The notes under the pieces were generated by a model, which was not told the DNA's origin, searched no databases, and saw only the letters and a program-made list of their open reading frames with translations. Shown piece after piece: positions 1-64,000 of a stretch of DNA of 64,000 bases. How positions within the stretch are numbered: position 1 is the stretch's first letter; each line of letters begins with the position of its first letter. A program made the position numbers and the translations under genes. Source of the stretch: Brevundimonas diminuta (GTDB lineage Bacteria; Pseudomonadota; Alphaproteobacteria; Caulobacterales; Caulobacteraceae). Location: NCBI RefSeq assembly GCF_022654015.1, contig NZ_CP073063.1, positions 1,054,001 to 1,118,000 of the forward strand, in the 5' to 3' direction.

Positions 1-954
1 AACATGCTGGGCCGCACCTTCCGGGTGACGGCACAGGCGGAGCCGACGGCGCGCGACGACATCGCCGACATCGCCAATCTGAAGACCAAGTCGTCCACGG
101 GCGCCATGGTGCCGATCGGGTCGGTGGCCAATCTGGTCAACGATTCCGGCCCGGCGCGGATCGTGCGCTACAACCTGTTCCCGGCCGCCGAACTTCAGGG
201 CAACGCCGCGGCAGGGGTCTCTTCCGGCGAGGCGCTGCAGGTCATGGAAACCATGGCCGCCCAGACCCTGCCGCAGGGCTTCTCCTACGAATGGACGGGT
301 CTGGCCTATCAGCAGAAGGCGGCGGGTTCCGGCGCGACGGTCATCTTCCTGATGGCGGTGGTGTTCGTCTTCCTGGTGCTGGCGGCTCAGTACGAAGCGT
401 TCACGCTTCCGCTGGCGGTCATCCTGATCGTGCCGATGTGTCTGCTGGCGGCCATCATCGGGGTGAACCTGCGCGGCTTGGACAACAACATTTTGGTCCA
501 GATCGGTCTGGTCGTTCTGATCGCCCTGGCGGCCAAGAACGCCATCCTGATCGTCGAGTTCGCCAAACAGGCCGAGGAAGAGCAGGGCATGAACCGGTTC
601 GAGGCTGCGGTCGCCGCCGCCAAGACCCGCCTGCGTCCGATCCTGATGACCTCGTTCGCCTTCATCCTCGGCGTCGTGCCGCTGATGCTGGCCTCGGGGC
701 CGGGCGCGGAGATGCGTCAGTCACTGGGCACGTCCGTCTTCTCGGGCATGCTGGGCGTGACCTTCTTCGGCCTGATCTTCACCCCGGTCTTCTATGTGGT
801 CAGCCGCTGGCTGTCCTCGAAACTGCCGCAAGGCAAGAAGCCGACCCCGACGCCTGACCGTCCTTCGGACCGGGCCGTGCGTTATGACGAAACCAGCGAC
901 CTGACCGATCCCAACGCGCCTGCACCCGCGACCGGCCGGGGAGGGGACATCTGA
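1..954 (+). CDS. RND efflux transporter permease, C-terminal part (5' end outside window)
   Basis: This is the last third of an HAE1-family RND pump, the inner-membrane proton-driven part of a tripartite drug or solvent exporter. The frame is open through the left edge, so the true start lies outside. Hydrophobic helices are visible around residues 110-130, 138-155, 163-185, 215-232 and 245-270, counted from the ATG at base 4. The helix motif AAKNAILIVEFA and the segment SFAFILGVVPL are typical of AcrB/MexB-type pumps. The tail after residue 275 is hydrophilic and rich in Pro and Asp. Its stop overlaps the ATG of the channel gene by one base, so the two are very likely co-translated. The substrate cannot be told from this fragment. 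Confidence 0.93.
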   Translation, partial: NMLGRTFRVTAQAEPTARDDIADIANLKTKSSTGAMVPIGSVANLVNDSGPARIVRYNLFPAAELQGNAAAGVSSGEALQVMETMAAQTLPQGFSYEWTGLAYQQKAAGSGATVIFLMAVVFVFLVLAAQYEAFTLPLAVILIVPMCLLAAIIGVNLRGLDNNILVQIGLVVLIALAAKNAILIVEFAKQAEEEQGMNRFEAAVAAAKTRLRPILMTSFAFILGVVPLMLASGPGAEMRQSLGTSVFSGMLGVTFFGLIFTPVFYVVSRWLSSKLPQGKKPTPTPDRPSDRAVRYDETSDLTDPNAPAPATGRGGDI

Positions 955-2387
955 TGACCCGCAACAAGACCCTCAGCTTCCTGACCGCCGCGGCGTCGAG
1001 CGCCCTGCTCGCCGCCTGCGCGGTCGGACCTAAGGCGCCCGTCGCCGACCTGCCCGTCGCCGGCACGGGCGCGTTCGTCGGCTCGGCCAGCCCCACTGTC
1101 TCGACCGCTGCGGCGAGCGACGACTGGTGGCGGCTGTACGAGGACCCCACGCTGGACGCCCTGATCCAGCAGGCCTTCGCCGAGAACAACCAGCTCGAAG
1201 CCGCCTTCGCCAATCTGCGCGCGGTACGGGCGTCGCTGTCGGAGGCCCGCGTCGGCCGTTTCCCGACTACGACGACCAGCGCCCAGGCCCAGCGCAGCCG
1301 CGCCTCCGCCGCCACGGTCCAGGGCCTGCCAGCCGGGCAGGATGCGCCCGAGATCGACACCTATGACGTCGGCATTCAGGCGGCCTATGAGGTCGACCTG
1401 TTCGGACGGGTGGAATCCACCATTCGCGCCGCCCGCGCCGACGCCCGCGCCGCCGAGGCCGCCCTGGCCACGGTCCAGGTGACGGTCGCGGCCGAGACGA
1501 CCCGCGCCTATGCCGACACCTGCTCGGCCAATGCGCAGATCGCGGTGGCCGAACGGACGCTGGAGCTGCAACGCAACACAGCCAACCTGACCCAGACCTT
1601 GCTTGACGGCGGGGCGGGCACGGGGTTGGACGTGGCCAGCGCCCGCGCGGCCCTGGCCCAGACGGCGGCGACCCTGCCGACATTGCGCGCAACCCGTAAC
1701 GAGGCCCTGTTCCGCCTGGCGACCCTGACCGGGCGCACCCCGGCCGAAGCCAGCCAGGCCGCCGCCGCCTGCGTGCGTCCGCCCCAGCTCAGCCAGCCGA
1801 TCCCGGTCGGCGATGGCGCCGCGCTTCTGGCCCGCCGTCCCGACGTGCGCCAGGCCGAGGCCGAACTGGCCGCCGCCGCCGCGCGCGTGAACGTGGCGAC
1901 CGCCAACCTGTTTCCGCAGATCAGCCTGGGCGGCTCCTTCGGCTCCACCGCGCTGGAATCGGGCGAACTGGGCGACGACCAGAACTTCCGCTTCAGCTTC
2001 GGTCCGCTGATCAGCTGGTCCTTCCCCAACGTCTTCGCCGCCCGCGCCCAGATCAAGGCCGCCGGCGCCCGTTCGGACGCGGCTCTGGCCACCTTCGACC
2101 AGACCGTGCTGACGGCGCTTCAGGAAACCGAGACGGCGCTCAGCAACTACGCCAACGAACTGGACCGCCGTGCGGCCCTGACCGAAGCCAGGGATCAGGC
2201 CGCCCGCGCCGCCGACCTGTCACGCCTGCGCTTCAACGCCGGCGCCGACAGCTTCCTGTTGGTGCTGGACGCTGAACGCACCCAGGCGGCGGCCGACGCG
2301 GCCCTGGCCCAGTCTGACGCACTGGTCACCACCTATCAGATCGCCCTGTTCCGCGCCCTGGCCGGCGGCTGGCAAACCGACAGCTGA
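954..2387 (+). CDS. Efflux outer-membrane lipoprotein, NodT/OprM family
   Basis: A 477-residue outer-membrane channel of a tripartite efflux pump, partner of the RND permease that it overlaps by one base. The N-terminus has a lipoprotein signal ending in LLAACAVGP, with Cys at about residue 22 as the acylation site. Two repeated OEP domains follow, each with long Ala/Gln-rich helices; LLARRPDVRQAEAELAAA near residue 290 is the usual family signature. Length fits the family (460-500). The operon ends in a strong hairpin 26 bases downstream. The preceding adaptor gene would be expected upstream of the window. Confidence 0.93.
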   Translation: MTRNKTLSFLTAAASSALLAACAVGPKAPVADLPVAGTGAFVGSASPTVSTAAASDDWWRLYEDPTLDALIQQAFAENNQLEAAFANLRAVRASLSEARVGRFPTTTTSAQAQRSRASAATVQGLPAGQDAPEIDTYDVGIQAAYEVDLFGRVESTIRAARADARAAEAALATVQVTVAAETTRAYADTCSANAQIAVAERTLELQRNTANLTQTLLDGGAGTGLDVASARAALAQTAATLPTLRATRNEALFRLATLTGRTPAEASQAAAACVRPPQLSQPIPVGDGAALLARRPDVRQAEAELAAAAARVNVATANLFPQISLGGSFGSTALESGELGDDQNFRFSFGPLISWSFPNVFAARAQIKAAGARSDAALATFDQTVLTALQETETALSNYANELDRRAALTEARDQAARAADLSRLRFNAGADSFLLVLDAERTQAAADAALAQSDALVTTYQIALFRALAGGWQTDS

Positions 2388-2412
2388 TCGCCGCGCCATA
2401 CACAAAACAAGA

Positions 2413-2443
2413 GGGCCGGGCGACGTATCGCCCGGCCCTTTTT
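2413..2443 (+). terminator. Rho-independent terminator, probably bidirectional
   Basis: A perfect 11-bp stem, GGGCCGGGCGA (2413-2423) with TCGCCCGGCCC (2428-2438), encloses a CGTA loop and is followed by five T. The left flank (CAAAACAAGA) is A-rich, so the reverse transcript also gets a T-rich tail. It lies between the convergent efflux and catalase genes and can end both. Confidence 0.9.
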
Positions 2444-2466
2444 CGTTCTGATCAAATGATCTGCGG

Positions 2467-4554
2467 TCAGGCCAGCATTCGCACCTTGGGCTCCCGATCC
2501 CACTGGCGGGTGCGGGCGGGAGCGAGGAAGCCTTTGGCGTCCTTGGACAGGTCGATCACGCCGGCGTCCGGTTCGACGCCCGCCTTATCCAAGAGGGGCT
2601 GGGACTCGGGCGTGTGGCCGATGGCCTTGAGGTGGCCGAAGGCATCCTTGGCGAAATCGACTGCGGCGCCTTCTTTCAACATCTGGGCGCAGCCGTCCTC
2701 GGACAGAACGATCGCTACGGCGTCGAACAGGACCGACGGGCTGCCGGCCAGTTGACCGTCGGCCGCCAGCGTCTTGCCGTCCTTCAGCTTGGCGCCGCCG
2801 ATCTTGGGCGCAACGATGAAGACCGAGCCGCCGTCACCTTCAACCGCCGCCTTGACCGCATCGACGACAGCGCCATCCGAACCGTCGGCGACCAGGATGG
2901 CGACCTTTCGGCCCTTCAGGGTGTCCGGATATTTGCCGACGATGCGAAGCGCCGGCGAGGCGTCCAGATCGATGGGGGCCACACCGGGCTCGGACGCCTT
3001 GGGCAGGGGCAGGTTCAAGCCGTCTGCGACACGCTGGGCCAGGGTCTCGTCGACGTTCTGCAGATTGGCCAAAACGCGCTCGCGAACGTGGGCGAGCGAC
3101 ACCTTCGACAGTTCAAACACGATGGCGCTGGCCAAGTGGGCCTGTTCGATCTCGGTCTGTGAGCGGAAGAACAGCCGCGCCTGGCTATAGTGATCGGCGA
3201 AGCTTTCGGCGCGCAGCCGGACCTTTTCGCCCTCGACCGGGATGGCCGCGGTGCGGAAACCGCCCTTGGGATCTTCACGCGGGCCGCCGTCCTCGCCCGC
3301 CTCGGACAGGCTGTTGGGTTCGTAGTTGGCGCGGCCCTTGGGCACGGCCATCTGCATATGCCCGTCGCGCTGGAAGTTCTGGAAGGGGCAGCCCTTGGTC
3401 TGATTGATCGGGATCTGGTGGAAGTTGACCGTCCCCAGGCGCGACAGCTGAGTGTCCTGATAGGAGAACAGACGGCCCTGCAGCAGCGGATCTTCCGAGA
3501 AATCGATGCCCGGCACGATGTTTGTCGGCAGGAAGGCGACCTGTTCGGTCTCGGCGAAGAAGTTGTCGGGGTTGCTGTTCAGGACCATGCGGCCGATGAC
3601 GCGGATGGGATAATCCTCTTCCGGCACCAGCTTGGTGGCGTCCAGGACGTCGAAGGGCAGGGCGTCGGCCTGCTCCTGAGTGAACAACTGCACGCCGAAC
3701 TCCCATTCGGGGAAGTCGCCCTGATCGATGGCCTCATACAGGTCGCGGCGGTGATAGTCGGGATCGGCGCCGGCGATCTTGACCGCTTCGTCCCAGCAGG
3801 TCGACTGCGTGCCCAGCTTGGGCCGCCAGTGGAATTTGACCAGGGTCGCCTCGCCCTCGGCGTTGATCAGGCGGAAGGTGTTAACGCCGAAGCCTTCCAT
3901 CATCCGCAGCGAGCGCGGAATGGCGCGGTCGGACATGGCCCACATGATCATGTGGGTGCTTTCCGGCATCAGGCCGATGAAGTCCCAGAAGGTATCATGA
4001 GCAGACGCCGCTTGTGGATAGCCCTTGTCGGCTTCCATCTTCACCGAATGGATCAGGTCCGGGAACTTGATCGCGTCCTGGATGAAGAAGACGGGAATGT
4101 TGTTGCCGACCAGATCCCAGTTGCCTTCGGTCGTATAGAACTTGACCGCAAAGCCGCGTACGTCGCGCGGCGTATCGACCGACCCCGCGCCGCCGGCGAC
4201 GGTCGAGAAGCGTGTGAACAGCTCGGTCTTCTTGCCGACCTCAGTCAAGATTTTGGCGGTGGTGAAGTCCGAAAGGCTGTCGGTCAGTTCGAAGAAGCCG
4301 TGGGCGGCCGAGCCGCGGGCATGGACGATCCGCTCAGGGATGCGCTCGTGGTCAAAATGCTGGATCTTCTCGCGGAGGATGAAGTCTTCCAGCAGGGTCG
4401 AACCGCGCGCGCCGGCCTTGAGCGAGTTCTGGTTGTCGCTGATCGGCGTCCCGTGATTGGTGGTCAGGCGGGTGTCAGGCGTCGAGGCGGTCTGGTGCAC
4501 CTCGCCGGCGTTGCCGATTGTCGGCGCGCCGGCCGGCTTTGAGGTCTTGGCCAT
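2467..4554 (-). CDS. katE: Large-subunit catalase, HPII/KatE type
   Basis: Decomposes hydrogen peroxide in the cytoplasm. The product is 695 residues, within the large-subunit clade, with a C-terminal flavodoxin/glutamine-amidotransferase-like domain from about residue 530. Visible active-site parts are the catalytic His78 in [12 protein letters not shown], Asn151/152 in [10 protein letters not shown], and the heme ligand Tyr365 in [15 protein letters not shown] chose the ATG at 4554 because AAAGGA lies about 8 bases before it and the family N-terminus begins there; an in-frame extension to 4746 would run into the murC leader and has no homology features. The gene is divergent from murC. Loss of the usual murG-murC adjacency is discussed in the findings. 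Confidence 0.95.
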
Positions 4555-4736
4555 CTTGGGAGTCCTTTGGTGCAGCAGCGCAAGCGGGAGCCGCGCGCGT
4601 TCCCGAAGACAACTCGGTGGAGGCGCAATGGTTCTGTGCGACTTCGCGCACAGCCGCGCCCGATCGTCGCTAGAAAAGTTCGCTCCGTATGCGGCGCGCC
4701 CTTCGCAGGAGGCGAGGCGGCGTTTATGAGGCGAAA

Positions 4737-6149
4737 ATGATCGCACGCCTTCGCCCCGTCCCGTTCGACCTCGGTCCCGTTCATTTCGTCGGCATCGGCG
4801 GCATCGGCATGAGCGGCATCGCCGAGATCATGCTGAAGATCGGCTATTCGGTGCAGGGCTCTGACGCCAAGGCGAGCGCCAATACTGAGCGGCTGGAACA
4901 ACTGGGCGCCAAGATCTTCATCGGCCACGACGCCGCCCATGTGGGCGAGGGCGTTTCAGCGGTGGTCTATTCGACGGCGGTCAAGGCCGACAATCCCGAG
5001 ATGAAGGCGGCCCGCGAGCGCCGCATCCCGCTGGTGCGCCGGGCCGAGATGCTGGCCGAGCTGATGCGGCTGCAGTTCTCGATCGCGGTTGGCGGAACCC
5101 ACGGCAAGACGACCACGACCTCTATGGTGGCGGCCCTGCTGGATGCGGCGGGCCTGGATCCCACGGTGGTCAATGGCGGCATCATCAACGCCTATGGCAC
5201 CAACGCCAAGGTCGGCGACGGCGACTGGATCGTGGTTGAGGCGGATGAGTCGGACGGCAGCTTCCTGCGCCTGAAGTCGACGGTGGCCATCGTCACCAAC
5301 ATCGATCCCGAACATCTGGACCACTACGGCGACTTCGACGGGGTGCGCAAAGCGTTCGTCGATTTCGTCGAGAACATCCCCTTCTACGGCTTCGCCGCTG
5401 TCTGCCTGGACCATCCGGAGGTGCAGAAGCTGGTCGCCGCCATCGATAACCGGCGGCTGGTGACCTACGGGGTCAATCCGCAGGCCATGGTGCGGGCTGA
5501 TAATGTCGAGATGGGGCCCGACGGCTGCCGCTTCGACGTGGTCATCCAGAATGGCGAAACCCATGTGATCTCGGGCGTCCATCTGCCGATGGCCGGCTGG
5601 CACAATGTGTCGAACGCCCTGGCCGCCATCGCCGTGGCGCGCGAGCTGGACGTGTCGGACGACGCGATCCGCACCGGCCTTGCCGGCTTCGGCGGGGTCA
5701 AGCGGCGCTTCACCACCACGGGCGTCGTGGGCGGCGTTCGCATCGTCGACGATTATGGCCACCACCCGGTCGAGATCGCCGCCGTGCTGAAGGCCGCGCG
5801 CCAGGTGACCGACGGTCGCGTCATCGCCGTGGTTCAGCCGCACCGCTACACGCGCCTGCGCGACCTGATGGACGAGTTCTCGACCTGCTTCTCGGACGCC
5901 GACGGCGTGATCGTGGCCGACGTCTATCCGGCGGGCGAACAGCCGATCGAGGGCGTGGACAAACACGCCCTGGCCGACGGAGTGCGCCGCTACGGCCACC
6001 GTCACGTCCAGGCCTTGGAGAACGCCGCTGTCCTGCCACGCCTGATCAAGGATGAGGCCAAATCCGGCGACGTTGTCGTGCTGCTGGGCGCCGGCGACAT
6101 CACCAGCTGGGCCTATGGCCTGCCGGCGCAGCTGGAGGCTCTGGCGTGA
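4737..6149 (+). CDS. murC: UDP-N-acetylmuramate--L-alanine ligase
   Basis: Adds L-alanine to UDP-MurNAc, the first step of the peptidoglycan stem peptide, in the cytoplasm. The 470-residue product has the N-terminal Rossmann motif [12 protein letters not shown] (about 19-30), the Mur-ligase ATP loop [10 protein letters not shown] (about 119-128), and the C-terminal domain with [10 protein letters not shown]. The ATG at 4737 is chosen because the family N-terminus starts a few residues before the glycine motif; upstream in-frame starts give an Arg-rich extension. The shine-dalgarno (GAGGCG) is weak. It opens a tightly packed cluster, murC-murB-ddl-ftsQ-ftsA. The gene upstream is a divergent catalase and not murG. 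Confidence 0.97.
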
Positions 6150-7048
6150 TTGCTTTGCCCGAGGTGCGCGGCAAGCTGCTGCGGAACGAGCCGCTGGCGC
6201 CCTATACCTGGTTCCGGGTGGGCGGCGCGGCCGAGGCCCTGTTCATTCCGGCGGACGCCGAGGATCTGGCGGATTTCCTGGAGGCGCTGGACGCGGCCGT
6301 GCCGGTGACGGTTCTGGGCGTCGGATCGAACGTCATCGTGCGTGACGGCGGGGTCGAGGGGGTGGTGATCCGCCTGGCGGGCCGCCCTTGGGCGCAGATC
6401 ACGACAGACGGCGACACGATCACGGCGGGCGCGGGCGCGCTGGACTCCATGGTCGCCAAGGCCAGCGCCAAGGCGGGGATCGCCGGGCTGGAATTCTACG
6501 CCGGCATTCCGGGCACGATCGGCGGCGCCCTGACCATGAACGCCGGTTGTTATGGTTCCGAGACCAAGGACGTGCTGGTTTCGGCCTGGGGCCTGACGCG
6601 GGCGGGCGAGCGTGTCGATTACGCTCTGGCCGACTTCGGCTACACCTATCGCCATTCTCAGGCGCCGGCCGACATCATCTGGATCGAGGCGACCTATCGC
6701 GGCGCGGCCGACGAACCCGAGGCGGTGGCGGCCCGGATCTCCGAGATCACCAGCCGTCGCGAGACCACTCAGCCGATCCGCGAGAAGACGGGCGGCTCGA
6801 CCTTCAAGAACCCGCCCGGCCATTCATCATGGCAGCTGGTGGATGGGGCGGGCTGGCGCGGCAAGCTGCACGCCGAAACCGGGAGAGGGGCCAAGTTCAG
6901 CGAACTGCACTCCAACTTCATGATCAATCCCGGCGAGGCGACAGCCGCCGATATCGAAGGCCTGGGCGAGGCGGTTCGCGCCGATGTCCTGGCCAAGACC
7001 GGCGTTCAGTTGGAATGGGAAATCAAGCGGATCGGCCGATCGGGATAA
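6146..7048 (+). CDS. murB: UDP-N-acetylenolpyruvoylglucosamine reductase
   Basis: FAD enzyme that reduces UDP-GlcNAc-enolpyruvate to UDP-MurNAc with NADPH. The 300-residue protein carries the FAD-binding segment [13 protein letters not shown], then [18 protein letters not shown], and the catalytic region [20 protein letters not shown] with [10 protein letters not shown] near the C-terminus. The start is GTG at 6146, overlapping the murC stop (GTGA), which implies translational coupling. It is a type II (short) MurB, as in other alphaproteobacteria. Confidence 0.97.
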
Positions 7049-7125
7049 AAAATCCCGCGCAAAATGGTCGGCGGACGCGAATGGTTGACGGCCTGTTAAA
7101 CATGTAGGCCCCAATCCAAGGCGTC

Positions 7126-8067
7126 ATGGCCCGCGCTTTCAAAGACCTTCATGTCGCCGTCCTGATGGGCGGCCTTTCCGCAGAGCGGGAGGTGTCCCTC
7201 TCGTCGGGCGAGCAGTGCGCGCAGGCGCTGGAGCGACAGGGCGTGCGCGTCAGCCGCGTGGACGCCGGGCGGGATCTGGCCAATGTGCTGTCCGGCCTGA
7301 TCCGGCCCGACGTGGTGCTGAACTGCCTGCACGGCGCCTGGGGCGAGGACGGCTGCGTCCAGGGCGTGCTGGAGACCCTGCGGATTCCCTACACCCATTC
7401 CGGCGTGCTGGCCTCGGCCCTGGCGATGGACAAGGACAAGTCCAAGGCTGTGCTGCGGGCGGCGGGCCTCAAGGTGCCGGGCGGTGGTCTTTACGATCGT
7501 CACGAAGTCGCCAGCCGCCACGTCATCGACCCGCCCTATGTGGTCAAGCCCAATGCCGAGGGCTCGTCCGTCGGCGTCTTCCTGGTGCGCGAGGGCGCCA
7601 ACCGTCCGGTCTCGGAAGTGGGCGAGCCGGGGTGGACTTACGGCGAGCAGGTCGTCGTCGAGCCCTATATCGCAGGCAAGGAGTTGTGCGTCACCGTGCT
7701 GGGCGAGGCGACGGGGCCGCGCGCCCTGACCGTCACGGACATCACCCCGACCAAGGGCTTCTATGACTATGAGGCCAAGTATGCGCCGGGCGGGTCGGTG
7801 CACGTCCTGCCGGCCGTCCTGCCATCGCACGTGTTCCAAAAGGCGCTGCGTCAGGCGGAGGCGGCGCACGTCGCCATGGGGTGCCGCGGCGTGTCGCGAT
7901 CCGACTTCCGTTATGATGATGTTAAGGACGATCTGGTCCTGTTGGAGGTCAATACTCAGCCCGGCATGACCCCGACTTCGCTCGCGCCCGAGCAGGCCGC
8001 CCATACCGGGATGAGCTATGACGATCTGGTTCGGTGGATGGTGGAGGACGCCTCATGCCCGCGGTAG
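7126..8067 (+). CDS. ddl: D-alanine--D-alanine ligase
   Basis: Makes the D-Ala-D-Ala dipeptide for peptidoglycan. The 313-residue ATP-grasp protein opens with [19 protein letters not shown], the Ddl signature, and has [14 protein letters not shown] for ATP binding and [20 protein letters not shown] near the end with the metal-binding Asn/Glu. It follows murB after 77 bases, which contain TTGACG (7084) but no convincing -10, so a weak internal promoter is possible. Its 3' end overlaps ftsQ by 13 bases. Confidence 0.97.
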
Positions 8068-8942
8068 TTCGCGGCGGCCGGCGACAGGGTTCTAATCAGG
8101 CTCCACAACGCGGTGCGGCTTCCAAGGGCGGAGGACGGTCGCGCGGCGGGGCCCAGAACGCGTCCGCCGTTCCCGGCAAGATGGCCGCTATCGGCCGTGT
8201 CGATATTTCGCCCCGCACCGCCGTGATCGCTCTGGGCGCCGGCGCGCTGCTGCTGGTCGGGGTTCTGGCCACGGGCGCTCGCGCCGAGCGGATCGGCGCC
8301 TCGGTTTCGCATGGCCTGGACAGTGCGACGGCCGGCATGGGCCTGACGCTGAGGCGGGTGCACATCACCGGCGCCTCGCCTGAGGCCGAGCCGGCGATCC
8401 AGCGCGCACTGGGCCTGTATTCCGGTCAGCCGATCACCAGCCTGGATCTGGACGCCATTCGCACGCGGGTTCAAGGCGTGGGTTGGGTCAAGGAGGCGCG
8501 CGTGGTGCGCCTGTTGCCCGACACCCTGATCGTCGAGGTCAAGGAACACGACCGCCTCGCCGTCTGGCAGGAAGCCGGTCAGATCAAGGTCATCGACAAC
8601 CGGGGCCAGGTCATCGACGGCGCCGACGCGCGTCGTTATCCGACGCTGCCGCTGGTCGTGGGCAAGGGCGCCGACGTCGCGGCGGGTGAAATCCTGCCTC
8701 TGCTGGCCCAGCGCCCCCGGCTGATGGGGATGGTGGACGCCCTGGTGCGCGTGGACGAGCGCCGCTGGGACCTGCGTCTGAAGGATGGCAGCCTGATCCA
8801 GCTGCCCGCCACCGAACAGGAGGCGGCCCTGATCCGCCTCGATGCGCTGGACCAGCGCGAACGCCTGCTCGACCTGGGCTTCGCCCGGGTCGATCTCAGA
8901 ACCCCCGACGAGGTCGCCGTGCGACCCGCCGGCGACGCCTAA
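8055..8942 (+). CDS. ftsQ: Cell division protein FtsQ
   Basis: Bitopic inner-membrane divisome protein linking early and late division proteins. The 295-residue product has a basic, Gly/Arg-rich cytoplasmic N-terminus (1-50), one membrane helix at about 56-73, a POTRA domain beginning with [20 protein letters not shown] (about 100-170) and the FtsQ beta domain after it. The ATG at 8055 lies inside the end of ddl and has GGAGG 7 bases upstream; a start 7 codons earlier lacks such a site. The cluster context (ddl before, ftsA after) supports the assignment. Confidence 0.95.
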
Positions 8943-8955
8943 GGACCGTAGAGAC

Positions 8956-10290
8956 ATGACCAAGCAACGCGGCGCGGCGAATGATCACGGTCGGGGCATG
9001 GATCCTCGCGCCGGACGTGCGCCCGTGGTCGCCGCGCTGGATATCGGTCAATCCAAGGTGTCGTGCTTCATCATGAAGCCGGACGGCGTCCGTCACGCCG
9101 ACCGCACCATCCGCGTCGCGGGCGCCAGCCATGTCCAATCCAAAGGCGTCAGGGGCGGGGCGATCATCAATATGGATGAAGCCGCCCAGGCCATCGGCCA
9201 CGCGGTCGAACGCGCCGAGCGCGCCGCCCAGAGCCCGGTATCCGGCGTCGTTGTCACGACCGCCATCGGCCAGATGGCCAGCCACCGGGTCCAGGCCCGC
9301 GTGTCCCTGGGCGCCAATCCGGTCGGGGACGCCGATCTGGCGCGCGCCATCGGCATGGCCCTGGCGCAGATCCGCCTGCCCAACCGTCGCCCGATCCACG
9401 TCCTGCCCATCGCCTGGTCGGTGGACGGCGCACGCGGCGTGCATGATCCGCGTTCGATGCGGGGCGGCTCGCTGGGGCTGGATCTGTTGGTCGTCTCGAT
9501 GGCCGAGAACGTGTTCACGACCCTCAGCCACTGCCTGGAGCTGGCGCACCTCGACCTGCAGGGCGTCGCCGCCGCACCCGTCGTCTCGTCGCTGGCCGCG
9601 CTGGAAGAGGACGAGATGGATCTGGGCGCCGTCTGCATCGACATGGGCGGCGGCTCGACCAGCGCCGCCGTATGGGGCGGCCGGTCATTGCTGCATATCG
9701 AAAGCCTGAATGTCGGCGGCGATCATGTCACCTCAGACATCGCCCGCGGCCTGTCGACGTCCAAGGCCGGCGCCGAGCGGCTCAAGACGCTGCACGGCTC
9801 GGCCATGGCCAGCGCCAACGAGGACCGCGAAATGCTGGAGGCCCCGCCGCGCGGCGAGGATGCCTCGGCCGGCCCGGTCATCGTCCCGCGCGCCATGCTG
9901 AAAACCGTCATCGCGCCCCGCGTCGAGGAAACCCTCGAACTGCTCCGTGATCGGCTAAGAAACGCAGGCGTTGGCCTGGAGCCCGGTGCAGGCCTTGTCC
10001 TGACCGGCGGCGCCAGCCAGCTGAACGGCGTGCGCGAGCTGGCCGTGCGGGTCTTCGACCGTCCTGTCCGCCTCGGAAAACCCCAACGGGCGCCACATTT
10101 GGCCGACGCCGCCTCCGGCCCCGCCTTCTGCGCCACCGCCGGTGTCCTCCTCCGCGCCGCCTACGGCCCGCGTGAGGCGGTGTCGGCGAGAAAGCTGATG
10201 GCGCGCCAGATCACGGCTGCGGATGCGCCGCGCATCCACCGCGGGAATGTGGTGGGACGCGTGGCGGGCTGGCTCCGCGACAATCTGTGA
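8956..10290 (+). CDS. ftsA: Cell division protein FtsA
   Basis: Actin-like ATPase that tethers FtsZ filaments to the inner membrane. The 444-residue protein shows the phosphate-1 motif VVAALDIGQSKVSCFI, the SHS2/1C region, the phosphate-2 motif CIDMGGGSTSAAV (about 233) and the adenosine motif VLTGGASQLNGV. The last residues (VVGRVAGWLRDNL) form the amphipathic membrane-targeting helix that also defines the end of the protein. ATG at 8956 is 13 bases after ftsQ. In Caulobacter crescentus ftsZ follows directly; here a TonB receptor gene intervenes. Confidence 0.96.
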   Translation: MTKQRGAANDHGRGMDPRAGRAPVVAALDIGQSKVSCFIMKPDGVRHADRTIRVAGASHVQSKGVRGGAIINMDEAAQAIGHAVERAERAAQSPVSGVVVTTAIGQMASHRVQARVSLGANPVGDADLARAIGMALAQIRLPNRRPIHVLPIAWSVDGARGVHDPRSMRGGSLGLDLLVVSMAENVFTTLSHCLELAHLDLQGVAAAPVVSSLAALEEDEMDLGAVCIDMGGGSTSAAVWGGRSLLHIESLNVGGDHVTSDIARGLSTSKAGAERLKTLHGSAMASANEDREMLEAPPRGEDASAGPVIVPRAMLKTVIAPRVEETLELLRDRLRNAGVGLEPGAGLVLTGGASQLNGVRELAVRVFDRPVRLGKPQRAPHLADAASGPAFCATAGVLLRAAYGPREAVSARKLMARQITAADAPRIHRGNVVGRVAGWLRDNL

Positions 10291-10382
10291 CGCTGTCTAT
10301 TCGCAGTCAAACGCGCTGCGACTCATCCACTTAAGCGCCCATTGCAGCGGCAGCAACTAACCAATCCTCGGTAGCTGAACTG

Positions 10383-10398
10383 TGTCACGATTGTAACA
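10383..10398. promoter_or_regulatory. Imperfect inverted repeat upstream of the TonB receptor gene (possible operator)
   Basis: TGTCAC (10383-10388) and GTAACA (10393-10398) form a near-palindrome with a GATT spacer and one mismatched position. A TTGACA hexamer follows at 10440-10445, but I see no good -10 at 16-18 bases. The 241-base gap 10291-10531 holds nothing else I can name. Function is a guess from position alone. Confidence 0.3.
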
Positions 10399-10531
10399 TC
10401 ATCGACGCATGGTGGCCCGATTTGGGTCACATTGGTTGCTTGACAGCCATATTTCGCTAGACGGTTTACGAGAAGCCATGGGCTTTTGCGGCTCGGCTGT
10501 TCGCAAATCGATTCTAGTGGGGTGACTGATT

Positions 10532-13500
10532 ATGAAACTGAAGCGTAATTATTTGTTCGGGACGACGGTTCTGGCGAGCATTTTCGCTGTGTCGGCCCCC
10601 GCTTGGGCCCAATCGCAGCAAACCGCTGCTGACACGGCAGCTACACAGGTTGACGAAATCGTAGTCACCGGTTCGCGTATCCGCCGCGATCCTACGACCG
10701 CGCCTACACCGCTTATTCAGGTCTCTCAGGATCAACTGCTCGAAACCGGGCTTTCCACGGTGATCGATTACCTCGCCACGATCCCGGCTCTATCGAACTC
10801 GATCATTCCATCGGATACCACAGGTTCCGGCCTGAACGACGGAGGTCTGTCCGTCGCGAACCTTCGCGCTCTCGGTACAGGCCGCACGCTGACTTTGGTC
10901 GATGGTCGCCGTCATGTCGGTTCGATCGGTGGTTCGCTCGGCGTCGATGTCGATACTATTCCGCGCTTGTTGATCCAAAACGTCGAAATCATCACCGGCG
11001 GCGCATCGTCGGTTTACGGTGCCGACGCCGTGGCTGGTGTTCTGAACTTTGCTCTTCGTCACGATTACGATGGAGCTGAAATCGATGCTAACTATGCCAT
11101 GATCAACCAAGACGGTCAGGCTGCAAAACGTATCTCCGCGCTGATTGGCAAGAACTTCTTTGACGATCGTCTTAACGTCTATGCGCACGCAGAGTATGAA
11201 AAGCAGGATGAAGTTCAGAGCCTGGATATCGACTGGTTGCGTCGGTCGCCGGTTTTGCTAGGCATTGATGCAGACCCAACGAGCGCCGCGATCGGACCAG
11301 CATACGATGGTCGTCTTGATAGCATGCTGTTCACCGATGTCGTGCGTCTTGACCGTCCGCGCTTCAGCCAAATGACCTTGGCGAACGCACAACAGCCAAG
11401 CCCCACATCTAATCCGAACGTAGCCCAAGCGAACTGTACAGCTTTCAACAGCGCGAATTGCTACTCGGTAGATCCGGCCAAGACTTGGTGGTTTGACGGC
11501 ACGAGCGCCCGACTGGCGAACTTTGGCCAACGAGTCGGCAACACTGGCTCGAGCCGCCCCTACAACATTGGGGGCGACGGCGAGAGCCCCTCGCGCTTCT
11601 CTACTGACAGCCGCCTTCCGGAGTCGGAATCCTATCGTTACCAAGTGGGTTCTACCTTCAAAGTGACGAGCCATATTACCGCGTATGCGGAAGCCAAATA
11701 TATCGACGAGCGGACTTTCGACATCAGTCAGCCGATCTTCTACGACATCAACTTCAGCGACGCGGCCGTGGCCAACACCCGGCAGGTTCAGATCACAGGA
11801 ACATCGACAGCGAACATGCGCTGGTCGGACAACGCCTTCATCCCCGCCAACCTCAAGGCGGCGATCGCTGGCAACACCGTGACTAACTATGGCGCGCCCA
11901 CGTTGAACGCGCCGGGTGCGGCGGGTACGCCAACGGCCGCTCCTTGGGCTCGACTGTCCGGCTTCGGCGATGACCGCTATCAGGAGAACCAACGCAACCT
12001 GCAGCGCTATGTCCTGGCCTTCAACGGCGACCATGGCGATGTCGGCTTCGTCAAGAACTTCGGGTGGGATCTGTCATACACCTACGGCAAGATGAACAAC
12101 GAGAATTTGGAAGCGGCGGTCGATGCCGAACGCTTCTACTTCGGTGCGGACTCCGTCATCGATACGCTTGGCGTTCTGGGCAGTGCGGGCGCTACGGTTT
12201 GCCGCGTTCGACTTTTGAATGCGCAGGGCGTGGCCCTTCCCGACGCCGTTCGCGGCGGCACGGTGCAGGGTTCCGAAGCCGGGCGTGCGGCGATCAACGA
12301 ATGCCAGCCCTACAACATCTTCGGCGCGGGCAACCAAAGCGAAGCCGGTAGGCAATATGTCGAAGCCTTCGTGACTGTTAAGGAAATCAACGAACAGCAT
12401 GACGCGGTCGCATCGGTGTCGGGTCAGTTCTGGGACTTCTGGGGTGCCGGCCCGATCGGCGCAGCTCTAGGCGTGGAATATCGCAAGGAGCTCACCTCTG
12501 CGGAAGGCCGCGACCGTTTGGTTGGCAATCGCTTCCTGTTCTTAAACTCGAGCCCGGACTTCCCGGAGAAATATTACGAATCCAAGGAAGTCTTCGGCGA
12601 GTTGTCGATTCCGCTGCTTCGCGACAGCACCTTCGGCGAATACGCTGAACTGAGCGGATCCTACCGCTATTCAGACTATTCGACGGTCGGCGGCCAGGAT
12701 GTGTACGGCGTGAACTTGGTCTACCGTCCGATTCGCGACATCGCGTTCAAGACCAGCTTCAACACGTCGATCCGCGTGCCTACGTTGTCGGAAAACTTCC
12801 GTCCGTTCTCGCAAACCTTCGTCGACGTTCAGGATCCCTGCACAACGGCGCGCATAACTTCGCCGACGCTGACAGCGGAAATCCGCGCCAACCGCATCAC
12901 GAACTGCACCGCCCTGGCGCAGGCGAAGGGGCTGAGCTACGACTTCGCCGGAACGACGGCGACGACCGACGACGATTACATCCCGGTGTATACGTCGACG
13001 ACCTCGGGTGTTAACGGCGGCAACGTCGATCTGGTCCCTGAAGAAGCTGAATCCTTCACCTTCTCGACCGTGTTCCAGCCTCGGTTTGCCCCAAATCTCA
13101 GTTTGGTGCTCGACTACTACGAGATCGAAATCACGAACGTCATTGCCGCCGTCGGTGCAGCTACTGTCGCAGCCAACTGCGTCAACGGCCCGACGCTAAA
13201 TGCGCAAGCCTGTTCGACGATCTTCCGCAACACGACGCCAGTCGCGAACCCGGCCTCCGCGCAAGATCGCTCGGAAGCCTTCAAGGTCGGCGATTCGGTG
13301 ACCGGCATCGGCTTCATTCAAGGGTCCTTGAACTACGCTAAACGGACAGTTCGCGGTCTTGATTTCATCGGTCGTTACACCTTCGATACGCAGGACGTGC
13401 TGGGCCGCAACTTCGGTCGCTTTGACTACTCCATCAACGGTTCGTGGCTGATAGAGCAGAAGCAGTTCAACAACTCGCAGAACCCGAACGACTTCACGGA

Positions 13501-13867
13501 GTTTGCGAGCACTCTGCAAACAGGCGGTTCCTTCCCGCGTGTGCGCTTCACCTCGACCCTAGCCTGGGAGCCGAACGAAGATTTACGCATCTCTTGGATT
13601 GCTGATTGGCAAACATCGCAAGACATCATCCAGTACCGCGACTTCATTGCTAACGCTGACTCTCGCCCAGTCGAGTATCTGCGCACGGGCAACTTTGTCC
13701 GCAACGACTTCCTTGTTCGCTACAACGTGAGCGACGATGTCACGTTGCGAGCCGGCGTCACTAACGTCTTTGATGCGGAGCAGGCACCATATTTGGGTAC
13801 CACGCTATACTCGAATTTCGATCCATTCGGCCGTCGCTTCAACATCGGTCTGAACTTCCGCCTCTGA
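10532..13867 (+). CDS. TonB-dependent outer-membrane receptor
   Basis: A 1111-residue gated beta-barrel importer. The signal peptide covers about residues 1-26, ending in APAWA-QS. A plug domain follows (QVDEIVVTGSRIRRD near 40, then NLRALGTGRTLTLVDGRR and GGASSVYGADAVAGVLNF), and the barrel ends in FNIGLNFRL with a terminal aromatic-x-Leu pattern suited to BAM insertion. The length and the plug resemble the large Caulobacterales/Sphingomonadales receptors for plant- or peptide-derived substrates; the substrate is unknown. Base use differs from the neighbours: many codons end in A or T, and GC is visibly lower than in ftsA or ftsZ. The gene has its own terminator and a 241-base leader, so it looks like an autonomous unit inserted between ftsA and ftsZ. 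Confidence 0.95.
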   Translation: MKLKRNYLFGTTVLASIFAVSAPAWAQSQQTAADTAATQVDEIVVTGSRIRRDPTTAPTPLIQVSQDQLLETGLSTVIDYLATIPALSNSIIPSDTTGSGLNDGGLSVANLRALGTGRTLTLVDGRRHVGSIGGSLGVDVDTIPRLLIQNVEIITGGASSVYGADAVAGVLNFALRHDYDGAEIDANYAMINQDGQAAKRISALIGKNFFDDRLNVYAHAEYEKQDEVQSLDIDWLRRSPVLLGIDADPTSAAIGPAYDGRLDSMLFTDVVRLDRPRFSQMTLANAQQPSPTSNPNVAQANCTAFNSANCYSVDPAKTWWFDGTSARLANFGQRVGNTGSSRPYNIGGDGESPSRFSTDSRLPESESYRYQVGSTFKVTSHITAYAEAKYIDERTFDISQPIFYDINFSDAAVANTRQVQITGTSTANMRWSDNAFIPANLKAAIAGNTVTNYGAPTLNAPGAAGTPTAAPWARLSGFGDDRYQENQRNLQRYVLAFNGDHGDVGFVKNFGWDLSYTYGKMNNENLEAAVDAERFYFGADSVIDTLGVLGSAGATVCRVRLLNAQGVALPDAVRGGTVQGSEAGRAAINECQPYNIFGAGNQSEAGRQYVEAFVTVKEINEQHDAVASVSGQFWDFWGAGPIGAALGVEYRKELTSAEGRDRLVGNRFLFLNSSPDFPEKYYESKEVFGELSIPLLRDSTFGEYAELSGSYRYSDYSTVGGQDVYGVNLVYRPIRDIAFKTSFNTSIRVPTLSENFRPFSQTFVDVQDPCTTARITSPTLTAEIRANRITNCTALAQAKGLSYDFAGTTATTDDDYIPVYTSTTSGVNGGNVDLVPEEAESFTFSTVFQPRFAPNLSLVLDYYEIEITNVIAAVGAATVAANCVNGPTLNAQACSTIFRNTTPVANPASAQDRSEAFKVGDSVTGIGFIQGSLNYAKRTVRGLDFIGRYTFDTQDVLGRNFGRFDYSINGSWLIEQKQFNNSQNPNDFTEFASTLQTGGSFPRVRFTSTLAWEPNEDLRISWIADWQTSQDIIQYRDFIANADSRPVEYLRTGNFVRNDFLVRYNVSDDVTLRAGVTNVFDAEQAPYLGTTLYSNFDPFGRRFNIGLNFRL

Positions 13868-13891
13868 TTGCGGCGTGAGTTTTTCAACTGG

Positions 13892-13919
13892 AGGGCGGCT
13901 CGAAAGAGCCGCCCTTTTT
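13892..13919 (+). terminator. Rho-independent terminator of the TonB receptor gene
   Basis: A perfect 9-bp stem GGGCGGCTC (13893-13901) with GAGCCGCCC (13906-13914), a stable GAAA tetraloop and five T. It separates the receptor transcript from ftsZ. Confidence 0.92.
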
Positions 13920-13991
13920 CTGTGGTCGACAGGAAAAGTCCAGCAACGCTTTCGGTTTGGGGTGTTCTTCGGTCCGACTCACATTATCGCC

Positions 13992-14007
13992 GTAACCTTC
14001 TCTTAAC
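13992..14007 (+). promoter_or_regulatory. CtrA-like box upstream of ftsZ (first)
   Basis: GTAA-N7-TTAAC, one mismatch from the CtrA consensus TTAA-N7-TTAAC, 98 bases before the ftsZ start. In C. crescentus CtrA represses ftsZ from a site in its promoter; the assignment here rests on sequence match and position. Confidence 0.6.
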
Positions 14008-14024
14008 CTTCATGGGCGCAATCC

Positions 14025-14040
14025 TTAACGCGCTCATAAC
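14025..14040 (+). promoter_or_regulatory. CtrA-like box upstream of ftsZ (second)
   Basis: TTAA-N7-ATAAC, also one mismatch from consensus, 18 bases downstream of the first box and 65 bases before ftsZ. Together the two boxes suggest tandem CtrA occupancy. No clear -35/-10 pair can be read in this stretch. Confidence 0.5.
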
Positions 14041-14104
14041 CAAAGCGATTCGGCGGGGCGGTCGGTTGGTTTGAAGGGGCGGGTCAGCAGGTCGGAAACA
14101 GAAA

Positions 14105-15691
14105 ATGTCGCTCTCATTGGTCAAGCCGCAACACACTGAACTGAAGCCCCGCATCGTCGTGTTCGGCGTCGGCGGCGCTGGCGGCAACGCCGTGAACAAT
14201 ATGATCGACGCCGGCCTCGAAGGGGTCGAGTTCGTCGTGGCCAACACCGACGCGCAGCACCTCAGCTTCGCCAAGACAGATCGCCGCATCCAACTGGGCG
14301 AGACCATCACCCAAGGCTTGGGCGCTGGCGCCCACCCCGAAGTCGGCATGAACGCCGCCGAGGAATCCGCCGACGAGATCCATCAGCACCTGGAAGGTGC
14401 GCACATGGTCTTCATCACCTGCGGCATGGGCGGCGGCACCGGCACCGGCGCGGCGCCGGTCATCGCCAAATGCGCGCGTGATCGCGGCATCCTGACCGTC
14501 GGCGTGGTGACCAAGCCCTTCACCTTCGAAGGGCGTCACCGCATGCGTCTGGCCGACGCGGGCGTCGCCGAGCTGCAACGCTATGTCGATACCCTGATCG
14601 TCATCCCGAACCAGAACCTGTTCCGCGTCGCCAACGAACGCACGACCTTCGCCGACGCCTTCGGCATGGCCGATCAGGTCCTGCACTCCGGCGTCCGCTC
14701 GATCACCGATCTGATGATCCTGCCCGGCCTGATCAACCTGGACTTCGCCGACGTGCGCGCCGTCATGTCCGAGATGGGCAAGGCGATGATGGGCACGGGC
14801 GAGGCCACGGGCGACGACCGCGCTCTGTTGGCCGCCCAGAACGCCATCGCCAACCCGCTGCTGGACGAGACCAGCCTGAAGGGCGCCAAGGCCGTGCTGG
14901 TGAACATCACCGGCGGTCTGGACATGACCCTGCTGGAAGTCGATGAGGCCGCCAACGCCATCAGCGCGGAAGTGGACGGCGACGCCAACATCATCTTCGG
15001 CGCGGCCTTCGACCCGGCTCTGGACGGCAAGATCCGCGTCTCGGTTGTCGCGACCGGCATGGACGAGGGCGAGGTGCGTCGCATCGAACCCATCGCCCCG
15101 CCGGCCGCCAGCGCGCCGCTGGCCAGCCATGATGCGCGTCGCTCGGCCGGCGGCCTGTATGGCACGCAAGCCTCGCGCGCCCCGGAACCGACCCGCGACA
15201 CCTATCGCGAGCCGGTTCGTGCAGAAGCTCCCCGGGCGCCCGAGCCCCGCATCGAGCCGGCGCCGGTCGTGCCGACCTTTCAGGCCCCTGCAGCTCGCGA
15301 ACCGGAACCGCGCCCCGAGCCGGTGATCCGCGTGGCCGAGCCGCAGCCGCGCACTCTGGACCCCATCGTCGATCCGTGGGTCGAGGAATATGAAACCCGC
15401 GCACCGGCTCCGCGCGTCGCGCCGCAAGGTGATCTCTACGAGCGCGCCGCGCCTGCGGCCCAGCAACCCCAAGCCGACGATGGTTACGACGACCGTGACC
15501 ACCGCCGCAGCGGCTGGAGCCTGTTCGGACGCGGCAAACGCACCCAGCCTCAGCACGAGACGTCCTATGCGCCGCAATCGTCGCATCCGGCGCGCTCGTC
15601 GGCTCAACCGGTCCAACATCCAGAACCGGAGGCGGGACAGGCCGATGACGACCTGGAAATCCCATCCTTTCTCCGCCGTCTGGCCAACTAA
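14105..15691 (+). CDS. ftsZ: Cell division protein FtsZ
   Basis: Tubulin-like GTPase that forms the Z-ring. The 528-residue protein has the N-terminal [17 protein letters not shown], the tubulin signature GGGTGTG (about 109-115), the T7-loop segment [15 protein letters not shown] (about 214) and the C-terminal peptide [13 protein letters not shown] that binds FtsA and other partners. Between about residues 320 and 510 lies a long disordered linker rich in Pro, Glu, Arg and Ala with repeated EP/RPEP units, as in Caulobacter FtsZ (about 508 residues). Start ATG 14105 matches the family. It has its own leader and terminator, so expression is separate from ftsQA here. Confidence 0.98.
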
Positions 15692-15708
15692 ACATCGCAA
15701 ATGACAAC

Positions 15709-15746
15709 GAAGCGCCCCGGAGCCCGCCTCCGGGGCGCTTCTCGTT
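15709..15746 (+). terminator. Rho-independent terminator after ftsZ
   Basis: A perfect 14-bp stem from 15709-15722 pairing with 15728-15741, loop CCCGC, followed by TCTCGTTT. The T tail is interrupted, but the stem is very strong. It ends the ftsZ transcript 18 bases after the stop. Confidence 0.82.
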
Positions 15747-15865
15747 TCCGGATGTGTCTCACACCGAAACAATCCGAAACCGGACTTTGATTTCGCGCTT
15801 GCGGCATGACCGCTACATAAAACCCAGGGCGCAATCCGCACGGCGTGCGGCGCGCAAAGGAAAGA

Positions 15866-16777
15866 GTGAGTTCAGGTTTGTCGGTCAGAAGCGACCATCA
15901 CGAACGCACCATCGTCGCCCCGGCCATCATCGCCGGGGTCGGGGTGCACACCGGCCGCCGGGTGCGGCTGGCGGTTCGGCCTGCGCCATCGGGCACGGGC
16001 ATCGTCTTCGTGCGCACCGACATCACCGACCGGGACAGCCGCATTCCGGTGTCGGGCGAGGCCGTCGTTGACGCCCGCCTGAACACCATGATCGAGAACG
16101 GCGCGGGCGTTCGCCTGTCGACGATCGAGCATCTGATGGCCGCCTTCGCCGCCCTGGGCGTGTCGAACGCCGTGGTCGAGGTGGACGGACCGGAGCTGCC
16201 GATCCTGGACGGCTCGGCGCTGGAGTTCGTGAAGCTGCTGGACCGCGCCGGTTTCCGACCGCAGCCGACGCCGCAGCGATATATCGAGATCCTGGAAACG
16301 GTCCATGTCGTCGAGGGCGACAAGCATGCGGCCCTGTTGCCGTGCGACCGCTACGAGATGCGGTTCGAGATCGACTTCCCGTCGGCCGTGATTGGCAATC
16401 AGGTGATCGACTTCGTCGTGGACGAACCGACCTTCCGCAAGGAGATCATGGCCTGCCGCACCTTCGGGTTCGCCCATGAGGTCGAGGCGCTGCGCAAGGC
16501 AGGCCTGGCGCGCGGCGGTTCGCTGGAGAACGCCGTGGTCATCGACGGCGGCGAGATTCTGAATCCCGGCGGCCTGCGCATGGAACGCGAGTTCGTACGT
16601 CACAAGGCGCTGGACGCCATCGGCGACCTGTATGTGCTGGGCGCGCCGCTGCTGGGTCGTTACGAGGGCTATAAGGCCGGCCACGCCCTGAACAACAAGC
16701 TGGTCCGTGCCCTGCTGGCCGCCCCGCACGCGTGGCGTGAAGTGACCCGCGTGCCGGAGCTGGCGCGCGCGGGCTGA
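15866..16777 (+). CDS. lpxC: UDP-3-O-acyl-N-acetylglucosamine deacetylase
   Basis: Zinc deacetylase for the committed step of lipid A synthesis. The product is 303 residues, against 305 in E. coli. Signature IIAGVGVHTGRRV lies near the N-terminus; zinc ligands are the His in STIEHLMAAF and the His and Asp in RHKALDAIGD; the C-terminal half has the second alpha/beta repeat. I chose GTG at 15866 because AAAGGAAAG ends 1 base before it with AAGGA at proper spacing; a GTG at 15845 would add 7 residues. lpxC next to ftsZ is the common end of the division cluster. Confidence 0.93.
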   Translation: MSSGLSVRSDHHERTIVAPAIIAGVGVHTGRRVRLAVRPAPSGTGIVFVRTDITDRDSRIPVSGEAVVDARLNTMIENGAGVRLSTIEHLMAAFAALGVSNAVVEVDGPELPILDGSALEFVKLLDRAGFRPQPTPQRYIEILETVHVVEGDKHAALLPCDRYEMRFEIDFPSAVIGNQVIDFVVDEPTFRKEIMACRTFGFAHEVEALRKAGLARGGSLENAVVIDGGEILNPGGLRMEREFVRHKALDAIGDLYVLGAPLLGRYEGYKAGHALNNKLVRALLAAPHAWREVTRVPELARAG

Positions 16778-16819
16778 CATTCGGTTGACCTCACTGCGCA
16801 TTTTGGCGTGAGTTGAGGA

Positions 16820-17638
16820 ATGCGCAATCTTGATCCGACGATGTCGCCAGAGGCTGTGACGCAGGTCGATGCACTGCTGCGGCAAGTTCGGATTGACCAT
16901 CAGGTCCATATTCCGCTGGCGATCGAGAGCGGCAGCCGTGCGTGGGGATTTCCCTCACCGGACAGCGATTACGATTGTCGCTTCATCTATGTCCGCCCCG
17001 CCGCGCAGTCGTTGTCGATCTGGCCGAAACGTGACGTGATCGAGATGCCGCTGGTGGGCGACATGGATGTCAATGGCTGGGACCTTTCGAAGGCCCTCCG
17101 ACTGCTGCTTAAAGGCAATGCGGTCGTTGTCGAATGGTTGAATTCCCCGATTGTCTACAGCGGAGACATCATATTCCGTGATGAAATGCTGTCATTCGCC
17201 AATACCTGGCTCGATCGCGGCCGCATAGTCACCCATTACCTTCACCTCGGAAGACGACAGCTTGATGTGCATCTGGAGAACGACGGCACCATTCCATTGA
17301 AGAAGCTGTTCTATGCGTTGCGTCCGGCGATGGCGTTACGTTGGCTGCGTCTCCATGCTGGTTCAGCCGTTGCCCCCATGAGCCTTTCTGTCTTGGTGGA
17401 TGAGGCGGAGACACCACGTGCGTTGCGCGCCCAGTTGACGGAGCTGGTGGAGTTGAAAGCCAGCACTAGAGAGATGGGGCGAGGACAGGCGCCGTCCGTC
17501 CTTATTGAGTTCATTCAGCAAGAATTAGAACACGGCGTTCAGTTTGCGGGGAACACCCCTCCAATCGCAGACGAAGCTATGGTGGCGGCAGACGCCCTTT
17601 ATGAGAGGACAACCCGTCGGCTCGACCTGTCCCTTTAA
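16820..17638 (+). CDS. Predicted nucleotidyltransferase, RlaP/YcgL-like
   Basis: A 272-residue protein of the polymerase-beta nucleotidyltransferase superfamily. The active-site motif is seen as GSRAWGFPSPDSDYDCRFIY (about 34-53), with the two metal-binding Asp in SDYD, and EMPLVGDMDVNGWDL carries the likely third acidic residue. This arrangement matches the family often named RNA-repair-pathway DNA polymerase beta (RlaP, B. subtilis YcgL), which is frequently found near RNA ligases; no ligase is seen here. The ATG has TTGAGGA upstream. GC is lower than in lpxC and the codon choice differs, so recent acquisition is plausible. Its stop overlaps the stop of the convergent pgeF by 3 bases. Confidence 0.75.
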   Translation: MRNLDPTMSPEAVTQVDALLRQVRIDHQVHIPLAIESGSRAWGFPSPDSDYDCRFIYVRPAAQSLSIWPKRDVIEMPLVGDMDVNGWDLSKALRLLLKGNAVVVEWLNSPIVYSGDIIFRDEMLSFANTWLDRGRIVTHYLHLGRRQLDVHLENDGTIPLKKLFYALRPAMALRWLRLHAGSAVAPMSLSVLVDEAETPRALRAQLTELVELKASTREMGRGQAPSVLIEFIQQELEHGVQFAGNTPPIADEAMVAADALYERTTRRLDLSL

Positions 17639-18405
17639 ACTCCAATCACGCTGATCAATCGACCGAAGTCCGGCTCGCCGTGCTGGAAGGCGCGGCGGTT
17701 CGAATAGAAACGCTCTGCATCCGCGCATGTGTCGTGACCGGTCCAGACGGCCTGGCCGACGCCCGCCTGCTGCAGCCGCCACAGGACGAAGCCGGGTAGG
17801 TCGAACTCGCGTTTGTCGTCGGTTTCGCCCGGGTGGAAGAAGCGGTCGCTGCCAGGATCGTGGTGGGTGAAACGATCTTCGAAATCGACGCCGACCTCAT
17901 AGCTGGCGGGTGCGATGCAGGGGCCGACGACAGCAACCATCCGCCGGGGCTCGGCGCCCAGAGCCTGCATGGCGGAAACGGCGGAGTGGATGACGCCGCC
18001 CAGCGCGCCCTTCCAGCCGGCGTGGACGGCGGCGACGATGCGGGTCTCGGGATCGGCCATCAGGATCGGCGCACAGTCGGCGGTGAGGACTGAACACAGC
18101 AGACCGGGCTCGGCCGAGACGACGGCGTCGCCCTCCGGCCTGTCGCCATGCCATGGACCTTCGGCGACACGCGCCACGGCGGAATGGATCTGATAGCAGC
18201 CGTTGAGGCGGTCGGGGTCGGCGTTGAAATGGCCCGCGACCCGCCGGCGGTTTTCAGCGACGGCGGACGGGTCGTCCTTGGAGCCGACGCCGGCGTTCAA
18301 CCCCTCGTAGAGGCCGGTCGAGACGCCGCCCGCGCGAGTGAAGAAGCCGTGGGCGATGCCGGCGGCGGTCAGAAGCGGGTGGGTGATGGGGGCCAGGTCG
18401 CTCAT
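17635..18405 (-). CDS. pgeF: Peptidoglycan editing factor / YfiH-LACC1 family multicopper-like protein
   Basis: A 256-residue member of the DUF152 (YfiH) family. Members act on purine nucleosides, and E. coli YfiH was reported to remove wrongly incorporated Ser from muropeptides. The family signature is complete: HGFFTRAGGVSTGLY, GCYQIHSA, LTADCAPIL, AAVHAGWKGALGGV and VVGPCIAPASYEVG, supplying the His-Cys-His metal site (His in QIHS, Cys in TADC, His in VHAGWKG). Start ATG 18405 is well placed. It precedes no partner in a strict operon; midA ends 14 bases upstream on the same strand, so midA-pgeF co-transcription from lgt is likely. Confidence 0.9.
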   Translation of the reverse strand: MSDLAPITHPLLTAAGIAHGFFTRAGGVSTGLYEGLNAGVGSKDDPSAVAENRRRVAGHFNADPDRLNGCYQIHSAVARVAEGPWHGDRPEGDAVVSAEPGLLCSVLTADCAPILMADPETRIVAAVHAGWKGALGGVIHSAVSAMQALGAEPRRMVAVVGPCIAPASYEVGVDFEDRFTHHDPGSDRFFHPGETDDKREFDLPGFVLWRLQQAGVGQAVWTGHDTCADAERFYSNRRAFQHGEPDFGRLISVIGV

Positions 18406-18418
18406 GCCCCCACCTATA

Positions 18419-19504
18419 TCAGGCGTCCCAGCCGGGCACGACCAGGGATCGGGGGGCGAAGATGGCGGCGGCCTTGAACAGAGTTCCCATCTGGTCGTCG
18501 CCGGTCAGCCGGTCCAGCTGGCGGTCGATGACGCCCGAGGCGGCAGGCCGGCCGGCTTTCAGCGCCTCGGCGCGCGCCTCGATGCCCAGCCGGCGCAGGA
18601 ACTCGCCCTGGGGCAGGCTGCCGGTGACGTCGGCGCCGGTTCGCACCGCGGCTTCCAGCACCAGGGGGAAATCGGCCCATTGGGTCAGATCGGCTTCGCC
18701 GGGCGTGGCGAGGGGATCGACCTTCTGGTGACGACGCAGGGCCTGGAGCGTGTCGCCGGCTTCGGGTCGGGCGCGGCCATAGTCGATCAGCAGGGCGGCG
18801 CCCGAGGCGGCCTTCATCAACAGGCCGAGGTCGCGGCCGAAGATCGCCTGCTGGTCCGAAATTTCCAGAATGCCGCCCGGCGCGATCTCGAAGTCCGGCT
18901 TTTGAAAGCCGCCGGAAATGGCGGTCAGGCCAAACATCAGGTCGCCACCGTCTGTGACGCCGATGCGGCGCTCGGCCCAGCCGCCGTCGGTACGGACGAA
19001 CTGACGGGCGGGCATGCAGTCCAGCACTTCGTTGGCGATCAGGATGACCGGCGCGTCGGTCTCGATCGCCGTCAGGCTGCGGACCCAGCGCGGCGACAGG
19101 TCGGCGTCGGCCAGGGCCTTGGCCTGCAGATCGCGCAAGGGGGCGCTGGGTTCGATCAGGATCAGATCGCAGGCTTCGAGAAAACCTGGGACCAGACGGG
19201 CGGCGCGCAAGGCGTCGCTCATCAATGTGCCGTCGCCGGGGCCGACCTCGACCAGCCGGAACCGCTCGGGCGCGCCAAGCCGGTTCCAGGTCTCGACCGC
19301 CCACAGGCCGATCAGTTCGCCGAACATCTGGCTGACCAGGGGGGCGGTGATGAAGTCGCCGCGCGCGCCCAGATCCGGACGCGACGCATAGTAGCCGCCC
19401 TTGGGATCGTGCAGGCAGCAGGTCACATAGTCGGCGACCGTCATCGGGCCCGTCAGGGCGATTTCCCGCGCCAGACGAGCCTTCAGGGTTTCGGCCTGGC
19501 TCAT
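18419..19504 (-). CDS. SAM-dependent methyltransferase, MidA/NDUFAF7 family
   Basis: A 361-residue class I methyltransferase. The family motif VADYVTCCLHDPKGGYYASR sits at about 23-42 and the SAM-binding loop LVEVGPGDGTLMSDAL at about 84-99; further on, ANEVLDCMPARQF is the family motif after the core. The mitochondrial homologue methylates an Arg of complex I subunit NDUFS2 during assembly; the bacterial role is inferred from this. Its ATG overlaps the stop of lgt by 4 bases, giving an lgt-midA-pgeF unit. Confidence 0.9.
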   Translation of the reverse strand: MSQAETLKARLAREIALTGPMTVADYVTCCLHDPKGGYYASRPDLGARGDFITAPLVSQMFGELIGLWAVETWNRLGAPERFRLVEVGPGDGTLMSDALRAARLVPGFLEACDLILIEPSAPLRDLQAKALADADLSPRWVRSLTAIETDAPVILIANEVLDCMPARQFVRTDGGWAERRIGVTDGGDLMFGLTAISGGFQKPDFEIAPGGILEISDQQAIFGRDLGLLMKAASGAALLIDYGRARPEAGDTLQALRRHQKVDPLATPGEADLTQWADFPLVLEAAVRTGADVTGSLPQGEFLRRLGIEARAEALKAGRPAASGVIDRQLDRLTGDDQMGTLFKAAAIFAPRSLVVPGWDA

Positions 19505-20376
19505 GCCTCAGCGGAGGCCGGCGGACGCTTCCACGCGCGCCAGATCAGCCAGGCGCCGACCAGGATCATCGGGATCGACAGCATCATTCCCATGGTCAGG
19601 CCAAACGGGAAATCCGGCATGCCGATATCCGGCTCGCGCACATTCTCCAGCGCCGCACGGCAGACGCCATAACCCACCAGGAACAGGCCGGTGATATAGC
19701 CGGGCTTCTTCAGCAGGCCGAACTTCCAGATCGCGACGGAAAGGACGGAGAAGAGGATGATCCCTTCAAGACCGGCCTCATAGAGTTGGCTGGGGTGGCG
19801 GGGCGCATCGCCCGCGGGGCAGAAGCCGTACGTCTGTTCGATGCGGGCGTTGCAGAAGCGCACGGCCCAGGGGACGGTCGTCTCTCGCCCCCACAGCTCA
19901 CCATTGATGAAGTTGGCCAGACGGCCGAACATCAGGCCGATCGGCACGACGGGCGCGACCAGATCGCCGAGGCGCAGCATGTCGATCTTCTGCGACCGGG
20001 CATAGAGGACGATGGCCAGGCAGACGCCCAGGAAGCCGCCGTGGAAGCTCATGCCGCCGGTCCACAGCTGGAACAGTTCGAACCGCTCGCCCAGCGTCTG
20101 GCCGGTGAATAACTGACCGTACATGGCCGGCTTGTAGAAGAGGGCGTAGCCTAAGCGGCCGCCCAGGATGATGCCCAGCACGATCCACAGCACCAAGTCG
20201 TCGAGTTGCGTCGTGGTGACGGGCGGCTTGCCGGGCGCCCACAGCCGCTGGGTCTTGGCCAGACGCGCGGCATACCACCAGCCCAGCACGATGCCGGCGA
20301 CATAAGCCAAGGCGTACCAGCGGATCGGAAGCGGTCCGAGGTGGATCAGGACCGGATCGAATTCGGGAAAGGGCAA
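19501..20376 (-). CDS. lgt: Prolipoprotein diacylglyceryl transferase
   Basis: Inner-membrane enzyme that moves diacylglycerol to the lipobox Cys of prolipoproteins. The 291-residue protein has about seven membrane helices, the conserved FHGGFLGVCLAIVLYAR (essential His region) and the Lgt signature GRLANFINGELWGR with the essential Asn/Glu/Arg. The start is TTG at 20376, decoded from reading MPFPEFDPVLIHLGPLPIRW, which matches the family N-terminus; an AGGAA lies 7-8 bases upstream. No ATG is available nearby. Overlap with midA indicates coupling. Confidence 0.95.
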   Translation of the reverse strand: MPFPEFDPVLIHLGPLPIRWYALAYVAGIVLGWWYAARLAKTQRLWAPGKPPVTTTQLDDLVLWIVLGIILGGRLGYALFYKPAMYGQLFTGQTLGERFELFQLWTGGMSFHGGFLGVCLAIVLYARSQKIDMLRLGDLVAPVVPIGLMFGRLANFINGELWGRETTVPWAVRFCNARIEQTYGFCPAGDAPRHPSQLYEAGLEGIILFSVLSVAIWKFGLLKKPGYITGLFLVGYGVCRAALENVREPDIGMPDFPFGLTMGMMLSIPMILVGAWLIWRAWKRPPASAEA

Positions 20377-20498
20377 GGGGCGTTCCTGTGCGGGACTGTC
20401 TTTGACAGCGGTTTAGCAAGCGTCGCCGCCGTCGTCGCCTGTGAAGACGCATCACGACGCCTTGATGGCGCCCGCGAAGCAGCAGAAAGAAAGGTTTC

Positions 20499-20518
20499 GT
20501 TCACCATAGTCGGTGAAC
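20499..20518. promoter_or_regulatory. Perfect 7-bp inverted repeat in the lgt-ubiK divergent region
   Basis: GTTCACC (20499-20505) and GGTGAAC (20512-20518) separated by ATAGTC. It lies 32 bases before the ubiK ATG and 122 bases before lgt. It may be an operator or a leader hairpin; no regulator is evident. Confidence 0.35.
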
Positions 20519-20549
20519 CTTCGTTAACGACGTTGAGGTCGGAGCCGCC

Positions 20550-20849
20550 ATGCAGACCCGCAATCCCATTCTGGACGAGTTCGCCAAGCTGACGACCGGC
20601 GCCATGGGCCTGGCCCAGGCCGCAGGCGAAGAGGCCAAGACCGCCTGGCGCGCCCAGGCCGACCGGATCGCCGCCGAAATGGACCTGGTCCGTCGCGACG
20701 AGTTCGATGTTCTGAAGGACGAGATCGCCGCTTTGCGGGCCGAGATCGCAGAGCTGAAGGCGGCGAAAAAGCCGGCTGGAAAGCCCGCCACTGAGGCCTC
20801 TGGGGGAACGTCCACAGATGGAACTCAACCCGGGGACGCAGCCGGTTGA
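20550..20849 (+). CDS. ubiK: Ubiquinone biosynthesis accessory factor UbiK family (BMFP)
   Basis: A 99-residue coiled-coil protein of the BMFP/YqiC family. The N-terminal amphipathic part (TRNPILDEFAKLTTGAMGLA) is the family hallmark, and residues 45-75 form a coiled coil (RRDEFDVLKDEIAALRAEI). The tail after 78 is Lys/Pro/Gly rich and disordered. In E. coli UbiK binds UbiJ and lipids and helps the aerobic ubiquinone metabolon. Divergent from lgt. A GTGAACC repeat and a TTAAC lie in the leader. Confidence 0.85.
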   Translation: MQTRNPILDEFAKLTTGAMGLAQAAGEEAKTAWRAQADRIAAEMDLVRRDEFDVLKDEIAALRAEIAELKAAKKPAGKPATEASGGTSTDGTQPGDAAG

Positions 20850-20868
20850 GCCGAATCTGCGAACAGGC

Positions 20869-20884
20869 TTACCGTTCTGTTAAC
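20869..20884 (+). promoter_or_regulatory. CtrA-like box upstream of the YbjN-family gene
   Basis: TTAC-N7-TTAAC, one mismatch from the CtrA consensus, 39 bases before the ATG at 20923. It could also reflect chance, since AT-rich spacers are few here. Confidence 0.4.
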
Positions 20885-20922
20885 GCCCGCGATTCTCGCG
20901 GACGCAGCGTGAAAGACACTTG

Positions 20923-21426
20923 ATGGATATCGCCCGGCCAGAAGAAGTGGACGTGCCCTTCGACCCGCTTGAGGTCGTCGAGCATGTGCTCACGGCCGAG
21001 AATCTTCCGTTCGACCGCACCGACGACGGCGACCTCGCCTTTGCGCTGGCCGGCGACTGGAAGGACTATGAGCTGTGGTTCGCCTGGCGTCCCGAGGGCG
21101 ACTGTCTCCAGCTGTGCTGCGCGCTGGATTTAAAGGTGGCCAAGAGCCGCAAGACGGCCGCCTATGAGCTGGTCGGCCTGATCAACCAGCGCACCTGGAT
21201 GGGTCATTTCGAGGTCTGGGCCGAGGACGGCGAGATCGTCTTCCGCCATTCGCTGGCCTTGCCGATGGGCGAGCGCCCGACGCTGGCCCAGGCGGCGTCG
21301 ATGATCGACGCGGCCATCGAGGCGTCGGATCGCTACTATCCCGCCTTCGACTTCATGGTGCGCGGAAACAAGAAGCCGCAGGAGGCGATCGACGCCTGCC
21401 TGTTCGAGACCGTCGGCACCGCCTGA
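20923..21426 (+). CDS. YbjN domain-containing protein
   Basis: A 167-residue protein made almost wholly of the YbjN fold, which resembles type III secretion chaperones. Visible are FDPLEVVEHVLTAENLPFDR at the start and YELVGLINQRTWMGHFEVW in the middle, the usual YbjN blocks; the C-terminus is FDFMVRGNKKPQEAIDACLF. Members are widespread in alphaproteobacteria and the biochemical role is unknown. ATG at 20923 is preferred over the TTG just before it. The stop overlaps the ATG of proC (TGATG), so both are probably co-translated. Confidence 0.85.
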   Translation: MDIARPEEVDVPFDPLEVVEHVLTAENLPFDRTDDGDLAFALAGDWKDYELWFAWRPEGDCLQLCCALDLKVAKSRKTAAYELVGLINQRTWMGHFEVWAEDGEIVFRHSLALPMGERPTLAQAASMIDAAIEASDRYYPAFDFMVRGNKKPQEAIDACLFETVGTA

Positions 21427-22232
21427 TGCCAAGCGCGGCATCTGTGCCGGGTCCCGTTGTCCTGGTCGGCTGCGGCCGACTGGGCTCCGCCATTCTGGAA
21501 GGCTGGCTGCTGACCGAAACGGTGGCGGCGTCTGACCTGATCATTCTCAGCCCGTCAGAAAAGCCGGCTGCCGAAACGGCGCGGGCCAAGGGCGCGCGGA
21601 TCAATCCGCCGCTGGAGGTCCTGACTGACGCGGCGGTCATCGTGCTGGCGGTGAAGCCGGCGCTGTGGCGCGAGGTCATGGCTCCGCTGGCGCCGTTCCT
21701 GAACGATCGAGCCATCATCCTGTCGGTCATGGCGGGCGTGACGGCGCCGACGCTGGCGGAAGGCCTGGGAGGCTGGCCCATCATGCGAGTGATGCCGACG
21801 ACCGGCGTGTCGCGCGGGCGCGGCGTGGCCTCGGTCTGGTCGGCGGACCGGCGCGCCCAAGACATCGGGCAAGCCTTGTTCGAGCCGATGGCCGAGACGG
21901 TCGTGCTGGCCGACGAGGCGCTGATGGATGCGGCGACGGCGGTGGCCGGCTCGGGCGCGGCCTATTTCTACGCCTTTACCGAAGCGCTGGCCCGGGCGGG
22001 GGAAGCGGCGGGTCTGGATGCAGAGACAGCGGATGTGCTGGCGCGCGCGACTCTGAGGTCCGCAGCCGACTCCATGGGCGACGACGCGCTCGAAGCCCTA
22101 ATCGGCCGCATCGCCTCGCCCGGCGGCTCGACCCGCGCCGGGCTTGACGCCTTGGCGAAGGACGGCCGCCTGACGGCGATGTTGAACGAAACGGTCGCGG
22201 CGGCGGTAAAGCGCAACCGCGAGATGGGTTAG
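21426..22232 (+). CDS. proC: Pyrroline-5-carboxylate reductase
   Basis: Final step of proline synthesis: NAD(P)H reduction of pyrroline-5-carboxylate. The 268-residue protein has the Rossmann motif VVLVGCGRLGSAIL (11-24), VLAVKPALWREV (about 74), MRVMPTTGVSRGRG (about 120) and the C-terminal signature IASPGGSTRAGLDAL. ATG overlaps the upstream YbjN gene. The 3' end overlaps the convergent gene at 22229 by 4 bases. Confidence 0.95.
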   Translation: MPSAASVPGPVVLVGCGRLGSAILEGWLLTETVAASDLIILSPSEKPAAETARAKGARINPPLEVLTDAAVIVLAVKPALWREVMAPLAPFLNDRAIILSVMAGVTAPTLAEGLGGWPIMRVMPTTGVSRGRGVASVWSADRRAQDIGQALFEPMAETVVLADEALMDAATAVAGSGAAYFYAFTEALARAGEAAGLDAETADVLARATLRSAADSMGDDALEALIGRIASPGGSTRAGLDALAKDGRLTAMLNETVAAAVKRNREMG

Positions 22233-22705
22233 AAGCGTCCGCGCTCGATCTGATCGCCGAAACGCTCGAACGCGCGGTTGGCGTCACGCCAGACGCTGTA
22301 GCCCCAGACGTCGTTGATGCTGGGCGTGAAGTAGGAATAGTCCACCGGCCGCGTCGCGCCGTCCGCCAGGACGATCTCACCCTTGATGGCCGCGCCGCCA
22401 ACGGACACGCTGCGGATCGGGTCGAGGCCCGGCGTCTGACGGACCTGTTCGAACGTCGGCCGGTTGGGCTTCAGATCGACGAGCACCAGATTGGCGGTCG
22501 CGCCCGGATAACGCTGGGCCAAGGCCTTGCCGACCTCGGCCTGAAGGCCGGCGATCTGTTCATTGACCTCGCGGTCGCCGAGCTTTTCGACCTCGCGCTG
22601 AAGCTGCGGCCCGACCGTGACGTTCACCGTCGGTGCTTGAGCCTGAGCCATGGCGGCGACGGCGAGCGTCGCGGCCAGCGGTGCAAAGAAGGCGAGTTTA
22701 CGCAT
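22229..22705 (-). CDS. Small periplasmic protein of unknown function
   Basis: A 158-residue secreted protein. A signal peptide (MRKLAFFAPLAATLAVAAMA, cleavage near AQA-QA) starts at the ATG at 22705, which has GGAG 9 bases upstream; an ATG five codons earlier is possible. The mature part begins TVNVTVGPQLQREVEKLG, has a predicted helix to about 70 and then beta-rich segments with VSVGGAAIKGEIVLADG. I do not recognise a named family. The 85-base gap to the kinase gene downstream holds a short T-poor hairpin region and nothing clear. Confidence 0.7.
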   Translation of the reverse strand: MRKLAFFAPLAATLAVAAMAQAQAPTVNVTVGPQLQREVEKLGDREVNEQIAGLQAEVGKALAQRYPGATANLVLVDLKPNRPTFEQVRQTPGLDPIRSVSVGGAAIKGEIVLADGATRPVDYSYFTPSINDVWGYSVWRDANRAFERFGDQIERGRF

Positions 22706-22790
22706 CGAAATCATCTCCAAGCCCTGTCGCCCTCAAGATGACCCTTGCAGCGTCGTTTCGCCAGACCCTGCTGACGAAAGCTTTTAAGCC

Positions 22791-24158
22791 TTAGGCGGAC
22801 TCGGCGACGGTGACCGCGCCGGGGATGCGGATGGTCGCTTTCAATCCGCCCAGTTCGCTGCGAGCTAGGGTGACGTCGCCGCCATGGCCGCGCGCCACAT
22901 CGCGCGCGATGGCCAGGCCCAGACCGACGCCCTTGCGGTTCTGGTTGCGAGAGTCGTCCAGGCGCGAGAAGGGCCGGAAGGCCTCGTCATACATGGCTTC
23001 GGGAATGCCGGGTCCGTCGTCCTCGACGATGATCTCCAGCCCGCCCGACGCCAGGGCGCGGCCCGACAGCCGCACGTGCTCGCCGTGAGAGGCGGCGTTG
23101 CCGGCCAGGTTCACCAGGGCGCGCTTGAAGGCGAGGGGGCGAACGGAGGCGGTCAGGCCCTCGGCGACCAACACCTCGACTTCGGCGCCAGCGCGTTTCG
23201 CATCCTCGCCGGCCGCTTTCAGCAGGTCGGAAAGCGACACCGGCTTAGGCGGCTCTCCCGCCTCGCCGCGGGCGAAGTCGAGGTATTCGTCGATCATATG
23301 CTCCATCTCGTCCAGGTCGCCGCGCATGGCGGACTGCCGCTTGAACGGTGGAGCCAGAGCCAGTTCGAGACGCAGACGGGTCAGGGGCGTGCGCAGGTCG
23401 TGGCTGACCGAGGCGAGCAAGGCTGTGCGCTGATCGATGTGGCGCTGAATCCGGTCGCGCATCGCCATGAAGGCGACGGCGGCGGCGCGGACCTCGCGCG
23501 CGCCATGCGGCTTGAATCGGGGCACGGTTTCGCCACGTCCGAACGCCTCGGCCGCGTCGGCCAAGCGCTCGATGGCGCGGACCTGATTGCGGATGAACAG
23601 GATGGCCACGCCCATCAACAGGACGGTCGCCACCGCCAGCCACAGGACGAAGATGTGGGCCTGGGTCGCCACCGCGCGCTCGCGTGGGGCGATAATGCGA
23701 AGCACCCCTTGCGGCTCCTGCACCTGGATGTCGACGTAGGCGGGATAGCGGGTGGTGTCGAACCAGTAGGGGCGGTCCAGACGCGCATCCAGGGCCTTGT
23801 CCAGCACACGGTCCACCACGCCGATGGCGCCGCGGCGTTCTTCCGTCGGGAGGGTGCGTCCGTCCTGAAGCACGATGGACAGGGACATGGACCGCTCGGC
23901 GCGATTGGCCAGCTTGTCCAGGTTCGCCGGGCTGGGGTCGTCCTCATAGCTTTCGATGGCCCAGGCGATGTCGCCGGCCAGGCCCTCGGACAGGCGCGCG
24001 GTCACCGTCTGCCAATGGGCGTCGAAGAAGACCCAGGTCACCGCCATCTGCATCACCAGCACCGGCAGGACGATGATCAGCAGCGACCGGCCCCACAGCG
24101 AGGTCGGCAGGCGCCGCTTCAGGAATCGCGGCCACAGATAGGCGGGCAGAAGCCGCAT
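22791..24158 (-). CDS. Sensor histidine kinase, EnvZ-like
   Basis: A 455-residue membrane kinase. Two membrane helices (about 24-43 and 167-189) enclose a 120-residue periplasmic sensor; a HAMP domain follows, then the phospho-acceptor His253 in VSHDLRTPLTRL, and the ATPase with N box NLAGNAASHG, G1 EDDGPGIP and G2 GVGLGLAI. ATG at 24158 begins 4 bases after the response-regulator stop and gives a typical short basic N-terminus; a GTG at 24191 would overlap the regulator. It pairs with the OmpR-type gene just upstream. The signal is unknown. Confidence 0.9.
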   Translation of the reverse strand: MRLLPAYLWPRFLKRRLPTSLWGRSLLIIVLPVLVMQMAVTWVFFDAHWQTVTARLSEGLAGDIAWAIESYEDDPSPANLDKLANRAERSMSLSIVLQDGRTLPTEERRGAIGVVDRVLDKALDARLDRPYWFDTTRYPAYVDIQVQEPQGVLRIIAPRERAVATQAHIFVLWLAVATVLLMGVAILFIRNQVRAIERLADAAEAFGRGETVPRFKPHGAREVRAAAVAFMAMRDRIQRHIDQRTALLASVSHDLRTPLTRLRLELALAPPFKRQSAMRGDLDEMEHMIDEYLDFARGEAGEPPKPVSLSDLLKAAGEDAKRAGAEVEVLVAEGLTASVRPLAFKRALVNLAGNAASHGEHVRLSGRALASGGLEIIVEDDGPGIPEAMYDEAFRPFSRLDDSRNQNRKGVGLGLAIARDVARGHGGDVTLARSELGGLKATIRIPGAVTVAESA

Positions 24159-24162
24159 CGGC

Positions 24163-24900
24163 TCAGTCGGGGGCCAGCATATAGCCGACACCGCGCACCG
24201 TCTGGAGATAGCGCGGGTTCTTGGGGTCGACCTCCAGCTTGCGGCGCAGGCGGGTGACCTGGACGTCCACCGCGCGGCCGGTGATGTCGGCGGTGTCCGG
24301 CGACAGGCTCATCCGCTCGACCGGGGCATGGGCGTGGAGCGCCAGGGTCTTGAGCAACTGAGCCTCGGCCTCGGTCAGGCGCTGGGGCGCGCCGTCACGG
24401 CTGAGCTCCAGCCGTTCCATGTCGAAGACGGCGGTGCCCAGCTTGATCTCCTTGGGACCGATCGGCTTGCCGCCAGTGCGACGCAGGATGGCGTCGATGC
24501 GGAGCACCAGTTCGCGCGGCTCGAAAGGCTTGGACATATAGTCGTCGGCGCCGCGCGACAGACCCTCGATCCGGTCCTCGGCATCGCCGCGCGCCGTCAG
24601 CAGCAGGACCGGCGTCTTGGACAGTTCGGCCTTGTTGCGGACCCAGCTGGTCAGGTCCAGGCCGCTTTCGCCCGGCATCATGACGTCCAGCACGACCAGG
24701 TCGAATTCGATCAACTCCATCATCCGCTTGGCGGCTGCCGCGTGCGCGGCGCCGGTCACGCGATAGCCTTCGCGCGCCAGGAATTCCTTCAGCAGTTCGC
24801 GGATGCGATCGTCATCGTCGACAATCAGCAGATGGCGGCCGACTCCGGGGCCGGCGATAGGGCCCGAGCGGCCATGCGAACGCGATTCCGTCATGCTCAT
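24163..24900 (-). CDS. OmpR/PhoB-family response regulator
   Basis: A 245-residue DNA-binding regulator. The receiver has the acidic pocket DDD (28-30), phospho-acceptor Asp72 in VVLDVMMPGESG and Lys in YMSKPFEPREL; the C-terminal winged helix ends with VDVQVTRLRRKLE and YLQTVRGVGYMLAPD. An unusual 20-residue Ser/Gly/Arg N-terminal extension precedes the receiver; GGGGGAAA upstream of the ATG at 24900 supports this start. Partner of the EnvZ-like kinase. The locus lies next to ilvE, but a regulatory link is not shown. Confidence 0.92.
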   Translation of the reverse strand: MSMTESRSHGRSGPIAGPGVGRHLLIVDDDDRIRELLKEFLAREGYRVTGAAHAAAAKRMMELIEFDLVVLDVMMPGESGLDLTSWVRNKAELSKTPVLLLTARGDAEDRIEGLSRGADDYMSKPFEPRELVLRIDAILRRTGGKPIGPKEIKLGTAVFDMERLELSRDGAPQRLTEAEAQLLKTLALHAHAPVERMSLSPDTADITGRAVDVQVTRLRRKLEVDPKNPRYLQTVRGVGYMLAPD

Positions 24901-24982
24901 GCGACGTTTCCCCCGCTTGCGGCGTTGACCTGAGCGATTCGTGCGGCTCTAAGACCGTCAGTTTCGCGGGAGACGTATTTCA

Positions 24983-25861
24983 ATGGCCTTCGTTCCTTTC
25001 GACGATCGTGACGGCTTCATCTGGGTGAATGGCGATTTCGTCCCCTGGAGGGAAGCGAAAACGCACGTTCTGACCCATGCCCTTCACTATGGCTCGTCGG
25101 TCTTTGAGGGTGAGCGTATGTACGGCGGCGAAATCTTCAAGCTGACGCAACATTCCGAGCGCCTGAAGCGGTCCGCCAACCTGCTCGATTTCGAGATACC
25201 CTACAGCGTCGCTGAAATCGACGCCTTCTGTAAGGAAACCTGCGCCAAGAACGGTCTGACGGACTGCTATGTGCGTCCCGTCGCCTACCTCGGCCCGGAA
25301 CAGACCAGCGTCTCGGCCCTGAACAACAAGGTCCATCTGGCCATCGCCGTGTGGGACTGGCCCAGCTATTTCGACCCCGAGGTCAAGGCGCGCGGCCTGC
25401 GTCTGGAGTGGTCCAAGTGGCGTCGTCCCGATCCGGCGACGGCCCCGACGACAGCCAAGGCGGCGGGTCTTTACATGATCTGCACCATGTCCAAGAACGC
25501 CGCCGAGCGGCGTGGTTTCGCCGACGCCCTGATGCTGGACTGGCGCGGCTATGTCGCCGAGGCGACCGGTGCCAACGTCTTCTTCGTCAAGGACGGCGTC
25601 ATCCACACGCCGAATGTCGAGCACATTCTGGACGGCATCACCCGCCAGACCGTGATCGAGATCGCCCGCGAGAAAGGCATCGAGGTCGTGGTGCGCGAGA
25701 TCAAGCCGGAAGAGCTGTCGGACTTCACCGAATGCTTCCTGACCGGCACGGCCGTCGAGGTGACGCCGGTCGCCGAGGTGGGCGAATACCGCTTCACCCC
25801 CGGCGCCCTCTCGCTGGACCTGATGGATCATTACGGCAAGCTGGTGCGCGGCCAACTGTAA
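24983..25861 (+). CDS. ilvE: Branched-chain amino acid aminotransferase
   Basis: PLP fold-type IV aminotransferase that makes or degrades Leu, Ile and Val. The 292-residue protein has THALHYGSSVFEGERMY (about 31-47), the PLP-lysine Lys159 in TTAKAAGLYMI, the signature ALMLDWRGYVAEATGANVF and ECFLTGTAVEVTPV. Single gene with its own leader, divergent from the response regulator, ended by a terminator. Confidence 0.95.
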   Translation: MAFVPFDDRDGFIWVNGDFVPWREAKTHVLTHALHYGSSVFEGERMYGGEIFKLTQHSERLKRSANLLDFEIPYSVAEIDAFCKETCAKNGLTDCYVRPVAYLGPEQTSVSALNNKVHLAIAVWDWPSYFDPEVKARGLRLEWSKWRRPDPATAPTTAKAAGLYMICTMSKNAAERRGFADALMLDWRGYVAEATGANVFFVKDGVIHTPNVEHILDGITRQTVIEIAREKGIEVVVREIKPEELSDFTECFLTGTAVEVTPVAEVGEYRFTPGALSLDLMDHYGKLVRGQL

Positions 25862-25883
25862 GCCGAGGCGCGACGACAGGATG

Positions 25884-25914
25884 AGGGCGGTCCCTTAAGG
25901 GGCCGCCCTTTTTT
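25884..25914 (+). terminator. Rho-independent terminator after ilvE
   Basis: Stem GGGCGGTCCC (25885-25894) with GGGGCCGCCC (25899-25908), one T-G wobble, loop TTAA, then six T. Ends the ilvE transcript 23 bases after the stop. Confidence 0.9.
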
Positions 25915-25995
25915 CGTTTCGCTTGCCAGCCGCGTCACTTTGTCCTTGAAGCGAATGAAGACCGGCAGACGCGCCGGATGCGGGGATCGTTTTTC

Positions 25996-27267
25996 ATGTT
26001 CAGCCTCCTGAACCTCCAGAGCCTTTTGGGTCTGGTCGTCATCGTCGCGGTCTGCTGGGCGATCTCGGAGAACCGCAAGGCGTTTCCCTGGCGGCTGACG
26101 ATCGGCGCGATCCTGGTGCAGGCCGGGCTGGTGCTGGCCCTGTTCGCCATTCCGGGCTCGCAGGCGGTCCTGGCGGCGGTGACGGGCGCGGTGGATGGCC
26201 TGGCGGTCGCCACGACCGAGGGAACGAAGTTCGTGTTCGGCTATCTGGCCGGTGGAGACCAGCCCTATACGGTCTCGAACCAGGGCGCGCTGTTCACCTT
26301 CGCCTTCCAGGTTCTACCGCTGATCCTGGTGATTTCCGCCCTGTCGGCCCTGCTGTGGCACTGGAAGATTCTGAAGTGGATCACCCTGGGCTTCGGCTTC
26401 CTGTTCCAGAAGACGATGGGTCTGGGCGGCGCCTCCGCCTTGGCCGTCGCGGCCAACATCTTCCTGGGCATGATTGAAAGCCCGATCGTGATCCGCGCCT
26501 ACCTGGACAAGCTGACGCGGTCCGAGATCTTCCTGATGATGGTGGTGGGCCTGGCGACGGTCGCCGGGTCGACCATGGTGGCCTATGCGACCATTCTGTC
26601 GCCCGTCCTGCCCAATGCGGCGGGCCACGTGCTGGTGGCCTCCATCGTCTCGGCGCCGGCCGGCGTGTTGCTGGCGCGGATCATCATCCCCGAGAAAGAA
26701 GGGATGGGCGGCGCGGTCGCCGACTATGACTCGGCCCTGAAATACGACAGCGCCATCGACGCCATCGTCAAAGGGACGTCGGACGGCCTGATGGTCGTGC
26801 TGAACATTTCAGCCGTGCTGATCGTGTTCGTGGCCCTGGTCGCCCTGGTCAACGTCATGCTGGGCGGGTTCGTGGTGTTCGACGCGCCCCTGACCGTCGA
26901 GCGGATGCTGGGCTGGATTTTCGCGCCGGTGGCCTGGCTGATCGGGGTCGAGTGGAAGGACGCCGACGTCGCCGGCTGGCTGCTGGGCGTCAAACTGACC
27001 CTGACCGAGTTCGTCGCCTTCATCGACCTGGGCAAGGTGCCGGCCGCCGAGATGACCGAGCGTACGCGCATGCTGATGACCTACGCCCTGTGCGGCTTCG
27101 CCAATATCGGCTCGGTCGGCATCACCGTCACCGGCCTGTCGGTCCTGATGCCCGAACGCCGCGAAGAGGTGCTGGGCATGGTCTGGAAGGGCCTGTTCGC
27201 CGGTTTCCTGGCCACACTGATGACCGCGGCCATCGTCGGCGCGATGCCCAGCGTCGTCTTCGGCTAG
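25996..27267 (+). CDS. Concentrative nucleoside transporter, NupC/CNT family
   Basis: A 423-residue inner-membrane symporter for nucleosides. About ten hydrophobic helices are present; conserved parts include GALFTFAFQVLPLIL, ALAVAANIFLGMIESPIVI (the CNT core motif with the Glu of ESP), STMVAYATILSP and the late LCGFANIGSVGITVTGLSVL. I chose the ATG at 25996 (GGGGATC about 10 bases upstream, starts MFSLLNLQSLLGL as in the family) over one six codons earlier. Stands alone; convergent with the thioesterase gene 7 bases away. Confidence 0.9.
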   Translation: MFSLLNLQSLLGLVVIVAVCWAISENRKAFPWRLTIGAILVQAGLVLALFAIPGSQAVLAAVTGAVDGLAVATTEGTKFVFGYLAGGDQPYTVSNQGALFTFAFQVLPLILVISALSALLWHWKILKWITLGFGFLFQKTMGLGGASALAVAANIFLGMIESPIVIRAYLDKLTRSEIFLMMVVGLATVAGSTMVAYATILSPVLPNAAGHVLVASIVSAPAGVLLARIIIPEKEGMGGAVADYDSALKYDSAIDAIVKGTSDGLMVVLNISAVLIVFVALVALVNVMLGGFVVFDAPLTVERMLGWIFAPVAWLIGVEWKDADVAGWLLGVKLTLTEFVAFIDLGKVPAAEMTERTRMLMTYALCGFANIGSVGITVTGLSVLMPERREEVLGMVWKGLFAGFLATLMTAAIVGAMPSVVFG

Positions 27268-27274
27268 GACACGC

Positions 27275-27706
27275 TCACCGCGGCGTGAACTTGCGGATGA
27301 CGCCGGAGAAGGTCATCAGCAGGCGCTCGCCGGTATTGATCTGACCCCGCACGAAGATCAGGCTCTTGCCGGCCTTGGTGACCTGACCGGTGGCCTCGAT
27401 CAGTTCGCCGACATAGCCCCCGTCGATGAAGGTGGAGTCCAGTTGGACCGTGACCCCCGAGGCGCCTTCCATCTCCTGGTAGGCGATCTGGAACATGGCG
27501 ATGTCGGCGAAGGTCATCAGGCAGCCGCCGTGCATCCGCCCGCCGGCGTTCATGTGCTTCTGCTCGGCGCGGAAGGCGCAGCGCATGTGCCCGTCGGGAT
27601 CCGGCTTGCCGTAGAAGGGGCCGACCACCGTGTCGAAGGTGTCGTGCAGATCGTAGGTCTGCCAGCCGGCGAACTCGCCTTCGGTGATGGTGATTTTCTT
27701 GGGCAT
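27275..27706 (-). CDS. PaaI-type hotdog thioesterase
   Basis: A 143-residue hotdog-fold protein. The catalytic segment NAGGRMHGGCLMTFADIAMF (about 53-72) carries the Asn, His-Gly-Gly and Asp typical of the PaaI/4HBT group; the second half has the usual VTVQLDSTFIDGG strand pair. It should hydrolyse an acyl-CoA, substrate unknown. Divergent from the DUF3253 gene. Confidence 0.88.
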   Translation of the reverse strand: MPKKITITEGEFAGWQTYDLHDTFDTVVGPFYGKPDPDGHMRCAFRAEQKHMNAGGRMHGGCLMTFADIAMFQIAYQEMEGASGVTVQLDSTFIDGGYVGELIEATGQVTKAGKSLIFVRGQINTGERLLMTFSGVIRKFTPR

Positions 27707-27753
27707 GCAAACTCGGCCTTACTTATGGGCGTGCGTTGCAGCATATAGGCGCA

Positions 27754-28056
27754 ATGAGCGACCCGATCGAAACCGCAATCCTGAACAAAATCGCCGCGCT
27801 TGAGCCCGGCAAGAGCATTGAGCCGGCGGAAGTGGCCAAAGAGCTACAGCCCGAGCAGTGGCAGCGCATGCTGCCCAAGGTTCGCGCGACCGCTCTGGGC
27901 CTGATGCGCCAAGGCAAGCTGACCATCACCAAGAAGGGCAAGGCGGTCGATCCGGACAACTTCCGTGGCGTCACGCGCCTGCGTCAGGCGACGGAGGAAG
28001 AGACGGCCCTGGCGTTGAGCCGCCGTCCGCCGGTCGTCGAGGGCGATGAAGACTGA
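27754..28056 (+). CDS. DUF3253 domain protein
   Basis: A 100-residue protein that fits DUF3253, a small winged-helix-like family. The N-terminal half (AILNKIAALEPGKSIEPAEV, then QWQRMLPKVRATALGLMRQG) reads as a helix-turn-helix region followed by the wing KLTITKKGKAVDP. ATG at 27754 is preferred over a TTG six codons upstream. It overlaps the next gene, a uracil-DNA glycosylase, by 11 bases, so the two are co-translated. DNA binding is inferred from the fold only. Confidence 0.8.
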   Translation: MSDPIETAILNKIAALEPGKSIEPAEVAKELQPEQWQRMLPKVRATALGLMRQGKLTITKKGKAVDPDNFRGVTRLRQATEEETALALSRRPPVVEGDED

Positions 28057-28687
28057 TCTCCAGGATATTCTGACCGACATCCGCGCCTGTCGCGCCTGCG
28101 CGGGCGTCCTGCCGCACACCCCGCGCCCGGTGGTGCGGGTCTTTCCCGAGACACGGCTGCTGATCTGCGGCCAGGCGCCGGGGAGACGCGTTCATGAGAG
28201 CGGCCTGCCGTTCACGGATCCCTCCGGTGATCGTCTTCGTGACTGGATGGGCGTGGACTACGAGACCTTCTACGCCGACCCGCGCATCGGGGTCGCGGCC
28301 CAGGCCTTCTGCTATCCGGGAACTGCGCCGAAAGGCGGCGACTATCCGCCGCCGACACGCTGCGCGGAACTGTGGCGACCGCAGTTGCTGGACGCCCTGC
28401 CGCAGATGGAGCTGACCCTGCTGGTCGGCGGCTATGCGCAGGCGTGGGCGCTGGGCGATAAGGCCAAGCGGACCATGACCGACACGGTGCGGGCGTGGCG
28501 TGAGTATGCGCCGAATCTGCTGGTGCTTCCGCATCCGTCGTGGCGCAATACGGCCTGGCTGAAAAAGAATCCGTGGTTCGAGGCGGAAGTGCTTCCCTAT
28601 CTGCGGGAACGCGTTCGGCGCATTCTGACTTCTGCAAATCCGGCGGCCGTTCGCTCCTGCGAGACGGACTTGCCGGTGGTATCGTGA
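28046..28687 (+). CDS. Uracil-DNA glycosylase family protein with Fe-S cysteines
   Basis: A 213-residue member of the COG1573 uracil-DNA glycosylase superfamily. Motif A appears as LLICGQAPGRRVHESGLPF (about 38-56) and motif B as LPHPSWRN (about 156-163). Four Cys in the family spacing, Cys15 and Cys18 (CRAC) and Cys89 and Cys106, can hold the 4Fe-4S cluster known from family 4 enzymes. The residue normally Glu or Asp after GEAPG is Arg/Val here, so activity may differ from canonical family 4. It overlaps the DUF3253 gene. Confidence 0.85.
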   Translation: MKTDLQDILTDIRACRACAGVLPHTPRPVVRVFPETRLLICGQAPGRRVHESGLPFTDPSGDRLRDWMGVDYETFYADPRIGVAAQAFCYPGTAPKGGDYPPPTRCAELWRPQLLDALPQMELTLLVGGYAQAWALGDKAKRTMTDTVRAWREYAPNLLVLPHPSWRNTAWLKKNPWFEAEVLPYLRERVRRILTSANPAAVRSCETDLPVVS

Positions 28688-28703
28688 GCGCTGCTTGGGA
28701 CAC

Positions 28704-29729
28704 ATGGCCTTGATCGCCTCCAGACTTACGCCGCTGGCCGCCGCGCTCGTTCTGTCGGCCTGCGCCGCACCCCATATTCAGCCGCCGTTGACGCCGCCGC
28801 CGGGCTTTGTCGGCGCCCATGTCGAGGATCGTGCCTTGGTCATGTCGGACGGCGCGCGCCTGCCGTATCTGCATTGGGGTCCAAAGGATGGGGCGCCCTG
28901 GGCGGTGATCGTGGCCCTGCACGGCATGAACGATCACGACGCCAGCTTCCGTCTGGCCGGCCCCTGGTGGGCCGAGCAGGGGATAGAGACCTGGTCTTAC
29001 GATCAGCGCGGCTTCGGCGGGGCGCCGGGGCGGGGCGAATGGGCCGGGCAGCAACGGATGACCGATGATCTGCGCGAGATCACCGCGATGGCGCGCGGCC
29101 GCTATCCTCATGCCGTCATCGCCGTGGTGGGCGAGAGCATGGGCGGGTCTGTCACCGCCGCCGCGTTCGGCTCCGACAATCCCCCGGATGCGGACCGCAT
29201 CGTGCTGCTGGCGCCCGGCGTCTGGGGCTGGTCGACGCAAGGACCGTTGAACAGCACGGCGCTGAACATCGCAGCGCGGGCGCTGGGCGATGTGGCGCTG
29301 GAACCGCCGGAGTTCATCACCCGCGACATCCACGCCTCATCCAATACGCTGGAGCTGATCCGCAACGGGCGCGATCCGAGGAGCATCCTCGCTACCCGGT
29401 TCGACACCGTCTATGGGCTGGTCGATCTGATGGAGACCTCGTCGCGCAGCCTGGGGCGCATCCGAGGCGACGCCATCCTGATGTACGGCGCCCACGATGA
29501 AGTGGTGAAGAAGGGGCCGATGAAGCTGGCGCTGGAGCGGGCCGAGCGGGAGGGCGGGACGCTGCGGACCGCCTGGTATCCGAACGGCTGGCATCTGCTG
29601 AACCGCGATCTGGACGCCGAGATCGTCTATCGCGACGTCGTCTCGTGGTTGAGAGATCCGAAAGCCCCTCTGCCGTCCGGTGCGCCGGCCGTCTTGCCGG
29701 AGCTTCAGGCGGGCGAGGCGCGCCCTTAA
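28704..29729 (+). CDS. Lipoprotein alpha/beta hydrolase (monoacylglycerol lipase-like)
   Basis: A 341-residue exported hydrolase. A lipoprotein signal ends in VLSACAAP (Cys about 20). The serine hydrolase fold shows VALHGMNDHDASF (oxyanion loop), nucleophile Ser in VGESMGGSVTA, Asp in LMYGAHDEVV and His in YPNGWHLLNRD. It resembles the lysophospholipase/monoacylglycerol lipase group. The ATG at 28704 lies 16 bases after the glycosylase gene. Its stop codon overlaps a perfect CtrA box that probably serves fliF. Confidence 0.87.
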   Translation: MALIASRLTPLAAALVLSACAAPHIQPPLTPPPGFVGAHVEDRALVMSDGARLPYLHWGPKDGAPWAVIVALHGMNDHDASFRLAGPWWAEQGIETWSYDQRGFGGAPGRGEWAGQQRMTDDLREITAMARGRYPHAVIAVVGESMGGSVTAAAFGSDNPPDADRIVLLAPGVWGWSTQGPLNSTALNIAARALGDVALEPPEFITRDIHASSNTLELIRNGRDPRSILATRFDTVYGLVDLMETSSRSLGRIRGDAILMYGAHDEVVKKGPMKLALERAEREGGTLRTAWYPNGWHLLNRDLDAEIVYRDVVSWLRDPKAPLPSGAPAVLPELQAGEARP

Positions 29730-29741
29730 GCGGGTCTTAAC
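29726..29741 (+). promoter_or_regulatory. CtrA binding site upstream of fliF
   Basis: A full consensus TTAA-N7-TTAAC; the first TTAA overlaps the stop codon of the upstream hydrolase gene (27727 style overlap: stop is 29727-29729). It is 77 bases before the fliF start. In Caulobacter the fliF operon is a class II flagellar operon switched on by CtrA, which fits this position. Confidence 0.85.
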
Positions 29742-29817
29742 GCGACGTTTACCATCCAGGCGGCATTTTCTGCCTAGCGGGGCGTTCGTGTCTCCCGCGA
29801 GTAGGGGGCGGGGACGC

Positions 29818-31458
29818 GTGGGCGGCTTCACAGCGGCGTTGCAGAAGTTCGGGATCGGCCGTCTGGCTGCGGTCCTCGGCGTCGCCGCGGGTGTGGCCGC
29901 CGTGCTGGTCGCCGTCATGCTGCGCGTGGGGCAGGCGCCGGACGCGCTGCTTTATTCCAATCTTGATCTGCGCGAAGCCAGCGAGATCAGCGCCGCCCTG
30001 GATCAGGCCGGCATCAAATATTCGTCCAAGGGCGACGGCTCGACCATCATGGTCAACCGCGACGAGGTCGGCACGGCGCGGATGCTGGTCGCGGGCAAGG
30101 GTTTGGTCACGTCCGGATCGGTCGGTTACGAGTTGTTCGACAGCCAGTCGGTGCTGGGCCAGACCGAGTTCCAGCAGCAGTTGAACGAACAGCGCGCCCT
30201 GCAGGGCGAGTTGTCGCGCACCATCATGTCCATGCGCGGCATCACGGCCGCTCGCGTCCACATCACCATGCCGCGCCGCGAGATGTTCACCTCGGCCGCC
30301 GGCGAACCGACCGCTGCCGTTCTGGTGGGGCTGGGCGGGCGTGACCTGACCAGCGACCAAGTGCGGGCGATCCGCAACCTGGTGGCCTCGTCCGTGCCGA
30401 ACCTGAAACCCGACCGCGTCACCGTGGCGGACCAAACCAACCGCACCCTGGCGGCCGGGAGCGACGACGGAACCTTTACCTCCGCGTCCGCCGCAGAGGC
30501 CAAGGGCAATACCGAGAGCCAGCTTCAGGCGCGCATCAAGGACATCGTCGAAGGCGTCGTGGGCGCCGGCGCCGCTCGCGTCCAGGTGACGGCTGATATC
30601 GATCAAAGCCGCGCTACGACCCAGGAAGAAAAGTTCGATCCCGATGGTCAGGTCGTCCGCTCGACCACGACCAACGGTTCGCAATCCGCAGACAATAGCG
30701 TCCAGCCAGACGGCGGCGTGACCGCGACCAACAATATCCCCGGCGGCGCTGCGCCCGGCGCGACGCCGGCCGGTTCGACCAACTCGGAAAACGCCGAGAC
30801 GACCAACTACGAAATCTCCAAGACTACGACGACCACGACCAAGGAGCCGGGTGAGGTCAAGAAGCTGGCCGTCGCCGTCGCGGTCGACGGCAAGTGGACG
30901 CCGGCCAAGGACGGCAAGGGCGAGCCGACCTATGCGCCGCGCACGGCCGAGGAGATCGCCCAGATCAAGTCTCTGGTCGCCGCCGCCGCCGGCATCGACG
31001 AGACGCGCGGCGACAAGATCGAGGTCATCAACGTCCGCTTCAACCACGACACGGGCATCGAGGGCGGTCTGGACGGCAAGTCGTCGCTGCTGGACTTCTC
31101 CAAGAACGACATCATGCGTTTCGTCGAGCTGGGCATTCTGACGGTCGTCGCCTTGCTGCTGATCTTCTTCGTGCTGCGTCCTCTGCTGAAGACGGCGGCG
31201 GGCGGCGGGGCCAATCTGCCGGCGCTGGCGGGCACCAACGGCGTGCCGGTCACCACCGTGGCGACCACGGTGATCGGCCCGGACGGCCAGCCCCAGCTGG
31301 TTCAACTGCCGGCGCCCAGCGAAATGGAACAGAAGATCGACATCGCCCGCATCGAGGGTCAGGTGAAGGCGTCGTCGGTCAAGAAGGTCGCCGACTTCGT
31401 TCAGTCGCATCCCGATGACGCGGCCGGCATTCTGCGGACCTGGGTGGCCGAAGGCTGA
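29818..31458 (+). CDS. fliF: Flagellar MS-ring protein FliF
   Basis: Builds the MS ring, the membrane base of the flagellum. The 546-residue protein has membrane helices at about 14-35 and 440-465, a periplasmic ring-building region with [19 protein letters not shown] and [15 protein letters not shown], and a C-terminal cytoplasmic tail that binds FliG ([17 protein letters not shown]). GTG at 29818 is chosen: AGGGGGCGGGGAC lies just upstream and the product then begins with the short family N-terminus [15 protein letters not shown] at 29788 would add 10 residues. First gene of the fliF-fliG-fliH-fliN-flbD operon. Confidence 0.95.
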
Positions 31459-32492
31459 TGGCGAAGCTGGTCAACAAGAAAGCTTCGATCGACGATCCCA
31501 ACAAGCTGTCGGGACCGGAGAAGGCCGCCGTCATCCTGCTGGCGCTGGGTGAAGAGCATACCGCCCTGTGGGAGCGGCTGGACGACGACGAGGTCAAGGA
31601 AATCTCCCAGGCCATGGCGACCCTAGGCAACGTCAGCGCCGAGGCCGTCGAGGCCCTGATGATCGAGTTCGTCTCGGGCCTGTCCGGCTCGGGCTCGGTC
31701 ATGGGCAGCTACGAGCAGACGCAAAAGCTGCTGGCCGCCTTCCTGCCCAAGGATCGCGTCGATGGCCTGATGGAAGAGATCCGGGGGCCGGCCGGTCGCA
31801 CCATGTGGGACAAGCTGGGCAATGTGAACGAGGCCGTTCTCGCCAACTATCTGAAGAACGAATATCCCCAGACCGTCGCCGTCATCCTGTCCAAGGTGCG
31901 CTCGGACCACGCCGCCCGCGTCCTGACCAGCCTGCCGGAAGACTTCGCCCTGGAATGCGTCCAGCGGATGCTGCGCATGGAGCCCGTGCAGCGCGAGATC
32001 CTGGACAAGATCGAGGCGACGCTGCGCACCGAATTCATGTCGAATCTGGCGCGCACCTCCAAGCGCGACAGCCACGAGATGATGGCCGACATCTTCAACA
32101 GCTTCGACCGCCAGACCGAGGCCCGCTTCATCGGGGCTCTGGAAGAGCGCAATCGTGAATCGGCCGAACGCATCCGCGCCCTGATGTTTGTCTTCGAAGA
32201 CCTGTCCAAGCTGGACCCAGGCGGGGTGCAGACCCTGCTGCGCGCCGTGGACAAGGATTCGCTGGGCCTGGCGATGAAGGGCGCGTCCGAAGGACTGCGC
32301 GAGATGTTCTTTTCCAACATGTCCGAACGCGCGTCCAAGATCATGCGCGAAGACATGGAGTCGATGGGGCCGGTGCGTCTGAAGGATGTCGACGCCGCCC
32401 AGATGGCCATGGTCCAGGTCGCCAAGGATCTGGCCGCCAAGGGCGACATCATGCTGGCCGGTCAGGGCGCCGACGACGAGTTGATCTACTGA
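31458..32492 (+). CDS. fliG: Flagellar motor switch protein FliG
   Basis: Rotor protein that contacts the stator and sets torque and rotation direction. The 344-residue product has the N-terminal FliF-binding domain ([20 protein letters not shown]), the middle domain with EHPQT-like [12 protein letters not shown], and the C-terminal torque helix region with [19 protein letters not shown], whose charged residues match the family. Its ATG shares one base with the fliF stop. Confidence 0.97.
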
Positions 32493-32493
32493 C

Positions 32494-33156
32494 ATGACCC
32501 AGTCCCCTGAAATCCGGCGCCTCTTCGCCTTCGACACTGAGTTCGACGCGGACGGCACGGTCGTGCGCCCCGGCGCCTGGACGCCGGCCAAGCGCTCCTA
32601 TCTGCCGACCGAGGTCGATGCCCTGGTCGCGCAAGGGCGTCTGGAAGCGCGCGAACAGGCGCTCAGCGAGGTCGAAAACATCCGCGCCATGGCCCTGAGC
32701 AACATCGCCCAGGCTGTGGCCTCGGCCATGCCGACCCTGAAGGCTGTGGCCCAGGCGCACCGCGAACAGGCCGCTGACTTGGCCTTGGCTGCTGCGCGCG
32801 CCATCGCCGGGGCCGCTCTGGACCGGTTTCCGCATGCGCCGCTGAAAGCTGCTTTGGAACTGTTGGCGCAGGAAATCGACGCCTCGCCGCGTCTGGTGGT
32901 TCGCGCCTCGGGACTGGATGACGAGGCGCGCGGCCTGATCGAGCGCGCCTGCGCCGACAGCGGCTTTACCGGCGTGGTCGCCTTCCGCGATGAACCGGGC
33001 ATGGCCCAGGCCGCCTTCCAGTTGGAATGGGCCGATGGGCGCGCTGATCACGATCCGCAAGGCTCGGCCGACCGCGTCGCTGAGGCCCTGACCGCCGCCT
33101 TGGCCGCCGAGTCTGGACACGCCGAAACCCTTCCCGTCGACAGGAGCATATTCTGA
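32494..33156 (+). CDS. fliH: Flagellar export regulator FliH (FlbE)
   Basis: A 220-residue protein in the position of FlbE in Caulobacter, the FliH-type regulator of the FliI ATPase at the export gate. Residues 45-95 form a long Ala/Gln/Glu-rich helix with repeated small-residue spacing, and the C-terminal domain (about 115-200) fits the FliH/HrpE fold. Sequence conservation in this family is low, so much of the call rests on operon position between fliG and fliN. It starts 1 base after the fliG stop and its stop overlaps fliN. Confidence 0.85.
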   Translation: MTQSPEIRRLFAFDTEFDADGTVVRPGAWTPAKRSYLPTEVDALVAQGRLEAREQALSEVENIRAMALSNIAQAVASAMPTLKAVAQAHREQAADLALAAARAIAGAALDRFPHAPLKAALELLAQEIDASPRLVVRASGLDDEARGLIERACADSGFTGVVAFRDEPGMAQAAFQLEWADGRADHDPQGSADRVAEALTAALAAESGHAETLPVDRSIF

Positions 33157-33488
33157 TGGCATCCGACGACCTGGCGCTGGAGGAATTCTCCGGCCTTTCG
33201 GGCCTGCCGCCCCTGGACGACAGCGGCGAAAAGAGCGCCGCCGACCTGGCCACCGTCTTCGACGTGCCGGTCAACATCTCGGCCGTTCTGGGCAAGTCGC
33301 ACATGTCGGTGGCCCAACTGCTGAAACTGAACAAGGGCTCGGTGCTGGAGTTGGACCGCAAGGTCGGCGAGGCGATCGACATCTTCGTCAACAACCGCCT
33401 GATCGCGCGCGGCGAGGTCGTCGTCGTCGACGACCGGCTGGGCGTGACCATGACAGAAATCATCAAGACCGAGGATAGCGGCGCCTGA
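33156..33488 (+). CDS. fliN: Flagellar motor switch protein FliN
   Basis: C-ring protein, 110 residues. The SpoA/FliN domain is clear from VFDVPVNISAVLGKSHMSVA, LNKGSVLELDRKVGEAIDIF and NNRLIARGEVVVVDDRLGV. A 25-residue acidic N-terminus precedes it. ATG overlaps the fliH stop (TGATG), so translation is coupled. Confidence 0.96.
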   Translation: MASDDLALEEFSGLSGLPPLDDSGEKSAADLATVFDVPVNISAVLGKSHMSVAQLLKLNKGSVLELDRKVGEAIDIFVNNRLIARGEVVVVDDRLGVTMTEIIKTEDSGA

Positions 33489-33527
33489 TCGGCGACGCGC
33501 TCGAAACAGGGATAGAGGAGAAGAACG

Positions 33528-34940
33528 ATGCGTCTTCTGGTGGTAGGCAGACTGAGCGGCCAGCTCGCTTCGGCGGTGAAGATGGCCATGGCGCACGGCG
33601 CCAAGGTCAATCACGTCGAGCGCGCCGACCAGGCGACCGAGCAACTGCGCCGTGGGCAGGGCGCCGACCTGCTGATGGTCGATTATCAACTGGACATCGC
33701 CGCCCTGATCGCCGCCAACGAGGCCGAGCGGATCACCATTCCGGTCGTGGCCTTCGGCGTCGACGCCGATGCGCGAGAGGCGGCCGCCGCCATCAAGGCC
33801 GGCGCCAAGGAGTTCATTCCGCTTCCGCCGGACGCCGAACTGATCGCCGCCGTCCTGTCGGCCGTCGCCGACGACGAAAAGCCGATGATCTCGGCCGACC
33901 CGTCGATGAAGGCGGTGCTGCAACTGGCCGATCAGGTCGCGCGCTCGGAAGCCTCGATCCTGATCACCGGCGAAAGCGGCGTCGGCAAGGAGGTGATGGC
34001 GCGGTATCTGCACGAGCATTCGCGCCGGTCCGAGCGCCCCTTCATCAGCGTCAACTGCGCCGCCATTCCCGACAATCTGCTGGAATCCGAACTGTTCGGT
34101 CACGAGAAGGGCGCCTTCACCGGCGCCGTCGCGCGCCGCATCGGCAAGTTCGAGGAGGCCGACGGCGGTACGCTTCTGCTGGACGAAATCTCCGAGATGG
34201 ACGCCCGGCTTCAGGCCAAGCTGCTGCGCGCCATCCAGGAGCGCGTCATCGACCGCGTCGGCGGCTCCAAGCCGGTCTCGGTCAACATCCGCATCATCGC
34301 CACCTCGAACCGCGATCTGGCCAAGGCCGTGGCGGAAGGCACCTTCCGTGAGGACCTGCTGTATCGCCTGAACGTGGTGAACCTGCGCCTGCCGTCCTTG
34401 CGCGAGCGGCCCGGCGACATCGTGGTTCTGGCCGACCACTTCATCAAGAAATACGCCGCCGCCAACGGCGTGCCGGTGCGTCCGATTTCGGCCGCCGCGC
34501 GTCAGGCCATTTCGGCCCACCGCTGGCCGGGCAACGTCCGCGAGCTGGAAAACGCCATGCACCGCGCGGTGCTGCTGGCCACCGGCCCCGAGATCGACGT
34601 CGACGCCATCCGCCTGCCGGACGGTCAGCCGCTGGGCGGCATGGGCGCCGGCATGATGGCGGGACAGGCCTATGAGGCGCCGCAAGCCGGGGTGGCCGCC
34701 CGCGCCGCCCAGGCGGCCAACGCCGTGACCCGCAGCTTCGTGGGTCAGACTGTGGCGGCGATGGAGAAGACGCTGATCCTGGACACCCTGACCCACTGCC
34801 TGGGCAATCGCACCCATGCGGCCAACATCCTGGGCATCTCGATCCGCACCCTGCGCAACAAGCTGAACGAATACGCCGACGAGGGCACGGCCATTCCGGC
34901 GCCGATGAGCGGCGTTTCCGCCTCGGGCTACGCGGCCTGA
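33528..34940 (+). CDS. flbD: Sigma-54-dependent flagellar transcription activator FlbD
   Basis: A 470-residue NtrC-family activator that turns on late flagellar genes and represses fliF in Caulobacter. Order: degenerate receiver (1-115), AAA+ domain with Walker A GESGVGK (148-154), the sigma-54 contact loop GAFTGA (195-200) and Walker B LLLDEISEMD, then a Fis-type helix-turn-helix (HAANILGISIRTLRNKLNEY). The receiver keeps Asp52 but lacks the N-terminal acidic pair and the conserved Lys, which agrees with control by FliX and not by phosphorylation. GAGGAG precedes the ATG. A sigma-54 promoter before flgF in this window is a likely target. Confidence 0.95.
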   Translation: MRLLVVGRLSGQLASAVKMAMAHGAKVNHVERADQATEQLRRGQGADLLMVDYQLDIAALIAANEAERITIPVVAFGVDADAREAAAAIKAGAKEFIPLPPDAELIAAVLSAVADDEKPMISADPSMKAVLQLADQVARSEASILITGESGVGKEVMARYLHEHSRRSERPFISVNCAAIPDNLLESELFGHEKGAFTGAVARRIGKFEEADGGTLLLDEISEMDARLQAKLLRAIQERVIDRVGGSKPVSVNIRIIATSNRDLAKAVAEGTFREDLLYRLNVVNLRLPSLRERPGDIVVLADHFIKKYAAANGVPVRPISAAARQAISAHRWPGNVRELENAMHRAVLLATGPEIDVDAIRLPDGQPLGGMGAGMMAGQAYEAPQAGVAARAAQAANAVTRSFVGQTVAAMEKTLILDTLTHCLGNRTHAANILGISIRTLRNKLNEYADEGTAIPAPMSGVSASGYAA

Positions 34941-34944
34941 ACCC

Positions 34945-35850
34945 ATGCGCGCACCCGTGGAGCGCCGACGCGTCCTGACGGGGTTGGCCGCCTTGAGCGC
35001 GGTCGCCTGTTCGCCGCGCGCGGAATCACGCCCTGCGGCGCCCGCCCCTGTGTCAGACGAGGTCATTGACCTGTCGGACCTTGAAACGCGCAATGGCGGT
35101 CGTCTCGGCTTCGTCGTTCAGGACGCGGCGACAGGGCGAAAGCTGGTTTGGCGCGGCGACGAACGCTTCGTCTATTGCTCGACCTTCAAGATGTATCTGG
35201 CCGCCGCCACGCTTTTGCGGGTGCAGGCCGGGCAAGAGCGCTTGGATCGCCGCATCCCGATCACGGCGGCTGACATGATCAACCACGCTCCGGTCACCGA
35301 GCCCGCCGTCGGCTCCAGCCTGACGGTCGAGCAGTTGCTGAAGGGCGCGGTGGAGGTCAGCGACAACCCCGCCGCCAATCTGTTGCTGAAGGCCATGGGC
35401 GGGCCGTCGGCGATGCAGACCTTCTATCGCGGCATCGGCGACGACAGCACTCGCTCGGACCGTTTCGAGCCGGAGATGAATCGTCTGGACGGCGACAAGG
35501 ATACGATCCTTCCCAACCAGTCGGTCGCCAATCTCCAGCGTCTTTTTCTGGATCCCGCCTCGCCCCTGACCGCAGCGTCACGCGCCCTGTTGCTGCAATG
35601 GATGACCGATACGCCCACGGGTCAGAATCGTCTTAGGACTGGGGCGCCTGCGGATTGGCGGGTAGCGCACAAGACGGGGACGGGAGGCTATGGGCCGACC
35701 AATGACATCGGCCTGTTGTATCCGCCGAACGGCCAACCCGTGATTGTCGCCGCCTATTACCATGCGACTGGGGCGACGTCGGACGACGCCAATGCGGCCG
35801 TGATCGCCGAGGCGACGCGTCGCGCACTGAAGGTCTTGGGTCGTGGCTGA
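34945..35850 (+). CDS. Class A beta-lactamase with Tat-like signal
   Basis: A 301-residue serine beta-lactamase. All class A motifs are present: STFK (79-82, active Ser79), SDN (139-141), omega-loop Glu175 in RFEPEMN, and KTG (243-245). Cys78 precedes the active Ser, but the partner Cys after KTGT found in class A carbapenemases is Gly here, so that disulfide is absent. The N-terminus ERRRVLTG resembles a twin-arginine signal, followed by a weak lipobox AVAC at Cys22. It starts 4 bases after flbD and its stop overlaps the flhA start by 8 bases, so it is embedded in the flagellar operon, which is unusual. Spectrum cannot be read from sequence. Confidence 0.93.
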   Translation: MRAPVERRRVLTGLAALSAVACSPRAESRPAAPAPVSDEVIDLSDLETRNGGRLGFVVQDAATGRKLVWRGDERFVYCSTFKMYLAAATLLRVQAGQERLDRRIPITAADMINHAPVTEPAVGSSLTVEQLLKGAVEVSDNPAANLLLKAMGGPSAMQTFYRGIGDDSTRSDRFEPEMNRLDGDKDTILPNQSVANLQRLFLDPASPLTAASRALLLQWMTDTPTGQNRLRTGAPADWRVAHKTGTGGYGPTNDIGLLYPPNGQPVIVAAYYHATGATSDDANAAVIAEATRRALKVLGRG

Positions 35851-37960
35851 TGCGCCGATCCTGATGAAGGACGGCATGGCGCGCCCTACGGGACGCGACG
35901 TGATCGGCTGGCTGAACCGCGGCGAAGTGCTGATGGCGGTCGGCGTGATCGGCGTGATCATGCTGCTGATCCTGCCGGTGCCCAAGTTTCTGCTGGATCT
36001 GCTGCTGGCCTTCTCGCTGGTGTCCAGCGTGCTGATCCTGATGACCGCAGTGATGATGAAGCGGCCGCTGGACTTCGCCATCTTCCCGACGGTGTTGCTG
36101 GTCTCGACCTTGTTCCGTCTCGGTCTGAACCTGGCCTCCACGCGCCTGATCCTGACCCACGGCCAGGAAGGTCACGATGCGGCCGGTCAGGTCATCAACG
36201 CCTTCGGCCAGCTGATGATGGGCGGCAACTTCATCATCGGGGTGATCATCTTTGCGATCATTCTGGTGGTGAACTTCGTCGTCATCACCAAGGGTTCGAC
36301 CCGGATTGCCGAAGTGTCCGCCCGCTTCACCTTGGACTCCATGCCGGGCAAGCAGATGGCCATCGACGCCGATCTGTCGTCGGGCCTGATCACCGAGGAC
36401 CAGGCCAAGCTGCGTCGCAAGGAGCTGGAGCAGGAATCGACCTTCTTCGGCGCCATGGACGGCGCCTCCAAGTTCGTGCGTGGCGACGCCGTCGCCGGGC
36501 TGATCATCACCTTCATCAACGCCATCGGCGGCATACTGATCGGCACGCTACAACACGGCATGCCGGCGATGGAGGCCGCCAACACCTATGTCCAACTGAC
36601 CATCGGCGATGGTCTGGTGACTCAGGTGCCGGCCATCATCATCTCGATCGCCGCGGGCTTCCTGGTGTCCAAGGCCGGCGTCGAAGGCACGGCGGACAAG
36701 GCGATGGTGACGCAGCTGGCGACCAATCCCGTGTCGCTGGGCGTGGTGTCGGGCGCCGCCGGTCTGATCGGTCTGATCCCCGGCATGCCGCTGATCCCGT
36801 TCGCGGCCCTGGCCATCGGCTCGGGCTTCATGGCCTGGCGGCTGGGCCGCAATCGCTTGAAGCCTCAGCCGACAGAGGCGGAGATCGCGGCGGCGGCTGC
36901 GGCCGCAAAACCCAAGGAAGACGTCGAAGAGCCAATCGCCAACGTGCTCACCATCGACGAGGTGAAGATCGAACTCGGCTATTCGCTGCTCAGCCTGATC
37001 AACGATCTTGAAGGGCGCCGCCTGACCGACCAAATCCGCGCGCTGCGCCGATCGCTGGCCCAGGAATACGGCTTCGTCATTCCCCAGGTGCGCATCCTCG
37101 ATAACATGCGCCTGCCGACCCAGGGTTACGCCATCCGCATCAAGGAGATGGAGACGGGGGCGGGCGAGGTGCGGCTGGGCCACCTGATGGCGATGGATCC
37201 GGCCGGTCGCCAGGTCGAACTTCCGGGCGAGCATATGCGCGAACCCGCCTTCGGCCTGCCGGCGACCTGGATCGAGGAAGGTCTGCGCGAGGAGGCGACG
37301 TTCCGGGGCTATACGTTGGTCGATCCGTCGACGGTCCTGACGACCCATCTGACCGAGATCCTGAAAGACAATATGGCCGATCTGCTGTCCTACGCAGAGG
37401 TGCAGAAGCTGCTGAAGGAACTGGGCGCCGAAGAGAAGAAGCTGGTCGAGGAACTGGTGCCCAGCGTGGTCACCGTCACGACGCTGCAGCGGGTGTTGCA
37501 GTCTCTCCTGCGCGAGAAGGTGTCGATCCGCGACCTGCCGGCGATCCTGGAAGGCCTGGCCGAGGCCGCGCCGCACAGCTCCAGCGTCACGACCCTGGTC
37601 GAACACGTTCGTGCGCGCCTGGGCCGCCAGCTGTGCTGGCAGAACAAGGACGGCGAAGGGGCCCTGCCCATCGTCACCCTGTCGCCGGAATGGGAAAACG
37701 CCTTCGCCGAAAGCTTGATCGGCAATGGCGAGGACAAGCAGCTGGCCATGGCGCCGTCCCGCCTCCAGGACTTCATCCGCGCCGTGCGCGACACCTTCGA
37801 GCGGATCGCCATGACGGGCGAGAATCCGGTGCTGCTGACTGGCCCGATGACGCGGCCCTATGTGCGATCGATCATCGAACGTTTCCGCGGCCAGACCGTC
37901 GTGATGAGCCAAAATGAAATCCATCCCAAGGCCCGGCTGCGGACCCTGGGCCAGGTCTGA
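35843..37960 (+). CDS. flhA: Flagellar export apparatus protein FlhA
   Basis: Inner-membrane core of the flagellar type III export gate. The 705-residue product has about eight N-terminal helices (28-325) with LLDLLLAFSLVSSVLIL, FPTVLLVSTLFRLGLNLAST and the long loop GFNASTRIAE-like KGSTRIAEVSARFTLDSMPG, followed by the cytoplasmic ring domain. GTG at 35843 overlaps the beta-lactamase stop and gives the family-like MADAPI; an ATG seven codons later is possible. In Caulobacter flhA (flbF) follows flbD. Confidence 0.95.
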   Translation: MADAPILMKDGMARPTGRDVIGWLNRGEVLMAVGVIGVIMLLILPVPKFLLDLLLAFSLVSSVLILMTAVMMKRPLDFAIFPTVLLVSTLFRLGLNLASTRLILTHGQEGHDAAGQVINAFGQLMMGGNFIIGVIIFAIILVVNFVVITKGSTRIAEVSARFTLDSMPGKQMAIDADLSSGLITEDQAKLRRKELEQESTFFGAMDGASKFVRGDAVAGLIITFINAIGGILIGTLQHGMPAMEAANTYVQLTIGDGLVTQVPAIIISIAAGFLVSKAGVEGTADKAMVTQLATNPVSLGVVSGAAGLIGLIPGMPLIPFAALAIGSGFMAWRLGRNRLKPQPTEAEIAAAAAAAKPKEDVEEPIANVLTIDEVKIELGYSLLSLINDLEGRRLTDQIRALRRSLAQEYGFVIPQVRILDNMRLPTQGYAIRIKEMETGAGEVRLGHLMAMDPAGRQVELPGEHMREPAFGLPATWIEEGLREEATFRGYTLVDPSTVLTTHLTEILKDNMADLLSYAEVQKLLKELGAEEKKLVEELVPSVVTVTTLQRVLQSLLREKVSIRDLPAILEGLAEAAPHSSSVTTLVEHVRARLGRQLCWQNKDGEGALPIVTLSPEWENAFAESLIGNGEDKQLAMAPSRLQDFIRAVRDTFERIAMTGENPVLLTGPMTRPYVRSIIERFRGQTVVMSQNEIHPKARLRTLGQV

Positions 37961-38022
37961 TCCCGCCGACTTGGCAGTTTGGCGTTTGACGCGACGACGC
38001 GCCCCGCTAAAGCTCCGCCGTC

Positions 38023-39549
38023 ATGAGTCCGAACCCCCGATCCCAATGGTCGCGCCTGCGCGACTTCATGCGTACGCCGTCGTTGGCCCGGTCCATGTCG
38101 GCGATGCTGGTCCTTGTGTTCGGGCTGTTGATCCTGGTCAATGCGACGACGTTCGTGATGATCCAGCGCACGGCGTCGGTGAATCAGACCATTGAACACG
38201 CCCAGCAGATGCGCCGGGCGGCGCGCACGACCCTGATCGCCATGCTGAACGCCGAGACGGCCCAACGCGGTTTCCTGTTGACCGGGCGCAGCGACTTCCT
38301 CGAACCCTATCGCAAGGCGCAGGCGGACATGGCGCCGGCCTTGGCCTTCCTGGATGAGGGGGCGGCGCTTGACCCGACCCTGAAGGCGACCGTCGACCCC
38401 ATTCATCGCCTAGCCGATCGCAAATGGGCGGAGATGGAGCGCACCGTGTTGCTGGCCCAGCAGGGACGGATTGGTCAGTCGATCCAGTCCGTGCGCTCGG
38501 GCGAGGGCAAGCGCTATATGGACGAGCTGCGCGCGGCTATCGACACGTTCGACGCACTGAAATCCAGACGGATCGAGGATCGACGCATCGCCTCGGAGCG
38601 GTCCGGGGTTCTGACGGTGGCCATGAACGCCATAGCGGGGCTTCTGGTCATCATTCTGGCCTTGCTGTCGGCTTGGCTTGTGCGGCGTTATGTGGCCGAG
38701 ATTCAGGCGGCTCGCGCGACGCTCGACGCCGCCAACGCCAGCCTGGAGGACAAGGTTCGCGAGCGCACCGGCGACCTGATGCGCGCCAACGAAGAGATTC
38801 AGCGCTTCGCCTATATCGTCAGTCATGACCTGCGTGCGCCGCTGGTCAACGTCATGGGCTACACCTCCGAACTGGAGCAGGCGGGCAAGATCGTCGACAA
38901 GGCGATATACGAGGCCGAGAAGACGCGCGTGGTCGATCCCGAGATCGTCACCGCCGTGCGCGAGGAAATGCCCGAGGCCATCGGCTTCATCCGCGCCTCG
39001 ACCGAGAAGATGGACCGGCTGATCAACGCCATCCTGAAGCTGTCGCGTGAGGGGCGTCGCAACCTGCTTCCAGAGCCGCTGGACATGACGACGATGGCTC
39101 AGAACATCGCCAACAGTGTCCATCACCAAACCGAAGCCTCAGGGGCGCGCATCGAGGTGCAGTCGCTGCCGGAGATCGAGAGCGATCGCATTTCGATGGA
39201 GCAGATCGTCGGCAATCTGATCGACAACGCCGTCAAATATCTGGATCACGACCGCCCGGGCGAGATTGTCGTATCGGGCGAGGACGTGCCGGGCGGCTGG
39301 GTCGTCTACCGGATCGCGGACAACGGCCGGGGCATCGCCCCGCGCGACCACGAGCGGATCTTCGAACTCTTCCGCCGCTCCGGAAAGCAGGACCGTTCCG
39401 GCGAAGGTTTGGGGCTGGCGTTCGTCAGAAACAGCGTGCGCCGCCTGGGCGGCACCATCGACGTGGAGTCCGAGCTGGGTAAAGGCTCGACTTTCCTGCT
39501 CAAATTCCCCAAACGACTGATCCTGTCTGAACCCGGAGGCGCGCTGTGA
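38023..39549 (+). CDS. CHASE3 sensor histidine kinase
   Basis: A 508-residue membrane kinase. Helix 1 at about 26-48, a CHASE3 sensor domain (50-195) with MLNAETAQRGFLLTGRSDFL, helix 2 at about 198-221, a short coiled linker, then the kinase with His268 in YIVSHDLRAPLVNVMG, N box NLIDNAVKYLDHD, G1 RIADNGRGIAP and G2 GEGLGLAFVRN. The HisKA hairpin is longer than usual (about 20 extra residues after the His). Its stop overlaps the GTG of the next response regulator, so they are a coupled pair. The signal is unknown. Confidence 0.93.
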   Translation: MSPNPRSQWSRLRDFMRTPSLARSMSAMLVLVFGLLILVNATTFVMIQRTASVNQTIEHAQQMRRAARTTLIAMLNAETAQRGFLLTGRSDFLEPYRKAQADMAPALAFLDEGAALDPTLKATVDPIHRLADRKWAEMERTVLLAQQGRIGQSIQSVRSGEGKRYMDELRAAIDTFDALKSRRIEDRRIASERSGVLTVAMNAIAGLLVIILALLSAWLVRRYVAEIQAARATLDAANASLEDKVRERTGDLMRANEEIQRFAYIVSHDLRAPLVNVMGYTSELEQAGKIVDKAIYEAEKTRVVDPEIVTAVREEMPEAIGFIRASTEKMDRLINAILKLSREGRRNLLPEPLDMTTMAQNIANSVHHQTEASGARIEVQSLPEIESDRISMEQIVGNLIDNAVKYLDHDRPGEIVVSGEDVPGGWVVYRIADNGRGIAPRDHERIFELFRRSGKQDRSGEGLGLAFVRNSVRRLGGTIDVESELGKGSTFLLKFPKRLILSEPGGAL

Positions 39550-39968
39550 CGCAACCCGTCAAAATCATCATGGTCGAAGACGACCACGGCCACGCCAAAC
39601 TGATCGAAAAGAACATCCGCCGGGCCAACATCAACAACGAGATCAAGCATTTCGACGACGGCGGTTCGGCGCTCGATTATCTGTTCAGCGATGAAATCCT
39701 GACCAATGGTCCGCTGCTCATCCTGCTGGACCTCAACTTGCCGGATATGTCGGGCACGGACATTCTGGAGAAGGTGAAGGCCAACGAGCGCCTTCGCCGC
39801 GCGCCGGTGGTGGTGCTGACGACGACCGACGACAAGGTCGAGATCCAGCGCTGCTACGATCTGGGCTGCAACGTCTACATCACCAAGCCGGTGGACTATG
39901 AATCCTTCGCCGGCGCCATCCGTCAGCTGGGCCTGTTCCTGTCGGTGATCCAGGCGCCGGAGATCTGA
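39546..39968 (+). CDS. CheY-like response regulator (Rcp1-type)
   Basis: A 140-residue single-domain receiver. Acidic pocket EDD (11-13), phospho-acceptor Asp62 in [11 protein letters not shown], Thr in VVLTTTDD and Lys in YITKPVDYE. The pattern [17 protein letters not shown] and the long loop before Asp62 are typical of receivers paired with phytochrome-like kinases (Rcp1 type). It starts with GTG overlapping the kinase stop (GTGA). No output domain, so it probably acts by phosphotransfer or protein contact. Confidence 0.93.
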
Positions 39969-41008
39969 CGATCGACGCGTCCCAGCCCATTCGCCTGCTC
40001 TACATCGACGATGATCGGGGTCTGTCCCGACTGGTCGAAAAGGAGTTGGGGCGTCACGGCTATGCCGTCACCTGCGCGCCGGACGGCGATGCGGGGCTGG
40101 AGCTGTTGCAGCAGCATGACTACGACGTCTGCGCGCTGGACCACTATATGCCGACGCGAGACGGGCTGGACGTCCTGCCGGACATCCTGGCCCTGACCAC
40201 GTCGCCCCCGGTCGTCTATGTGACGGGTGCGCAGGATGGGCGGATCGCGGTTGCGGCCCTGCGCGCGGGCGCGGCGGATTATGTCATCAAGGACGTGTCC
40301 GAAGACTTCACCTCCCTGCTGCGCTCGGCCCTGGAAGACGCTCTGCTGCGTCGCCGGCTGGAGCGCGAAAACGAACTGGCGCAGGAAGAAATCCGCCTGG
40401 CGCGGGATCGCGCCGAGGCCATGCTGCGCGAGGTCAACCACCGGGTCGGCAACTCGCTGCAGCTGGTGTCCAGCTTCATGTCGCTGCAGATGCGCCACGT
40501 CACTGATCAGGGGGCCAAGGACGCGCTACGCGAGTCCCAGGCGCGGATCGAGGCCGTCGCCCATGTTCACCGCCGGCTCTATACGTCGGGCGACATGAGC
40601 ACGGTCGCCATGGACGAGTATCTGGTCGGGCTGATGGACGAGCTGTCAAAGTCCATCGGACCGGACGAAGGATCACCCAAACTGACGCTCGACGCCGAGC
40701 CTCTGTCGGTCACCACCGATCAGGCCGTGTCCATCGGCGTAATCGTCACCGAGCTGGTCACCAACGCCGTCAAATACGCCTATGCGCCGGGGCAAGGAGG
40801 CGAGATTCGCATCCATCTGCGTCGCGAAAGCGAGCATCGCGTGATGCTGACGGTGGAGGACGACGGCCCCGGCATGGGTGACGGCACGCCCAAGGGGACG
40901 GGGCTCGGCGCCAAGATCATTTCCGCAATGGCTTCTGGTCTGCGGTCGGCGGTCGAGTTCGATGGCGCCCACGCGGGTGTGCGCGCCAGGTTGTCGTTCG
41001 ACCTCTAG
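39965..41008 (+). CDS. Receiver plus HisKA_2/HWE-type histidine kinase (non-canonical start)
   Basis: A receiver-kinase hybrid of about 347 residues. The receiver (about 9-125) has DDD (15-17), Asp59 in [12 protein letters not shown] and Lys in YVIKDVSED; the kinase has His159 in [17 protein letters not shown] and the ATPase boxes [17 protein letters not shown] and VEDDGPGMG. The frame is open from 39902, but no ATG, GTG or TTG occurs before TTG at 40046, which would cut off the first strand and the acidic pocket. Candidates are CTG at 39965 (CTGA overlap with the upstream stop) or ATC at 39971, 8 bases after GGAG. I give 39965 with low certainty on the exact base. Third gene of the signalling module. 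Confidence 0.85.
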
Positions 41009-41022
41009 GGTCAGCTTTCATC

Positions 41023-41466
41023 ATGTTGCAGTTCGGCGTTCGCAAACCCGCTTCGGATTATCGTCACCGCGCCACCGCGTTCGGCATTGTCGAGCGTGAC
41101 GGCCTGATCGCCTGTGTGCGCGTCGAGCGCGAGACCGGTCCCTATTTCGACCTGCCCGGCGGCGGCGTGGATATGGAGGAGACCGAAGTTCAGGCCCTGA
41201 TCCGCGAGTTCGTCGAGGAAACCGGCCTGACGGTCACGCCGCTGAACCGCATCGCCGAGGCCAGCCAGTATTTCGTGCGGTCCACGCGCGAGCCGGTGAA
41301 CAACGTCGGCGGCTTCTGGACGGCGACGGTGGCGGCCGAAAATCCCGATGCGAAATGCGAGAACGATCACACGCTGGTGTGGCTGGATCCGACCTTCGCC
41401 ATCTCGCGCTTGCGACACGATTCCCACGCCTGGGCTGTCGCCGTCTGGCTGCGCCGTCCAAGCTGA
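41023..41466 (+). CDS. Nudix hydrolase
   Basis: A 147-residue pyrophosphohydrolase. The Nudix box is GGGVDMEETEVQALIREF followed by VEETGL (about 46-69), matching GX5EX7REUXEEXGU. Substrate type cannot be told. It starts 14 bases after the receiver-kinase gene and may be read with it. Confidence 0.92.
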   Translation: MLQFGVRKPASDYRHRATAFGIVERDGLIACVRVERETGPYFDLPGGGVDMEETEVQALIREFVEETGLTVTPLNRIAEASQYFVRSTREPVNNVGGFWTATVAAENPDAKCENDHTLVWLDPTFAISRLRHDSHAWAVAVWLRRPS

Positions 41467-41473
41467 GCCTTAC

Positions 41474-41498
41474 GGAACGGGCCCTTGGCGAAGTCGTT
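41474..41498 (+). promoter_or_regulatory. EcfG (sigma-T) type promoter upstream of csbD
   Basis: GGAAC at 41474-41478 and CGTT at 41495-41498 are separated by 16 bases, exactly the alphaproteobacterial general-stress consensus GGAAC-N16/17-CGTT. It lies 52 bases before the CsbD start, and CsbD-family genes are known members of the EcfG regulon in several alphaproteobacteria. Confidence 0.75.
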
Positions 41499-41550
41499 TG
41501 TTTTCGGAACCGCAACGTTACGTCGCGGCGATGAAAATTAGGAGATTTCC

Positions 41551-41730
41551 ATGGCTGACCATGACCGTATCGAAGGCGCCGCCAAGAACATCGGTGGCAA
41601 GATTAAAGAAGGCGTCGGCAAGGTGACCGGGGACACCAAGATGCAGGCCGAAGGCAAGGCCGATCAGGTCGAAGGCAAGGTCCAAAATACTGTCGGCGGC
41701 GTCAAAGACAGCCTGCGCGACAAGGCCTAA
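41551..41730 (+). CDS. CsbD-family stress protein
   Basis: A 59-residue hydrophilic protein starting MADHDRIEGAAKNIGGKIK and carrying three repeated units of the form GK(I/V/A)...(E/Q)GK/GG, the CsbD-family pattern. Lys, Gly and Asp dominate; no Cys. AGGAG lies 6 bases before the ATG. The family is stress-induced (sigma-B in Bacillus, EcfG in alphaproteobacteria) with unclear function. An EcfG promoter upstream and a terminator downstream make it a single-gene stress transcript. Confidence 0.9.
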   Translation: MADHDRIEGAAKNIGGKIKEGVGKVTGDTKMQAEGKADQVEGKVQNTVGGVKDSLRDKA

Positions 41731-41755
41731 GCTTCCCTAGAATGCGCGAAGATGC

Positions 41756-41788
41756 AAAGCGCCGTCCGCGAAAGCGGGCGGCGCTTTT
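41756..41788. terminator. Bidirectional terminator between csbD and a convergent gene
   Basis: Stem AAAGCGCCGTCCGC (41756-41769) with GCGGGCGGCGCTTT (41774-41787), one T-G wobble and a GAAA loop; the arms end in AAA/TTTT, so it can work on both strands. Confidence 0.85.
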
Positions 41789-41796
41789 CTGTCCTA

Positions 41797-42294
41797 TCAG
41801 TCCTTGTCGCCCCACAGGGTCAGGGATAGCCCCTTCTTGTCGGCGCCATCGACCGGGCGGCACTCAGAGCTGAACCCGCCCCCGACCGGACGCGGACGAC
41901 AATCCATTTCGCGCAGGCTCGAGGGCGCGGCCGCCGTGCGTGACTGCGGGCCGCACTGAACGGCGTAGTCCGAACCCCCGGCGCTGGCCCGGATCATCTG
42001 GCAGTCGCCGGCCATGCCGCTGGGGCGCAGAGCTTCCGGCAGGTCCGGTCCCATGGCGATGGCGAGTTGTTCGCGCACCTCGGTCTGGCATTCGGCCATG
42101 GACGTCTGGCCGCGCACCAGCGGACTGCACCGTGCGCGCTCGAAGCCGAACGGATCGGCCAGGCCCCAGGCAGGCACATTGTGCTCGGGCGGCGGCGCTG
42201 GCGTTTCGACGACCGCCTCCGGCGCGGGCGCATCCCACACGACGGTCGGCGCAGTCTGTTGGAGGATAAGCAAGGCGAAGGCGGCGGCGATCAT
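41797..42294 (-). CDS. Secreted protein of unknown function
   Basis: A 165-residue protein with a short hydrophobic N-terminus (MIAAAFALLILQQTAP), probably a signal peptide, and a Pro/Ala-rich linker (APAPEAVVETPAPPP). The rest has six Cys (in ARCSPL, AECQTE, GDCQMI, VQCGPQ, MDCRPR, SECRPV), suggesting disulfides in the periplasm. I do not recognise a family. The downstream VWA gene lies on the same strand 45 bases upstream in genome order of transcription. Confidence 0.65.
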   Translation of the reverse strand: MIAAAFALLILQQTAPTVVWDAPAPEAVVETPAPPPEHNVPAWGLADPFGFERARCSPLVRGQTSMAECQTEVREQLAIAMGPDLPEALRPSGMAGDCQMIRASAGGSDYAVQCGPQSRTAAAPSSLREMDCRPRPVGGGFSSECRPVDGADKKGLSLTLWGDKD

Positions 42295-42339
42295 GGTCGG
42301 ACCCTTCGTAAAGGTTCAGGCGGTTCGCCCGAACGTCCT

Positions 42340-43518
42340 CTACCTTGTCAGGGCGCGCATCGCCTTGTCGAGGCCTTCGAGCGTCAGCGGGAACATCCGC
42401 TGCTCCATCACCTCACGCAACAGGCCGACGGAGGCAGTATAGTCCCAGTACCGCTCCTGAACCGGATTCAGCCAGACCGACTTCTCCCACTGTTGGCGCG
42501 CCCGCTTCATCCAGACGGCGCCGGCTTCCTCGTTCCAGTGCTCGACGGAGCCGCCGGGCATGGTGATCTCATAGGGGCTCATCGTCGCATCGCCGACGAA
42601 GATGGCGCGCCAGTCGCCGGGGTATTTGTGAAGCAGATCCCACGTCGGGATCCGCTCGGTGTGCCGGCGGCGATTGTCCTTCCAGACGCCTTCGTACAGG
42701 CAGTTGTGGAAGTAGAAGAACTCCAGGTTCTTGAACTCGGTCTTGGCCGCCGAGAACAGCTCTTCAACCAGCTTGATGTGACCGTCCATCGAGCCGCCGA
42801 TGTCAAAGAACAGCAGCACCTTGATCGTATTGCGTCGCTCGGGCCGCATCTGAATGTCCAGCCAGCCCTGACGCGCGGTGCCGTCGATGGTGCCGTCGAT
42901 ATCCAGTTCGTCCGGCGCGCCCTGTCGGGCGAACCGGCGCAGACGACGCAGCGCCACCTTGATGTTGCGGGTGCCCAGTTCGACCGTGTCGTCCAGGTTT
43001 TTGAACTCGCGCTTTTCCCACACCTTGACCGCCCGGCCATGCTTGCCCGGACCGCCGATTCGAACGCCTTCGGGATTATAGCCGCCGTGTCCAAAGGGGC
43101 TGGTTCCGCCCGTGCCGATCCATTTCGAGCCGCCGGAGTGACGCTCCTTCTGCTCTTCCAGGCGCTGCTTCAGCGTCTCCATCAGCTTGTCGAACCCGCC
43201 CAAGGCCTCGATCTGAGCCTTCTCCTCGGCGGTCAAATATTTTTCGTTCAGCAGCCGCAGCCAGTCCTCGGGAAGGTCGGTGCTCAGGTCTTCGCCCGAC
43301 CCGACCGACTCGACGCCCTTGAACACCGTGCCGAACACCTGATCGAACCGATCATAATGTTTCTCGTCCTTGACCAGGGCCGCGCGCGACAAGTGATAAA
43401 AGGCCTCGACCTCCCGCCCCGCCACGTCGCGATCCATGGCCTCCATCAGATGGAGCCATTCCTTCATCGACACCGGAACCTTGGCGTCGCGCAGGGCGGT
43501 GAAGAAGGGCAGGAGCAT
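42340..43518 (-). CDS. VWA domain CoxE-like protein
   Basis: A 392-residue protein of the CoxE-like VWA family (COG3552-related), usually partnered with a MoxR AAA+ ATPase that inserts metals or remodels complexes; no MoxR gene is in view. The N-terminus LPFFTALRDAKVPVSMKEWL is the family mark. The VWA metal-site motif is DIGGSMDGHI in place of DxSxS (Gly replaces the first Ser), in VLLFFDIGGSMDGHIKLVEE; a later GDATMSPYEI may supply the Thr/Asp. ATG at 43518 is used; a longer open frame upstream lies over the GNAT gene. Confidence 0.88.
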   Translation of the reverse strand: MLLPFFTALRDAKVPVSMKEWLHLMEAMDRDVAGREVEAFYHLSRAALVKDEKHYDRFDQVFGTVFKGVESVGSGEDLSTDLPEDWLRLLNEKYLTAEEKAQIEALGGFDKLMETLKQRLEEQKERHSGGSKWIGTGGTSPFGHGGYNPEGVRIGGPGKHGRAVKVWEKREFKNLDDTVELGTRNIKVALRRLRRFARQGAPDELDIDGTIDGTARQGWLDIQMRPERRNTIKVLLFFDIGGSMDGHIKLVEELFSAAKTEFKNLEFFYFHNCLYEGVWKDNRRRHTERIPTWDLLHKYPGDWRAIFVGDATMSPYEITMPGGSVEHWNEEAGAVWMKRARQQWEKSVWLNPVQERYWDYTASVGLLREVMEQRMFPLTLEGLDKAMRALTR

Positions 43519-43538
43519 GAGAGGGATGTGAACCCGGA

Positions 43539-44066
43539 TCAGTCGCGCCGCAAGATGAACTCGTGGTCGCGCCAGGCGCCGACGGGATAGTCGTATTCTC
43601 CCGCCTTCTCGAAGCCATAGGCGGCGTAGAGGCGCTGGGCCTTGTCGTTGCCGCTCCAGACGCCGATCCAAAGCGGTCCGTCCGTGTGGGTTTGCATCCA
43701 GTCCAGAGACAGCTTCAGCAGTCGGGTTCCCAGCCCCAGACCTTGCGCCGCCTTTGACACATAGAGCCGGCGCAGTTCCATGTGCGACGATCGAGCCTCG
43801 GGGTGGGGCAGACCATTGGGGCCGGCGTTGGCGAAGGCCAGCAGTTCGCCTTCGCGCTCAGCCACCCACCAGGCGCAGTCGGGCTCCGCCAACTTCTTCA
43901 ACGTCGGTTCCAGATCGAAACTGGCGTCCAGAAACGCGTGCAGATCAGCTTCAGGGTAAGGAATGCCGAATCCCTCGACAAAGGTGTCGATAAAGGTCTG
44001 ACGCCCCAGGGCGCCCAGGGCGGCTGCGTCTTCCGGGCGGGCAGGGCGGATCACGATCTCGGTCAT
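43539..44066 (-). CDS. GNAT-family N-acetyltransferase
   Basis: A 175-residue acetyltransferase. IVIRPARPEDAAALGALGRQ opens the fold, LRRLYVSKAAQGLGLGTRLL (about 105-124) carries the acetyl-CoA Q/RxxGxG/A loop, and NDKAQRLYAAYGFEKAGEY the usual C-terminal motif. Substrate unknown. ATG at 44066 gives the standard N-terminus; 73 bases separate it from the divergent deacetylase gene. Confidence 0.9.
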   Translation of the reverse strand: MTEIVIRPARPEDAAALGALGRQTFIDTFVEGFGIPYPEADLHAFLDASFDLEPTLKKLAEPDCAWWVAEREGELLAFANAGPNGLPHPEARSSHMELRRLYVSKAAQGLGLGTRLLKLSLDWMQTHTDGPLWIGVWSGNDKAQRLYAAYGFEKAGEYDYPVGAWRDHEFILRRD

Positions 44067-44139
44067 GCGTCGGCTGTAGCGCGCGCCTTGGTGCGCGTCA
44101 CGGGCGACAAGTCCAAAAGCCCGGCGTATCGTCGCTTCA

Positions 44140-45060
44140 ATGTCCCTGCCGATCTTCACACATCCCTCCATGCTGTCCCACACGCCGGGCGCGGGCCATC
44201 CCGAAAGTCCCGAGCGGCTCAAGGCGGTTCTGGATGCTCTGGAAGATGCAGGCCTGGCCTGCGACCGGCGCGCCGCGACCCAGGCCGAGGTTGCGGATCT
44301 GGAGCGGGTGCATCCCGCGGCCTATGTCGCACGCCTGCTGGACGCCTCGCCGGTCGAAGGCATGGTCCAACTGGATGCCGACACCGTCCTGTCAGCCGGC
44401 AGCGTGCCTGCGGCGAGGCTGGCGGCGGGGGCGACGATCGATGCGGTGCGAGCCGTGGCGCGGGGCGAGATGGATCGCGCCTTCGCCGCCGTGCGCCCGC
44501 CGGGCCACCACGCCGAGCCGGATCGCGCGATGGGATTCTGCCTGTTTTCCTCCGTCGCCGTCGCGGCGCGCGCGGCTCAGGCCGAAGGGATGGCGCGGGT
44601 GGCGGTGGTCGATTTCGACGTTCACCACGGCAATGGCACCCAGGCGGCGTTCGAAGACGACGACAGCCTGTTCCTGGCCTCCATCCACCAAATGCCGCTC
44701 TATCCCGGCACGGGCGCGGCGTCCGAGACGGGCGTCGGCAATATCGTCAACGCCCCGGTGGCGCCCCATGCGGCGCGCGAGAACTGGCGCGCCACCTTCG
44801 CCGGCGGATTGATGCCGGCGCTGGAATCGTTCCGGCCGGACCTGATCCTGATCTCGGCCGGTTTCGACGCCCACCGGCGCGATCCGCTGGCGCATCAGTC
44901 GCTGGAGGCCGAGGATTTCGCCTGGGCGACGCGTGCGATTCTGGAGGTCGCGCGCCGGACCTGTTCGGGCAAGGTTGTGTCGGCGCTTGAGGGCGGTTAC
45001 GACCTTGAAGGACTAGGCCGCTCTGCGGTCGCCCACGTCGTTGCGCTCGGGGAGGACTGA
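44140..45060 (+). CDS. Histone deacetylase / acetoin utilisation family protein
   Basis: A 306-residue zinc amidohydrolase of the HDAC-like superfamily, class II type. Active-site motifs: RPPGHHAEPDRAMGFCLF (about 118-135), FDVHHGNGTQAAF with the zinc His, ISAGFDAHRRDPLA with a zinc Asp, and EGGYDLEGL with the Tyr. Bacterial relatives act on acetylpolyamines or acetylated proteins; substrate unknown. Start ATG 44140. Confidence 0.92.
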   Translation: MSLPIFTHPSMLSHTPGAGHPESPERLKAVLDALEDAGLACDRRAATQAEVADLERVHPAAYVARLLDASPVEGMVQLDADTVLSAGSVPAARLAAGATIDAVRAVARGEMDRAFAAVRPPGHHAEPDRAMGFCLFSSVAVAARAAQAEGMARVAVVDFDVHHGNGTQAAFEDDDSLFLASIHQMPLYPGTGAASETGVGNIVNAPVAPHAARENWRATFAGGLMPALESFRPDLILISAGFDAHRRDPLAHQSLEAEDFAWATRAILEVARRTCSGKVVSALEGGYDLEGLGRSAVAHVVALGED

Positions 45061-45101
45061 GGACGCTTAACGCCTTGAAACCAAAGGCCCGTCCGTTTGT
45101 C

Positions 45102-45764
45102 ATGTCAGCCCCCGCTCTGTCCCTCGATTCGACCGAACCGTCCGTGTCCCCGCCTGACGCCGCGCCATCTGTCGGCGCGCTTGTCGCTGTCCGTCCCGGC
45201 GCCATCATACTGACGCGTCACGGCGAGCCGGCCCTGTCGCGCAAATGCCTGATCTCGGCGCGCCAGTACGGCGACTGGTGGGCGAAGTATGAGATCGGCG
45301 GCCTGCTGGCCGGTCAAACGCCGCCGCCCGAACTGGTCGCGGCGGCGCAGGGCGCTGGAGCCATTTACGCCTCGACCCGTCAGCGCGCTCAGGAAACCGC
45401 CGCTGCGGTCGCCGCCGGGCGCGAGGTCATGGCCGACGTCATGTTCATCGAGGCGCCCCTGCCGCCGCCGCCGATTCCGGAATGGATCAAGCTGTCGCCC
45501 AAATGGTGGGGCGTGGTGTCGCGCTTCTGGTGGCACGCCTTTGATCACCACGGCGGCCAGGAAACCCGCGCTCAGGCCGAGGCGCGGGCCGATCAGGCGG
45601 CGCAGAAGCTGATTGCGCGCGCCGAAGGCGGGCAGGACGTGCTGGTTTTCGCCCACGGCTATTTCAACCACATGGTCGGCCGGGCGCTGAAGGCCGACGG
45701 CTGGAAACTGGTCCAGAACCAGGGCTTCAAATACTGGTCGCAGCGTCGCTACGAGAAGCGATAG
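45102..45764 (+). CDS. Histidine phosphatase family protein
   Basis: A 220-residue member of the phosphoglycerate-mutase-like branch. The catalytic motif ILTRHGEPALSR (RHG, about 37-39) and the second His in VFAHGYFNHMVGRAL are present; GAGAIYASTRQRAQETA matches the core S/T-R-A-x-Q-T region. An N-terminal Pro/Ser-rich stretch of about 30 residues has no clear signal peptide. ATG 45102 is preferred over an in-frame TTG 9 codons earlier. Substrate unknown. Confidence 0.88.
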   Translation: MSAPALSLDSTEPSVSPPDAAPSVGALVAVRPGAIILTRHGEPALSRKCLISARQYGDWWAKYEIGGLLAGQTPPPELVAAAQGAGAIYASTRQRAQETAAAVAAGREVMADVMFIEAPLPPPPIPEWIKLSPKWWGVVSRFWWHAFDHHGGQETRAQAEARADQAAQKLIARAEGGQDVLVFAHGYFNHMVGRALKADGWKLVQNQGFKYWSQRRYEKR

Positions 45765-45812
45765 CCGCTTCTGGCGTTGATGCGCCCCGCGCGCGCCTCT
45801 AGGGTCCGCGCC

Positions 45813-46064
45813 ATGACCGATACCGCCGCCGCCATCCCCGCCGATCTCAGCTTCGAAGACGCCCTGAAGCGCCTGGAGACCATCGTGTCTCGCCTGGAAT
45901 CCGGCCAGGCGCCGCTGGAGGAATCGATCGCTCTCTATGAAGAGGGCGCCAAGCTGAAGGCCCACTGCGAGGCGCGGCTGAAGGCGGCTCAATTGCGTGT
46001 TGAAAAGATCGTGGTCGGCCCCGACGGCCAGGCCAAGGGCGTCGAGGCGGCGTCCTTCGAATGA
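45813..46064 (+). CDS. xseB: Exodeoxyribonuclease VII small subunit
   Basis: Small subunit of the single-strand exonuclease, 83 residues. [20 protein letters not shown] and [20 protein letters not shown] are the XseB signature. ATG at 45813 yields the normal length. It precedes ispA and dxs, a conserved order in proteobacteria. Confidence 0.95.
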
Positions 46065-46104
46065 TCCCTGCATCGTCTTCGAGCCTGGTCTGGAGCCGGT
46101 TCTC

Positions 46105-47019
46105 GTGAACCGCGTCATCGCCGCGAACTCGCCGGAACAGGCGGTGATCGATCGCGTGGCCGAGGTCGCGGATCTGGTCACGGTCGCGCTGGATGAACTG
46201 CTGCCGCGCGCCGAGGGCCCCGAATCCCGTCTGACCGAGGCGATGCGCTATGCAGCGCTGGGCCCTGGCAAACGCTTGCGGCCGTTCTTCGCGCTGGAGG
46301 CCGCACGCCTGTTCGACATCGATGAGCGGTCGGTGCTCCGCGCCGCCTGCGCTTTGGAATGCGTGCACGCCTACAGCCTGGTTCACGACGACCTGCCGTG
46401 CATGGACGACGACGACGTGCGCCGGGGGCGGCCGACCGTTCATCGGGCCTATGACGAGGCGACGGCGGTGCTGGCCGGCGATGCGCTGCAGACGGCCGCC
46501 TTCGACATCATCCTGCATGACGACACCCATGAGGATGCGGCCGTGCGCTGCGAACTGGCGGCGCGGCTGTCGCTGGCGTCCGGCGCGCGGGGCATGGCGG
46601 GCGGTCAGATGATCGATCTGCTGGGCGTGCGCGACGATCTGGGCGGGGTGGCGCGGATGCAGCGATTGAAAACCGGCGCCCTGTTCGCCTACGCCTTCGA
46701 AATCCCGCTGATCATCGCCGACGCCTCTGCCCAACACCGCCATGCTCTGATCAGCTTCGCCCACGACGTCGGCCTGGCCTATCAGATCGTCGACGACCTG
46801 CTGGACGCCGAAGGCTCAGCCGAGGAAATGGGCAAGGCGGCGGGGGGCAAGGACGCGGCTCTCGGCAAAACCAACTTCGTCACCCTGCTGGGTCTGGAGG
46901 CGGCGCGGCAAAGGGTCGCGCATCTCGCAAACCAGGCCCAGTCGCATCTGGAGCCGTTCGGCGACGAGGCCGAAATCCTCAGGGCCAGCGTGGACTTTGT
47001 GCTAAAGCGCCGGTCCTGA
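46105..47019 (+). CDS. ispA: Farnesyl diphosphate synthase (geranyltranstransferase)
   Basis: Condenses IPP with DMAPP and GPP to farnesyl diphosphate for quinones and undecaprenyl carriers. The 304-residue helical protein has the first Asp-rich motif [17 protein letters not shown] (about 95) and the second [11 protein letters not shown] (about 231), plus GPGKRLRPF for IPP binding. No ATG fits; GTG at 46105 with GGAG 8-10 bases upstream gives the family N-terminus. 40 bases separate it from xseB. Confidence 0.93.
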
Positions 47020-47079
47020 TACGAAACGTTGAACCGACCTGCGGGTTGATCGACCAGACTTTCCAAGGTTTTACGGCTG

Positions 47080-48990
47080 ATGCCCGACACCCCGCTACTC
47101 GACACCGTCAAGACGCCCGCCGACACGCGGGACTTCGATATCGCCCAGCTGAAACAGCTGGCGCAGGAGGTGCGGGCCGAAACGATCGACGCCGTGTCCG
47201 TCACCGGCGGCCATCTGGGGGCGGGTCTGGGCGTGGTCGAACTGACCACGGCGCTGCACCATGTGTTCGAGACGCCCAAGGACGTTCTGATCTGGGACGT
47301 CGGGCATCAGTGCTATCCGCACAAGATCCTGACCGGGCGGCGCGACCGCATCCGCACCCTGCGTCAGGGCGGCGGCCTGTCGGGCTTCACCAAGCGCAGC
47401 GAGAGCGAATACGATCCGTTCGGCGCGGCGCACGCCTCGACCTCCATCAGCGCCGCCCTGGGCTTCGCCGCCGCGCGCGATCAGAAGGGCGAGAAGAACC
47501 GCGTCGTGGCAGTCATCGGCGACGGCTCCATGTCGGCCGGCATGGCCTATGAGGCGATGAACAACGCCGCCGAGGCGACCAGCGGCCAGCTGATGGTCAT
47601 CCTGAACGACAACGATATGTCGATCGCGCCGCCGGTTGGCGGGATGAGCGCCTATTTGGCCGGCCTTGTGTCGGGCGGCGCCTATCAGAACGTCCGCCGC
47701 CTAGGCAAGACGGTGGCCCAGCACCTGCCGCGCCCGTTCCGCAAGGCGGCCAAGAAGGCCGAGGAATACGCTCGCGGCATGGTCACCGGCGGCACCTTCT
47801 TCGAGGAGTTGGGCTTCTATTACGTCGGTCCGATCGACGGCCACGACATGGACAATCTGGTGCCGATCCTGAAGAAGGCGGCCGCCATCGAGGACCGCCC
47901 GGTGCTGGTCCACGTCGTGACGCAGAAGGGCAAGGGCTACGCCCCCGCCGAAAGCAGCGCCGACAAACTGCATGCGGTCGTCAAGTTCGACGTGGTCTCG
48001 GGCAAGCAGGCCAAGGCCATCTCCAATGCGCCCAGCTACACCAAGGTGTTCGGGACCGAGCTGATCAAACACGCCAAGGTCGATCCGTCGATCGTGGCGA
48101 TCACGGCGGCCATGCCGTCGGGCACAGGTCTGGACCTGTTCGGCCAGGCCTTCCCCGAGCGGACCTATGACGTCGGCATCGCCGAACAGCATGCGGTGAC
48201 CTTCGCGGCCGGGCTGGCGGCGGACGGGATGAAGCCGGTCTGCGCCATCTATTCGACCTTCCTTCAGCGCGGCTACGATCAGGTCGTCCACGACGTGGCG
48301 ATCCAGTCGCTGCCGGTGCGCTTCGCCATGGACCGGGCGGGTCTTGTCGGATCGGACGGCGCGACGCACGCCGGATCGTTCGACATCGGCTTTATGGGCG
48401 CGCTGCCCGGCATGGTGCTGATGGCCGCCGCCGACGAGGCCGAACTGGCGGCGATGATCTCGACCAGCCTAGCCATCGACGACCGGCCCAGCGCCTTCCG
48501 CTATCCGCGCGGCGACGGCGTGGGCGTGGAGATCCCGGAACTGGCCGCGCCGCTGGAGATCGGCAAGGGCCGTATCGTGCGCGAGGGGACCTCTGTCGCC
48601 ATCCTCAGCCTGGGCACGCGTCTGCAAGAATCGTTGAAGGCGGCGGACATGCTGGCCGCCAAGGGCGTGTCGGCGACGGTGGCGGACGCCCGGTTCGCCA
48701 AGCCGCTGGACGCCGATCTAATCCTGCGTCTGGCGCGCGAGCACGAGGCCCTGATCACGGTCGAAGAAGGCGCCATGGGCGGCTTCGGCGCCTTCGTGCT
48801 GCAACTGCTGGCCGAAAAGGGTGCGCTGGACGGCGGGCTCAAGATCCGCACCCTGAACCTGCCCGACGTCTTCCAGGACCAGGATGCGCCCATGGCCATG
48901 TACGCCCAAGCCGGCCTGAACGCCGAACACATCACCGCCGCCGCGCTTCAGGCCCTGGGCGTGTCCGCCAGTCAGGCCGTCAGAGCCTAA
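47080..48990 (+). CDS. dxs: 1-deoxy-D-xylulose-5-phosphate synthase
   Basis: First enzyme of the non-mevalonate isoprenoid pathway, from pyruvate and glyceraldehyde-3-phosphate, with thiamine diphosphate. The 636-residue protein shows [25 protein letters not shown] residues near 60-80, the TPP motif GDGSMSAG...NDND (about 147-175), the family part [10 protein letters not shown], and the transketolase middle domain [18 protein letters not shown]. It follows ispA, so IPP supply and FPP synthesis are linked. Start ATG 47080. Confidence 0.97.
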
Positions 48991-48999
48991 ATTTCGGGC

Positions 49000-49929
49000 C
49001 TAGAGTTGGCCCATGGTGTTGTCGTGATCCACGGCTTGCTTCTTTAGCCAGCCGACGAAGGCGGTGGCGCTGGGTGAGGGCGGGCGGTCGCGGGGCTGGA
49101 CGACGTAATAGGCGAAGCCGACCGCTTCCGAGCCATCGGGAAAGGGCGCGACCAGACGGCCGGACGCCAGGTCCGCCTGGGCCAGGGTGCGTTTGGCCAG
49201 GGCTACGCCGCGCCCCGATATGGCGGCTTCGATCAACAGACCCGACTGGTTGAAACGCGAGCCGCGACGCGGGTCGGGGTGACGAATGCCGCGCGCCTTC
49301 AGCCACATCGCCCAGTCGGGGCGGCTGGGGTCGCCGTCGTTGGACATGTCGTGCAGCAGGGTGTGGCCGATCAGGTCGGCGGGTTTGCGGATCGGCTTGT
49401 CGCCATCTATCAGCGAGGGGGCGCAGACCGGCAGCACCGTCTCGGTCATCAGCCGATCGACCGTCAGGCCGGGATAGTCGCCGGGACCGTAGCGTACCGC
49501 CAGATCGACCTTGCCCTCGCTCAGGTCCGCCGGCTCCATGTCGGCCGAGATCCACAGTTCAATCTCGGGATGGGCGGTGTGGAAGTCGTCCATACGCGGC
49601 ATCAGCCATTTGGAGGCGAAACCGGGCGCGACGCTGATCGACACCTGTTTGCGACGCGGCGGTTCGCGTAACAGGGCCGAGGCGTCCATCAGCCGCTCGA
49701 ACCCCTCGCGCAGCAGCGGCACGGACGAGCGGCCGAGATCGGTCAGTTGAAGCCCGCGCGCCTCGCGTACAAACAGCGGCCCGCCGACGATGTCTTCCAA
49801 CAGGCGGATCTGCTGGCTGACCGCGCCGGGCGTCACCGACAGTTCGTCGGCGGCGCGCGAAAAGTTCAGGTGACGCGCAGCGGCCTCGAAGGCGCGCAGG
49901 GCGTTAAGCGGGAGCAGGGATCGGACCAT
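49000..49929 (-). CDS. LysR-family transcription regulator, GcvA-like
   Basis: A 309-residue regulator. An N-terminal winged helix ([20 protein letters not shown], then [11 protein letters not shown]) and a type-2 periplasmic-binding-like effector domain are clear; sequence style is that of GcvA/AmpR. ATG at 49929 gives the exact family start; the open frame continues upstream through the divergent cysG without supporting features. It is divergent from cysG with a 124-base shared region, so control of the sulfur genes is plausible but unproven. No clear T-N11-A site could be fixed. Confidence 0.9.
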
Positions 49930-50053
49930 CGCGGATAGAAATCCTATCAGCGAGGCAAAGGCAATCTGGTTTGCGGCTCTGGACCCGGAAGACGAAGGTT
50001 CGCGCCCTGCCGTCGTCCCTGTTTCCTCTCCCGACGGCCCAGAAAGCAAGACG

Positions 50054-51436
50054 ATGCGTGTATTCCTCGCCTCCATTCCGCTGGAGGCCGCAAAGATCGT
50101 GATCATCGGCGGCGGCGAGCCGGCGCTGGCCAAGCTGCGACTGTTCCTGAACACGCCGGCCGAGGTGGTATGGTTCGCGCCCGACGGCGCGCCTCCCAAG
50201 ATCGAGACGCCGTTGACGGCGCCGGAGCCGGTGCTGCGTTCGCCAGAGGCTGACGACTTGGCGGGCGCACGGCTGGTGTTCATGGCGCTGGACGACGCGG
50301 ACGAACTTGCGCGGCTGGGCACCCTGGCTCGGGCGGCGGGGGCCCAGGTCAATGTGGTGGACAAGCCGCATCTGAGCGACTTCCAGACTCCGGCCCTGAT
50401 CGATCGCGACGAGGTGGTGATCGGCGTCGCGACCGGCGGATCGGCGCCCATCCTGGCGCGGGACATCCGCACCGCCATCGAAGGCGTGCTGCCGGCAGGC
50501 CTGGCCAATGTGGGCCGGATGGCGCGCGAGTTGCGTGATACGGTCAAGGCCAGCGTGCCGGACTTCATGGCGCGCCGTCGCTTCTGGGAAAAGGCCTTCC
50601 GGGGATCGGCCGCGACCCTGGCGGCGGAAGGTCGGACGGCCGAGGCGCGGCGTGAGATGCTGCGCCTGCTGAATGTCGCCACGCCGGAACAGGGGATGGT
50701 CCACATCGTCGGCGCGGGGCCGGGCGATCCGGAGTTGCTGACCCTGAAGGCGCTTCGCGTATTGCAGGACGCTGACGTCATCATCCACGACCGACTGGTG
50801 CCCGAGGCGGTGCTGGAGCGGGCGCGGCGCGACGCCAAACGCTTGTATGTCGGCAAGGCGCGCGGCGACCATTCGGTGCCGCAGGATCAGATCGAGGCCC
50901 TGATGATCGAGGAAGCCCGCGCCGGCCACCGGGTCGTGCGGCTGAAGGGCGGCGATCCCTTCGTCTTCGGTCGCGGCGGCGAGGAGTTGGACGCCATGCG
51001 GGCGGCGGGGGTGCCGGTCTTCGTGGTGCCCGGGGTGACGGCGGCCCTGGCCTGCGCGGCCTCCGCGGGCATACCTCTGACCCATCGCGACCACGCCCAG
51101 GCCGTGACCTTCGTGACAGCCCAGGCCAAGCCGGGCGGCGTCGACGCGGATTGGACGAAGCTGGCCGGCCCCAACCACACCCTGGCCATCTACATGGGGT
51201 CGGATCGGGCCGACGAGACGGCTGCGCGACTGATCGCGGCGGGGCGCTCGCCGTCGACGCCCGTCGCCATCGTCGAGAACGGCAGCCGCCCGGATGAGCG
51301 GGTTCTGACCGGGCGCCTGGATGGGCTGGGTGCCCTGGTGCGCGGCGCCGACCTGACCGGTCCGGCCCTGTTGTTCGTCGGCGAGACGGCGGCCTTCTCG
51401 GCGTCGGTCGAGACGCGGACGGAGGCGGCGGCGTGA
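50054..51436 (+). CDS. cysG: Siroheme synthase CysG (multifunctional)
   Basis: Makes siroheme from uroporphyrinogen III, for sulfite reductase. The 460-residue protein fuses an N-terminal precorrin-2 dehydrogenase/ferrochelatase (NAD motif VIIGGGEPALAKLRL, about 17; RDIRTAIEGVLP) with a C-terminal uroporphyrinogen methyltransferase (HIVGAGPGDPELLTLKAL at about 217, VRLKGGDPFVFGRGGEE at about 296). Its stop overlaps the GTG of the DUF2849 gene. First gene of the sulfur-assimilation operon. Confidence 0.95.
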   Translation: MRVFLASIPLEAAKIVIIGGGEPALAKLRLFLNTPAEVVWFAPDGAPPKIETPLTAPEPVLRSPEADDLAGARLVFMALDDADELARLGTLARAAGAQVNVVDKPHLSDFQTPALIDRDEVVIGVATGGSAPILARDIRTAIEGVLPAGLANVGRMARELRDTVKASVPDFMARRRFWEKAFRGSAATLAAEGRTAEARREMLRLLNVATPEQGMVHIVGAGPGDPELLTLKALRVLQDADVIIHDRLVPEAVLERARRDAKRLYVGKARGDHSVPQDQIEALMIEEARAGHRVVRLKGGDPFVFGRGGEELDAMRAAGVPVFVVPGVTAALACAASAGIPLTHRDHAQAVTFVTAQAKPGGVDADWTKLAGPNHTLAIYMGSDRADETAARLIAAGRSPSTPVAIVENGSRPDERVLTGRLDGLGALVRGADLTGPALLFVGETAAFSASVETRTEAAA

Positions 51437-51708
51437 AGATCGTGACCGCAAACCGCCTGTCGGACGGCCGCGTCATCTATGCGGGCGTCGACAACCAGCC
51501 GGTCGATCACATCGATCAGGCTTCGGTGCTGGACGAGACGGCGGCCGAGGTCGTGCTGGCTGACGTCGCCGGGCGGCCAGACGTCTTCGTGAATCCTTAT
51601 CTGTTCGACGTTCAGGATCACACGCCGTTGGGCCGCGATCGGCTGAAGGAGCGCATCCGCTCGGCCGGGCCGACCGTTGGTCACAGCGTCGTCGGAGGCG
51701 TGGGCTGA
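51433..51708 (+). CDS. DUF2849 domain protein
   Basis: A 91-residue protein with the DUF2849 pattern: KIVTANRLSDGRVIYAGVD, then VLADVAGRPDVFVNPYLFDV and a terminal RLKERIRSAGPT. It is regularly found between cysG and cysI in alphaproteobacteria, which implies a role with sulfite reductase, of unknown kind. GTG start overlaps cysG (GTGA), and its stop overlaps the cysI ATG (TGATG). Confidence 0.88.
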   Translation: MKIVTANRLSDGRVIYAGVDNQPVDHIDQASVLDETAAEVVLADVAGRPDVFVNPYLFDVQDHTPLGRDRLKERIRSAGPTVGHSVVGGVG

Positions 51709-53375
51709 TGTATCGCTATGACGAGTTCGACCATGCCCTGGTGCGTGAACGGGTCGATGAGTTTTCTGATCAGGTGGCGCGCCGCGCGTCAGGCGCCCTG
51801 ACCGAGGATGAGTTCAAGCCGCTGCGGCTGATGAACGGCGTCTATCTGCAATTGCACGCCTATATGCTGCGCGTCGCCATTCCTTACGGGGTCATGAGCA
51901 GTCGTCAGATGCGTCGGCTGGCTCATATCGCGCGGACCTATGACAAGGGCTACGGCCACTTCACTACCCGCTGCAACATCCAGTACAACTGGCCGGCCCT
52001 GACCGACCTGCCGGCGATCCTCAGTGATCTGGCCGATGTCGAGATGCACGCCATCCAGACCTCGGGCAACTGCATCCGCAACACCACGACCGACGTCTTC
52101 GCCGGCGCCGCCGATGACGAGATCGAGGATCCGCGCCCCTGGTGCGAGATTATCCGCCAGTGGTCGACCATCCACCCGGAGTTCAGTTTCCTGCCGCGCA
52201 AGTTCAAGATCGCGGTGATCGGGGCCGAGAAGGATCGGGCGGCGATCCGCACCCACGACGTCGGCCTGCAGATCGTAAAGGGTGAAGACGGTGGAACGGC
52301 CTTCCGCGTCTTCGTCGGCGGCGGGCAGGGGCGTCTGCCCCATATCGGTCAGGAGATCGCCTCGGCGGTCCCGGCGGCGGACCTTCTGGCCTATCTAACC
52401 GCCATCCTGCGGGCCTGGAACCTGCTGGGGCGGCGCGACAACATCCACAAGGCGCGGATCAAGATCTTGGTCGCGTCGCTAGGCATCGAGGCCTTCCGTG
52501 AGGAGGTGGACAAACACTACGCCACCCTGCGCCGGGAGGACTTGCGGATACCGGAAGATGAGGCCGCGCGTATCCAGGCCTACTTCGCCCCGCCGCTGTT
52601 CGAGACTCTGCCCAAAGTGAGCGGCGCGTTCGACCGCGCCCTGTTGGCCGATCCGGACTTCGCCCGGTTTGCGCGCAACAACGTCCGTCGTCATCGCCAG
52701 CCGGGTTACGCCTCGGTGGTGGTGTCGCTGAAGCCGGTCGGCGGGGTGCCGGGCGACATCACGGCGGACCAGATGGACGCGGTGGCGGACCTGGCCGAGC
52801 GCTATTCGTTCGACGAACTGCGCGCCGCCTATGAGCAGAACCTGGTCCTGCCCCATGTGAAGCTGGACGATGTGCCGACGGTCTGGCGGGCGTTGCGCGA
52901 GGCGGGGCTGGCCACGGCCAACGCCGATCTGGCGACCGACGTGATCGCCTGCCCGGGCCTGGACTATTGCAGCCTGGCCAACGCCCGCTCGATCCCGGTG
53001 GCCCAGGCCCTGTCCAAGCGTTTGGCGGACATGGACTATCAGGAGACGCTGGGGCCGGTCCGCATCAACATGAGCGGCTGCATCAACGCCTGCGGCCACC
53101 ACCACGTCGGCCACATCGGCGTGCTGGGCGTCGATCGCAAGGGCGAGGAATACTATCAGATTACCGTCGGCGGTTCGCCCGACGAACAGGCGGCGCTGGG
53201 CGACATTGTCGGCAAGAGCCTGCCGGCAGACGAGGTTGCGCCTGCCATTCAGCGGACCCTGGACCGCTATCTGCAAATCCGCACGGACGGCGAGCGGTTC
53301 ATCGACACGGTGCGCCGCGTCGGTCCCGATCCCTTCCGCGACGCCATATATGAGACGCTCGATGCAACGGCTTGA
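51708..53375 (+). CDS. cysI: Sulfite reductase hemoprotein (nitrite/sulfite reductase family)
   Basis: Reduces sulfite to sulfide with siroheme and a 4Fe-4S cluster. The 555-residue protein has two NIR/SIR repeats, SGNCIRNTTTDVFAG in the first half and, near the end, four cluster Cys: Cys415 and Cys421 (CPGLDYC), Cys458 and Cys462 (SGCINAC). This C-x5-C-x36-C-x3-C spacing is diagnostic. No flavoprotein subunit gene is nearby, so electrons probably come from ferredoxin or elsewhere. Its 3' end overlaps the next gene by 14 bases. Confidence 0.95.
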   Translation: MYRYDEFDHALVRERVDEFSDQVARRASGALTEDEFKPLRLMNGVYLQLHAYMLRVAIPYGVMSSRQMRRLAHIARTYDKGYGHFTTRCNIQYNWPALTDLPAILSDLADVEMHAIQTSGNCIRNTTTDVFAGAADDEIEDPRPWCEIIRQWSTIHPEFSFLPRKFKIAVIGAEKDRAAIRTHDVGLQIVKGEDGGTAFRVFVGGGQGRLPHIGQEIASAVPAADLLAYLTAILRAWNLLGRRDNIHKARIKILVASLGIEAFREEVDKHYATLRREDLRIPEDEAARIQAYFAPPLFETLPKVSGAFDRALLADPDFARFARNNVRRHRQPGYASVVVSLKPVGGVPGDITADQMDAVADLAERYSFDELRAAYEQNLVLPHVKLDDVPTVWRALREAGLATANADLATDVIACPGLDYCSLANARSIPVAQALSKRLADMDYQETLGPVRINMSGCINACGHHHVGHIGVLGVDRKGEEYYQITVGGSPDEQAALGDIVGKSLPADEVAPAIQRTLDRYLQIRTDGERFIDTVRRVGPDPFRDAIYETLDATA

Positions 53376-54438
53376 GGGCATACAGAACGGGCTGCGCCTG
53401 TCGGTGACGACCCCGCTGGAGGAGGTCGAGGCCGCCGCCGCGAGCGAAGACACGCTGGTGCTTGAGTTCGACGCCTTCCGCGACGGACGCGGCTTCTCGC
53501 TGGCGGCGGTGTTGCGAGAGCGAGGTTACGCCGGGCGTCTGATCGCGGCGGGCAAGGTGCTGCCGGATCAGGCGCGACACCTGCGGCGTTCGGGCTTCGA
53601 CGCGGTGGAGCTGGCCGAGGGGGCGGATACAGCGGCCTGGGACCGGATGGATCAGGTGTTCAGCGCCGCCTATCAGCCCGCCGTCGATCCTGCGCCGACG
53701 ATCTGGCAGCGTCGGCGCGAGGCGTCGAACGACCGCGACCTGGACGCCCTGGCCGATCGGCTGAACCGCGAGACGGAGGGCAAGGACGCGTCCGAGATCG
53801 TGAAGGCGGCGCTGGATCCGGCGCTCGGCCTGCGAGTCGGCGCCATCTCGTCGTTCGGGGCCGAGTCCGCCGCCCTGCTGGACATCATCGCTGGCGAGGA
53901 CAAGGCCGTGCCGGTGATATTTCTGGAGACGGGCCAGCATTTCCTCCAGACCCTGTCCTATCGCACCCAACTGACCAAGGCGCTGGGGCTGGCCGACGTG
54001 CGGCTGATCACGCCGGATGCGGGCGAGAAGGCGACGCTGGATGCGCGCGACGACCTGTGGAAGACTGATGCGGACGCCTGCTGCGATCTGAGGAAGGTGC
54101 GCCCGCTGGCGCGGGCGACCGCCGGGTTCAATGCGCTTATCACCGGGCGCAAACGCTATCAGGCCGCGACGCGGGCCACGCTGAAGCCGTTCGAGGTGTT
54201 GGACGGGGTGCTGCGGATCAATCCGCTGGCGATCTGGGACGGCGACGACGTCGAGGCCTGGCTGGAGGAGAACGATCTGCCGCGTCACCCGCTTGTCGAA
54301 CAGGGCTACCGATCCATCGGCTGCTGGCCCTGCACCCGCGCGGTCCAGGACGGCGAGGATGCACGCGCCGGACGTTGGTCGGGCATGGACAAGGTCGAGT
54401 GCGGCATCCACTTAGGGCAACGCCAGGCCGCCGCCTGA
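53362..54438 (+). CDS. cysH: DUF934 domain fused to adenylyl-sulfate (APS) reductase
   Basis: A 358-residue fusion. Residues 1-105 are a DUF934 domain (VLEFDAFRDGRGFSLAAVL, then DQARHLRRSGFDAVEL and FSAAYQP), usually a separate gene beside cysI. Residues 120-358 are CysH: PP-loop-like ISSFGAESA, four cluster Cys as CC (240-241) and CxxC (321, 324), and the catalytic Cys347 in ECGIHLG. The four-Cys pattern marks an APS reductase with a 4Fe-4S cluster and not an E. coli-type PAPS enzyme. Start is ATG 53362, or ATG 53350 four codons earlier. No internal stop separates the domains. Confidence 0.9.
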   Translation: MQRLEGIQNGLRLSVTTPLEEVEAAAASEDTLVLEFDAFRDGRGFSLAAVLRERGYAGRLIAAGKVLPDQARHLRRSGFDAVELAEGADTAAWDRMDQVFSAAYQPAVDPAPTIWQRRREASNDRDLDALADRLNRETEGKDASEIVKAALDPALGLRVGAISSFGAESAALLDIIAGEDKAVPVIFLETGQHFLQTLSYRTQLTKALGLADVRLITPDAGEKATLDARDDLWKTDADACCDLRKVRPLARATAGFNALITGRKRYQAATRATLKPFEVLDGVLRINPLAIWDGDDVEAWLEENDLPRHPLVEQGYRSIGCWPCTRAVQDGEDARAGRWSGMDKVECGIHLGQRQAAA

Positions 54439-54474
54439 TCCGCCCTGTTTCGACCTTCGCCTGAAAGCCTGACC

Positions 54475-55473
54475 TTGTCCGCTACGTCATCCGTCATCGA
54501 CCTGATCGGCAATACGCCGCTGGTGCGCCTGAACCGCCTGTCCGATGCGACGGGCTGCGAAATCCTGGGCAAGGCCGAGTTTCTGAATCCCGGTGGGTCG
54601 ATCAAGGACCGCGCCGCCCTGTCGATCATGCAGGGCGCGCGGGCGTCGGGCGCGCTGAAACCCGGCGGGACGATCGTCGAGGGCACGGCCGGCAACACCG
54701 GCATCGGCCTGGCCCTGGTCGGGGCCGCCTTGGGGCATCCGGTCGTCATCGTCATTCCGCGCACCCAGTCGGAAGAGAAGAAATCCGCGATCCGTTCGCT
54801 GGGCGCACGGCTGGTCGAGGTGGACGCCGCGCCCTTTTCCAGCCCGAACCATTTCGTCCACTATTCCGGGCGTCTGGCCGCCGAGCTGAACGACAGCGAA
54901 GAGGCCGGCGCCATCTGGGCCAATCAGTTCGACAACACCGCCAACCGCGAGGCCCACTACAACACGACCGGCCCCGAAATCTGGACGCAGACAAACGGTC
55001 AGGTCGACGCCTTCGTCTCGGCCGTCGGCTCGGGCGGCACCATCGCCGGCGTCGGCGCCTATCTGCGCGAACAGAAGCCGGATGTGACCATCGCCCTGGC
55101 CGACCCAGCGGGCGCGGCCATGTTCAACTGGTTCACCAAGGGCGAGATGACGGGCGAGGGATCGTCGATCACCGAGGGGATCGGCGTGGCCCGCATCACC
55201 GGCAATCTGGAGGGCTTCAAGCCCGACTACGCCTATCGGATCGAGGACGCGGAGTTCCTGCCGATCCTGTTCGACCTGGTGAAGCACGAAGGTTTATCGC
55301 TGGGCGGATCGGCGGGGGTGAACATCGCCGGCGCGGTGCGGCTGGCGCGCGAGCTTGGGCCGGGCAAGACCATCGTCACCTGCCTGTGCGATCCCGGCTC
55401 GCGCTATGCCTCCAAGCTGTTCAACCCGGAATTCCTGCGGTCGAAGGGATTGCCGGAACCGGACTGGGCATAA
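54475..55473 (+). CDS. cysK: Cysteine synthase A
   Basis: PLP enzyme joining O-acetylserine and sulfide to cysteine. The 332-residue protein has the family start LIGNTPLVRLN, PLP-lysine Lys44 in NPGGSIKDRAAL, VEGTAGNTGIGLA for the phosphate/substrate loop and AVGSGGTIAGVG. No ATG or GTG fits before the conserved start, so TTG at 54475 is used; the closest upstream sequence (GAAAG) is a poor ribosome site. Ends the operon. It converges on the DUF885 gene 10 bases away. Confidence 0.93.
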   Translation: MSATSSVIDLIGNTPLVRLNRLSDATGCEILGKAEFLNPGGSIKDRAALSIMQGARASGALKPGGTIVEGTAGNTGIGLALVGAALGHPVVIVIPRTQSEEKKSAIRSLGARLVEVDAAPFSSPNHFVHYSGRLAAELNDSEEAGAIWANQFDNTANREAHYNTTGPEIWTQTNGQVDAFVSAVGSGGTIAGVGAYLREQKPDVTIALADPAGAAMFNWFTKGEMTGEGSSITEGIGVARITGNLEGFKPDYAYRIEDAEFLPILFDLVKHEGLSLGGSAGVNIAGAVRLARELGPGKTIVTCLCDPGSRYASKLFNPEFLRSKGLPEPDWA

Positions 55474-55483
55474 GCCGCACAGC

Positions 55484-57271
55484 CTATTTCGCCTTCTGCT
55501 CCGCGATCCAGGCGTCCATCCGCTGGTCCAGCAGCGCCAGCGGCAGCGGGCCTTCGACCAGCAGGGCGTCGTGGAAGGTGCGGACGTTGAACTTCGGCCC
55601 CAACTCCCGTTCGGCCCGCACGCGGATTTCGCGCAGGCGGATTTCGCCGATCTTGTAGGCCGTGGCCTGGCCTGGCCAGCCGATATAGCGCTGAAGTTCG
55701 GTCTCGATGTTGTGAGGCGCGAGCGCCGAGTTGTCGCGGAAACAGGCGCGGGCCTGTTCCTCGGTCCAACCCATCCAGTGCAGGCCGGTGTCCGCGACCA
55801 GTCGGCAGGCGCGCCACATTTCATAGGACAGCCGGCCGAACCGTTCGTAAGGCGTGCGGTAGAAGCCCATCTCCTCGCCCAGATATTCGGCATAAAGGCC
55901 CCAGCCCTCAGTATAGGCGCTGACATTGGCCTGGCGACGGAAATAGGGTTGGCCGGGCGCCTCCTGTTGCAAGGCGATCTGGAGATGGTGGCCGGGAACG
56001 GCCTCATGCAGGGTCAGAGCGGGCAGTTCGTACAGCGGACGCTGATCCAGCTTGGACGTGTTGACGATGTAGTGGGCGGCGACGCCATTTTGCATCGAAC
56101 CGCCGTTGTAGCGGCCGGTGGTGTAGTTTTCCTCGATCTGCGGCGGTACGGGCTGCACGTCGTAGGTCAGCCGGGGCAGGGTGGCGAACAGAGGGGGCAG
56201 GCCGCCATCCGCACGCTTCGCCATTTCCGACGCCTGCTGCAACAGAGCCTCGCGGCTGATCGCATAGAACTGAGGATCGGTGCGCAGGAAGTTCAGGAAG
56301 CCGGCGAAGTCGCCGGTCCAGCCCGACGCCTTCATCTCCACATCCATGCGGGCGCGGATGCGCGCGACCTCGTCCAGACCGATCTGATGGATCTGGTCCG
56401 GCGTCAGGTCGGTCGTAGTGTGGCCGCGCACCAGAAAGGCGTAGAGTGCCTTGCCGCCGGGCCGATTGCCGATGCCCGGCTGGACCGGCGCCTTGGGCAG
56501 ATAGTCGCTCTCGAGGAAGGCCAGCCAGGCCCGGCGCGCGGGAATGATCGTTCCCGAAACCGCCGCCGTCGCCGCTGCGGTCAGGCGATCCTTATCCGCC
56601 TGAGACACGGTCGAGGGCAGGGTCGCCAAGGGTTTCAGCAGCGGCTCGGCGTCCGGCTTGATCGCCACATCGTTTCGCGCCAGCGTCAGCGCGCTTTCGG
56701 TCACTGATCGCGCCTGGACCAAGCCGGTATCCAGGCCGCGCCGGGCATTGGCGGTCGTCTGGGCGTAAATTTGGCCGAAGCCCCGGACACGCTTGATATA
56801 GGCCTCGGCCTCCGCGACCGAGTTCAGCCGCGTGCTGCCGCCGACGTAGAGCGCCCAGGTTCCGGGGCCGCCTTCGGAGTCAAACGCCAGGCGGCTGGTG
56901 TCGTAGTCCAACCCTTCCAGGCTGCGGTTAAGCGTGTAGAGCAGGAAGGCGTGGTTGATGCCGCCGGCGTGGGAAAGACTTGCCGGGGCGATGGCCGTCA
57001 GCCGCCGCACGAACCCTTCCAGCGGCGCGCGCTGGGCCAGTTCGAACTCTTGCGACAGGTCAGGCACCCGGCCCATCGCCTCCACATCACCCTCTCCGCT
57101 GGCCGAGATCGGATCGACCGACTTTAGATAGGTCTCGTAGTCGGCGATGACGGCGTTCAGCGCGGCGTCTGCCGGGGCGGTTGCGACGGCGGCGGGCGGC
57201 GTCTGCGCGACGGCCGCAATCGGCGATGCAGCCGCAAGTATGGCTGCGATAGCCAGATAAGAAATCTTCAT
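55484..57271 (-). CDS. DUF885 family putative metallohydrolase, secreted
   Basis: A 595-residue protein of the DUF885 family, probable periplasmic peptidase. Signal peptide about 1-22 (ISYLAIAAILAAASPIAAVA). The metal-site motif LHEAVPGHHLQIALQQE lies at about 414-430, and WGLYAEYLGEEMGFY follows with the likely third ligand. RYIGWPGQATAYKIGE is typical of the family. The AGGAGG ribosome site 7 bases before the ATG lies inside a small CTCCTgacAGGAG hairpin (57280-57292). Confidence 0.87.
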   Translation of the reverse strand: MKISYLAIAAILAAASPIAAVAQTPPAAVATAPADAALNAVIADYETYLKSVDPISASGEGDVEAMGRVPDLSQEFELAQRAPLEGFVRRLTAIAPASLSHAGGINHAFLLYTLNRSLEGLDYDTSRLAFDSEGGPGTWALYVGGSTRLNSVAEAEAYIKRVRGFGQIYAQTTANARRGLDTGLVQARSVTESALTLARNDVAIKPDAEPLLKPLATLPSTVSQADKDRLTAAATAAVSGTIIPARRAWLAFLESDYLPKAPVQPGIGNRPGGKALYAFLVRGHTTTDLTPDQIHQIGLDEVARIRARMDVEMKASGWTGDFAGFLNFLRTDPQFYAISREALLQQASEMAKRADGGLPPLFATLPRLTYDVQPVPPQIEENYTTGRYNGGSMQNGVAAHYIVNTSKLDQRPLYELPALTLHEAVPGHHLQIALQQEAPGQPYFRRQANVSAYTEGWGLYAEYLGEEMGFYRTPYERFGRLSYEMWRACRLVADTGLHWMGWTEEQARACFRDNSALAPHNIETELQRYIGWPGQATAYKIGEIRLREIRVRAERELGPKFNVRTFHDALLVEGPLPLALLDQRMDAWIAEQKAK

Positions 57272-57321
57272 GACGCCCCCTCCTGTCAGGAGAGGCACGC
57301 AAGCCGAGCAGAGCCGATGCG

Positions 57322-57822
57322 TCAACCGCAGACGGTGAAGAACCGCTCGATTTGCACCTTTGCGGCGGGATGGGCGGCGTAGACGTGACGTTCGTCGTCA
57401 GCCCAGGCGGCGATCCAGCCCAAACGGCGGAAGCGCTGGAAGACCGGATCCTTGGTCTTGGCCTGCGCCGTCAGCAGTTCACCGTCATGCACGACGGCTG
57501 GTTCAGACGCGGCGCGATAGCGCTCGGTGTCGCCGCCGGATTCCAGATAGATTTCGCGGCCCGGCTTGTCGCTGGCGGCCGTCAGTTCCAGTGTGCTGGA
57601 CCCGGCCTGACAGGCCAGCTTCAGCTTGACCTCGTCGCTGTTGGCGACGCCGTAGGCCAGCATGGCCTCCTGTCCATCGGTGTTCAGAAACCAGTCGTAA
57701 CCGGACGTGGGCGCGGGCGCAGATGCAGTCGCCGCAGAGCCGGCTGCGGGCATTGGGGCCTGGGTCGCGCAAGCCGCAAGGGCCGAGACGGCGATCAAGG
57801 CTGATATCGATCGAAGACGCAT
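57322..57822 (-). CDS. Lipoprotein of unknown function, paralog of the next gene
   Basis: A 166-residue lipoprotein. The signal ends in SALAACATQ with the Cys at about residue 18, and a Pro/Ala linker follows. The mature domain (about 50-166) aligns by eye with the downstream-numbered neighbour at 57834-58262: both have an LxC-x-G type core, an (E/T)SGG(D/S)T motif, then a (D/H)P(V/A)F segment and a terminal (F)xxCG. No known family recognised. Start ATG 57822. Confidence 0.7.
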   Translation of the reverse strand: MRLRSISALIAVSALAACATQAPMPAAGSAATASAPAPTSGYDWFLNTDGQEAMLAYGVANSDEVKLKLACQAGSSTLELTAASDKPGREIYLESGGDTERYRAASEPAVVHDGELLTAQAKTKDPVFQRFRRLGWIAAWADDERHVYAAHPAAKVQIERFFTVCG

Positions 57823-57833
57823 GCGTGAGTTTC

Positions 57834-58262
57834 TCAACCGGCGCAGCGATCGGCGAAGCGACGCAGCTTGGCCATGTGCGGACGTTCGACGGTGATCGTG
57901 CTGGTGTCGTCGCCGACGGCGATCGTCATCCGGCCGTTCGACACGAAGGCGGAAAAGGCGGGATGTTCGACGGGGATCGCCGTCTCCAGCTTGCCGCCAC
58001 GCCCGACGCGCGCCTCGCTGGTCGCCGTCGACCCGCCCGAGGTGATGCGGGCAAAGCCGGCGGACGCATCCCCGCCATAGACCGCGACCGAGACGGCGCC
58101 CGAACCCGGCAGGCATTGCAGCGTGGCGCGCAGGCTGGCGGTGTCGGGGATGTCGTTGGCCAGCACCATCGGTCCTTCGCCTTCGTACAGGCTCCAGGTC
58201 CAGCCTGCACCGGGCGCAGTCTGTATCGCGGCCGCCATCAGGGCGGAGAGTATCAGCATCAT
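57834..58262 (-). CDS. Secreted protein of unknown function, tandem paralog
   Basis: A 142-residue protein with a short signal peptide (MMLILSALMAAAIQTAPGAG) and one domain like that of the lipoprotein just downstream on this strand. Shared points are the Cys in LQCLPGSGAVS and LACQAGSSTLE, the SGG motif (ARITSGGSTATSE), HPAFSAFVSNGRM and the C-terminal RFADRCAG with a Cys. The 11-base gap to the next gene suggests one transcript. No family known to me. Confidence 0.7.
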   Translation of the reverse strand: MMLILSALMAAAIQTAPGAGWTWSLYEGEGPMVLANDIPDTASLRATLQCLPGSGAVSVAVYGGDASAGFARITSGGSTATSEARVGRGGKLETAIPVEHPAFSAFVSNGRMTIAVGDDTSTITVERPHMAKLRRFADRCAG

Positions 58263-58404
58263 GTGTCAGCCCCCGCCGACGACGCGCAGCGCCGCGTCGC
58301 CGTCAATGTCGTCAGACGCGGCTGTGACCGCAAGAGATCGGACGACCGCATTTCCCTTGAACGCGGTTATCCGTCAGCAGTTCAACTCGCAGGGTCAGCG
58401 CGCG

Positions 58405-59127
58405 TCAGAACGGGCTGAAGCGTTCCGCCAGCGCCTGACCGACGGGCGGGGCCTGGACGCGGCTGACGTCGCCGCGACCGCCGTAGGAGATGCGCGCCTC
58501 GGCGATCTGGGTGTGGTTGATGGCGTTGGCCGATGAGATGTCCTCGGGGCGGACGATGCCGGCGACGGTCAGTTCGCGGACCTCGCGGTTGGTGCGCACT
58601 TCCTGCCGACCCTGGATCACCAGATTGCCGTTGGCCAGGACGTCGGTGACGACGGCGGCGATGGTCAGCGACACCTTTTCGGCGCGGGTGACCGAACCAT
58701 TGCCCGACGACTTCAGATCGCCTTCCATGCCGACCATCTTCGATGGATCGAAGCCGCCGGGGAAGGCCCGGCCCAGGCTGCTTTCTAGGCCGAACAGGTT
58801 GCTGACGCCGGCGTTGATCTCGTTGGAGCGCGAGCGCTGGGTCGAGTTCTGGGTCTGGGCGCGATCGTCGATGTCGATCTTGACCGTCAGGATGTCGCCG
58901 ATGTGGCGCGCGCGCTGGTCGCCGAAGAAGGTTCGGGCGCCCGTGCGCCACAGGCTGTTGGCGCTGGCCGGCGCGGTCTCGCGCGCGGGCAGATAGGCCT
59001 GCTGCGCTGGGATCAGCGCGGCGGGATAGCCGATGGGGGCCAGTTCTGGACCGCGCACCGTTTCGGCGACGGTCGAGCAGGCGGCGAGCGGGGCGAGGGC
59101 GGCGAGGATCAGGACGGCTTTACGCAT
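58405..59127 (-). CDS. flgH: Flagellar L-ring protein FlgH
   Basis: Outer-membrane lipoprotein of the L ring that lets the rod pass. 240 residues; lipoprotein signal ends in PLAACSTVA (Cys17). The family core DQRARHIGDILTVKIDID and LEVSSLGRAFPGGFDPS-like SSLGRAFPGGFD, then GNLVIQGRQEVRTNREVREL, are clear. Last gene of flgF-flgG-flgA-flgH, 12 bases after flgA. The 142-base gap on its 3' side holds no gene. Confidence 0.95.
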   Translation of the reverse strand: MRKAVLILAALAPLAACSTVAETVRGPELAPIGYPAALIPAQQAYLPARETAPASANSLWRTGARTFFGDQRARHIGDILTVKIDIDDRAQTQNSTQRSRSNEINAGVSNLFGLESSLGRAFPGGFDPSKMVGMEGDLKSSGNGSVTRAEKVSLTIAAVVTDVLANGNLVIQGRQEVRTNREVRELTVAGIVRPEDISSANAINHTQIAEARISYGGRGDVSRVQAPPVGQALAERFSPF

Positions 59128-59139
59128 GACTTGGATTCC

Positions 59140-59754
59140 CTAGCGGGCGGCGAACTGTTGGGGATTGGCGCGGGCCATGTCGGCGCCGGGGCCGGCGATG
59201 GCCTGGCCGGGACCGGAGGCGACCGCGTCGATGACGCGATTGGAGGTGGTGTTCATGATGGCGACCGGTTCGCCCAGACCGGCGCTGCGCATGGCCTTGC
59301 CCATGACGGCCAGGTTCACGCCGCCGACCTGATAGGTGACGCGCACCATATCGTTGCGGGCGATGACCTGCGGCGCGGCTCCGGGGCGATAGGCGGCGCG
59401 GGCGATAGGTTGGGCAGCCTGGACGGCTTCCGTTGGCACGGCCTCGGCCACGGTTTGAACGGGTCCGGCCGAACGGCGCACGGCGACGCGGCGCAGGCCA
59501 TTGGGATTGCTCCAGTCCAGACCGGCTTGGCGCGCCTGGGCCTGAAGCTGACCGGCGTCCAGCACGACCGAGGGACCGACGCGCTCCGCGACGGCGACAT
59601 TGGCCGCAGCGCCCGCGCCCTCGAAGATATCGCCCAGGGTGACGCGACCGTCGTCGTCCACGGGGTTGGCGCGCAGCACGACGGGGTTGGCGAGGGCGGC
59701 GCCGGCGAAGGCGTTGACGGCGGCGGCGAGCAGCAGGGAACGGATCACGGTCAT
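59140..59754 (-). CDS. flgA: Flagellar P-ring assembly chaperone FlgA
   Basis: Periplasmic chaperone for the P ring. 204 residues with a signal peptide (about 1-23, NAFAGAALA), a middle DNPVDDDGRVTLGDIF-type segment and a C-terminal SAF-like domain with VIARNDMVRVTYQVGGVNL and IMNTTSNRVIDAVASGPG, the usual FlgA block. 4 bases after flgG. Confidence 0.92.
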   Translation of the reverse strand: MTVIRSLLLAAAVNAFAGAALANPVVLRANPVDDDGRVTLGDIFEGAGAAANVAVAERVGPSVVLDAGQLQAQARQAGLDWSNPNGLRRVAVRRSAGPVQTVAEAVPTEAVQAAQPIARAAYRPGAAPQVIARNDMVRVTYQVGGVNLAVMGKAMRSAGLGEPVAIMNTTSNRVIDAVASGPGQAIAGPGADMARANPQQFAAR

Positions 59755-59758
59755 GGCC

Positions 59759-60547
59759 CTAGCCCTTCACTTGCGAGGCGACGGACAGCATCTGGTCGGC
59801 GGTGCTGATGACCTTGGAGTTCATCTCATAGGCGCGCTGCGCCACGATCAGAGCGCTGATCTCCGCCACCGCATCGACGTTCGACGCCTCGGTGTACGAC
59901 TGCATGATCTGGCCATAGCCAGCGTCGCCGGGCGTGCCGACGATCGCCGGACCGGACGCGGCGGTTTCTAGCAGCAGGTTATCGCCGATGGCTTCCAGAC
60001 CCGCCTCGTTGAAGAAGCTGGCCAGTTCGATCTGCCCGACCGTGGTCGGGGCGGGCTGTCCGGCCTGGGTCACCTGAACCAGACCGGTCTTGGAGATCGA
60101 CACCTTGGTCGCATCCTGCGGAATGGTGATCGCCGGCTCCAGCAGATAGCCGTCGTCGGTCACCATCTGACCTTCCGGATTGACCTGCAGATTGCCGGCG
60201 CGGGTGTAGGCCTTTTCGCCCGAGGGCAGGCTGATCTGGAAATAGCCCTTGCCGTCGATGGCCATGTCGTAAGGGTTGCCGGTCATCTGCGGCGTGCCCT
60301 GCTCGGTAACGCGATAGACGGCCCCCGCCTTGACGCCCGCGCCGATCTGGATGCCGGTCGGAACCACGGTGCCGGAGGCCGAGGACTGGGCCCCCATGCG
60401 TTCGACGTTCTGATAGAGCAGGTCCTGGAACTCGGCGCGCTGCTTCTTGAAGCCCACCGTGTTCATGTTGGCGATGTTGTTGGAGATGACCTCCACGTTC
60501 AGCTGCTGGGCGGCCATGCCCGAGGCTGCGGTGCGAAGTGCGCGCAT
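59759..60547 (-). CDS. flgG: Flagellar distal rod protein FlgG
   Basis: Builds the distal rod. 262 residues; N-terminal rod signature MAAQQLNVEVISNNIANMNT (about 12-31), the central domain with GQFQTTGRPYD-like DMAIDGKGYFQISLPSGE, and the C-terminal YTEASNVDAVAEISALIVAQ with QRAYEMNSKVI heptad. Length matches E. coli FlgG (260). 14 bases after flgF. Confidence 0.97.
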   Translation of the reverse strand: MRALRTAASGMAAQQLNVEVISNNIANMNTVGFKKQRAEFQDLLYQNVERMGAQSSASGTVVPTGIQIGAGVKAGAVYRVTEQGTPQMTGNPYDMAIDGKGYFQISLPSGEKAYTRAGNLQVNPEGQMVTDDGYLLEPAITIPQDATKVSISKTGLVQVTQAGQPAPTTVGQIELASFFNEAGLEAIGDNLLLETAASGPAIVGTPGDAGYGQIMQSYTEASNVDAVAEISALIVAQRAYEMNSKVISTADQMLSVASQVKG

Positions 60548-60561
60548 CTTGAGGGGCTCCC

Positions 60562-61302
60562 TTAGGCGGCCTTACCGAGGCGCTCGACGGCGCGACGGCT
60601 AAGGTCGTTGGTGTTGTCGATCAGCTTTGAAATGCTCTCGTAGGCGCGGCTGATCTCGACGAGATTGGTGATTTCAATCAACGGATTGACGTTGGAAGAC
60701 TCCAGCGAGCCCTGATGAACCTGGGCGTCGGCTGCCTCGATCGGCTGGGCGTTGGACTTATTGCGGTAGAGACTGTCGCCGCCCTTTTCGAGCACGCCCA
60801 GCGTATCGAAACGCACGACCGACAGCCGGCCGGTGACCTGTCCGTTCTGGGTGATCGTGCCGTCGGCGCCAACGCTGGGCGCGCCGAGCGCAGGATCCAG
60901 CACGATCTCCGCGCCGCCGCCAAGGACGGCCTGACCCTGTTTGGTGGTCAAACGCCCCTCCGGGTCCAGGGTGAAGGCGCCGTCGCGGGTGTAGGCCTCG
61001 CCGTTGGCGCCGTCCCGCACGGTGAAGAAGGCGCCCTCGCCGGAAATGGCGAAGTCCAGCGAGCGGCCCGTCTGCTGCATCGAGCCTTGGCCGAAGTCAC
61101 GGCCGACGCCATTGTCCAGCACGAAGCTGGCCGACGGGCGGATCGAATCGTTGCGCGCCCGCTGGCCGATCTCGGTTCCGAGCATCAGTTGCTCGACCTT
61201 GAATCCGGTCGTGTTCGCGTTGGCGACGTTGTTGGCCACGATGTCCAGTTCGCGACGCAGCGTCATCTGGCGTGACAGTCCGATATAGGCGGCGTTTTCC
61301 AC
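60562..61302 (-). CDS. flgF: Flagellar proximal rod protein FlgF
   Basis: Proximal rod subunit. 246 residues with the rod motif RRELDIVANNVANANTTGFK (about 17-36), DFAISGEGAFFTV in the middle and the C-terminal ESSNVNPLIEITNLVEISRA heptad region. GTG start at 61302, with AAGGAG 10 bases upstream. First gene of its operon and directly downstream of a sigma-54 promoter. Confidence 0.96.
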   Translation of the reverse strand: MENAAYIGLSRQMTLRRELDIVANNVANANTTGFKVEQLMLGTEIGQRARNDSIRPSASFVLDNGVGRDFGQGSMQQTGRSLDFAISGEGAFFTVRDGANGEAYTRDGAFTLDPEGRLTTKQGQAVLGGGAEIVLDPALGAPSVGADGTITQNGQVTGRLSVVRFDTLGVLEKGGDSLYRNKSNAQPIEAADAQVHQGSLESSNVNPLIEITNLVEISRAYESISKLIDNTNDLSRRAVERLGKAA

Positions 61303-61332
61303 GAGAGGCGTGCTCCTTCGTCTCAGCCTCTC

Positions 61333-61347
61333 GCAACGGCCGTGCCA
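61333..61347 (-). promoter_or_regulatory. Sigma-54 promoter of the flgF operon
   Basis: On the reverse strand the sequence reads TGGCACG-N4-TTGC, a perfect match to the -24/-12 consensus. It ends 31 bases before the flgF start. Caulobacter flgF is a known sigma-54, FlbD-activated class III promoter, and flbD is in this window. Confidence 0.93.
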
Positions 61348-61403
61348 ACAGAGTTAATTCAGGTAGAATGCGGGTTTGAGCAGGATCAGGCCGCTTCCGA
61401 CCC

Positions 61404-61416
61404 GGCAAATCCTGCC
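61404..61416. promoter_or_regulatory. Possible FlbD (ftr) enhancer element
   Basis: GGCA (61404-61407) and TGCC (61413-61416) form an inverted repeat about 80-90 bases upstream of the expected flgF start of transcription, the usual distance for an activator of sigma-54. That it is an ftr element is inference from position and symmetry. Confidence 0.4.
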
Positions 61417-61421
61417 CATTG

Positions 61422-61437
61422 TAAACGTCGCGTTAAC
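61422..61437 (+). promoter_or_regulatory. CtrA-like box upstream of fliL
   Basis: TAAA-N7-TTAAC, the second half perfect and the first with mismatches from TTAA. It is 46 bases before the fliL start. Caulobacter fliL is a CtrA-activated class II gene. Confidence 0.5.
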
Positions 61438-61482
61438 CAAACCGGACGATCCTCGTCATGAGAGAGTCTCCGGGGCGCGCGC

Positions 61483-62151
61483 ATGTTCAAGTTCGGCAAG
61501 AAGAAGGGTGCGCCTGCGGCCGACGCCGACGCGAACCTGCCGGCCGTGACCGAAGGCGAGGCCGCCGAGGGCGACGCCGCCGCGCCCAAGAAAAAGAAAA
61601 TCCCGCTGCTGTTCATCATCGCGCCGGTCGCCTTGCTGGTGCTGGGCGGCGGGGGGGCGGCCGCCTTCTTCATGCTGAAGCCCAAGCCTGCCGAAGCGCA
61701 CGGCGCCGAGGCCGAAGCCGGCCACGGAGAAGAGAAAGCCGATAAGGCCGAAAAAAAGGAAGAGAAGAAGGAAGGCGGCGGTCACGGCGGCGGCAAAGAG
61801 GGCGAAGCCGATCCTGCGCTGGGCGTCATTTCTGAAGGGCCGGATGGCGTCACCTTCTACACCCTGCCCGACATGGTCATGAACATTCAGTCTCCCGACG
61901 GCCGTCCGACCTTCCTGAAGCTGAAGCTGACGCTGGAAATGCAGGACGCCGAGGTGGCGACCCATCTGCAGGAAGAGATGCCGCGTCTGCAGGACATGTT
62001 CACCGGCTTCGTGCGCGAACTGCGCCCTGAGGATCTCAGCGGCTCGGCCGGCACCTATCAGCTGCGCGCCGAAATCCTGCGCCGCGTCAATCTGATCGCC
62101 GCTCCTGGCAAGGTCGACGCCGTGCTGATCGAAGAAATGCTGGTGCAATAG
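61483..62151 (+). CDS. fliL: Flagellar basal-body associated protein FliL
   Basis: Inner-membrane protein that supports the motor stator. 222 residues: an N-terminal basic/acidic cytoplasmic part (1-42), one membrane helix at about 43-65, a Lys/Glu/His/Gly-rich low-complexity linker (66-108) and a periplasmic stomatin-like domain (about 125-222) with LKLKLTLEMQDAEVATHLQE. The low-complexity linker is the oddest part. Start ATG 61483; ribosome site is weak. Confidence 0.93.
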   Translation: MFKFGKKKGAPAADADANLPAVTEGEAAEGDAAAPKKKKIPLLFIIAPVALLVLGGGGAAAFFMLKPKPAEAHGAEAEAGHGEEKADKAEKKEEKKEGGGHGGGKEGEADPALGVISEGPDGVTFYTLPDMVMNIQSPDGRPTFLKLKLTLEMQDAEVATHLQEEMPRLQDMFTGFVRELRPEDLSGSAGTYQLRAEILRRVNLIAAPGKVDAVLIEEMLVQ

Positions 62152-62153
62152 GC

Positions 62154-63197
62154 ATGACGGACGCGGCGCAACTCGATCCGTTCGGCGGTCTGGGCGATCC
62201 TGGCGACGCCCTGTCCGAACGCGTCCTGAACCAGGATGAGATCGACAGCCTGCTGGGCTTCGATCTGGGCGACGACGACGGTTCCGAACGCTCGGGCATC
62301 CGCGCCATCATCAACTCCGCGCTCGTCAGTTACGAGCGTCTGCCGATGCTGGAGATCGTGTTCGATCGCCTGGTGCGGTTGATGACGACATCCTTGCGCA
62401 ACTTCACCTCCGACAACGTCGAAGTCAGCCTGGACAATATCTCGTCGATCCGGTTCGGCGATTATCTGAATTCGATCCCGCTGCCGGCCATCCTTGCGGT
62501 GTTTCGCGCAGAGGAGTTGGACAACTACGGGCTGCTGACCGTGGATTCCAACCTGATCTATTCGATCGTCGACGTGCTGCTGGGCGGTCGTCGCGGCACG
62601 GCGGCGCTGCGCATCGAAGGCCGGCCCTACACCACGATCGAGCGGGTTCTGGTGCAACGGATGGTCGAGGTCGTGCTGAACGACGCCCGCCAGGCGTTCG
62701 AGCCGCTGACCCCGGTCCACTTCAACCTGGACCGGCTGGAGACGAACCCGCGCTTCGCCGCCATCGCGCGTCCCGCCAACGCCGCCATCCTGATCAAACT
62801 GCGGATCGACATGGAGGATCGCGGCGGTCGCATCGAACTGCTGCTGCCCTATGCGACGCTGGAGCCGATCCGCAAGATGCTGCTGCAGCAGTTCATGGGC
62901 GAGAAGTTCGGCCGCGACAACATTTGGGAAGGCCACCTGGCCACCGAGATCTGGACGACCGAGACCGAAGTCCGCGCAGTCCTGGACGAACAGCAAATGC
63001 CCCTGTCCAGCGTGCTGAACCTCAAGGTCGGCGACACGATGATGCTGAACGCCACGCCGGATTCGGAGGTTTCGATCCGCGCCGGCTCCATTCCGCTGAC
63101 CACAGGCCGAATGGGTCGCAAGGGCCAGCACATCGCCATACGCGTCGAAGGACCGGTCAATCCGGAAGTCGCCGCCCGCCTGGGAGTGAACGTCTGA
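62154..63197 (+). CDS. fliM: Flagellar motor switch protein FliM
   Basis: C-ring protein that receives CheY-P. 347 residues. The CheY-binding N-terminus appears as LNQDEIDSLLGFDLGDDD (about 24-41), the CheC-like middle domain spans 50-240 (VDVLLGGRRGTAALRIEGRP), and a SpoA domain (about 255-340) ends it. It starts 2 bases after the fliL stop and shares a base with the next ATG. Confidence 0.97.
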   Translation: MTDAAQLDPFGGLGDPGDALSERVLNQDEIDSLLGFDLGDDDGSERSGIRAIINSALVSYERLPMLEIVFDRLVRLMTTSLRNFTSDNVEVSLDNISSIRFGDYLNSIPLPAILAVFRAEELDNYGLLTVDSNLIYSIVDVLLGGRRGTAALRIEGRPYTTIERVLVQRMVEVVLNDARQAFEPLTPVHFNLDRLETNPRFAAIARPANAAILIKLRIDMEDRGGRIELLLPYATLEPIRKMLLQQFMGEKFGRDNIWEGHLATEIWTTETEVRAVLDEQQMPLSSVLNLKVGDTMMLNATPDSEVSIRAGSIPLTTGRMGRKGQHIAIRVEGPVNPEVAARLGVNV

Positions 63198-63778
63198 TGG
63201 CCGGAATGATCATGGACGGCGTGCTGATGGTGCTGCTGATCGCGGCGGTCGGCTACGGCATCAAGCTGGAACGCAAGCTGGCCGCCCTGCGCGCCGGACA
63301 GCTGGCCTTCGCCCAGGCCGTCACCGAACTGAACGCCGCCGCCGGCCGCGCCGAAAACGCGCTCGCCACCCTTCGCGCCTCGGGTCAGGAAACGGACCTG
63401 CTTCACGACCGCATCATCAAGGCGCGTGAGGTCAAGGCCCAGCTGGAAACCCTGATCGCCCGCGCCTCGGCCATGGCGCCGGCGCGGATTGTCGAAGAAG
63501 AGCCCGTCCGTCGCGCGCCCCCGGCCGCCCTCGCTCCGGCGCCGGCTGCAACAGAAGACGAGGAACGGGCCGAGCGCATGGCCGCCCTGGCGCAACGCAT
63601 CCAGGGACTGGCCAGTCCCGCTTCGAACCGTCGCAACGAAGCCGTCGCCCCCGCCGGGCGCGACAATGTCGCCGCCATCGTCCAGGCCCTGACGGCCGGA
63701 CGCTCCGCTAACCATTCCGCCAAACAAAGCCTCAACGCCGCGCGTCGTAATCTCGACGACGACCTGTTCGCCGCCTGA
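63197..63778 (+). CDS. DUF6468 domain protein (flagellar locus)
   Basis: A 193-residue protein with one N-terminal membrane helix (about 6-22), then a long helical region (residues 25-95; FAQAVTELNAAAGRAENALA) and a Pro/Ala-rich disordered tail with a terminal NAARRNLDDDLFAA. It matches the alphaproteobacterial DUF6468 family regularly found after fliM. Role unknown; the helix and coiled coil suggest an inner-membrane partner of the motor. ATG overlaps the fliM stop (TGATG). Confidence 0.75.
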   Translation: MAGMIMDGVLMVLLIAAVGYGIKLERKLAALRAGQLAFAQAVTELNAAAGRAENALATLRASGQETDLLHDRIIKAREVKAQLETLIARASAMAPARIVEEEPVRRAPPAALAPAPAATEDEERAERMAALAQRIQGLASPASNRRNEAVAPAGRDNVAAIVQALTAGRSANHSAKQSLNAARRNLDDDLFAA

Positions 63779-63795
63779 GTTCGGAACCCCACTTC

Positions 63796-64000
63796 ATGGC
63801 CCGCCTTCCTCGCATCCTGCCCCTGATCGCCATCGCCATCGGCGGGGTCGTCGCCGTGCGCGCCGTCGGCGTCGCGCCTGGCCTGTTCGACGGGGCCAAG
63901 GCCTGGGCCGAGGAGGCGGTTCCCGCTGCGGCCGGCGCGCCGCCCAAGCCCGCCCTGCCGGGAACCTGTTCCGCCCTGTCGCCCGAGCAACTGGCCCAGC
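63796..64000 (+). CDS. MotE-like protein, N-terminal part (3' end outside window)
   Basis: The first 68 residues of a protein starting MARLPRILPLIAIAIGGVVA, which is one membrane helix with a short basic N-terminus, followed by a Pro/Ala-rich stretch (PAAAGAPPKPALPG) with a Cys. The order fliM - DUF6468 - this gene and the helix-plus-coil style fit the MotE/FliK-locus proteins of alphaproteobacteria. The frame is open to the right edge. Confidence 0.6.
   Translation, partial: MARLPRILPLIAIAIGGVVAVRAVGVAPGLFDGAKAWAEEAVPAAAGAPPKPALPGTCSALSPEQLAQ

Follow-up and report, generated by a model that had tools for sequence, protein, structure and literature searches.

Chromosomal beta-lactamases are usually thought to be constitutive or drug-induced. 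Among described systems, those compared here with the class A beta-lactamase gene of a Brevundimonas flagellar operon (bla) include the PEN and L2 types with a PenR/AmpR regulator (family models NF000320, NF000232 and NF041130), which share enzyme class and motifs with bla and rank second and third among its family matches (243 and 236 bits). The locus differs from these in that bla has no such regulator next to it, sits in a flagellar operon and scores below the subfamily cut-offs among the matches listed. An enzyme 51% identical to bla (locus L181, 3746-4633, minus strand) does have a divergent PenR-like regulator (4773-5813, plus strand; best family PenR). The best PDB sequence matches were 4c6y (E = 1.8e-79) and 5fqm (E = 3.6e-76; labelled GNCA), which have CSTFK and SDN in common with bla and are laboratory proteins without genomic context. 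GNCA (5fqm) is presumably a reconstructed ancestor. On the flagellar side, CtrA of Caulobacter activates the early flagellar set including flbD, and FlbD represses fliF, according to PMC3930126 and PMC3096577. The CtrA box found here before fliF fits CtrA activation as described there for the early (class II) genes of Caulobacter crescentus, the difference being the beta-lactamase that lies here between flbD and flhA. The accessible text on Brevundimonas brasiliensis lists penP, a class A gene of 299 aa, in the resistome and treats it as a resistance gene alone, with its location unmentioned there (PMC10269605); from its length and genus, penP is probably the same gene as bla. A literature search that covered few subscription papers found no paper linking a class A beta-lactamase with the flbD-flhA site.

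We consider it likely that bla encodes an intrinsic Brevundimonas class A resistance lipoprotein, made as a CtrA-timed early (class II) product of the flagellar operon. In the window (the whole stretch of DNA analyzed, 64 kb, from a single-contig genome of 3.21 Mb), bla is an ORF of 301 aa. Its ATG follows the end of flbD by a gap of 4 nt, and the GTG start of flhA lies inside its end with an overlap of 8 nt; an earlier reading of the sequence alone had given both distances correctly, and only its start at 34941 had to be moved, that position belonging to the gap. With Ambler numbers as we assign them, S70-x-x-K73, S130-D-N132, K234-T-G, Glu166 and Asn170 are all present, and the curated class A family model was exceeded, so that the complete enzyme with STFK, SDN, Glu175 and KTG named in that reading was confirmed (Table 1). 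Ser130 and Asn132 were present in 123/123 genus copies, and the STFK motif was counted over 120 because 3 of the 123 copies are fragments without that region. Against named class A subfamilies, bla stayed below every cut-off among the matches listed (25 of 101), for example PEN-Bcc (243 of 540) and classA_carba (182 of 390). The product is expected to hydrolyze beta-lactams by the Ser70-Lys73-Ser130-Glu166 mechanism. By motif-based calls it has a twin arginine and a lipobox cysteine, and the Tat-like signal and weak lipobox seen previously recur in the genus: among bla copies of at least 280 aa, RR was found within the first 20 residues in 114/118, Cys within residues 11-40 in 117/118 and a lipobox-like pattern in 90/118. 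The enzyme would thus be exported folded by Tat and anchored in the membrane as a lipoprotein. In two draft genomes (L158 of G001 and L142 of G088) the bla match is broken by an in-frame TGA or a change of frame, which may be assembly error.

Table 1. Coordinates of the bla gene, its motifs and the surrounding flagellar operon in the window
Feature	Position	Strand	Evidence and remarks
fliF, MS-ring protein	29680..31458	+	ORF; counterparts in relatives; start codon uncertain, with 29788 and 29818, both past the CtrA box, as candidates
CtrA box TTAA-N7-TTAA, probable promoter element of the fliF operon	29726..29740	+	sole perfect match in the 64-kb window
fliG, switch protein	31458..32492	+	ORF; counterparts at least 80% identical in relatives
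flbE/fliH-like assembly protein	32494..33156	+	NF004693 264.5 bits, below cut-off 288
fliN	33156..33488	+	TIGR02480 102.8 bits, cut-off 84
flbD, sigma-54 flagellar regulator	33528..34940	+	NF050807 803 bits, cut-off 750
bla, class A beta-lactamase with predicted Tat and lipoprotein signals	34945..35850	+	NF033103 266.6 bits, cut-off 200; PF13354 146 bits, cut-off 22
bla, twin arginine R7-R8 to lipobox Cys22	34963..35010	+	motif conservation in the genus
bla, STFK (Ser70, Lys73), residues 79-82	35179..35190	+	Ser and Lys in 120/120 covering genus copies
bla, SDN (130-132), residues 139-141	35359..35367	+	kept in 123/123 genus copies
bla, omega loop, Glu166 to Asn170 (raw E175, N179)	35467..35481	+	both in 123/123
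bla, KTG (234-236), residues 243-245	35671..35679	+	kept in 123/123
flhA, export-gate protein	35843..37960	+	TIGR01398 913 bits, cut-off 772; first 8 nt within the end of bla

The operon runs fliF, fliG, flbE/fliH, fliN, flbD, bla, flhA, where the names fliF and fliG are ones we assume from the operon order. Downstream of flhA on the same strand is a CHASE3 histidine kinase gene (38023-39549), which overlaps an ORF (39546-39968) that we take to encode a small receiver-like protein.

Sequence searches of 131 Brevundimonas genomes found the bla protein in 123 and FlhA in 130, and in all 123 gene-bearing genomes bla immediately preceded flhA in the same orientation. Among named species, B. diminuta ATCC 11568, B. 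naejangsanensis, B. pishanensis and B. aveniformis are represented, and a MAG named for B. subvibrioides (L169) has the gene. Conservation at the site, which the sequence-only reading had proposed to look for in relatives, is therefore established for the genus, and a recent insertion in one strain is ruled out. The distance between the alignment ends of bla and flhA was within 150 nt in 121 genomes and 156 nt in G075; locus L136 (G106) stands apart at 683 nt, compared with at most 156 nt in the other 122 copies. FlbD was matched upstream in 121/123, the two loci without a match (L158 and L165) being cut by contig ends. With start codons picked by rule, the interval from bla stop to flhA start was -8 in 41 and -4 in 53 of the 123 genomes (94/123 in total), and that from flbD stop to bla start was -4 to +14 in 108/121. 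The bla-flhA junction had no overlap in 29/123 genomes (47 nt in 14 of these), so translational coupling is not universal. Where the junctions are tight, one message would be translated through flbD, bla and flhA, each start lying at or inside the end of the preceding gene. Among the best 80 of 579 candidates, 19 loci had FlbD and FlhA matches and 61 had neither; the closest was B. vesicularis NBRC 12165 (L184; bla 93%, FlbD and FlhA 99% identical), in a set of named records that may omit the window's own and very near genomes. Several side observations were made in these searches. A close relative carries a second, divergent class A gene outside the slot (L081, G017:C1:3197299-3198039; 39% identical). 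Five genomes (G013, G014, G022, G031 and G056) have a second FlhA-like protein elsewhere (best pieces 38-46% identical), perhaps of another export system. Two of the 19 loci, titled Bordetella sp. (L176) and Alphaproteobacteria bacterium (L171), carry the Brevundimonas operon on contigs that match G076:C187 and G082:C29 of the genus in length and are probably mistitled or loosely titled MAGs; occurrence of the slot outside the family was rejected for these 80 loci.

The eight genus genomes with no bla match bear on a different account of the location, by which the gene is lodged neutrally: the operon would give steady expression, its timing would bring no benefit, and bla would be kept since its loss by frameshift would harm translation of flhA. 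The empty site was readable in four (G109, G062, G090 and G094), in which flbD adjoins flhA and fliF to flhA are all present; the other four have contig ends or no complete flhA at the site. All four readable sites contain an ORF of 18-38 codons that begins at the flbD end and shares 8 or 4 nt with the start of flhA; two of these mini-ORFs retain an RR-x-VLT stretch resembling the signal peptide of bla. Bridging ORFs of this kind were also found in other genera, at 5/17 empty sites where the gap was at least 40 nt, so that their frequency after loss (4/4 in the genus versus 5/17 elsewhere; one-sided p = 0.02) favors neutral lodging, as do the overlaps and tight junctions on both sides of bla. 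However, the active site is kept in 123 copies, which is more than coupling alone would demand, and losses of bla do occur; we regard this account as unlikely. Compensation for loss by other enzymes was also considered and set aside: a PenR-like gene was present in 2/8 genomes without bla versus 5/123 with it (p = 0.059, not significant), and a B3 enzyme in 2/8 versus 14/123 (p = 0.25, not significant).

Control signals were scanned across the operon. The sequence TTAA-N7-TTAA, which we take to be the CtrA box motif, had a mean of 0.01 perfect matches in the shuffled window, and its one occurrence lies 48 and 78 nt before the in-frame fliF GTG codons at 29788 and 29818. Of four other genus members with sequence before fliF, only one (L084) has the exact box there. 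The locus has both the CtrA box before fliF and the gene order through flbD and flhA of a CtrA-controlled class II flagellar operon. By analogy with Caulobacter, CtrA would activate transcription from the promoter of fliF in the predivisional cell, and FlbD would later repress that promoter. A promoter of its own inside flbD would place bla outside the flagellar hierarchy, and promoters of this GC-rich group do often differ from the sigma-70 consensus used for scanning; nevertheless, no sigma-70-like promoter was found by consensus scan in 33000-38100, the gap to flbD is 4 nt, and the 123 genus loci, as far as fetched, had no perfect CtrA site between a point 400 nt ahead of bla and the start of flhA, making such a promoter quite improbable. 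No plus-strand terminator was found in 33000-38100 either. The sequence-only reading had held that all signs pointed to co-transcription with the flagellar genes and hence to cell-cycle dependence. Its embedding in the operon stands (slot in 123/123, mostly tight junctions, CtrA box before fliF alone) and co-transcription is probable; dependence on the cell cycle is suggested by Caulobacter. Since bla lies inside a flagellar operon and is kept there in nearly all of the genus, its expression probably follows the cell cycle rather than responding to the drug.

The slot is stable and its content is not. Identity tables, trees and sliding windows were made with the N-terminal part of FlhA that had been fetched, the full bla tree with all genus proteins except 3/123 shorter than 240 aa (L142, L158 and L165), and the careful trees with 49 rows (bla) and 50 rows (flagellar). 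Against nine clade members the window's FlhA shows 98.6-100% identity, and against 17 sister genomes 92.6-96.4%; the corresponding figures for bla are 92.7-96.3% and 45.8-50.0%, and 77/96 other genus bla copies are at least 60% identical to the window's. The joint FlbD+FlhA tree places the window clade within the sisters, and a tree holding them apart was rejected (AU p = 0.0012, a guide, since the AU-tested groups here and below were named after the identity tables and trees had been viewed). On the bla tree the two are far apart, and holding them together was rejected at a p value to be read in the same way (AU p = 0.00017). Clade and sisters were also grouped by FlbD alone (99/96) and by FlhA alone (97/96), although FlbD alone does not recover the window clade itself as a split. 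In 100-nt windows against four sister genomes, identity was 77-98% in flbD, 45-73% in bla and 74-96% in flhA. For DXS, encoded by another gene of the window, the sisters are 94-98% identical and other genus members at most 92%, with one exception among the sisters (G003, 91%); the DXS match of G033, G115 and G122 contains one or two in-frame TAA codons. The bla gene of the window clade is thus an in-place replacement by an unrelated allele. Similar conflicts appeared elsewhere in the genus, again with p values that serve as a guide: bla rejects the grouping of L152 with L040 and L041 (p = 1.9e-36), which the flanking genes support at 100/98 and 100/99; bla rejects L017 with L134 (p = 4e-5), a group at 99/96 on the joint flank tree and on neither flanking gene alone; and the flagellar genes reject the bla grouping of L035, L036, L040 and L041 (p = 6e-9). 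Such in-place exchange of alleles probably proceeds by recombination within the conserved flanking genes, flbD and flhA.

Beyond the genus, a class A gene was found in the same slot in eleven sampled genomes of six other Caulobacteraceae genera (nine loci plus two). At the nine loci, the bla start precedes the flbD end by 4 or 11 nt or follows it by 2 nt, and in eight of them flhA begins at -8 to +10 nt relative to the stop of bla (389 nt after it in L069). These nine came from 35 non-genus bla loci picked partly because adjacency was already visible, so 9/35 is not a rate. The nine copies do not group with the Brevundimonas copies on the tree. As to a single origin of all slot copies, the tree shows 6 changes, 3 of them forced by starred branches, but a single origin was not rejected by the AU test for all slot copies (p = 0.052), and the value for the 11 from other genera was 0.080, both on 62 rows with Brevundimonas cut to 12 and with seven near-duplicates and L081, L181, L185 and L241 omitted. 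The slot is not a general hot spot, as 60 other Caulobacteraceae sites outside the genus comprised 50 empty sites, 2 with bla and 8 gaps (gaps of at least 300 nt without a bla match). These sites were drawn from 68 among the matches listed, genomes already known to have the slot gene being left out, after 5 at contig starts and 3 more were dropped. In three of these gap sites, all in another genus (L289, L300 and L301), the flbD-flhA slot holds a similar ORF of 123 codons, which we take to resemble diacylglycerol kinase, and an antisense ORF in one of the gap sites is presumably oxidoreductase-like. Two class A enzymes in records of other alphaproteobacterial families (L181 and L185) fall on the tree with the Brevundimonas slot enzymes, and no FlbD or FlhA match was found in their fetched flanks; transfer between lineages is a possible source of the likeness.

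A beta-lactamase under PenR/AmpR control has a divergent LysR-type regulator beside its gene, and none was found at the slot loci tested. Such a gene was present within 700 nt in 40/88 relatives outside the slot (17/27 in the family set and 23/61 in the wider set; L072 and L227 are the same genome twice), and a divergent PenR-like gene was present in 0/28 slot loci tested (among which L073 and L212 are likewise one genome). The query regulator had PenR as its best family, below that model's cut-off. Its best match in the window's genome was 37% identical, and matches at E = 1e-70 or better occurred in 7/131 genus genomes. Five of these seven (G062, G090, G093, G097 and G111) have the PenR/AmpR-like regulator divergent beside a subclass B3 enzyme, and two of the five are without the flagellar class A gene. 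Searches of the window's genome for class B3, C and D enzymes found none reaching cut-off; two further weak class A matches lay above the Pfam cut-off, in ORFs of 512 and 606 aa. The timing of the flagellar program would, in our preferred reading of bla as a resistance enzyme, replace drug-inducible control of the PenR/AmpR type, which is absent here and common among relatives.

Action of the enzyme on the cell's own wall (on muropeptides, or in pole remodeling for insertion of the flagellum, the speculative role raised in the sequence-only reading), with resistance as a by-product, is favored by nothing but the location among flagellar genes and the ancestry that class A enzymes have in common with wall enzymes, and is very unlikely, as Glu166 and Asn170, which are needed for beta-lactam deacylation, are kept in 123/123 copies, the four readable genomes without bla retain fliF to flhA, an allele with only about 50% identity took the place of the earlier one with its flagellar neighbors unchanged, and related enzymes are encoded at sites apart from flagellar genes, in many cases beside a PenR-like regulator.

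A more far-reaching reading, which we offer tentatively and hold to be less probable than its opposite, is that class A beta-lactamases of Caulobacteraceae repeatedly land and are exchanged at the flbD-flhA junction, where foreign alleles are slotted in, the tight junctions on both sides are restored and drug-sensing PenR-type control is given up. Under the flagellar cell-cycle program, protection from beta-lactams would then rise in predivisional, swarmer-fated cells, and the motile daughter would be pre-armed.

The locus provides a clean natural case of a gene replaced within a conserved operon with its junctions preserved. It also places an intrinsic beta-lactamase in the wiring of organelle assembly, and probably of the cell cycle, in a genus that includes isolates from the clinic (for example, PMC10269605). 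This arrangement predicts that drug tolerance would differ between daughter cells, and that mutations affecting motility (in the fliF promoter, ctrA or flbD) would be tied to beta-lactam susceptibility.
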